Of a stretch of DNA of 33,891 nucleotides, positions 1 to 33,891 are shown in pieces. The stretch lies in assembly GCA_903856295.1 (NCBI GenBank), contig CAIOBP010000029.1, positions 1 through 33,891 of the forward strand, read 5' to 3'. Source of the stretch: an uncultured Rhodospirillales bacterium (lineage in GTDB: Bacteria > Pseudomonadota > Alphaproteobacteria > Azospirillales > Azospirillaceae). The translations under genes and the position numbers were made by a program. The notes under the pieces were generated by a model. The model saw nothing but the letters and a program-made list of their open reading frames with translations. It was not told the DNA's origin and did no database searches. Numbering within the stretch: the stretch's first letter is position 1; each line of letters starts with the position of its first letter.

Positions 1-1
1 G

Positions 2-121
2 GGCATCAACAGCTTGGTCCAGGCAGCCAAGGCCAAGGCACGGGGATACCGCTCTACCCGCAACCTGGCCGCGATAATCTACCTCGTCGCCGGAAAGCTA
101 GAACTCAAGCTACCCACGTGA
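2..121 (+). pseudogene. ISL3-family transposase, C-terminal fragment cut by the window edge
   Basis: The first frame reads 39 residues and then a TGA stop. The residues, with an RGYR.TRN core followed by a hydrophobic LAAIIYLVAGKL segment, are the typical end of ISL3-family DDE transposases. The start of the gene lies outside the window, so it cannot be said whether the element is intact. The sequence just after the stop looks like the inner side of the element's terminal inverted repeat. Family assignment rests on my recognition of the tail only. Confidence 0.7.
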
Positions 122-135
122 AACAGCGAAGAGCC
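111..135 (+). repeat. Probable right terminal inverted repeat of the ISL3-type element
   Basis: The segment ends in GAAGAGCC, whose reverse complement GGCTCTTC is the usual tip of ISL3-family inverted repeats. It overlaps the transposase stop codon, as is common in this family. The left copy is outside the window, so the end point is inferred. If it is right, the 8-bp target duplication would be AAAAAGCG at 136-143. Confidence 0.5.
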
Positions 136-171
136 AAAAAGCGCATTACCGATCTACTCTGGCTGTGGATC

Positions 172-663
172 ATGGGACACATCGTAAACTTTGATAAGGA
201 AATGCGGCCATTTCTGCAACGCCGCCGCTCGGTCCAACCGGTCAAGCCCATGCCGGGCAACACCCCCGGCGACACGGATGGCTATCAGATACCGTTTCAG
301 GAAGCCGGAAAATCCTTGGCTGTTCAGGTGGTCGGCACCGAACAATTCATCGGCATTTCGTTCCGGGGACAGGCATATATGGCCGACGCCCCACTCGTGG
401 CCAAGGCGTGCGAGATCATAAATGCCTCTTCGACCTCAACCATCGTGGCGAATTTGCAAGAACTCAGGGATTTCGATGCCTACTTCCTTGGCCACCTGCT
501 GACGCTGCTTGGAACCTTCGCAGAGGGCGGCAGAGGCACCTATCTGGTCCTGGGCAGTTCCGGGCCGTGCACGGCCCGACTCAAGCGACTGGGCATCGAC
601 CAGATCATCCGGTCGTTCCCGTCGACCGGCGATTTTTATCAGGAGGTCGGCTTTCAAACCTGA
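172..663 (+). CDS. STAS-domain protein (anti-sigma-factor-antagonist type)
   Basis: This codes for about 163 residues. The C-terminal 110 residues have the shape of a STAS domain: a beta strand near VQVVG, a central ANLQELRDFDAYFLGHLL stretch at the place of the phosphorylatable SpoIIAA serine loop, and a LKRLGIDQIIRSF helix near the end. The usual D-S/T-S/A pair reads D-A-Y here, so regulation by serine phosphorylation is doubtful. The frame is open back to a GTG at 118 inside the insertion sequence. No start (118, 172 or 202) has a convincing ribosome binding site, so the insertion may have removed the native promoter or first codons. The ATG at 172 is chosen as the first start outside the element. 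The role is unknown; partner-switch signalling is the family's usual job. Confidence 0.6.
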   Translation: MGHIVNFDKEMRPFLQRRRSVQPVKPMPGNTPGDTDGYQIPFQEAGKSLAVQVVGTEQFIGISFRGQAYMADAPLVAKACEIINASSTSTIVANLQELRDFDAYFLGHLLTLLGTFAEGGRGTYLVLGSSGPCTARLKRLGIDQIIRSFPSTGDFYQEVGFQT

Positions 664-674
664 AGACGCGGCAT

Positions 675-707
675 GGGCCGGAGCGTACGCCCCGGCCCGC
701 CGTTTTT
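675..707 (+). terminator. Rho-independent terminator after the STAS gene
   Basis: A stem of GGGCCGG (675-681) with CCGGCCC (692-698) encloses a partly paired loop and is followed by GCCG and five T (703-707). It ends the rightward STAS transcript. The same hairpin lies just downstream of ccoP on the other strand but has no T tract in that direction. Confidence 0.65.
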
Positions 708-712
708 GCGTC

Positions 713-1594
713 TTATTTGCCGCCGCCCAGTTCGTGGACGTACACGGCCAACTGCTTGATGGTCGGATCGTCGAGGCGCTTGGTCCAGGACGGCATGACG
801 CCGGCCCGGCCCTTGCTGATCGTTTCCACCAGGGTCTTCTTGTCGCCGCCATAGAGCCAGATGCCGTCGGACAGGGCGGGAGCGCCCATGTCCTGATTGC
901 CCTGGGCCTTGTCACCATGACAGGCGGCGCAGTTCTCCGCGAAGATCGGAGCGCCACGGGTGGCGCCCGCGGCGTCGGCGGTCTTGGTGCTGAGTGACAG
1001 CACATAGTCCGCGACGTCGCTGATCTGCGCGGCGGTCAGCTTGGCCGGAGCGCTGTCGGTCGCCCAGGCCGGCATGGCGACGCCGGGCCGGGTTTCCGCA
1101 TCGTCGGTGGCGCGGATGCCGTGCTTGATCGTGGTGTAGATGTCGGCCAGCGTGCCGCCCCACAGCCACTTGTCGTCGGCCAGGTTGGGGAAGCCGGGAT
1201 TGCCCTGGCCGCCCGCGCCGTGGCACGGCACGCAGTTGACACCAAACGCCGCCTTGCCGCCGGCAAGGGCGAAGTTCAGCAGATCCGGCGCCTTGCGGAT
1301 GTCGTCGAGCGACGAGGAGGCGATGCGGTCGGTGAACCCCGACTGAGCCTTCTTGGCGTCGGCGATCTTCTGCTCGACCTCGACCCGCTGCGTCCAGCCG
1401 AGAATGCCCGCGGTGTGCCAGGTGCCCATCGGCCAAGCCGGATAGAGCACCCAATAAACCAGCGACCACGCGCAGCAGACGTAGAAGATGTACAGCCACC
1501 ACCGGGGTACCGGGTTGTTCAACTCCTTGATGCCGTCCCACTCATGGCCCGTGGTTTCGACACCGGAGACTGGGTCTTTCTCTTGTTTAGCCAC
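713..1594 (-). CDS. ccoP: cbb3-type cytochrome c oxidase subunit III (dihaem cytochrome c, CcoP)
   Basis: CcoP is the membrane-anchored dihaem subunit that passes electrons from soluble cytochrome c or the bc1 complex towards CcoO and CcoN. The 293-residue protein has one transmembrane helix at about residues 33-53. It has two c-type haem sites, CVPCH at 121-125 and CAACH at 222-226, each followed by a methionine in an M-P-[AS]-W setting that can be the sixth ligand. The frame is open to 1648, but the GTG at 1594 is preferred: it has AAGGAGG 8 nt upstream and gives the usual family N-terminus. It overlaps the end of ccoQ by 8 nt, which suggests translational coupling. It is the last gene of ccoNOQP. 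Confidence 0.95.
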   Translation of the reverse strand: MAKQEKDPVSGVETTGHEWDGIKELNNPVPRWWLYIFYVCCAWSLVYWVLYPAWPMGTWHTAGILGWTQRVEVEQKIADAKKAQSGFTDRIASSSLDDIRKAPDLLNFALAGGKAAFGVNCVPCHGAGGQGNPGFPNLADDKWLWGGTLADIYTTIKHGIRATDDAETRPGVAMPAWATDSAPAKLTAAQISDVADYVLSLSTKTADAAGATRGAPIFAENCAACHGDKAQGNQDMGAPALSDGIWLYGGDKKTLVETISKGRAGVMPSWTKRLDDPTIKQLAVYVHELGGGK

Positions 1595-1760
1595 GGCCTG
1601 TGCCTCCTTGCCCCTCGTCGTCCAACGGAATCCTGCCTGCGTGTTCAAACTTCGCGCGGTTACCCGGCCACATCGCGTAGACGATGATGCCGATGAACAC
1701 CATAACCAGCCACACGGTCCAGTAGGCGTGCAGCATCGCGCCGAGTTGCGTCAAATCCAT
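1587..1760 (-). CDS. ccoQ: cbb3-type cytochrome c oxidase subunit CcoQ
   Basis: This 57-residue protein begins MDLTQLGAML and has a single membrane helix at roughly residues 13-31, followed by the W-P-G-N-R turn and a short polar tail typical of CcoQ/FixQ. CcoQ stabilises the assembled oxidase and contains no cofactor. It lies between ccoO (16 nt upstream) and ccoP, which it overlaps by 8 nt. A GGGAGAAG-type Shine-Dalgarno precedes the ATG. Identification rests on length, topology and position in the operon, which together leave little doubt. Confidence 0.9.
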   Translation of the reverse strand: MDLTQLGAMLHAYWTVWLVMVFIGIIVYAMWPGNRAKFEHAGRIPLDDEGQGGTGRG

Positions 1761-1775
1761 GAGACTTCTCCCCGG

Positions 1776-2519
1776 CTATTGGCGCAGTTGCTCGGGCTTG
1801 ACGTCGGTGAAGTTCACCAGCGTGCCCAGCATTTGCAGGTAGGCGATCAGCGCGTCCATTTCGGTGACACCCTGCTCGCCGGTGAAATTGGCCACCACCG
1901 CCTTGGGATAACGCTTCAGCAGCCCGCTGGCATCGCCCTCGGGGTTGATCTGCATGGCGAGATCGGCCTTGGCGTTGGCGATCATCTCGGGGGTGTAGAT
2001 CGGCTTCTTGCCGCTGATGAAGTTCAGGGTCTTCATGTGATCCTGAACATCGTCGAACTTCAGGGGCCGGGACTTCATCCACTGATAGGTCGGCATCACC
2101 GACTCCGGCACCACCGCGCGGGGGTTGACCAGATGGGCGGTATGCCATTCGTTGGAGTACTTGCCACCGACCCGCGCCAAATCCGGCCCCGTACGCTTGG
2201 AGCCCCACTGGAACGGGTGGTCATACATGCTCTCCGCCGCCAGCGAGTAGTGACCGTAGCGCTCGACCTCGTCGCGGAACGGACGGATCTGCTGGCTGTG
2301 GCACAGGTAGCAGCCCTCGCGGACATAGATATTCCACCCGGCCAGCTCCAGAGGAGAGTACGGGCGCATGCCGTCGACCTTTTCGATGGTGGATTCGATG
2401 GTGAACAAGGGCAGAATCTGCACCATGCCACCGATCGACACCGTGATCAGGACGAGGATGAACATCAAAACGACGTTCTTTTCGATCTTGTGATGGATCG
2501 TGTCTTTGTCTTGAGCCAT
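1776..2519 (-). CDS. ccoO: cbb3-type cytochrome c oxidase subunit II (monohaem cytochrome c, CcoO)
   Basis: CcoO is the monohaem cytochrome c subunit that relays electrons to the catalytic subunit. The 247-residue protein has an N-terminal membrane anchor at about residues 16-36 and one haem-binding CYLCH motif at 70-74 in the family context [13 protein letters not shown]. Full length is normal for the family. GGAGG lies 9 nt upstream of the ATG. It follows ccoN by 18 nt and precedes ccoQ by 15 nt, so the four genes should be one transcript. Confidence 0.96.
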
Positions 2520-2537
2520 GAGTTCAGTCCTCCATCC

Positions 2538-4007
2538 TCAAGCGGCCACGGCGACCGGGCCGGTGACATACGGCTTTTCAGTCCGCACATCGCCCTTGAT
2601 GGTCCGGTAGACGTTGTAGGCCATGATCAGCGCGCCGCTGAGATAGAACAACCCACCCAAAGCGCGGATTTCGTAGAACGGATGCATCGCCGCCACCGTT
2701 TCCACGAACGAATACTGGAGGAATCCCTGGGCGTCGTAGGCCCGCCACATCAACCCCTGCATGATGCCAGACACCCACATGGCGCAGATGTAGAGAATGA
2801 TGCCAATGGTCGCCAGCCAGAAGTGCAGGCTGACCAAGCGCAGCGAATACAGCCGCTCCCGCTTCCACAGCTTGGGAATCATGTGGTAGAGCGCGCCGAA
2901 GCTGACGAAAGCCACCCAGCCGAGAGCGCCGGAGTGGACATGGCCAACCGTCCAGTCGGTGTAGTGCGACAGGGCGTTGACCGGCTTCACCGCCATCAGT
3001 GGCCCCTCGAAGGTGCTCATGCCGTAGAAGGCGATCGAGGTCACCAGGAAGCGGATGATCGGATCGGTGCGGAGCTTATCCCACGCCCCCGAGAGGGTCA
3101 TGATGCCGTTGAACATGCCGCCCCACGAGGGCATCCACAGCATCACCGAGAAGGTCATGCCGAGGGTCTGGGTCCAGTCGGGCAGCGAGGTGTAATGGAG
3201 ATGGTGCGGCCCGGCCCAGATGTACATGAAGATCAGCGACCAGAAATGCACGATCGACAGCCGGTACGAGTAAACCGGACGCTCGGCCTGCTTGGGCACG
3301 AAGTAGTACATGATGCCGAGGAAGCCGGCGGTCAGGAAGAAGCCGACCGCATTATGGCCGTACCACCACTGCACCATCGCCGACTGCACGCCCGAAACCA
3401 CCGAGTAGCTCTTGGCCCCGAGCAGCGACACCGGCACGTTGACATTGTTGCCAAGATGCAGCAGCGCCACCGTGATCATGAAGCCGAGGAAGAACCAGTT
3501 GGCCACATAAATGTGGGGTTCCTTGCGCTTGGCCAGGGTGCCGACGAAAGCCGCGATGTAGGTGACCCACACCACGGTCAACCACAGATCGGCGTACCAT
3601 TCCGGCTCGGCATATTCCTTGCCCTGGGTGATGCCCATGACATAGCCCGAGGCCGCCATCAGGATGAACGCCTGATAGCCCCAGAACAGGAACCCCATCA
3701 CGCCCTCGCCGCCCCAGACCCGCGCCCGGCAGGTGCGCTGGACGACGTAGAACGAGGTGGCGAACAAGGCGCTGCCGCCGAAGGCGAACACCACGCCGGA
3801 GGTATGCACCGGACGGAGCCGCCCGAAGCTGGTCCACTCCAGCCCAAGATTAAGCGCCGGAAACGCCAGTTCCGACGCGATGTAGACACCCATGGTCATG
3901 CCGATGATGACCCAGAACACCGCCGCAACCGAGAAATAGCGGATGTATTTATCCGCATATTGCCCGGTTTGAGGTGCCGCTCCCGGTGTTGCTGCCAGTT
4001 CCGTCAT
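2538..4007 (-). CDS. ccoN: cbb3-type cytochrome c oxidase subunit I (catalytic, CcoN)
   Basis: CcoN reduces oxygen to water and pumps protons; it holds a low-spin haem b and a haem b3-CuB centre. The 489-residue protein has about 12 predicted membrane helices. Metal ligands are visible: His68 in VHTSG, His218 in W-Y-G-H-N-A (CuB), the H-H pair at 268-269 in A-G-P-H-H-L-H-Y (CuB), and His356 and His358 in G-H-V-H-S-G (haem ligands). AAAGGAGA stands just ahead of the ATG. An Fnr-type palindrome lies 140 bp upstream, which fits induction at low oxygen. It is the first gene of ccoNOQP. Confidence 0.97.
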
Positions 4008-4412
4008 TCACATCTCCTTTGATGAAGTCGGCGAACCCTGCCCCGGCGGCATGCTGAACCGGGAGGACGCCGACCGCCCCTTTCGCCACTTCGCGCACGT
4101 CCATTCGCATTCGAAGATGTCCGCGCGAACCCTATCGTGCTCGGAGTTGACCGATATCAATCACACACCAAACGTAAGGGTACTCGCAAGTACAAATCAA
4201 GGGGTTTTTTATATATTAATATAATATTACTGATAGATATAACATAAAGTGCGTCAGCCAATACTTAGGACAGCACAAAGCAACGCCGACCAATTCAGGC
4301 CGAACGCCAAACAATATCGATGCTATTCTAGAGAACCCTGCCGTGCGGACGCGTGTGGCAAACGGCACGCGTTCGAATCCAGCCGGTGCCACCGCAACCG
4401 GGACCGGAACCG
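4008..4412. other. 405-bp gene-free stretch upstream of ccoN, AT-rich in the middle
   Basis: No open frame here is supported. The stretch holds the ccoN leader, an Fnr-type site at 4147-4160, and a strongly AT-rich block at about 4190-4250 that contrasts with the GC-rich surroundings. At 4371-4393 it has a sequence with the geometry of a tRNA 3' end. The small secreted-protein gene on the same strand ends at 4413, so this stretch separates the assembly genes from the structural genes of the oxidase. Confidence 0.7.
4147..4160 (-). promoter_or_regulatory. Fnr/FixK-type binding site ahead of ccoN
   Basis: On the minus strand the site reads TTGATATCGGTCAA. The consensus for Fnr, FnrL and FixK is TTGAT-N4-ATCAA, so only one position differs. 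It is the only such palindrome I found near the cco genes. Activation of cbb3 oxidase genes by these oxygen-responsive regulators is well established in alphaproteobacteria. I could not place a convincing -10 hexamer downstream. Confidence 0.75.
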
Positions 4413-4817
4413 TCAGGCGGATGCGGGGGGAGCCCGGCTTCGGGTCTGGAAGCGGAACAGGGTGCGCGGAAAGATTTCGGCGCGAACCGCGAAATCGTCG
4501 CCACTGTCGGCGACGACATCGAACACCTCAAGCGCCCCCGCAAGAACCGGCACCTCACACTGAGGGGCCTGCCCCCAGCACTCGGCGCAGCGATAACTGC
4601 CCTGGTGCTTGGTCTGGTCGCCGGAATCCTCCACCAGCACGGTCCGGGCGCCCTCGCCGGTACAAACCGGGGTCCAGCCCGCGGCGGCGTGGGCCGAGGA
4701 CAGCCCCAAAGGCAGCGGCATCCAGGTCAGCAGGCACAGCAACACCGACGCCAGGGACGCTCTGCGCCTGCCCGACGGACGGCCTCGCCAGTACCAGCCT
4801 TTGCTGCCCCACCCCAT
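4413..4817 (-). CDS. Small secreted cysteine-containing protein, DUF2946-like
   Basis: This 134-residue protein has a basic start, a hydrophobic segment at about residues 20-40 and a likely signal peptidase site after A-H-A. The mature part begins GWTPVCTGEGARTV and contains a C-A-E-C pair. The P-V-C-T-x-x-G start and paired cysteines resemble DUF2946 proteins, which often lie near copper or respiratory genes. It follows ccoS by 105 bp on the same strand and could be the last gene of the assembly operon. Most of the C-terminal third is low in recognisable features and may be affected by a past rearrangement. Function is unknown; a link to copper handling is only a guess from context. Confidence 0.5.
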   Translation of the reverse strand: MGWGSKGWYWRGRPSGRRRASLASVLLCLLTWMPLPLGLSSAHAAAGWTPVCTGEGARTVLVEDSGDQTKHQGSYRCAECWGQAPQCEVPVLAGALEVFDVVADSGDDFAVRAEIFPRTLFRFQTRSRAPPASA

Positions 4818-4922
4818 GCTGCCCGACCTTCATGACTTCCGGCCGCCCCCATCCCCGAGGCGGGAGCCGCGCGCGGCCTTCAACGACGGTTGATCGACGA
4901 CTACCTGTTAAGACTAGCAGGT

Positions 4923-5120
4923 TCAGCGCCGGGTATCCACATCGTTTTTAGGGTCAGCCCCGCGTTCCGGTTCGGGGTGATCGTCATCGTCGAAGAGGAT
5001 GCGATTGGCGGCGCCGTCGAGATCGTCAAACTGACCGCTCTTGAGCGCCCAGAGGAAGCCGGCCAGCCCGAGCAGCCCGAGCCCCAGCGCCGCGCACATC
5101 AGATAGACCAGTTCGGACAT
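4923..5120 (-). CDS. ccoS: cbb3-type oxidase assembly protein CcoS
   Basis: The 65-residue protein has one N-terminal membrane helix (about residues 4-26), the conserved W-A-L-K-S-G-Q-F-D-D-L turn, and an acidic tail rich in D, E and P. This is the CcoS/FixS pattern; the protein is needed for cofactor insertion into the cbb3 oxidase. GGAGG lies 8 nt before the ATG. The gene begins inside the end of the ccoI frame and overlaps it by 95 bp in a different frame, far more than the usual few bases. Confidence 0.92.
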   Translation of the reverse strand: MSELVYLMCAALGLGLLGLAGFLWALKSGQFDDLDGAANRILFDDDDHPEPERGADPKNDVDTRR

Positions 5121-7533
5121 TCGGGTTTCCTCCCGCGCCGCCGGAGCGGTTCAGGCGCAAGGCGTTGACGATGACCAGCACCGACGAGGTCGACATCGAG
5201 ACCGCGGCGATCAGCGGCGTGACCAGCCCGCAGACCGCGAGCGGCACGGTCACCAGATTATAGAGAATGGCCAGGGCGAAGTTCTGGCGCACCAGGATTT
5301 CGGACCGGCGCGCCACCGCCAGCGTCTCGACCACCGGCGCCAGCAGCCGGCCCTGAAACACCGCATCGGCGACGGTCTGACTGACATCGACCGCCGACGA
5401 GGGCGACATCGAGACCGCGGCGGCGGCCAGCGCCGGCGCGTCGTTGAGGCCATCGCCGACCATCAGCACCGTCCGCCCCGCGGCGGCCAGCGCCGCAAGA
5501 TGCGCGGTCTTGCCCGCCGGGGTCAGCTCGGCATGCCATTCGGCGATCCCCAGACGGCCGGCGACATCCCCGGCCACCGCCGGGCGGTCCCCCGACAGCA
5601 GCAGAATCCGGTAGCCGGCGGCGGCAAGCTGGGCCACCACGCTGGCGGCGTCGGCGCGCGGCTGATCGAGGAAGGAGAAGCGCACCGGCGCCCATCCAGG
5701 CCGGGCCAGCCACAATTCCGGCCCGCACACTTCCGGCCCCCAGACTTCCGGTCCAACATCTCCGCCCGCTGCGCCAGCCCCGGCGAAGCGGCGATGCCCG
5801 AGGCGGACCTCCCCCTCGGGCGTCTCGAGGCTCAGCCCGGCACCGGCACTCTCGCGCACCCCGGCCGCCACCGCGACCTCGGGCGCCGCCCGCGCCAGCG
5901 CCCGCGCCAGGGGATGGCGGCTGGCTCCGGCCAGGGCCGCGGCGAGAGCCAGGGCTTCCGGCTCCACGCCGTCCCGGCACAACTCGGGCCGGCCTTCGGT
6001 GAGGGTGCCGGTCTTATCGAAGGCGATGGTGTCGACCCGGGCCAGCCGCTCCAGCGCCGTCGCCGATTTCAGCAGAATGCCCCGGTGCATCAGCCGCCCC
6101 GAGGCGATCACCTGCACCACCGGCACCGCCAGCGCCAGCGCGCACGGACAGGTGATGATCAGCACCGCCACCGCGATCAGCAGCGCCGGCTGCCAAGCCA
6201 GCCCGCCCACGAACACCCAGCCGAGAAAGGTCAGCAGCGCCGCCAGATGAACCACCGGGGCGTACATCCGCGACACCCGGTCGGCGATCGCGACATGGCG
6301 GGCGCGCCCCTGCCCCGCCACCTCCATCAGGCGAACGATTTCGGCCAGCAGCGTGTCCTCGCCCACCGCCTCGACCACCAGATGCAGCGGCGCGGTGAGA
6401 TTGAGGGTGCCGGCGAACAGCCGCTCGCCCGGACGCACCACCACCGGCGTGGTTTCGCCGGTAATCAGGCTGGTGTCGAGATCGGAAACGCCGAAACTCA
6501 CCCGCCCATCCACCGGCACGCGCTCGCCGGTCGTGACCAGTACGGTCATGCCGACCCGCACCGCCTCGGGCGGCAGCACCGCCAGTTGCCCCCCCTCGCG
6601 GATCACCGTCACCGCCGAGGCCCCGAGCGACAGCAGATGCTCGGCCGCCGACCGCGCCCGGCCGCGCGCCCGCTGGTCGAGATAGCGGCCGATCAGCAAA
6701 AAGAACAGCAGCGAAATCGCGCTGTCGAAATACGCGTGCTCGCCGCCCCGAATGGTCTCGGCCAGACTCATCAGGGTGGTCAGGGTGACGCCGATCGAGA
6801 TCGGCACATCCATGTTGGTCCGCCCCGCCGCCAGCGCCGTCAGCGCCGAACGCAGGAACGGCCGCAGGGCGCAGACGATGGCGGGCAGCGCGATCAGCGC
6901 CGAAAACCAGTACATCAGCGAGCGGGTCGCCGGCCCCATGCCCTGGGAATAGCCGGCCCAGATGGCCACCGACAGCAGCATGACGTTGGCGGCGGCGAAA
7001 CCGGCCACCGCCAGGGCGCGCAACAGCTCCTTTTCGATCACGGTGTCGCCGTGGGCGAGCCGGCGCGGATCGAACGGCGCCAGACGGTAACCGAGCCGGG
7101 CGAGGGTGGCGGTGAGCACGTTGGCCTCGGCCGCCTCCGGGCGCCAGCGCAGGGTCAGGCGCCGGGTGGTCATATTGAGCCGGCCTTCGAGCACGCCGGG
7201 CTGCCGCGCCAGCACCGCCTCGATCAGCCAGACGCAGGCCCCGCATTGCAGACCGTCGACCATCAGGTGCAGGCTGGCGCTGCCATCGGCAGCGGTGCGG
7301 ACGTGGGCGGAATAATCGACGGTCACCGCCGCCTCGTCGGGACGCATCGGCTTGGCCGCCGGGTCCAGACTGCGCCGGGCATAGTATCCGCCCAGCCCGA
7401 GACCGCGCACCAGCGCGTAGGCCCCGGCGCAGCCGGGGCAGCAGAAGCGCCGGTCTTCGGAGCCCCCGCTTCCGGCCGCGCCCAGCGGCAAGCCGCAATG
7501 GGCGCAGACCGAAAGGCTCAGCTCTTCAGCCAC
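5026..7533 (-). CDS. ccoI: Copper-translocating P-type ATPase CcoI (FixI type)
   Basis: CcoI is a P1B-type ATPase that exports copper for the CuB site of the cbb3 oxidase. The 835-residue protein has an N-terminal cysteine cluster (CAHC at 10-13, CCPGC at 31-35) and a heavy-metal-associated site C-G-A-C at 97-100. It has TGE at 358-360, the CPC transport motif at 462-464, the phosphorylated aspartate in DKTGT at 506-510, HP at 540-541 and GDGLND at 693-698. The start is a GTG overlapping the end of ccoH by 16 nt. The last 40 residues, after L-R-L-N-R, run on into ccoS and look non-homologous. A pentapeptide repeat of the GPE type interrupts the nucleotide-binding domain near residues 593-607. 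Confidence 0.95.
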   Translation of the reverse strand: MAEELSLSVCAHCGLPLGAAGSGGSEDRRFCCPGCAGAYALVRGLGLGGYYARRSLDPAAKPMRPDEAAVTVDYSAHVRTAADGSASLHLMVDGLQCGACVWLIEAVLARQPGVLEGRLNMTTRRLTLRWRPEAAEANVLTATLARLGYRLAPFDPRRLAHGDTVIEKELLRALAVAGFAAANVMLLSVAIWAGYSQGMGPATRSLMYWFSALIALPAIVCALRPFLRSALTALAAGRTNMDVPISIGVTLTTLMSLAETIRGGEHAYFDSAISLLFFLLIGRYLDQRARGRARSAAEHLLSLGASAVTVIREGGQLAVLPPEAVRVGMTVLVTTGERVPVDGRVSFGVSDLDTSLITGETTPVVVRPGERLFAGTLNLTAPLHLVVEAVGEDTLLAEIVRLMEVAGQGRARHVAIADRVSRMYAPVVHLAALLTFLGWVFVGGLAWQPALLIAVAVLIITCPCALALAVPVVQVIASGRLMHRGILLKSATALERLARVDTIAFDKTGTLTEGRPELCRDGVEPEALALAAALAGASRHPLARALARAAPEVAVAAGVRESAGAGLSLETPEGEVRLGHRRFAGAGAAGGDVGPEVWGPEVCGPELWLARPGWAPVRFSFLDQPRADAASVVAQLAAAGYRILLLSGDRPAVAGDVAGRLGIAEWHAELTPAGKTAHLAALAAAGRTVLMVGDGLNDAPALAAAAVSMSPSSAVDVSQTVADAVFQGRLLAPVVETLAVARRSEILVRQNFALAILYNLVTVPLAVCGLVTPLIAAVSMSTSSVLVIVNALRLNRSGGAGGNPNVRTGLSDVRGAGARAARAGRLPLGAQERSV
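5714..5758. repeat. Three 15-bp tandem repeats inside ccoI
   Basis: Three adjoining 15-bp units share the core TTCCGG[CT]CC (plus strand: units starting at 5714, 5729 and 5744). In CcoI they give three consecutive xGPE[VL] pentapeptides at about residues 593-607, in the nucleotide-binding part of the ATPase domain. The reading frame is kept. Confidence 0.75.
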
Positions 7534-8033
7534 ACCCGCTCGACCTTCTGGTAGTTCCCCGTGGAGTGGCGGGCCTCGAGGCGCACGTCCCAGACACCGG
7601 GCAGGGGCACCACCACGTCGGCGCTGTAGCGCCCGCTGCCATCTCCGGCCAGCTTGGCGCGGCTGTCGACTCCCGACTTGGTCGGACGCATGAAGCTGAC
7701 CATCACCTCGGCATCGGTCAGCGGCTGCCCCGCCCGGTCCTTGAGATCGACATCGAGCCGGCCCTTGAGGCCGCTGGCGCTGGTGAAGGTCATCTTGACC
7801 TGCCAGCCGCGCTCGGCCTGGGCCTTGGCCGCCGCCAAGGCGAGATTGTAGTGCGCCCCTTCATCGGAGGCATGCTCGGAGGTCAGGCCGCTGAAGGACG
7901 ACAGCGCGAAATGAACCAGCAAGCCGTTGACGGCGAACACCACCACGAAGGGCGCCGCGATCATCCAGGGAATGTACCAGCCGGGCTGACGCGGACGGCG
8001 GGGAGAGAACAGTCGAGAGAGGAACTGTGTCAT
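7518..8033 (-). CDS. ccoH: FixH/CcoH-family cbb3 oxidase assembly protein
   Basis: The 171-residue protein has a short cytoplasmic start, one membrane helix at about residues 22-44 (IPWMIAAPFVVVFAVNGLLV) and a periplasmic beta-rich domain. The latter includes W-x-V-K-M-T-F and R-P-T-K segments and ends in V-W-D-V-R-L-E-A-R. This is the FixH layout. CcoH associates with the oxidase during assembly. It lies 19 nt after ccoG and overlaps ccoI by 16 nt, so ccoGHIS should be one transcript. Assignment is firm from both sequence and position. Confidence 0.9.
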   Translation of the reverse strand: MTQFLSRLFSPRRPRQPGWYIPWMIAAPFVVVFAVNGLLVHFALSSFSGLTSEHASDEGAHYNLALAAAKAQAERGWQVKMTFTSASGLKGRLDVDLKDRAGQPLTDAEVMVSFMRPTKSGVDSRAKLAGDGSGRYSADVVVPLPGVWDVRLEARHSTGNYQKVERVWLKS

Positions 8034-8052
8034 GGCAAGAGCACCTTCCCGA

Positions 8053-9504
8053 TTACGGACCCATGAAGCTGGTGTCGTAGCTGTCGGTGATGGCGTCGGT
8101 TTCCGAATGCACCACGAACCGCAGCGGCGTCGCCGGACCCGACAGCGCCTCCCGGGGCACCCGCACCGTCAGCCGGTAGGTGGCGACCGCGTCCGGGGCC
8201 ACCGCGAGGTGCAGGGTGGCCACCGGGGTTTCATCGACCCCCGAGACCACCATCCTGGCGCCGGGAATGCCCTCCAGCGTCACCGCGTATTTGTGGGCGT
8301 CGCGGGTGAGGTTGGACACCCGGAAGGTGAAACCGTTCATGATCTCGCCGCCGGCCAGCCGGACATACAGCGGCGCCCGGTCGCGCAGCAGGCTGACATG
8401 GAGCAGCGAGCGTTCGGCATAGGTGGTCACCATGAACACCCCGACCACCAGCAACAGCGCCATGTACAGCAGCGTGCGCGGACGGAGCAGACGGTAGCGC
8501 GGCGTCTGGCCGGCGGCGCAGGCGTTCTGGGCGTTGAGGGTGTCGAAGGCGATCAGCCCCTTGGGCCGGCCGATGCGCCGCATGACGTCGTCGCAGGCGT
8601 CGATGCACAGGGCGCAGCCGATGCACTGCAACTGCGAGCCGTCGCGAATGTCGATGCCGGTCGGACAGACGTGCTGGCAGGCGCGGCAATCGATGCAGTC
8701 GCCCAGCCCCTGGGCCTTGCGCTGCTCCCAGTCCAGCGGCCGGCGCAGCGCCCCGCGCCCCTCGCCGCGCCAGGCGCGGTAGCTGACGATCAGGCTCTCC
8801 TCGTCCTGCATCGCCGACTGGAAGCGCGGCCACGGACACATGAAGGTGCAGGTATGCTCGCGCAGGAAGCCGGCGAGGAAATAGGTGATGGCCGACAGCC
8901 CGAAAATCATGCCGATGGTCGCGCCCGAGACGGTACCGGCAATGACGTCATGAACCAGCGTCGGCGCATCGTAGAAATAGAAGATGAACCAACCGCCGGT
9001 GAGCAAGGCGATGGTCAGCCAGATCGCGTGCTTGCCCAGCTTGAGCAGGGCGGTGTTGGTGGTCATCGGCGCCAGATCGCGCCGGATGCGCTCGTTGCGA
9101 TCCCCCTCGATCCAGCGCTCGACCTGCATGAACAGGTCGGTCCACAGGGTTTGCGGACAGGCGTAGCCGCACCACAGCCGCCCGAACATCGCCGTGGTCA
9201 GGAACAGCACGACCGCGCTCAAAATCAGGATAAACGTGATGTAATAAATCTGCTGGGGCCAGATTTCGATATTGAACATGAAAAAGCGGCGGCCATCGAA
9301 GTCGAACAACACGGCCTGATCCGCGATTCCCGGCCCGCGATCCCAGCGCAGCCAGGGCAGAACGTAATAAAGACCCAAAATCACCGTCAGCACGGCCCAC
9401 TTGACCGTGCGATGCGGCCCACGAACCGACCGGGGCTGAACCTTTTTATGCGCTGCGAAAAGAGACGACTGCTCGACGGCGGTATCAGCGGTATCGCGAC
9501 CCAT
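8053..9504 (-). CDS. ccoG: Polyferredoxin-type cbb3 oxidase accessory protein CcoG (FixG)
   Basis: CcoG is a membrane iron-sulfur protein of the cbb3 locus, reported to act as a cupric reductase that supplies Cu(I). The protein has 483 residues from the ATG at 9504, which has GGGGAG 8 nt upstream; the frame is open to 9543 without a better start. It has about five membrane helices, the C-G-Y-A-C-P-Q motif at 112-118, C-T-F-M-C-P at 219-224, and two 4Fe-4S clusters with cysteines 270, 273, 276, 280 and 294, 297, 300, 304. A C-terminal Ig-like periplasmic domain follows the last helix. It is the first gene of the assembly block. I found no Fnr site ahead of it. Confidence 0.95.
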   Translation of the reverse strand: MGRDTADTAVEQSSLFAAHKKVQPRSVRGPHRTVKWAVLTVILGLYYVLPWLRWDRGPGIADQAVLFDFDGRRFFMFNIEIWPQQIYYITFILILSAVVLFLTTAMFGRLWCGYACPQTLWTDLFMQVERWIEGDRNERIRRDLAPMTTNTALLKLGKHAIWLTIALLTGGWFIFYFYDAPTLVHDVIAGTVSGATIGMIFGLSAITYFLAGFLREHTCTFMCPWPRFQSAMQDEESLIVSYRAWRGEGRGALRRPLDWEQRKAQGLGDCIDCRACQHVCPTGIDIRDGSQLQCIGCALCIDACDDVMRRIGRPKGLIAFDTLNAQNACAAGQTPRYRLLRPRTLLYMALLLVVGVFMVTTYAERSLLHVSLLRDRAPLYVRLAGGEIMNGFTFRVSNLTRDAHKYAVTLEGIPGARMVVSGVDETPVATLHLAVAPDAVATYRLTVRVPREALSGPATPLRFVVHSETDAITDSYDTSFMGP

Positions 9505-9721
9505 CAAATTCGCTCCCCAGGTTGAGCCCGGGCATCCTGCCATCGGCGGTCCGCGCTTGCCACAAGAAAAACCCTACGCCCCGCATGGCTGTAATGACGA
9601 ATGACCGGGCAACGCGCCGCCAGCGTAAATGATTTGATAATCTTTCTGGAATAGTCCACATGGAAGCCCTCGCCCCGGCGCACCGGAACCGGCCATTCAC
9701 ACCGCATAAGGGAGACTCCGT

Positions 9722-9904
9722 ATGTTCGGAAGTAAGATTGAAACCATTGGAATTCTCGGCGGTCTGCTGGCGCTGGTCGGCATCATCGCCTCTCTGTTCA
9801 TTGATCCGGCGGCCACTGTCGTGATCTACACCCTGCTGGCGTGGGCCAACGTGCTGGTCGTGATCATGATTTGCGACCCGTTCGGCACCCAAAGCTCGAA
9901 GTGA
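9722..9904 (+). CDS. Small two-helix membrane protein, unknown function
   Basis: The gene codes for 60 residues with two hydrophobic stretches, about residues 8-27 and 31-51, joined by a short F-I-D-P-A loop, and a C-terminal CDPFG. AAGGGAG lies just before the ATG, so translation is credible. It is transcribed away from ccoG across a 217-bp gap and ends in a strong hairpin. I do not recognise the family. Its place in the cbb3 locus suggests a small accessory subunit or stress peptide, but that is only positional inference. Confidence 0.6.
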   Translation: MFGSKIETIGILGGLLALVGIIASLFIDPAATVVIYTLLAWANVLVVIMICDPFGTQSSK

Positions 9905-9909
9905 CCGGC

Positions 9910-9940
9910 GCGCCGGCCGGGGTGCCACCCGGGCCGGCGC
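9910..9940 (+). terminator. Strong hairpin after the small membrane protein gene
   Basis: A perfect 9-bp stem (9910-9918 with 9932-9940) is extended by a further four pairs inside the loop. There is no T tract after it. It sits between convergent genes and could serve either as a terminator or as an mRNA end-stabilising hairpin. Confidence 0.5.
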
Positions 9941-9961
9941 ACAGCACCGCTTCGCCGCCGC

Positions 9962-10741
9962 TCAGAACGCCGCCAGCCGCCACGCCAGCCACGCAAGAAA
10001 GCCGGCGTTGGCGGTCATGAGGGCGGGCGTCACCCGGGTCAGCGCCGCCCGCCATGTCCGGCCGGCGGCGTGGCCGGCAAGCGCCACCGCGACCAGCGCC
10101 GGCACCGTTCCCGCCGCGAAGACCAGCAGCCCCGCCGCCCCTGCCAACGGATCGCGGGTCGCCGCCGCCGCCGCCAGGGCGCTGTAGAGCAGCCCGCAGG
10201 GCAGGAAGCCCAAGGCCAGCCCCACGCAATAGCCGCGCCAGCCCACCGGCCCCGCCGTGCCCCACAGCGGCCGGACCAGACCGGCCAGCGCCGCCGCCAC
10301 GGCGGCGCTCCAGCGCGGCGCCCGCGTCCCCGGCCGCAGCGCCCCGAGCCGCACTCCGGCCGCGGCCAGAAAGCCCGCCGCCGCAACGCCCAGCAGCGCG
10401 ACGCTCAGCCAGCGCACCCCTTCGAGGGCGCCGAAGCGGCCGGCGAACCAGGCCGCCAGCGCCCCGAGCACCGCATAGGTGCTGGCGCGCCCCACATGAT
10501 ACGAGAGGAGCAGAGAGCCGCACAGCCGGTGCCGCTCCGACAGGCCGTGGGCCGGCACCGCCTCCAGCCGCGCCCCGACCTGACCGAGCACGAAGGGACC
10601 GCACATCACGGCGCAGTGGCCAACACTGCCGGCCAGCCCGGCGAAGAACAGCGACGCGATCAGGCCGCCATGCGCCCCGACCGCGACCCGGCAATGGGCA
10701 AAGCCGTTCTCAAGCAGCAGAATGGCGCCCGAAGCATCCAT
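9962..10741 (-). CDS. Sulfite exporter TauE/SafE-like (DsbD_2-type) membrane protein
   Basis: The 259-residue protein has about six membrane helices. Its signature is G-H-C-A-V-M-C-G-P-F at 41-50 and G-F-L-P-C-G-L-L-Y later in the chain, the pattern of the TauE/SafE-DsbD_2 membrane family that commonly accompanies cbb3 oxidase genes. Its two cysteine-proline-like motifs recall DsbD/CcdA. A role in copper or thiol transfer for oxidase assembly is plausible but not shown. GGAGG lies 9 nt ahead of the ATG. The gene follows the DUF6232-like gene by 24 bp on the same strand. Confidence 0.8.
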   Translation of the reverse strand: MDASGAILLLENGFAHCRVAVGAHGGLIASLFFAGLAGSVGHCAVMCGPFVLGQVGARLEAVPAHGLSERHRLCGSLLLSYHVGRASTYAVLGALAAWFAGRFGALEGVRWLSVALLGVAAAGFLAAAGVRLGALRPGTRAPRWSAAVAAALAGLVRPLWGTAGPVGWRGYCVGLALGFLPCGLLYSALAAAAATRDPLAGAAGLLVFAAGTVPALVAVALAGHAAGRTWRAALTRVTPALMTANAGFLAWLAWRLAAF

Positions 10742-10765
10742 GGCGGCGGCGCCTCCGCTGCGGTT

Positions 10766-11167
10766 TCAAGACCCGGTCTGAGGCCGGCACGCTTCGATGG
10801 CTTCGTCGATGACATTGCGCAGCTTGCGCACATAGACGACATCGCGATGGCGGAGCAGTACCTGCTTGCCCCGCTCGGTGACCAGCACCAAGTCGCATTT
10901 CTGGCAGACGATCCAGATCGTCACCGCCGCGAGCCCGAGCCCGAGCAACAGTTCCCCCCGATCCTGCAACAACAGACCGACGACCGCGATGCCCAGCCCG
11001 AAGAACGCGATCAGCGACAGGAAAATCTTTTCCTCGATCCCGGTGCCGCCGCGAATGCGCATCTCCGTGATCGCCGCCACCGGATACGACGCTCCACCCG
11101 CCACCACCTGATCGGCGGTGACGGTGACCAGATCATCCTGAAAGAGGGGCTGCTCCGATATCGTCAT
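10766..11167 (-). CDS. DUF6232-like small membrane protein
   Basis: The 133-residue protein starts MTISEQPLFQDDLVTVT and has a beta-rich N-terminus with Y-P-V-A-A-I-T-E-M-R-I. Two adjoining hydrophobic segments follow at about residues 49-87, then a K-C-D-L-V-L-V-T region. This fits the DUF6232 type (PH-like fold with a membrane hairpin). The frame is open to 11272, but the ATG at 11167 begins the recognisable family sequence and avoids running into the dctA terminator. It is probably cotranscribed with the TauE/SafE-like gene. Function is unknown. Confidence 0.65.
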   Translation of the reverse strand: MTISEQPLFQDDLVTVTADQVVAGGASYPVAAITEMRIRGGTGIEEKIFLSLIAFFGLGIAVVGLLLQDRGELLLGLGLAAVTIWIVCQKCDLVLVTERGKQVLLRHRDVVYVRKLRNVIDEAIEACRPQTGS

Positions 11168-11214
11168 GACTGGTTTCTCATGATGCTGCCCCCGTGCCGC
11201 CATCCGACACAGGG

Positions 11215-11256
11215 AAAAAGGCGCCGGACGCGGATGATACTCCGGTCCGGCGCCTT
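11215..11256 (-). terminator. Rho-independent terminator of dctA
   Basis: A perfect 12-bp stem (11218-11229 with 11245-11256, AAGGCGCCGGAC and its complement) is followed on the minus strand by a run of five T. It lies 35 bp after the dctA stop and isolates dctA from the genes downstream. Confidence 0.85.
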
Positions 11257-11290
11257 CCGCCAATGGCCTCATACTCTCGGATCGATGGGA

Positions 11291-12616
11291 TCAGAGATGC
11301 GTCAGCGCCGGATTGCCGAAGTGGCTTTGATATTCGGCAAGCGCGCGCTCTTCATCGAACTCGCGCTCCATCTTGGCCACCACCACCGTGGCCACGCCGT
11401 TGCCGACCAGATTGGTCAGGGCGCGGGCTTCCGACATGAAGCGATCGACGCCGAGCAGCAGCGCCAAGCCCTCGATCGGCAGCGCCCCGGTGGCCGCCAG
11501 GGTCGCCGCCAGAGTGATGAAGCCGCCGCCGGTGACCGCCGCCGCGCCCTTGGAGGTCAGCATCAGCACCAGCAGGATCGAGATCTCCTGCCCGATGGTG
11601 AGGTCGATGTTGTAAGCCTGGGCGATGAAGATGGCGGCCATCGAGAGATAGATCGAGGTGCCGTCGAGATTGAAGGAATAGCCGGTCGGGATCACCAGAC
11701 CGACCACATGCTTGGAGCAGCCGAAGCGCTGGAGCTTCTCCATCATCCGCGGCAGCACGGACTCCGAGGACGAGGTGCCGAGCACGATCAGCAGCTCCTC
11801 CTTGATGTAGCCGAGGAAGCGCCAGATGCCGAAACCGCTGACGCGGGCGATCAGACCGAGCACCACGAAGATGAAGACGATCATGGTGATGTAGACCGCC
11901 GCCATCAGGGTGCCGAGCTGGGCCAGCGAGGCGATGCCGTACTTGCCGATGGTGAAGGACATCGCACCGAAGGCGCCGATCGGCGCCAGCTTCATCACGA
12001 TGTTGATGACACCGAACAGGGCGGCGCCGCTCTTCTCCAGAATGATCTCCACCGGCTTGCCTTTTTCGCCCATCGCCGCCAGGGCGACGCCGAACAGAAT
12101 GGCGAAGAGCAGAATCTGCAGAATCTCGCCCTTGGCGAAGGCGCTGATGACGTTGTCGGGAATGACATTCATCAGGAAGTCGACGGTGGAGTGCGCCTTG
12201 GCCTCGTTGGCGTATTTGGCCACCTCGGCCGCCTTGGCGGCGGTGGCGCTGGCGCTGGCGTTGATGCCCATGCCGGGCTTGACCAGATTGACCACCACCA
12301 GACCGATGCCGAGCGCGATGGTCGACACCACCTCGAAATAGATGATCGCCTTGAGCCCGACCTTGCCGACCTTGCGCATGTCGCCGATCGAGGAAATGCC
12401 GGTGACCACGGTCAGGAAGATGATCGGGCCGATCACCATCTTGATCAGCTTGATGAAGGCGTCGCCCAGCGGCTTCATGTCGGTGGCGATCGACGGGTAG
12501 AAATGCCCGAGCAGCACGCCGATGATGATCGCGACGACCACCTGGAAATAGAGCACCCGGTAGAACGGCATCTTCTCCTTGAACGGCGCTTCCGCCTCTT
12601 CCATCTCGATTCCCAT
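11291..12616 (-). CDS. dctA: C4-dicarboxylate:cation symporter DctA
   Basis: DctA imports succinate, fumarate and malate with sodium or protons across the inner membrane (glutamate/dicarboxylate symporter family). The 441-residue protein has the family motifs: a serine-rich loop [10 protein letters not shown], the [14 protein letters not shown] stretch, and G-G-G-F-I-T-L-A in the second re-entrant region. The frame is open to 12769. The ATG at 12616 has GAGGGAA at the right distance and gives the normal family length; the ATG at 12634 has no ribosome site. A -24/-12 promoter lies about 67 bp upstream and a strong terminator follows. It is divergent from dctBD. Confidence 0.95.
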
Positions 12617-12682
12617 AAGCGTTCCCTCGGACATGTTTTTGCGTGGGGAGCCGACGCGGCTCCGGCTTGGTCGCATCCAGGC

Positions 12683-12698
12683 AGCAAGGAACAGGCCA
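12683..12698 (-). promoter_or_regulatory. Sigma-54 (-24/-12) promoter of dctA
   Basis: On the minus strand the site reads TGGCCTGTTCCTTGCT. It has GG and GC exactly 12 positions apart, in the contexts TGGC and TTGC[AT] required for RpoN holoenzyme. Only two of the conserved positions in the -24 element differ (CT for AC). Transcription would start near 12672. The neighbouring DctD carries a sigma-54-contacting GAFTGA loop, which agrees. Confidence 0.8.
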
Positions 12699-12739
12699 AC
12701 CGCCGTTTCGGCGGAAGTGCTGGACAACGCCCCCTGATC

Positions 12740-12757
12740 TGTGCGGAAATCCACACA
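12740..12757. promoter_or_regulatory. Probable DctD upstream activating site
   Basis: TGTGCGGAAATCCACACA is an 18-bp dyad whose arms pair at 16 of 18 positions. From memory it closely resembles the rhizobial DctD operator. It lies about 45 bp upstream of the -24 element of dctA and also ahead of dctB, so it could serve both. A second, simpler dyad, CCGCCG-TTT-CGGCGG at 12700-12714, abuts the -24 element; its role is unclear. Confidence 0.6.
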
Positions 12758-12798
12758 CCGGCCGGGCATCCCGTGCCGGAATCCGCTCAGGACCGGCC

Positions 12799-14712
12799 AT
12801 GTCCGAACAACCGGACCCCGAACTCATCTTCGGCCTGTCGCCCGGCGAGGCGATCGCCGCCTTGCGCCTGACGTTGCTGGCCGGGCTGGCGGTGGCGCTG
12901 CCGCTGATTTCGCTGGCCTGCGGCAGCTGGGAGGCCGGCCGGGCGCGCGCCGAGCTGATCGCCGAGACCCGGGGCACCCTGGAAATCTTCCGGGCCAATC
13001 TGGTGAGCGAGCGGGAAAAACACGAGGCGGTGCCGTTTCTGCTCGCCCAGGCCGATGAAATCGCCACCCTGCTCGCCCACCCCACCCCCGGCGGCATCGA
13101 CCACCTCAACCACCGGCTCGCGGCCACCGCCGAAGCGGTTCATGCCGCCGCGCTCTACGTGGTCGACGCCGCCGGCACCACCCTCGCGGCCAGCAACTGG
13201 AGCGCCGGCGCCAGCTTCGTCGGCAAGAATTTTTCCTATCGCCCCTATTTCCAGGCCACGCTCCGGGGCGAGGTCGGACGCTATTTCGCCCTTGGCAGCT
13301 CCTCGCACCAGCCGGGCTATTACATTGCTTATCCGGTGCGGCCCGAGGGCCGCAGCCGCGGCGCTTATCCGGTGCGGCCGGACGAGCGCAGCCTCGGCGC
13401 CGTCGTGATCAAGCTGGGCATGGAGCGGGTCGAACAGAGCTGGACCGCCGACAGCAACCGGGTGATCGTCACCGACGCCGATGGCGTGATCATCATCACC
13501 AACACCCCCGGTTGGCGCTATCACAGCCTCAAGGCCCTGGAGCCGGCCGATCTCGAGCGCATTGCCGCCAGCCAGAAGTTCCCCGAGATCCGGATCGAGC
13601 CGCTGCCGGTCAACGACCAGCCGCTCGATCCGGTGCCAGCCTTCGATGCCGGCGAGACCATCGGCATCGGCGATGTCGAGAACGGCGCCCGGGGCGCCCG
13701 CTATGTCGTGGTCTCCAGCCCGGTGCCGGGCACCGACTGGAGCTTGTCGCTGCTGCTCGACACCCGGGCGATTCAGAGCCGGGCCATGGCGGCGGCGGTG
13801 ATCGGCGGTTTCGGCACCGTGATCCTGATCCTCGCCGGTTTCCTGCTGTTGCACCGCTGGATGCGCTCCCACGAGCGCGGCGCCGATCAGCGCCGGGCGC
13901 GCGCAGACCTCGAGCGCCGCGTCGCCGCCCGCACCGCCGACCTCGCCCGCGCCAACGAAAACCTCCGCGTCACCCAAAACGAACTGGTGCAGGCGGCCAA
14001 GCTGGCGGCGCTCGGGCAGATGTCAGCCAGCGTCGCCCACGAGATCAACCAGCCGCTGGCGGCGATCCGCGCCTACGCCGACAACGCCATGGTGCTGCTG
14101 GAGCGCGGCCGCGTCGACACCCTGCGCGACAACCTCGCGGAAATCACCGGGCTGACCCGGCGCCTCGCCGCCATCACCCAGCAGCTCAAGGGCTTCGCCC
14201 GCAAGGCGGCGGGAACCCTGGGACCGGTCAACCTCGCCGAAGCGGTCGACTCCGCCCTGACCCTGCTCGGCCACCGGCTGCGCGGCGAAGGCGTCCGGGT
14301 CAGGCTGGAAACGCCCTCGGCCGCAGACGGCCCGCCGCCGCTGGTGATCGGCGAGGACGTGCGCTTGCAGCAGGTGCTGGTCAACCTGTTCGGCAACGCC
14401 GTCGACGCCATGAAGGGGCGGCCCGAACGGCTGCTGAGCATCACGATCGCGCCAACGCCCGGCGCCACGCTGCTGACCGTGCGCGACACCGGCCCCGGCA
14501 TCGACGCCGCCGCCCTGCCCCGCCTGTTCGAGGCCTTCTTCACCACCAAGGGGCTGGGCAGCGGCTTGGGACTTGGTCTGTCGATTTCGGCGGGCATCGT
14601 CCACGAGTTCGGCGGCAGCCTCGCCGCCGCCAATCATCCCGAGGGCGGTGCGCTCTTCACCCTGACCTTGCAACCCCCGACGTCAACTGGTCCCGTGGAG
14701 CCATCCCGATGA
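12799..14712 (+). CDS. dctB: C4-dicarboxylate sensor histidine kinase DctB
   Basis: DctB senses periplasmic C4-dicarboxylates and phosphorylates DctD. The 637-residue protein has a membrane helix at about 22-42, a periplasmic double-PAS sensor domain to about residue 328, a second helix at about 331-352, a coiled linker, the phospho-acceptor His414 in [10 protein letters not shown], and an ATPase domain with [15 protein letters not shown] and G-L-G-L-G-L. The ATG at 12799 is the best start for the family; the frame is open further upstream into the promoter region. Residues 177-200 are a tandem duplication of 12 residues in the sensor domain. It overlaps dctD by 4 nt. Confidence 0.92.
13327..13398 (+). 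repeat. Two 36-bp tandem repeats inside dctB
   Basis: The units 13327-13362 and 13363-13398 are identical at 31 of 36 positions and lie head to tail. They add 12 residues in frame: [12 protein letters not shown] followed by [12 protein letters not shown]. The unit falls in the ligand-sensing half of the protein, right before the strand G-A-V-V-I-K. Confidence 0.9.
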
Positions 14713-16046
14713 GCGCAACCGGCCCCGTCCTGCTGATCGACGACGAAAGGGCGATCCGGCTGGCCGGCGCCCAGACCCTGGAACTGGCCGGCTTCGCGGT
14801 CGAAACCCGCGACAGCGCCGAGCAGGGGTTGGCACTGCTGTCGGCCGACTGGCCGGGCATGGTGATTTCCGACGTTCGCCTGCCCGGCATGGACGGGCTC
14901 GCCCTGCTGAAACGCCTGCGCGACATCGACCCCGACTTGCCGGTGGTGCTGATCACCGGCCATGGCGACATCGCCATGGCGGTGCAGGCGATGAAGGACG
15001 GCGCCTTCCACTTCATCGAGAAGCCCTGGCCCGCCGATCATCTGATCGAGGTGGTGCGGCGGGCGCTGGAGACCCGGCGGCTGGTGCTGGAGAACCGCGC
15101 GCTCCGCGCCCAACTGGCCGGCGCCGGCTCGATCATCGGCCGCAGCCCGGCGATCGAGCGCATGCGCCAGACCATCGCCGCCATCGCCGACACCGACGCC
15201 GATGTGCTGGTGCTCGGCGAAACCGGCTGCGGCAAGGAGTTGGTCGCCCGCGCCCTGCACGATCAGGGCGGCCGGCGCGGCCAGCCCTTCGTCGCCCTCA
15301 ATTGCGGCGCCCTGCCCGAAACCCTGGTCGAAAGCGAGTTGTTCGGTCACGAGGCCGGGGCCTTCACCGGCGCCGTCAAGCGCCGGGTCGGCCGCATCGA
15401 ATACGCCGATCGCGGCACCCTGTTTCTCGACGAAATCGAAAGCATGCCGCCGGCCCTCCAGGTCAAGATGCTGCGGGTGCTCCAGGAGCGTCAGGTCGAA
15501 CCGCTGGGCGCCAACCGCTCGGTGGCGGTCAATGTCCGGGTGGTCGCGGCGACCAAGGTCGACCTGCAAGCCGCCGCCGCCGAGGGCCGCTTTCGCGAAG
15601 ACCTGTATTACCGCCTCAATGTCGTCCTCCTGCGCATTCCGCCGCTGCGCCAGCGGCCGGAGGATATTCCGCTGCTGTTCCAGCATTTCGTGATGGAGGC
15701 GGTCCGGCGCTACCGGCGCGAGCCGCCGCCCTTCACCCCGGCCCTGGCCGCCCGCCTCGCCGGCCATCCCTGGCCCGGCAACGTCCGCGAGTTGCGCGCG
15801 GTGGCCGAACGGCTGGTGCTCGGCCTCGACGACGGCCTGGGCGAACAGGAGCCCGCCGGCGGCGACGCCCCCCGCCTGACCCTGCCCGAACAGGTCGACC
15901 GCTTCGAGAAAAGCGTGATCGAGGCCGAACTGGCGGCCCGGCGCGGCAACGTCAAGGCCACCCTCGAGGCCCTCGGCCTGCCACGCAAGACCTTCTACGA
16001 CAAGTTGCGCCGGTACGGCCTCAGCCGTGGCGATTTCCTGGAATGA
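14709..16046 (+). CDS. dctD: C4-dicarboxylate response regulator DctD, sigma-54 activator
   Basis: DctD is the partner of DctB and activates sigma-54 transcription of dctA. The 445-residue protein has a receiver domain with Asp55 as phospho-acceptor and Lys105. It has an AAA+ domain with Walker A GETGCGKE at 170-177, the sigma-54 contact loop GAFTGA at 217-222, Walker B L-F-L-D-E-I-E, and a Fis-type helix-turn-helix at the C-terminus (N-V-K-A-T-L-E-A-L-G-L-P-R-K-T-F-Y). The ATG overlaps the dctB stop as ATGA, a typical coupled pair. A much longer frame exists upstream in the same phase but is a shadow of dctB. Confidence 0.95.
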   Translation: MSATGPVLLIDDERAIRLAGAQTLELAGFAVETRDSAEQGLALLSADWPGMVISDVRLPGMDGLALLKRLRDIDPDLPVVLITGHGDIAMAVQAMKDGAFHFIEKPWPADHLIEVVRRALETRRLVLENRALRAQLAGAGSIIGRSPAIERMRQTIAAIADTDADVLVLGETGCGKELVARALHDQGGRRGQPFVALNCGALPETLVESELFGHEAGAFTGAVKRRVGRIEYADRGTLFLDEIESMPPALQVKMLRVLQERQVEPLGANRSVAVNVRVVAATKVDLQAAAAEGRFREDLYYRLNVVLLRIPPLRQRPEDIPLLFQHFVMEAVRRYRREPPPFTPALAARLAGHPWPGNVRELRAVAERLVLGLDDGLGEQEPAGGDAPRLTLPEQVDRFEKSVIEAELAARRGNVKATLEALGLPRKTFYDKLRRYGLSRGDFLE

Positions 16047-16194
16047 CCCGGGACGCGCGGCGCGCCCGACCGAAAATGCCGCGGCAAAGGCCCAGACCAT
16101 CGATCTTGCCGGTTTGAAAAACGCCGGACGAAGCGCCATACTCGGACTCGGCACTCCACGTGGCCATGGTCGGCCGTGAACCCCGGAGACGGCA

Positions 16195-16419
16195 ATGACC
16201 CCAGAGAAAGAGGCGGAACTTTTCGCCACCCTCGCCACCATCGGATCGCGGCTGGCAAGGATTGAAGACACCCTCGCGACCCATACCGCACAGTTCGCCG
16301 ATCTGAGAGGCGACATCAAAGCGATCAACGCGCGGCTGGACGAGCAACGGGCTTGGCTGCAATCCACGGATCAGCGCTTCACCGCGATCATGGTGCCGCA
16401 CCAGCCAAGAGCCTCCTGA
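16195..16419 (+). CDS. Small coiled-coil protein, unknown function
   Basis: The gene codes for 74 residues, mostly one charged amphipathic helix with heptad spacing of I, L and A (residues 5-60), then a short M-V-P-H-Q-P tail. GGAG lies 8 nt before the ATG. I do not recognise the family; short proteins of this kind are common as orphan coiled coils next to unrelated genes. It stands alone between dctD and the DUF2076 gene. Confidence 0.45.
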   Translation: MTPEKEAELFATLATIGSRLARIEDTLATHTAQFADLRGDIKAINARLDEQRAWLQSTDQRFTAIMVPHQPRAS

Positions 16420-16546
16420 TCCCGCCGGCCGCCACCGGTCCGGACCCGCAAGCATCCCGCTCTGTCAGCGCCATGATTTTGCCGTCGTCTTCAGGCAGAG
16501 TGTCCGGATCGACATCGTTGGTTCGAGCCAAACGGGAGAGAGCCCC

Positions 16547-17170
16547 ATGACTCCGCAAGAACGCGACCTGATCACGGACCTGTTCCGGCGCCTGCGCGAC
16601 GCCGAGCCCGTCGCCCGGGACCGGGAGGCGGACGAGTTGATCCGCCAGCTCAGCACCAGCCATGCCGGCGCCGCCTACCTGCTGACTCAGACCGTCCTCG
16701 TCCAGGAACAGGCCCTGACCGCGGCCCAGACGCGCATCGAGGAGTTGCAGCGGCAAGTCGCCGCGGCGGCGGCCCGCCCCGCCGAGTCCGGCAGCTTCCT
16801 CGGCAGCGGCCTGGGCGGATTGTTCGGCGGCCGGCGGCAGGCGCCTCCGCCACCGCCGCCCCAAGCCGCGCCCTGGGGGGCCGCCCAGCCCCAGCAGCCT
16901 GGCCCCTGGGGCGCGCCGCAACCGGCCGGCGGCGGCTTCCTGCAATCGGCCCTGAGCACCGCCGCCGGAGTGGCGGGCGGCGCCCTGCTGTTCGAAGGCA
17001 TCTCCCACATGTTCGGCGGCGGCGCCGCCAGCGCCGCGCCGCTGGGCTCGGTGGTACCGCCCCCGGTGATCGAGAACACCACGATCAACAATTACTACGG
17101 CGACCAGAGCGACGATAGCGGCGACTTCGACACCGGTTCGGACGGCGGCTCCTTCTTCGACGACGTCTAG
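16547..17170 (+). CDS. DUF2076 family protein
   Basis: The 207-residue protein begins MTPQERDLITDLFRRL, the start of DUF2076 proteins, with a helical N-terminal 70 residues ending in a Q-T-V-L-V-Q-E-Q-A-L coil. A Gly/Pro/Gln-rich linker follows (about 85-130), then a glycine- and alanine-rich segment and an acidic tail with N-T-T-I-N-N-Y-Y-G-D. The layout is that of a periplasmic or envelope-associated protein, yet no signal peptide is present. GGGAGAG precedes the ATG. No function is known for the family. Confidence 0.8.
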   Translation: MTPQERDLITDLFRRLRDAEPVARDREADELIRQLSTSHAGAAYLLTQTVLVQEQALTAAQTRIEELQRQVAAAAARPAESGSFLGSGLGGLFGGRRQAPPPPPPQAAPWGAAQPQQPGPWGAPQPAGGGFLQSALSTAAGVAGGALLFEGISHMFGGGAASAAPLGSVVPPPVIENTTINNYYGDQSDDSGDFDTGSDGGSFFDDV

Positions 17171-17206
17171 TGGTGTGATACAACTCGATCGGGAACCGCT
17201 AACCCA

Positions 17207-17902
17207 TCAGTGCTCAACGGCACGAGAACTGACCAGCGCCGGAGTTTCCCGGTACAGCTCGGGAAACAGGCGCTTGAGGTTCTCCACCTTCGGCCGGTCG
17301 ATCGCGGCGATGTAGGGGTGGCCGGGGTGGAGAGTCGCGAAGTCCTGGTGATAACTCTCGGCGGGATAGAACGCCTCCAGGTGCTCGATCCGGGTCGCGA
17401 TCGGATCGCCGAAGACCCCGGCCCGGTCGAGCTGGGCGAGGTAGCGTCCGGCAAGACGCCGCTGCTCCTCGTCACGCGCGAAGATCGCCGAGCGGTACTG
17501 CGTCCCGACATCGGCGCCCTGGCGGTTGAGCTGGGTCGGATCGTGGACCACCGAGAGGAAAATCCGCAGCAGCTCGCCAAGACTGACGACGCTGGGATCG
17601 TAGGTGATTTCGACCGCCTCGGCATGACCGGTGCGGCCGGAACTCACGGTTTCGTACTCGGCGGTTTCCTTGCGGCCGCCGGCATAGCCCGAAACGGCGT
17701 TGCGGACGCCGGGGACATGCTGAAACACCGCCTGCACGCCCCAGAAGCAGCCGCCGGCCAGCACCACGGTTTCGGAGGCCGGAGCGACCGCAAGCGGCGC
17801 GTCCTCGGCCGGTGCGGGGGCCAGGATCGCCCGCTCGGCCGCGCCCGCCGGAATCGTCCAGACCGCCAGCGCGGCGACCACAGACAGGATGACGGTCAGC
17901 AT
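17207..17902 (-). CDS. msrA: Peptide methionine-(S)-S-oxide reductase MsrA, exported form
   Basis: MsrA reduces the S epimer of methionine sulfoxide in proteins. The 231-residue protein has a cleavable signal peptide (residues 1-21, ending A-G-A-A), a proline-rich linker of about 25 residues, then the catalytic GGCFWG motif with Cys52. It has the family's G-Y-A-G-G, H-A-E-A-V and F-F-S-V-like H-D-P-T-Q segments. The signal peptide places it in the periplasm, unlike most bacterial MsrA proteins. It is the last gene of the msrB-dipZ-small protein-msrA group, which gives it a likely electron donor in DipZ. Confidence 0.92.
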   Translation of the reverse strand: MLTVILSVVAALAVWTIPAGAAERAILAPAPAEDAPLAVAPASETVVLAGGCFWGVQAVFQHVPGVRNAVSGYAGGRKETAEYETVSSGRTGHAEAVEITYDPSVVSLGELLRIFLSVVHDPTQLNRQGADVGTQYRSAIFARDEEQRRLAGRYLAQLDRAGVFGDPIATRIEHLEAFYPAESYHQDFATLHPGHPYIAAIDRPKVENLKRLFPELYRETPALVSSRAVEH

Positions 17903-17952
17903 CGTTCATCTCCCTGAAGACGCGAGAAAACGGCGGCGCCTCCGCGCCGGGA

Positions 17953-18144
17953 TCAGACGCTGATGTTGAGGTTCCGCCCCAGCGCGGGGTTGACCGGGGT
18001 GAAGTTCGCGGGCGTCGCCACCGGTTGGACCTTGGTGCCATCCGGGGTGCTGACGATGTTGGCGATCTTCTGGGGCGGCGTGGCGACGGTGCGATAGCCC
18101 ACCACCGTCGGGGTGGAACAGGATGAGCCGCTGATGCCTGACAT
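17953..18144 (-). CDS. 63-residue protein between dipZ and msrA, unknown family
   Basis: The protein starts MSGISGSSCSTPTVVG and ends PALGRNLNISV. It has one cysteine, no tryptophan and a high content of T, P, V and S, and it looks unfolded apart from short beta-prone stretches. AAGGAGA lies at a normal distance from the ATG, and the reading frame sits between dipZ and msrA on their strand, so it is probably translated. Its ends resemble those of the 65-residue protein at 21779-21976. There is no signal peptide. I do not recognise it and assign no function. Confidence 0.6.
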   Translation of the reverse strand: MSGISGSSCSTPTVVGYRTVATPPQKIANIVSTPDGTKVQPVATPANFTPVNPALGRNLNISV

Positions 18145-18165
18145 GGGTGTTCTCCTTGCTGTTGC

Positions 18166-18181
18166 CCGGCCTTCTGGCCGG
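18166..18181. other. Hairpin ahead of the 63-residue gene
   Basis: CCGGCC and GGCCGG pair around a TTCT loop. It lies between dipZ and the Shine-Dalgarno of the 63-residue gene. On the minus strand no T run follows, so it is more likely an mRNA processing or attenuating hairpin than a full terminator. Confidence 0.4.
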
Positions 18182-18204
18182 TTTGGTATTGAAACAAAAG
18201 CCTG

Positions 18205-19962
18205 TTAACCGAAGGTGAACGCGAACGCCTGAACTCCCGGATCAAGGAATTCGATCTCGAAACTCCGCTCCCGACCCGGGTCGCTCTGCCGGATCAATTG
18301 ATAGAGTCGTTGACTTGAGATAGTGCCGAATCCGTCGGCGTCCAGGTCGACGCCGTGGTCGCGGCCGGGCAGGGCGCCGTCGAGACGAATCCGGAAGCGC
18401 ACTGGCGTGCCGTCCTCGCCCGGTCCGAGCACCAGATGCAGGTCGCGGCCGTGAAAGCGGAAGACGATCCGGCCGCCGGCCGCGCCCAGCACCGCCCGCT
18501 CGGGCTCCACCGTCCACGCCCCGGCCAGCGCCCATTCATTCGGCCCCAGGGTCGCGGGCGTGGCGTAGAGCTGGCGCCGGTCGCGCACGATACCACCGGG
18601 CGACTGGAAGCTCTCGGCGCGCTGGTACCCGATGTAGGTTTCCGGCGAGCGGGCCACCCCGGCGGCGGACGGCGCCTGTATGCCCTCGGCCCGCACCGTC
18701 ATGGCGCCCGCCCCGGCGGCGGCCTTGCCGGCCTCGGCCAGCAACTGGCGGATGACCTGCTCCGACTGCTGGTATTCGCCCTCGCCGAAATGGTGAAACC
18801 GGATGCGGCCCTGGGCATCGATGAAATAATGCGCCGGCCAGTAGCGGTTCCTGAAGCCGCGCCACAAGGCATAGTCGTTGTCGAGGGCCACCGGGTAGGT
18901 GAGCTTCAGATCGCGCACCGCCCGGCCGACATTGTCGGGGCTCTTCTCGAACGCGAATTCCGGCGCGTGGACGCCGATCACCACCAACCCGGCTTGCCGG
19001 TAGGTCTCCGCCCAGGCCCGGACATAGGGCAGCGAGCGCAGGCAATTGATGCAGGAGTAGGTCCAGAAATCCACCAGCACGACCTTGCCGCGCAGCCCCT
19101 CGGCGGTCAGCGGCGGCGAATTCAGCCAGGCGGTGGCCCCAGCCAGCGACGGCAGCACCCCCTCGACCGGCAGGTCCTGGGCCGCCGGCAAGTCCTGGGC
19201 CACAGAAAGCACCGGCGGCGCGGCCGGCATCGGCATCGGCCCGAGCCGGTCGAGCAGGCCCTGCTCCAGCGCCGAGGTCCCGGCCACCGAGGCCCGGCTG
19301 AGCAGACCGGTATCGAGTCCGAGCGCGATGGCGGCAACCCCGGCCAGCACGGCGGCACCCAAGCCGCGCCGCACCCAGTCTCCGGCCCCGAGCGACCGCT
19401 TCATCGCCGCGAACACCCGCCCGCCCAGCAGCAGCGCCGCCGCCAGCGAAGTCGCAGCTCCGGCGGCGTAGGCGGCCAGCAGCAGCGAGGTCTGGACGCT
19501 CGCGCCCTGAAGCGCGGCCCCGGTCAGAATCAGCCCCAGGATCGGCCCGGCGCAGGGCGCCCACAGCAGACCGGTGGCGACACCGAGCAGCAGCGACGGC
19601 AGCACCGGCGACGCGACGGCGCCACCGCCGCCCGCCGCTTCCGAGAGCCGCGCCCCGAGCGCCACCAGCGGCCGGGTCAGGGCTCCGGCCAGCCCCGGCG
19701 CCAGCAGGGCGAGACCGAACACGGCCAGCAGAACCAGCGCCAGCGCCCGCCCGCTCTGATTGGCCTCGACCGCCCAGCCACCGCCCACCGCCGCCAGGGT
19801 GGCCACCCCGGCGAAGGTCAGAGCCATGCCGAGCAGCATCGGCAGGCCGCTTTTCACGAAGGGCTGATCGGCGCGGGCGAAGACGAAGGGCAGCACCGGC
19901 AAAATGCACGGGCTGAGGATCGTCAGCACCCCGGCGAGATATGAAAGGGTGAACAGCACCAT
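18205..19962 (-). CDS. dipZ: DipZ-type thiol reductase: CcdA membrane domain, thioredoxin domain and C-terminal jelly-roll
   Basis: The 585-residue protein moves reducing equivalents from cytoplasmic thioredoxin to the periplasm. Its N-terminal third is a CcdA/DsbD-type domain of about six helices with the redox cysteines Cys19 (S-P-C-I-L-P) and Cys137 (A-P-C-A-G-P). A proline-rich linker (about 240-275) leads to a thioredoxin domain with the active site CINC at 304-307. The last 150 residues form the beta-rich domain seen in DipZ proteins. AAGGA lies 8 nt before the ATG. With exported MsrB upstream and exported MsrA downstream, its likely role is to reduce both. Confidence 0.9.
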   Translation of the reverse strand: MVLFTLSYLAGVLTILSPCILPVLPFVFARADQPFVKSGLPMLLGMALTFAGVATLAAVGGGWAVEANQSGRALALVLLAVFGLALLAPGLAGALTRPLVALGARLSEAAGGGGAVASPVLPSLLLGVATGLLWAPCAGPILGLILTGAALQGASVQTSLLLAAYAAGAATSLAAALLLGGRVFAAMKRSLGAGDWVRRGLGAAVLAGVAAIALGLDTGLLSRASVAGTSALEQGLLDRLGPMPMPAAPPVLSVAQDLPAAQDLPVEGVLPSLAGATAWLNSPPLTAEGLRGKVVLVDFWTYSCINCLRSLPYVRAWAETYRQAGLVVIGVHAPEFAFEKSPDNVGRAVRDLKLTYPVALDNDYALWRGFRNRYWPAHYFIDAQGRIRFHHFGEGEYQQSEQVIRQLLAEAGKAAAGAGAMTVRAEGIQAPSAAGVARSPETYIGYQRAESFQSPGGIVRDRRQLYATPATLGPNEWALAGAWTVEPERAVLGAAGGRIVFRFHGRDLHLVLGPGEDGTPVRFRIRLDGALPGRDHGVDLDADGFGTISSQRLYQLIRQSDPGRERSFEIEFLDPGVQAFAFTFG

Positions 19963-20056
19963 GGCTTCGATCCTTCGCGTGATTCCCCATGGGCGGCTCG
20001 GCGGCAGTCGCCGCCGAGTCCGAATCCCGGCCGGTGCGACTCGTCGGGACGTGGCC

Positions 20057-20551
20057 TTACGCCGCGTCCGGCTTGAAGGTCATGGCCACACCGTTCATGC
20101 AGTAGCGCAGGCCGGTCGGCTGCGGTCCGTCGTCGAAGACATGGCCGAGATGTCCGCCGCACTGCCGGCAATGGACCTCGGTGCGGACCATGCCCAGTTT
20201 GCGATCCTCGGTAGTGGCCACCCCGCCTTCGAGCGGCGCCCAGAAGCTGGGCCAACCGGTCCCGCTGTTGAACTTGGTCTCCGAGGAGAACAGCGGCTGG
20301 CCGCAACCGGCGCAGGCGAAGCGGCCATGCCGGTGTTCGTCGTTGAGCGGACTGGAAAACGGCCGTTCGGTGCCTTCCTGTCGCAAGACCGCAAATTGTT
20401 CCGGGGTCAGCATGGCACGCCATTCCTCATCTGTGTGGGTGATTGCGAAGCGTCCGGCCGCCTGAGCGGACGAACGCGGCCCGCCACGGCCCAGAACCAG
20501 CAGCGCCAGACCGCCGCTTCCGGCCAACAGCAGCATTCGTCGCGTCATCAT
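20057..20551 (-). CDS. msrB: Peptide methionine-(R)-S-oxide reductase MsrB, Tat-exported
   Basis: MsrB reduces the R epimer of protein methionine sulfoxide. The 164-residue protein begins [14 protein letters not shown], a Tat-type signal, then the catalytic domain with zinc cysteines 80, 83, 128 and 131, the S-G-T-G-W-P-S-F segment and the catalytic Cys151 in R-Y-C-M-N-G. The frame runs on to 20689, but GGGAGGA stands 8 nt before the ATG at 20551, and this start yields the signal peptide. It is the first gene of the leftward Msr/DipZ group and is divergent from a LysR gene. Confidence 0.92.
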
Positions 20552-20620
20552 CGCCGGTGTCCTCCCGGGTTGGATTGCCCGAGAGACAATATGGAGCGCC
20601 GTTCGGGCTTTGTAAAATTC

Positions 20621-20640
20621 ATCGGCACTATGGTTTCGAT
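20621..20640. promoter_or_regulatory. Possible LysR-regulator site between msrB and the LysR gene
   Basis: ATCGGCACTATGGTTTCGAT is an imperfect 20-bp dyad with matching ATCG/CGAT ends and a partly paired centre. It lies 64 bp upstream of the regulator's start and 70 bp upstream of msrB, a usual place for a LysR-type operator. The spacing does not match the simplest T-N11-A form, so this is tentative. Confidence 0.35.
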
Positions 20641-20703
20641 AGCCAACGGGAATGGTCGCGCCTACCTTCCCCCCTGTATCGGCCGGCAAAAACGGAGATC
20701 CTC

Positions 20704-21585
20704 GTGGAAGTCCATCAGGCGCGCTACTTCTTGGCGCTGTGCGACAGCCTCAACTTCACCCGCGCCGCCGCAGCCTGCGGCGTCACCCAGCCCAGCCTGA
20801 CCAAGGCGATCAAGAAGCTGGAAGAGGAGCTGGGTGGCCCGCTGCTCCAGCGCGAACGCGGCCTGACCCACCTCACCGATCTCGGCCGCCGGATGCGCCC
20901 GCACATCGAAGCGCTGGTCACTGCCGGCGAGATGGCCCGGTTGGAGGCCGAAGCCTGGCGCCGCGTCGATCGCACTCCGGTCCGGCTGGGGGTGATGTGT
21001 ACCATCGGCCCGACCCGGCTGATCCCGTTCCTCAAGCGGCTGCGCGCCGACGTGCCCTCTCTGGAAATCGACATCAAGGACGCGCCGGGCCAGGAGCTGG
21101 TCAAATTGCTCAACGAGGGCGACCTCGACGTCGCGCTGATCGCCTTGCCCAATCTCCCGGAGCGCTTCGACCAGCAACCGCTCTACCGCGAGCATTACAT
21201 GGTCGCCTTTTGCCCCGGTCATCGCTTCGAAGCCATGGAGGTGGTACCGCTGCGGGAGCTGAACCAGGAGGACTATCTCAATCGCATCAACTGCGAATAT
21301 CCTGAGCATTTCGACGCCCTGGGCATTCCCGATCCAGCGGCCGACGTCCGCATCCGCTATGCCACCGAACGCGAAGACTGGATTCAGGCCCTGATCCTGG
21401 CCGGTCTCGGTTGCGCCGTGATGCCCGAATTCCTGCCCATTCTGCCCGGCATCGCCACCCGCCTCGTCACCGAACCCGAAATCGTCCGCGAAATCCGGCT
21501 GGTTACCGTGGCCGGACGCCGGTTCTCGCCGGCCCTGACCTGCTTCATCGACCTCGCCCGCCGGCACCGCTGGAGCCATGCCTGA
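20704..21585 (+). CDS. LysR-family transcriptional regulator
   Basis: The 293-residue protein has the LysR winged helix at residues 1-60 ([14 protein letters not shown], then [12 protein letters not shown]) and a substrate-binding domain from about 90. Several cysteines lie in that domain, but the OxyR redox pair is not recognisable. The GTG at 20704 is preferred: it has GGAG 7 nt upstream and opens exactly at the family N-terminus. The gene is divergent from msrB across 152 bp, the classic arrangement for a LysR regulator and its target, so I infer that it controls the Msr/DipZ group. The signal it senses is unknown. Confidence 0.88.
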
Positions 21586-21699
21586 CCCAACCGAGTCGCT
21601 GACCATCGCGCGGCGCCCCCTCGCGTTTGGCGCCGGCCCAAGCCGGCCGCATCGCGGTAAGCATCTGGTAACAAATGATGAAACATCACAAGACGATTC

Positions 21700-21721
21700 T
21701 TGCGCTGGCATTTTCGCGCAA
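21700..21721. promoter_or_regulatory. Dyad upstream of the two-gene small-protein operon
   Basis: TTGCGC and GCGCAA are perfect inverted arms separated by 10 bp, 57 bp ahead of the start at 21779. It could be an operator. No standard promoter elements could be assigned with confidence around it. Confidence 0.3.
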
Positions 21722-21778
21722 ATTGGCATAAGTTGGAGTGTCCTGCGCCAGAAGGCGCATCACATGTGGAGAATACCA

Positions 21779-21976
21779 ATGTCAATCAGCGCTGTTTCCA
21801 GCTCTGCCGCCGCCAGCTCCTATCAACCGGTCCATGCTGCCGCCCGCGGCCGTGCGGACAAGGATGGCGACGAGGCAACCGAGTCCACCGCCAGCAAAGC
21901 CAAGGAGTCGGCTCAACCGCCGCCATCGAAGCCCGCGAATGCCAATCTCGGCACCCGCCTCAACGTTACCGCGTAG
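21779..21976 (+). CDS. 65-residue serine/alanine-rich small protein
   Basis: The protein starts MSISAVSSSAAASSYQPV, has a charged, disordered middle (R, D, K, E, then P and S) and ends NANLGTRLNVTA. GGAG lies 7 nt before the ATG. The next gene begins 11 nt after its stop, so the two are an operon. The terminal pattern matches the 63-residue protein at 17953-18144 (M-S-x-I-S start; P-A-N..., L-G-x-x-L-N-[IV]-[ST] end). I do not know its function. Confidence 0.6.
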   Translation: MSISAVSSSAAASSYQPVHAAARGRADKDGDEATESTASKAKESAQPPPSKPANANLGTRLNVTA

Positions 21977-21987
21977 GGGAGGCGCTC

Positions 21988-22287
21988 ATGGTTGAAGGAT
22001 TAGCGAGTTCTGCCACCGCGCCGCCGGTGCCAGTGCCCAAAGTCGCGGCGACCAGTCCAGCGATCGTCACTCCTGACAGGACGGACGGTTCCGCACCCGA
22101 GAAAACACCTCAAAAAACCGCGAACCACCCCTCCGAGGTGCTGCGGGGGTTCAATCCGGCGCTTTCGATCGACCCCAACAGCCATGTTGTCGTCATGACC
22201 TTCAGCGGTCCAGATGGCAAGGTGCTCCAGCAGATCCCGAACAAGCAACAGTTGGCGGCCTATAATGCCAACACTGCGAAGCACTAA
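21988..22287 (+). CDS. Small FlaG-like protein
   Basis: The 99-residue protein has a disordered, proline- and threonine-rich first half. A C-terminal module, L-S-I-D-P-N-S-H-V-V-V-M-T-F-S-G-P-D-G-K-V-L-Q-Q-I-P, has the spacing of FlaG-type proteins (beta hairpin followed by Q-I-P). FlaG proteins affect flagellar filament length; no other flagellar gene is in the window, so this is a resemblance only. AGGGGAGG precedes the ATG. It is cotranscribed with the 65-residue gene and ends in a strong terminator. Confidence 0.6.
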   Translation: MVEGLASSATAPPVPVPKVAATSPAIVTPDRTDGSAPEKTPQKTANHPSEVLRGFNPALSIDPNSHVVVMTFSGPDGKVLQQIPNKQQLAAYNANTAKH

Positions 22288-22331
22288 CCCCTCGACACAG
22301 GTCCAACGTCAGCATCGGTAAGCGTGTGAAC

Positions 22332-22382
22332 ATCGCCCGGCCGGGCTCCTCGCAGAAAACGGGGACACCCCGGCCGGGCGAT
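22332..22382. terminator. Bidirectional hairpin terminator between convergent genes
   Basis: A perfect 14-bp stem (22332-22345 with 22369-22382, ATCGCCCGGCCGGG and its complement) has a 23-nt loop and a T-rich tail, CGTTTGTT, on the plus strand. It lies between the ends of the FlaG-like gene and the DUF190 gene and probably stops both transcripts. Confidence 0.75.
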
Positions 22383-22395
22383 CGTTTGTTCGGCA

Positions 22396-22746
22396 CTACA
22401 GCGCCGCAACAGTGCGTTTGATGCCGTACTGGAGAACCTTGACCTGTTCGAGCGTCACCAGACCACTGCCCATCATCTGATCCAGAATCGGCAGGAAGGC
22501 GTTGATCTTGTCCTCGGCATCGACGATCTCGATCACCATGGGCAAGTCCTCCGAAAGCCGCAGGATCTTGGCGCTATGCAGTATTGTCGAGTGGCCGTAG
22601 CCGAGCGGCCCGCGCAGCACGGTAGCGCCGGCCAGATGCATCTCCCGGGCCTTGAAGAGGATCGCTTCATACAGCGGGTGGTGTTCGAACTTATCCTGTT
22701 CGCCAAGGAAGATGCGCAACAGAACGGCATCCTTCGGCACCTCCAT
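22396..22746 (-). CDS. DUF190 family protein
   Basis: The 116-residue protein has the DUF190 pattern: M-x-V-P-x-D-A-V-L-L-R-I-F-L-G-E near the start, the P-L-Y-E-A-I-L-F-K-A-R-E segment, and G-A-T-V-L-R-G-P-L-G-Y-G. These are small ferredoxin-like, PII-like folds, often next to crcB fluoride channel genes; no crcB is present here. The frame opens at a GTG at 22770, but the ATG at 22746 has GAGGGGG upstream and is preferred. It is divergent from the histidine kinase gene. Its ligand is unknown. Confidence 0.85.
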   Translation of the reverse strand: MEVPKDAVLLRIFLGEQDKFEHHPLYEAILFKAREMHLAGATVLRGPLGYGHSTILHSAKILRLSEDLPMVIEIVDAEDKINAFLPILDQMMGSGLVTLEQVKVLQYGIKRTVAAL

Positions 22747-22937
22747 GTCCACCCCCTCTTTGTCGAGCACCCGACGGTAACCAGCACGCCAGCCATTTCG
22801 TTGTCAACCCCGCCAAGGCCCCGCGCCGGGCGCGGCAGCCGGGCCAACCACGAGAATTGCCTTGCCGGAAGGGATGTGATTGGTTGCACCCGACGAATTG
22901 CGGCCACCCGGCCATCCCAGCGGTTTGGTTGCCGTTC

Positions 22938-22966
22938 TTGACCATTCCGTTAACTAGGTGTAGTGT
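22938..22966 (+). promoter_or_regulatory. Possible sigma-70 promoter of the PAS histidine kinase
   Basis: TTGACC at 22938-22943 and TAGTGT at 22961-22966 are spaced by 17 bp, with the start codon about 28 bp further on. The -35 is good, the -10 mediocre. Confidence 0.4.
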
Positions 22967-22993
22967 TCACTGCCGAATCTCCCGGGGGGACTC

Positions 22994-24721
22994 ATGTTTC
23001 ATGGCGAACGCCCCGTGTGGCAGGCTCTGTCCATTGCGCTGATCTATCTGGCGTTCGGCGTGGCCTGGGTGGTCGGCACCGACTGGCTGCTCGCCTCCGC
23101 GCTCGCTCCCCGCGACCCGGACATGTTCAGACTCATCGCCTCGACCAAGGGCGCGGTTTTCGTCGTGCTGTCGGCGGCCCTGATATTCTTCCTCGTCCGG
23201 CGCCTGCTGCTGCAACTGGAACGAAAGGAGAGCGTCAGACGGGGAGCCGAGGAGCGGTTTCGCCTGATCGCCGAAACCATCACCGAAGTGTTCTGGATGA
23301 CCGACGTCGGCATCTCGAACATACTGTACGTCAGCCCGAGTTACGAACGGATCTGGCAGCGCAGCTGCGATGGACTTTACCGTGAGCCGCGCTCGTTCAT
23401 CGACTCCATCCATCCCGACGACCGCGCTCGGGTCGAGGCCAACCTCCGGGCGCACGATGTCGGCCAACCCTATGAAAACGAATACCGGATCGTTCGCCCC
23501 GACGGCTCGGTCTGCCGCATCTGGGACCGGGGCTTTCCGGTCCGTGCCTCCTCGGGCCGGGTGACCGGCTATGTCGGCGTGGCCCAGGACGTCAGCCGTC
23601 GCGTCCATGCCGAGGAGCGCTACCGCTCCCTGTTCACCAATATGCTCGAAGGCTACGCCTATTGCCGGTTGCTGTATGATGGCGGGGCGCCGGTCGATTT
23701 CATCTACCTCACCGCCAATGCCGCCTTTTCGCGCTTGACCGGGCTCCCCGATGTCGTGGGCAGAAAGGTCAGCGAGGTCATTCCGGGGATTCGGGACAAC
23801 AATCCGGACTTGTTCGAGGTCTACGGCCGCGTCGCCTCGACCGGCACACCGGAACGCTTCGAGACCCGCGTCGACACCTTGGGCATCTGGCTCCTGATTT
23901 CCGTCTATTCGAACGAGCCGGAACACTTCGTCGCCGTGTTCGACAACATCACCGAACAAAAGCGCCATGAGCAGGACCTTGAAGCCGCCCGCGCCGCGGC
24001 AGAAGTGGCCAACCGGGCGAAGTCCCGGTTCGTCGCGACCATGAGCCACGAACTGCGAACCCCGCTCAACGCGATCCTCGGCTTCATCGAACTGGTGCAG
24101 TCCGCGACCTTCGGCCCCGTCGGCGACGCCCGATATCTCGATCACGCGGAAGACGCGCTCTATGGCGCCCAACATCTGCTGGCGCTGATCAACGATATTC
24201 TCGATATTTCGAAAATAGAAGCCGGAAAGATACAGCTGGAGTTTTCCCCGGTCTCCGTGGCGCATGCGGTCGATGGCAGCCTCCGCCTGGTCAACCGCTA
24301 TATCCAGAAGCGCGACCTGACGCTTCACCTCGCCCTACCCCCCGGAATACCGAACGTCATCGCCGACGAACGGGCCATGCACCAGATGCTGGTCAACCTG
24401 CTGTCCAATGCCGTGAAGTTCACCCCGGTCGGCGGCAGCATCACCATTCACGCCGCCGAACAGGAGGGCGGCGTCGCGATCACGGTCGCCGATACCGGCG
24501 TCGGCATCGCCGCCGACAAAATCGGCCGGGCCACCGAACCGTTCGAGCAGTTGGATGGCGGCCTCAATCGCGATCACGAAGGCACCGGCCTCGGCCTGAC
24601 CATCGTCCGGGGTCTGGTCGAACTCCATGGCGGGCGGCTGGCCATCAAGAGCGAGGTCGGCAAGGGCACCGCCGTTACCGTCCTGTTGCCGACGGCGCCG
24701 CCGCCCGCCGCTCCCGCTTAA
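22994..24721 (+). CDS. Membrane PAS-PAS sensor histidine kinase
   Basis: The 575-residue protein has two membrane helices in the first 75 residues with a short periplasmic loop, two PAS domains (about 90-205 and 210-320), a dimerisation domain with phospho-acceptor His352 in S-H-E-L-R-T-P-L-N, and an ATPase domain with N-L-L-S-N-A-V-K-F, D-T-G-V-G-I and G-T-G-L-G-L. The signal it senses cannot be read from the sequence. A strong GGGGGGA precedes the ATG. No response regulator gene adjoins it, so its partner lies elsewhere. Its stop codon shares TTAA with that of the convergent antiporter gene. Confidence 0.9.
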   Translation: MFHGERPVWQALSIALIYLAFGVAWVVGTDWLLASALAPRDPDMFRLIASTKGAVFVVLSAALIFFLVRRLLLQLERKESVRRGAEERFRLIAETITEVFWMTDVGISNILYVSPSYERIWQRSCDGLYREPRSFIDSIHPDDRARVEANLRAHDVGQPYENEYRIVRPDGSVCRIWDRGFPVRASSGRVTGYVGVAQDVSRRVHAEERYRSLFTNMLEGYAYCRLLYDGGAPVDFIYLTANAAFSRLTGLPDVVGRKVSEVIPGIRDNNPDLFEVYGRVASTGTPERFETRVDTLGIWLLISVYSNEPEHFVAVFDNITEQKRHEQDLEAARAAAEVANRAKSRFVATMSHELRTPLNAILGFIELVQSATFGPVGDARYLDHAEDALYGAQHLLALINDILDISKIEAGKIQLEFSPVSVAHAVDGSLRLVNRYIQKRDLTLHLALPPGIPNVIADERAMHQMLVNLLSNAVKFTPVGGSITIHAAEQEGGVAITVADTGVGIAADKIGRATEPFEQLDGGLNRDHEGTGLGLTIVRGLVELHGGRLAIKSEVGKGTAVTVLLPTAPPPAAPA

Positions 24722-26520
24722 CGCGGTTCGCGCCGGAGACGGTGGCGCCAGCGCTCGATCAGCGGCCGCAACGGCCCGGGCCAGGGGGAGTCCGGTTGGT
24801 CCTCGCTGTGGATCAGCAGTCCGACCTCCTTGATTTCGTCGCCCAGGGTGTCGACCACGATCAATTCCACCGGCCCGACGCGCAGGCGGTCGCCGCGACC
24901 GGCCGAGGGGCCGATGCGCTCTTTCAGGTAGCCATTGACGGTCATGCCCGGAACCGGCGCCCGGATCGGAATATCGTAAGCCCGGGCCAACCCGTCGACC
25001 AGGGTGGCGCCGTCGACCATGAAGTCGCCATGGACCCGGTTGGCGAAGGCGGCGGGGGATTTGTGCCGGCGCGAGAACACCCGGTCCACCGCCAGGGCCA
25101 GTTCGGGCGGCGTCAGCACCAGCACGACGTCACCGGCGTTCAACCGCTCGAGTTCGGTGGTCGAAATCACCGTGCCGTCGCGAATCACCGAGACCAGCCG
25201 CGCCCGCTCGGGAATCTGCAAGCGCGCGAAGACATGGTCGGCGGCCCGGCTGTGGGGCTTGACGGTGTAGGCCACCAGATCCCGGTCGGTCTGGTGCAGC
25301 ATGTCGAACTCCAGCTTGTCGGCGGCTTCCGGGCTGGGGGCCAGCGCGACGCCGAGCCGGCGGGCCATCCAGGGCGCGGTCCAGCCCTGGAGCGCCAGCG
25401 ACACCAGCACCACCACGAAGGCGACATTGAAATAGATGTGCGACGAGTCGATGCCGGCCAGCGCCGGCACCAGGGCGAGGAAGATCGGCACCGCCCCCCG
25501 CAACCCGACCCAGGAGGCGAACAGCTGTTCGCGAACGCTGAAGCCGAACGGCAGCAGCGCCACCGCCACCGCCACCGGCCGGGCGACGAAGATCAGCACC
25601 GCCGCGATGCCGAGGGCGAGCCAGCCCTGATCGGCCAGCAGATGCGGGCTGACCAGCAGGCCGAGCAGCAGGAACATCACGATCTGGGCCAGCCACATCA
25701 GCCCGTCGAAGAAGCGGCAGGTCAGCGTCCGCGCCCGGACGCGCTGGTTGCCGTAGACCGCGCCGGCGACATAGATCGCGAGATAGCCGCTGCCCCCGAT
25801 CAGCGCCGTGCTGCTGAAGGTCAGCAGGCACAGCGCCAGGGCCAGAATCGGGTAAAGCCCGGCCGCCAGTTCCAGACGGTTGGTCAACTGGGCCAGGGTG
25901 GAGCCGCCGAGCCAGCCCATCAGCAACCCGATGCCCATCTGCAGCACGAACTCGCCGAGCACGCTCCAGTCGGCACCGGCGCCGCCGGCCTTGATCAGGG
26001 CGACGCAGGCCATGGTCAGAAAGATGCCCATCGGGTCGTTGCTGCCGGACTCGACCTCGAGGGTGGCGCGCAGGCGGTCGCGCAACGACACGCCGTGCCG
26101 GCCGAGCATCATGAACATCGCCGGAGCGTCGGTGGCGGCGACGATCGCCCCCATCAGAAAGGCTGGCAACGGCTTGAGGTGAAACAGCCAGTGGGCGCCG
26201 GCCGCGACGATGCCGGCGGTAATCAGGGTGCCGAGAGTGGCTAGGGACAGTGCCGGCGCCCAGGCCGCGCGCAAGGTCTGGTAAGGCGTGCGCAAGCCGC
26301 CATCGAAGAAGATGATGGCCAGCGCCGCGTTGCCGATCAGGAACGACAACTCGAAATTGTTGAACACGATGCCCCCCGGCCCATCCTCGCCGGCCAGCAT
26401 GCCGAGACCGAGGAAGGTCAGCAGCAGCGGCGCCCCCACCCGCGCCGAGAGCAGCCCGGCGATGATGCTGGCGAACAACAGCAATGATCCGATCAGCAAG
26501 CCGACCAGACCGCCGGTCAT
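24718..26520 (-). CDS. Potassium/proton antiporter, CvrA/NhaP2 type (CPA1 family)
   Basis: The 600-residue protein begins with a transporter domain of about 12 helices, with L-G-L-G-M-L-A-G-E-D-G-P-G-G and F-F-D-G-G-L-R-T near the start and A-T-D-A-P-A-M-F and S-G-S-N-D-P-M-G in the ion-binding helices. A cytoplasmic RCK-C domain follows (about 415-490, ending L-N-A-G-D-V-V-L-V-L) and a CorC/HlyC-like C-terminal domain. This order is typical of CvrA (NhaP2), which exchanges K+ or Na+ for protons and helps cell volume control. GGAGGAGGG stands before the ATG. It is a single gene. Confidence 0.9.
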   Translation of the reverse strand: MTGGLVGLLIGSLLLFASIIAGLLSARVGAPLLLTFLGLGMLAGEDGPGGIVFNNFELSFLIGNAALAIIFFDGGLRTPYQTLRAAWAPALSLATLGTLITAGIVAAGAHWLFHLKPLPAFLMGAIVAATDAPAMFMMLGRHGVSLRDRLRATLEVESGSNDPMGIFLTMACVALIKAGGAGADWSVLGEFVLQMGIGLLMGWLGGSTLAQLTNRLELAAGLYPILALALCLLTFSSTALIGGSGYLAIYVAGAVYGNQRVRARTLTCRFFDGLMWLAQIVMFLLLGLLVSPHLLADQGWLALGIAAVLIFVARPVAVAVALLPFGFSVREQLFASWVGLRGAVPIFLALVPALAGIDSSHIYFNVAFVVVLVSLALQGWTAPWMARRLGVALAPSPEAADKLEFDMLHQTDRDLVAYTVKPHSRAADHVFARLQIPERARLVSVIRDGTVISTTELERLNAGDVVLVLTPPELALAVDRVFSRRHKSPAAFANRVHGDFMVDGATLVDGLARAYDIPIRAPVPGMTVNGYLKERIGPSAGRGDRLRVGPVELIVVDTLGDEIKEVGLLIHSEDQPDSPWPGPLRPLIERWRHRLRREPR

Positions 26521-26716
26521 CGCGCGCCCTCCTCCGTTTGTCCGCCCTCAGTGTGACCACCTGCCCCGGCGCTTGGCAACCCTTTCCTGACAGCACGCCA
26601 TTCCTGATAGCGCTCCGGTCCCGAGGGTGCGTCATCGGTGCCGTCGGGCAAAGATAGACTTGCTCCCTTAAGGCAGGTTACACTGCCGGGAGCGGCGATA
26701 GGCGGCGGGAGGAGGG

Positions 26717-28276
26717 ATGACCTTCGAAACGGCACTTGGCGGCGAAGGGCTTGCTCCCGTCATCCGACAGCGGGGCATTGGCCTACGGCTGATCGGATAC
26801 ATCCTGCTGTTCAGCTCGTGCGTCACCCTGTGCTTCACCGTGTTTCAGCTCTATTGGGACTATCGCCGCGATGTCGGCGCCATCGAGCGCCGCCTCGACG
26901 ATGTCCAAACCAGCACCGCCGCCAGCTTGGCCCGCAGCCTGTGGCAGACGGACATCGGTCAGGTTCGCCTGCAAGTCGAGGGCATCATGCGCCTGCCCGA
27001 CATTCAGGCGGTGACGGTGCGGCTGGACGGCGCGCGCCCGGCCGGGGGAAACGCCACGGTCGTGACGGCGGGGCGGCACCGGACCGAGGCGCCGATTGTC
27101 CGCCAATATCCGGTGATCCATCATGTTCAGGGCCGCGACCTGAAGCTGGGCACGGTCACCGTCGAGGCGACGCTGGACGAGGTCTATCAGCACCTGTGGG
27201 ACGAGGGGCTGATCATTCTGGTCAGTCAAGGCATCAAGACCTTTCTGGTCGCGCTGTTCACCCTCTTCATCGTGCACAAGCTGGTGACCCGGCATTTGGC
27301 GCTGATCGCCCGGTTCGTCGGCCGCTTCGACATCCGGCGCTCCCTGGTGCCGCGACTGGCGCTTGAGCGTCCGCGCCACCCGCCCGGTCACGAGGACGAA
27401 CTGGATCTGGTGGCCTGCGCCTTCAACGGCCTCGCGGGCGATCTCGAAACCACCTATCGCGAGTTGCAGGCGGTCAATTCCGAACTGGCCGCCGACAACC
27501 ACGCCCGCCGGCTGGCCGAGCAGGAAGTGCAGCACCTCAACGCCCAACTGGAACAAAGGGTGCGTCAGCGCACCCGCGAGCTGGAGGCGGCCAACCAGGA
27601 ACTCGGCGCCTTCGCCTATTCGGTGTCTCACGATCTCCGGGCGCCGTTGCGCCGGATCGAGGGCTTCAGCCGGATTCTCGAGGAGGATTTCGGCGGGCGG
27701 CTGGACGGGGATGGCCTGCACCAGCTCGAGCGTCTCCGCGCCGGGGTCGGGGAGATGACGGAAATGATCGGCAGCTTTCTCCGGCTGTCGCGCTGCTCCA
27801 GCCTGGAGCTGACCCTGGAGCCGGTCGATCTCACGGCGCTGGCCGAAGAGGTCGTGGCCCGTTTGCACGAAAAAGACCCGGGCCGCGCGGTCACGATCGA
27901 GATTCAGCGGGGCCTCGCCGCGCGCGCCGACCGCCGCCTGATCCGGCTGGTGCTGGAAAATCTGCTCGACAACGCCTGGAAATACACCCGCGCCGCCGCC
28001 GCCCCGGCGATCGCGTTCGGCCGGTCGGAAAACGGACCGGGCCGGAGCCCGGTCTTCTTCGTCCGCGACAATGGCGCCGGCTTCGATATGGCGCTGGCCG
28101 GACGGTTGTTTTCACCTTTCCAGCGCCTACATGCTTCCGAGGACTACGAAGGGTCCGGAATCGGGCTGGCCACCGTGCAGCGCATCGTCGCCCGCCATGG
28201 CGGTTCCATCCGGGCGGCGGCGCAGGTCGGCGGTGGCGCCACCTTCTTCTTCAGCCTTGAGACAGGGGGCGTTTAA
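26717..28276 (+). CDS. Membrane sensor histidine kinase paired with a GGDEF-EAL regulator
   Basis: The 519-residue protein has a helix at about 25-45, a periplasmic domain of about 125 residues, a second helix at about 172-190, a HAMP-like or coiled linker (to about 295), the phospho-acceptor His305 in S-V-S-H-D-L-R-A-P-L-R, and an ATPase domain with N-L-L-D-N-A-W-K-Y, D-N-G-A-G-F-D and G-S-G-I-G-L. The S-H-D-L-R-A-P-L form resembles phytochrome-type kinases, but there is no chromophore domain. GGAGGAGG stands before the ATG. The gene ends 3 nt before a response regulator gene, which is its likely target. Confidence 0.9.
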   Translation: MTFETALGGEGLAPVIRQRGIGLRLIGYILLFSSCVTLCFTVFQLYWDYRRDVGAIERRLDDVQTSTAASLARSLWQTDIGQVRLQVEGIMRLPDIQAVTVRLDGARPAGGNATVVTAGRHRTEAPIVRQYPVIHHVQGRDLKLGTVTVEATLDEVYQHLWDEGLIILVSQGIKTFLVALFTLFIVHKLVTRHLALIARFVGRFDIRRSLVPRLALERPRHPPGHEDELDLVACAFNGLAGDLETTYRELQAVNSELAADNHARRLAEQEVQHLNAQLEQRVRQRTRELEAANQELGAFAYSVSHDLRAPLRRIEGFSRILEEDFGGRLDGDGLHQLERLRAGVGEMTEMIGSFLRLSRCSSLELTLEPVDLTALAEEVVARLHEKDPGRAVTIEIQRGLAARADRRLIRLVLENLLDNAWKYTRAAAAPAIAFGRSENGPGRSPVFFVRDNGAGFDMALAGRLFSPFQRLHASEDYEGSGIGLATVQRIVARHGGSIRAAAQVGGGATFFFSLETGGV

Positions 28277-28279
28277 GGT

Positions 28280-30355
28280 ATGGGCAAACCGCTGCGCGTT
28301 CTGCTGGTCGAGGATTCCAAAGACGATGCGGAGCTGTTGTTGCGGGCGCTGGCCCGCGACGGCTACGAGCCGGTGTGCAGCCGGGTGGAAACCGCGCCGG
28401 CGATGCGCTCGGCGCTGGCCGACGGCGAGTGGGATGTGGTGCTGAGCGACTACCACATGCCGCGCTTCAGCGCCGATCTGGCCTTGGAGATTCTCCGGGA
28501 GTCGGGGCGGGACCTGCCGTTCATCATTCTCTCGGGCGTGGTCCGGGCCGAGGATGTCGTGCTGCTGCTCAAGAGCGGCGCCCACGATTTCCTCAACAAG
28601 GACTCCCTGGCCCGGTTGGTGCCGGCGATCGAACGGGAAATGCGGGAGGCCGACACCCGCCGCCGCCGCCGCAGCGCCGAGCACTTGGTGCGGCTGCTGT
28701 CGGTGGCGGTGGAGCAAAGCCCGGTCTCGGTCGCGGTCACCGACCGGGAGGGCCGGATCAGCTACGTCAATCCCAAATTCGAGCAGGTCTCGGGCTACAG
28801 CCTCGCGGAAATCGAGGGCAAGCTCTTCACCTTCCTCGCCTCCGAGCAGGTCGGCGAACAGATGCTGCGCACCCTGTGGAGCACCATCGAATCCGGCCGG
28901 GAATGGCGGGGCGAGTTCTGCAACCGGCGCAAGGACGGGCAGATCTTCTGGGAATACGCCACCGTCGCCCCGCTCAAGGATCAGGCCGGCGCACTCAGCC
29001 ACTTCGTGGTGGTCAAGGAAGACATCACCACCCGCCGGGCCTATGAGGAAAAACTGCTGCGGCAGGCCAATTACGACGAAGTGACCACGCTGCCCAACCG
29101 CTTGCTGATGCTCGACCGCTTGCAGCAGAGCATCGTGCTGGCCCACCGCTACGCCCGCCAGACCGCGGTGCTGCATGTCGATCTCGACCGCTTCAAGACG
29201 GTCAACGACATTTTCGGCCACGGCGCCGGCGACGAACTGTTGCGGGTCGCCGCGGAACGCCTGACCGGCAGCGTCCACGAGGCCGACACCGTGGCCCGGG
29301 TCGGCGGCGATGAATTCGTGATCATCCTGCCCGGGGTGAGTTCGGGGCGCGCCGCCGAAAAGGTCGCCCACCGGGTGCTCGAAGCCTTCGGCAAACCGTT
29401 TCAGATTCACGACCAGGAGATGTTCGTCACCGCCAGCCTGGGCATCACCCTGGCGCCGACCGATGGCGACAATCCGCAGGTGCTGCTGCGCAACGCCGAT
29501 CTGGCCATGGGGCAGGCCAAGGAGCACGGGCGCAACCAGTTCCGTTTTTTCACCAGCGGCATCAATCAGCGGGTGCAGGAGCGCCTGCAAATCGAAACCG
29601 CCCTGCGCGGCGCCCTCGGCCGGGGCGAGTTGCTGATTCATTACCAGCCGATCGTCGCCCTCGACAGCGGCCGGGTCAAGGCGATCGAGGCGCTGCTGCG
29701 CTGGCAGCGCGCCGATGGCGAGTTGCTGCCGCCCGCCCAATTCATCCCGATCGCCGAGGACACCGGGCTGATCGTGCCGATCGGCGAGTGGGTGCTGGCC
29801 TCGGTCTGCGCCGAACTGCGCCGGCTCGACGCCTTTGGCGACCACGCGCTGCGGGTGGCGGTGAACGTCTCGCCGCGGCAGATGCGCACGGGGGACTTCG
29901 TCACCGTGGTCGAGCGGGTGCTGACCGAAACCGGGCTCGACCCCGCCCGCCTCGAGCTGGAACTGACCGAGAGCATTCTGATGGACGCCAGTTCCGACAG
30001 CGTCCACACCTTCCAGCGGCTGAACGATCTCGGGGTCCGGCTGTCGATCGACGATTTCGGCACCGGCTATTCCTCCCTCAGCTATCTTCAGCGCTACCCC
30101 TTCGACACGCTGAAGATCGACCGCTCCTTCATCTGCGAGGTCGAGAGCAACGCCCACTCGACCCGGTTGGTCGAGACCATCATCGCCATGGCTCACGGAC
30201 TCGAGCTGGAGGTGATCGCCGAGGGGGTCGAAACCGTGGCCCAGATGAACATGATCCGCGATCGCGACTGCGATCTCGCCCAGGGCTATCACATCAGCCG
30301 GCCGGTATCGTCCGAGCGGCTGGAGGCCTATCTCCTCGAGAAGTCTGGTGAGTGA
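28280..30355 (+). CDS. Response regulator with REC-PAS-GGDEF-EAL domains (c-di-GMP turnover)
   Basis: The 691-residue protein has a receiver domain with Asp57 and Lys107, a PAS domain at about 125-250, a diguanylate cyclase domain with intact GGDEF at 342-346, and a phosphodiesterase domain with EAL at 470-472 plus the N-V-S, E-L-T-E-S, D-D-F-G-T-G-Y-S-S, K-I-D, E-G-V-E-T and Q-G-Y motifs of active EAL enzymes. The RxxD inhibitory site reads H-E-A-D (333-336), so product inhibition of the cyclase may be weak. The sequence predicts both activities; which dominates cannot be told. It forms an operon with the kinase ahead of it. Confidence 0.93.
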   Translation: MGKPLRVLLVEDSKDDAELLLRALARDGYEPVCSRVETAPAMRSALADGEWDVVLSDYHMPRFSADLALEILRESGRDLPFIILSGVVRAEDVVLLLKSGAHDFLNKDSLARLVPAIEREMREADTRRRRRSAEHLVRLLSVAVEQSPVSVAVTDREGRISYVNPKFEQVSGYSLAEIEGKLFTFLASEQVGEQMLRTLWSTIESGREWRGEFCNRRKDGQIFWEYATVAPLKDQAGALSHFVVVKEDITTRRAYEEKLLRQANYDEVTTLPNRLLMLDRLQQSIVLAHRYARQTAVLHVDLDRFKTVNDIFGHGAGDELLRVAAERLTGSVHEADTVARVGGDEFVIILPGVSSGRAAEKVAHRVLEAFGKPFQIHDQEMFVTASLGITLAPTDGDNPQVLLRNADLAMGQAKEHGRNQFRFFTSGINQRVQERLQIETALRGALGRGELLIHYQPIVALDSGRVKAIEALLRWQRADGELLPPAQFIPIAEDTGLIVPIGEWVLASVCAELRRLDAFGDHALRVAVNVSPRQMRTGDFVTVVERVLTETGLDPARLELELTESILMDASSDSVHTFQRLNDLGVRLSIDDFGTGYSSLSYLQRYPFDTLKIDRSFICEVESNAHSTRLVETIIAMAHGLELEVIAEGVETVAQMNMIRDRDCDLAQGYHISRPVSSERLEAYLLEKSGE

Positions 30356-30372
30356 TCCCGGCGTTATGCGGC

Positions 30373-30403
30373 TTGTGCTGTCCGGGTACCGGCGTGTTAT
30401 AAG
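30373..30403 (+). promoter_or_regulatory. Possible promoter of bamD
   Basis: An extended -10 of TG-T-TATAAG (hexamer 30398-30403) with TTGTGC at 30373-30378, 19 bp upstream. Transcription would start near 30410, after the upstream in-frame starts of bamD and before the ATG at 30441, which supports that start. Confidence 0.45.
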
Positions 30404-30440
30404 GGGGCCGGCCCGCCCCTTTTTCCTGATCCGGACTGCC

Positions 30441-31328
30441 ATGCCCACTTGTTCGCGCCGCATGTTGAGGTTTTCGGCTTGCCGCCGTTCCGTGGCCTTG
30501 GCGCTGGTGGTGGCGCCGCTGCTGGCGTTCGGACTCGCGGGATGCTCTTCGACCGATGAAGAGGCCTATGTCGAGCGGCCGCCCGAACTGATTTATGAAG
30601 AAGCCGGCAAGGCGCTGGAGGAAAAGGAGTATAAGAAGGCCGCCCAGCTGTTCGACGAGGTCGAGCGGCAGCACCCTTACTCCCAGTGGGCCGCCCGCGC
30701 CCAGGTCATGGCCGCCTACGCCCATTATCAGGGGCTCAAATTCGACGACGCGATTCTGGCCCTCGACCGCTACATCCAGCTGCATCCGGGCGGCGATCAG
30801 GCGCCCTACGCGTTTTATCTCAAGGGGCTGTGCTACTACGAGCAAATCTCCGACGTCGGCCGCGACCAGAAGATCACCAATCTGGCGCTCGCGTCGCTGA
30901 AGGAAGTGACGCGCCGCTTCCCCGAAAGTCCCTATGCCCGCGACGCCAAGATCAAGATCGATCTCACCGTGGATCACTTGGCCGGCAAGGAAATGGAAGT
31001 CGGGCGCTTTTATCAGCGCCAGCAGAATTACATGGCCGCGATCAGCCGCTTCCGCAAGGTGATCGACGAATACCAGACCACCAGCCACACCGCCGAGGCG
31101 CTGCACCGGCTGGTCGAGACCTATCTCGCGCTCGGCCTGATCAACGAGGCCCAGCAGTCGGCGGCGGTGCTCGGCAACAATTTTCCCGGCAGCCCGTGGT
31201 ACCAGGATAGCTACGGCCTGCTGACCGATGCCGGCGTCCGGCCGGTGAAGACCGAGGCGCAAGCCGCCGGCGAGGAGCCGGATGGCGGCAGCACGGTCTT
31301 CGGCCGGCTCTGGCACTCGGTGTTCTGA
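30441..31328 (+). CDS. bamD: Outer membrane assembly lipoprotein BamD (ComL)
   Basis: BamD is the essential lipoprotein of the BAM complex that folds outer membrane proteins with BamA. The 295-residue protein has a signal peptide with lipobox L-A-G-C (lipidated Cys35), then five tetratricopeptide-like repeats, including Y-E-E-A-G-K-A-L, F-D-E-V-E-R-Q-H-P-Y-S and Y-L-K-G-L-C-Y-Y, and the F-P-x-S-P-Y-A segment. The frame is open to 30348 (93 nt earlier), but that start would lie before the probable promoter. The gene precedes recN by 24 bp. Confidence 0.93.
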   Translation: MPTCSRRMLRFSACRRSVALALVVAPLLAFGLAGCSSTDEEAYVERPPELIYEEAGKALEEKEYKKAAQLFDEVERQHPYSQWAARAQVMAAYAHYQGLKFDDAILALDRYIQLHPGGDQAPYAFYLKGLCYYEQISDVGRDQKITNLALASLKEVTRRFPESPYARDAKIKIDLTVDHLAGKEMEVGRFYQRQQNYMAAISRFRKVIDEYQTTSHTAEALHRLVETYLALGLINEAQQSAAVLGNNFPGSPWYQDSYGLLTDAGVRPVKTEAQAAGEEPDGGSTVFGRLWHSVF

Positions 31329-31352
31329 GCCGAACCGGGGCGGCGTCCGCAC

Positions 31353-33014
31353 ATGCTCGTCTCCCTGATCATCCGCGATGTCGTGCTGATCGAGCGCCTG
31401 ACCTTGGCCTTCCGGCCCGGATTGGGAGTTCTGACCGGCGAGACCGGCGCCGGCAAATCGATTCTGCTCGACGCGCTCGGGTTGGCGCTGGGCGCGCGCG
31501 GCGACAGCGGCCTAGTGCGGCGCGGCTGCGATCAGGCGGCGGTGACCGCCGAGTTTCAGCTGGCCGATAGCCATCCGGTGTTCGGACTGCTGCGCGAACA
31601 GGGGCTGGATAGCGCCGACACCCTGACCCTGCGCCGGGTGATCGGCGCCGATGGCCGCTCCCGCGCCTTCGTCAACGATCAGCCGATCGGGGTGACGCTG
31701 CTGCGCCGTCTCGGCGAGGAGCTGGTCGAGGTCCACGGCCAGTTCGACACGCACGGCCTGCTGGATCCCCGCACCCATGGCGGCGTGCTCGACGCCTATG
31801 GCGGGCTGGAAACCGCCGCCGCCCAGGTCGGAGCGGCATGGCGGGCATGGCGGCAGATCGAACAGGCGCGCGCCCAGGCCGCGACCGATGCCGGCCGCGC
31901 CCGTGCCGAGGAGGAGTGGCTGCGCCATGCCGTGGCCGAACTCGACCAACTGGCCCCCCAGCCCGGCGAGGAATCGGCGCTGGCCGAGACCCGCGCCGTG
32001 CTGATGCACCGGGAAAAGCTGATGGAGGCGATCAACGCCGCCTATGCCGATCTCGGCGGCGAGCGCGGCGCCGAACGGGCGGTGGCCGCCGCCCTGCGTC
32101 AACTGTCCCGCGCCGCCGACCGGGCCGGCGGCCGGCTCGATGGCGTGATCGCGGCGCTCGACCGCGCCGGGGCCGAGCTGTCGGAGGGAGTGTCGCTGCT
32201 GCGCGCGGTGTCCAGCGACCTGGAAATCGATGGCGGCAATCTCGAGACCACCGAGGAGCGCCTGTTCGCGCTGCGCGCCGCCGGGCGCAAGCATTCGGTC
32301 GAGGTCGACCGCTTGGCGGCATTGCGCGAGGAGCTGGCCCAGCGGCTGGCGCTGATCGAGGATCAGGGCGACACCCTGACCCGCCTCGCCCGTGAATCCG
32401 CACTGGCTCGCACCGGCTATCTTGAGACGGCGAAGGCCCTCGGCGCCCGGCGCCGGGAAGCGGCCGGGAGGCTGGACGCGGCGGTGGCCCGCGAACTGCC
32501 GCCCCTGAAACTGGACCGCGCCCGCTTCGTCACCAATCTCGAGCAGGTGGCCGAGGGCGACTGGGGCGCCGCCGGCATCGATCGCGTGAGTTTTCTGATC
32601 GCCACCAATCCCGGGGCGCCGCCGGGACCGCTCAACAAGATCGCCTCGGGCGGCGAGCTGGCGCGCTTCATGCTCGCGCTCAAGGTCGTGCTGGCCCGCA
32701 CCGGCAGCGTGCCGAGCCTGATTTTCGACGAAGTCGACGCCGGCATCGGCGGCGCGGTGGCGGCGGCGGTCGGCGAGCGGCTGGAACGGCTGGGGCGCGA
32801 GGTTCAGGTGCTGGTGGTCACCCACAGCCCCCAGGTCGCGGCCCGGGGCGACACCCACTTCCAGGTGCGCAAGCGCCTCAAGGGCGAGGCCGTAGCCACC
32901 GATGTGGTCGAACTCGACGGCGGCGAACGGTGCGAGGAAATCGCCCGCATGCTCTCAGGAGCCCACATCACCCCGGAAGCACGGGCGGCGGCGGCGGCGC
33001 TGATCAAGAAATAG
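31353..33014 (+). CDS. recN: DNA repair ATPase RecN
   Basis: RecN is an SMC-like ATPase acting in recombinational repair of double-strand breaks. The 553-residue protein has Walker A GETGAGKS at 29-36, a central coiled-coil region, the ABC signature in [14 protein letters not shown], and Walker [14 protein letters not shown] near the C-terminus. Length and order are normal. The pairing with bamD is common in alphaproteobacteria. Its last 11 nt overlap the end of the convergent queC. I saw no LexA box in the 24-bp gap before it. Confidence 0.95.
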
Positions 33015-33648
33015 ACGTACGCCTGTACGTGTGCCAGCCGGACATGCGGAGCGTACAGGCGGGGCAGGCGCCGCAGCCATAGCCCCAATCGTGGAGTTCC
33101 GAGCGGTCGCCCTGGTAGCAGCTGTGGGTTTCGACGCGGATCAGCTCGACCAGCGCCGAGCCGCCCAGGGTTTCGGCGAGGCGCCAGCTCGCCGCCTTGT
33201 CCAGCCACATCAGCGGCGTCTCGATGGCGAAGCGGCGGTCCATGCCAAGATTGAGCGCCAGTTGCATCGCCTTGACGGTGTCGTCGCGGCAGTCGGGATA
33301 GCCGGAGTAATCGGTCTCGCACATGCCGCCGATCAGCCGTCCGAGTCCGCGCTGATAGGCCAGAATCGCTGCGAAGGTCAGGAACACCAGATTGCGGCCG
33401 GGCACGAAGGTGGTCGGCAATTCCCCGGCCGGCGTCTCGATCTCGGTGTCGCGGGTCAGGGCCGACGGGCTGACGGCGTGGAGCGCCGCGAGGTCGCAGA
33501 CGTGATCCACGCCCAGCCGCCGCGTCCAGTCCGACCGCAGCCCGGCCATCCGCTCAAGCACCCGCAGCCGGCAGGCCATCTCGACGGCATGGCGCTGGCC
33601 ATACTCGAAGCCCACGGTTTCCACATGCTCGAAGCGCTCCAGCGCCCA
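33004..33648 (-). pseudogene. queC: 7-cyano-7-deazaguanine synthase QueC, N-terminus lost
   Basis: QueC makes preQ0, a queuosine precursor, using ATP. The remaining 214 residues start at the [20 protein letters not shown] segment and run to the end, including the zinc site C-G-A-C-P-A-C with an earlier cysteine in [10 protein letters not shown]. The expected first 20 or so residues, including the ATP-binding SGGxDS PP-loop, are missing. Upstream of about 33648 the DNA is part of an IS630-type transposase on the other strand. The open frame continues across the junction, but the added residues are unrelated. The enzyme should be inactive unless another copy exists. Confidence 0.85.
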
Positions 33649-33649
33649 G

Positions 33650-33891
33650 CCGTGCGCCAACACCGCCAGCATGAACCGCCATCTGGAGGAGATCGCGCTC
33701 CGCATCACGCCCGGCGCCCACGCGATCATCCTACTAGATGGCGCCGGCTGGCACATCGCCAAGGACCTAAAAATTCCTGAGAACATAACCCTGTTCCCAA
33801 TCCCGCCATACTCCCCGGAACTGAACCCGGTCGAAAATATATGGCAATATCTGCGCCAGAACAAATTAGCAATACAGGTCTGGGACGATTA
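33650..33891 (+). pseudogene. IS630-family transposase fragment, cut at both ends
   Basis: The frame reads [16 protein letters not shown] and continues to the window edge. It includes the catalytic aspartate in L-L-D-G-A-G-W-H and the catalytic glutamate in N-P-V-E-N-I-W, the DDE core of IS630-family transposases. The first half of the gene is missing at the queC junction, with no terminal repeat there, so this is not a simple insertion. The fragment is richer in AT-ending codons (ATA, CTA, AAA) than its neighbours, as expected of foreign DNA. Confidence 0.85.

Follow-up and report, generated by a model that had tools for sequence, protein, structure and literature searches.

The window, the whole stretch of 33,891 nucleotides that was analysed, is one complete contig (C29) of a draft genome of 255 contigs and 4.02 Mb, with 98.97% completeness and 0.6% contamination. 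At its right-hand end the top strand carries a gene with SMC_N and AAA Pfam matches (31353–33014), which we take from this domain make-up to be recN. Convergent with it, on the bottom strand, lies a remnant of queC (33004–33648), identified by its match to PF06508, by identity to congeners and by alignment. At 33648/33649 queC gives way bluntly to the 3′ part of an IS630-family transposase gene on the top strand (33649–33891), which is cut by the contig end. The original prediction had QueC homology stopping at about 33648 and an IS630-type transposase starting there on the opposite strand. The former was borne out to about one base, by the PF06508 match from profile position 17 and by DNA blocks aligned with congeners, and the latter by partial matches to DDE_3 and to the NCBIfam IS630 model.

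The queC remnant encodes the C-terminal 214 residues and the stop codon, and its frame is open. It scored 189.5 bits against PF06508 (cut-off 22; profile positions 17–209 of 210) and 168.2 bits against TIGR00364, exceeding the cut-off of 150.3; the score against NF008317, 185.3 bits, was below that model's cut-off of 378. All seven intact relatives aligned read LVLFSGGQDS and then CLAWAL, and the remnant starts at WAL. In the QueC of G003, a genome of the same genus, 23 residues precede the W of this motif. Lost from the remnant are about 23 N-terminal residues, SGGQDS included, together with the queC start codon. SGGxDS is the PP-loop, the ATP-binding loop of this enzyme class. As had been proposed, it belongs to the lost part: it is absent from the 286-aa ORF that holds the remnant, and all seven intact relatives have it. 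Set beside QueC (7-cyano-7-deazaguanine synthase) structures 3bl5 and 2pg3, the remnant keeps the C-terminal 211 aligned residues and the cysteine-rich C-terminus, but differs in that the first 23 or so residues with SGGQDS are gone and no start codon is present within queC sequence. When the intact G003 protein was used as query, 3bl5 aligned with it in the N-terminal part, the conserved motifs and the cysteine cluster. The remnant retains this C-terminal cluster, presumably the Zn site, in alignment with the relatives. Judged from these features the remnant would not be expected to catalyse the ATP-dependent formation of preQ0 from CDG.

Full-length QueC was found in all four other genomes of the genus (G001, G002, G003 and G004), to which the remnant is 73–80% identical in amino acid sequence. 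Overall it was matched in 16 of 39 genomes searched (its own and 38 relatives), namely its own, the four congeners and 11 others, some of the latter matches being weak. The order recN–queC is also seen in G001 and G004, indicating that the queC side of the junction is at its ancestral place. The genes upstream of queC are, as we recognise them from translations, SCO1-like and TPR genes in G001, G002 and G004 (L047, L048 and L049); in G003 (L046) the upstream gene is instead a presumed acyl-CoA synthetase-like one.

Over 211 aligned codons the remnant contains neither a stop nor a frameshift. Its pN/pS was 0.22 against G003 and 0.33–0.38 against the other three congeners, and the six pairs of intact congeners gave 0.19–0.37. 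Against three more distant relatives its pN/pS (0.54–0.56) was the maximum for the genus, the intact congeners giving 0.38–0.51; pN itself was 0.25–0.26 for the remnant and 0.23–0.27 for the intact congeners, and the higher ratio is due to a lower, near-saturated pS and is thus not read as decay. Leaving the junction column aside, we counted changes confined to one sequence at columns that are otherwise invariant: there are four in the remnant (one of them turns the D of GFDYGQRH into E), 0–8 in intact sequences and 1–3 in intact sequences of the same genus. The open frame and a pN/pS near that of intact congeners imply that the break is recent, or is not fixed, or is an artefact that does not involve a repeat. 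So healthy a frame speaks for a truncation of very recent date, for the presence of both alleles in the population, or for an artefact.

The transposase fragment scored 49.5 bits against DDE_3 (Pfam cut-off 28.6), a partial match over profile positions 60–133 of 146, and 72.7 bits against the NCBIfam IS630 model, below the cut-off of 100, over positions 204–277 of 299. The claim that the transposase lacks its first part was thus upheld, the left part of the gene and the left end of the element being missing. Relatives occur in 46 of 82 genomes of the family, this one included. Of 72,556 plasmid records 433 have a relative, and ISAli3 of Azospirillum is one of these. To ISAli3 (Azospirillum lipoferum) and to IS630 elements of Roseomonas and Sinorhizobium plasmids the fragment corresponds as the C-terminal part of DDE_3, with 57.5–63.3% identity over 78–79 residues. 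In two multi-copy IS630 relatives (from G022 and G020) the block common to the copies is 1,170–1,176 bp long and has the ends ATACCAA...TTGGTAT. When the fragment was read on from the window into C85, a contig of the same genome, the transposase frame met an in-frame TGA and ended, and the right end TTGGTAT, as in the relatives, followed at C85:6473–6467. The statement that the element lacks any terminal repeat holds within the window, but not beyond it. This right end is followed by CA and not TA. About 364 of some 1,170 bp of the element remain, 102 bp in C29 before the overlap of the two contigs and 262 bp in C85; a complete IS630 element, with two inverted ends flanked by TA, was not found, the left end being absent. 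The fragment differs from ISAli3 and the other relatives in that the left two thirds are gone, the frame contains TGA and CA stands in place of TA. By these features it is a decayed relic whose right end lies outside the window.

We compared the junction base by base with intact queC and IS630 copies. Aligned DNA blocks with intact queC stop at 33648 for G001, G003 and G004; those of G002 and the more distant G010 reach 33652, agreeing at 33649, 33651 and 33652 and not at 33650. The agreement at 33649 makes one further queC base possible, and microhomology at the junction amounts to 0–1 bp, as judged from relatives of this queC and this IS copy. The longest words common to 60 bases of one side and the comparison sequences of the other side were 8–13 bp. 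The junction is within the transposase gene; some 364 bp separate it from the right end of the element, and a canonical IS630 end, looked for at this point, is not there. A match across the junction in contig C170 of a congener proved to be another IS630 relic, which does not continue into queC. Searched as an exact 28-mer, the junction gave no match in the viral_contigs collection, which says little.

The junction lies 243 bases from the contig end. The last 141 bases of the window (33751–33891) are an exact copy of the end of C85 (6588–6728). When overlap lengths of 100–399 were scanned for this pair, 141 alone fitted, and the pair showed the exact suffix–prefix overlap expected of de Bruijn-graph contig ends with k = 141. 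The genome was also searched with eight contig-end probes, and 40 of 151 candidate matches were scored, so that the counts are lower bounds. Eight of the 40 were the probes themselves and 32 lay elsewhere; these 32 came from three of the probes, and the other five had none among those scored. All 32 non-self matches spanned 136–142 query bases, and identity of 100% never extended above 141; 15 of them started no more than four bases from a contig start, and 17 were on the minus strand. Since no identical end overlap above 141 was seen among the scored matches of this assembly either, C29 stops at a graph branch, which sits at 33751–33891, 102 bases past the junction. The overlap suggests that C29 truly continues into C85. 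Beyond the IS630 relic C85 holds genes which, from their translations, we take to be of a copper-handling type.

The COBRA paper (PMC10914622) describes MEGAHIT contigs as having ends of the largest k in common, and quotes MEGAHIT k-lists in which the smallest k is 21 and one of which ends in 141. The paper on a stratified-lake dataset (PMC8121793), to which the window probably belongs, describes reads assembled by MEGAHIT with default settings. The words of 8–13 bp common to the two sides of the junction are shorter than this smallest k and thus too short to fuse assembler paths. A search of the genome for the 102 bases at 33649–33750 gave no second copy identical to them; besides C29 itself and C85, which matches from 33751 onwards only, the DNA matches were other IS630 copies on C130 (71%, from 33705) and C140 (75%, from 33724). 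An identical intact copy in the bin would be expected to have branched the graph nearer the junction.

Repeated ends were seen at the far side of both contigs. Window positions 1–141 encode the C-terminus of an ISL3-like transposase (ISAtc1-like, 64% over 39 residues), a name that rests on plasmid matches; this start is common to at least 20 other contigs of the genome, which points to a high-copy element at which the assembly breaks. At its other end (1–141) C85 has a second repeated sequence, common to at least ten other contigs, and its 35-residue translation matches unannotated places on Azospirillum and Halomonas plasmids. HMM searches with both short transposase pieces gave no match.

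A search for a second QueC in this assembly found none. The one candidate, a match on C108 to the QueC profile with 20.4 bits (cut-off 22), proved to be MnmA, another enzyme of the PP-loop type. The genome was also searched with the first 44 residues of G003 QueC at E values up to 10, and the remnant alone was returned. As no 5′ piece of queC was found elsewhere in a bin of this completeness, no competing intact allele has been binned. With the SCO1-like protein of G001 as query the displaced upstream region of queC was not recovered in the genome; the two matches, 47–48% identical, were on C97 and C85, and C97 has only the SCO1 match in common with queC loci (three of the five compared).

The other queuosine genes named in the original prediction, queD, queE and queF, were all found. 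C211 carries queE next to queD, C229 carries tgt and queF, and none of the four contains internal stops. QueE and Tgt scored above the NCBIfam cut-offs; the QueD stretch was above the PF01242 cut-off and, with 66.6, below that of TIGR03367 (89.25), and the QueF stretch of 77 residues was above the Pfam cut-off with no NCBIfam match. When seven genomes were set against each other, G003 and G020 gave no match to the PTPS/QueD family and G020 none to the queE model, so the queuosine pathway is patchy in the family anyway. In G003 QueC, QueE, QueF and Tgt were found with no PTPS/QueD-family match, reflecting either sequence missing from the draft or a true loss.

These observations could be explained in several ways. 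Probably queC was really cut, and recently, by an illegitimate deletion or rearrangement that fused it, at about codon 24, to the middle of the decayed IS630 relic. Such an event would have removed the start codon and the PP-loop of the synthase; the junction would be present in the DNA of the cell, and active QueC would not be made. Homology switches within one base, and other IS or repeat ends are many in the genome, as the starts of C29 and C85 demonstrate. Genes truncated by IS-associated deletions are known in IS-rich genomes, where a partial gene is likewise bluntly joined to a partial IS; there is nothing distinctive here, and for a repeat-rich draft genome the truncation is of an ordinary kind. 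It counts against a deletion that a long-dead gene should show decay, whereas the remnant is open, that the junction is only 243 bases from a contig end, where a branch whose third path was not seen leads to the next contig, and that the evidence is that of an assembly. Open queE, queD, queF and tgt also fit an intact queC missed by the assembly. Of the two readings offered originally, a deletion between an IS630 copy and queC is the better: the blunt join, the decayed partial IS and the search of the assembly, which found neither a second QueC nor a queC start, support it in outline, the abolition of preQ0 synthesis that was attached to it being a probable consequence. An assembly chimeric at a repeat found no support, given 0–1 bp at the join, the shortness of the common words and a branch that lies elsewhere.

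It is unlikely that the population is a mixture of strains with intact and truncated queC alleles of which the assembler kept the truncated path here. The open frame of the remnant with its near-normal pN/pS and the open state of the other pathway genes would agree with this, and the contig end at 33751–33891 would imply some alternative path, but no queC start was found in the bin and the branch is 102 bases beyond the junction rather than at it. MEGAHIT by default discards k-mers seen once, and this, together with the absence of a common word of usable length, makes it quite improbable that chimeric fragments from the library or the assembly, with no repeat involved, joined queC to an IS630 relic lying elsewhere. 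The true continuation of queC would in that case have to be lost from the bin altogether, even if the closeness of the junction to the contig end, the bluntness of the join and the open remaining pathway genes are what such a chimera would give. Transposition of IS630 into queC with an element end at the junction is hardly credible: IS630 sequence does adjoin queC, but two multi-copy relatives are 1,170–1,176 bp long with ATACCAA...TTGGTAT ends and the junction is within the transposase gene, which refutes an insertion unless the element was truncated afterwards.

The locus is chiefly a caution about inferring gene loss close to the end of a contig, here within its final few hundred bases, in a draft genome. 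If the deletion is real, it adds another recent case in which a single step towards the queuosine precursor was lost. Possibly, although we advance this tentatively, a free-living alphaproteobacterium is here just switching from making preQ0 to an outside supply, with queC freshly deleted via an IS relic, queE–queD and tgt–queF intact, and queC kept by the four other sampled members of the genus. A paper on E. coli (PMC5372724) describes YhhQ as a transporter of preQ0. A real deletion would predict dependence on imported preQ0 or preQ1, or else tRNA that stays without queuosine.
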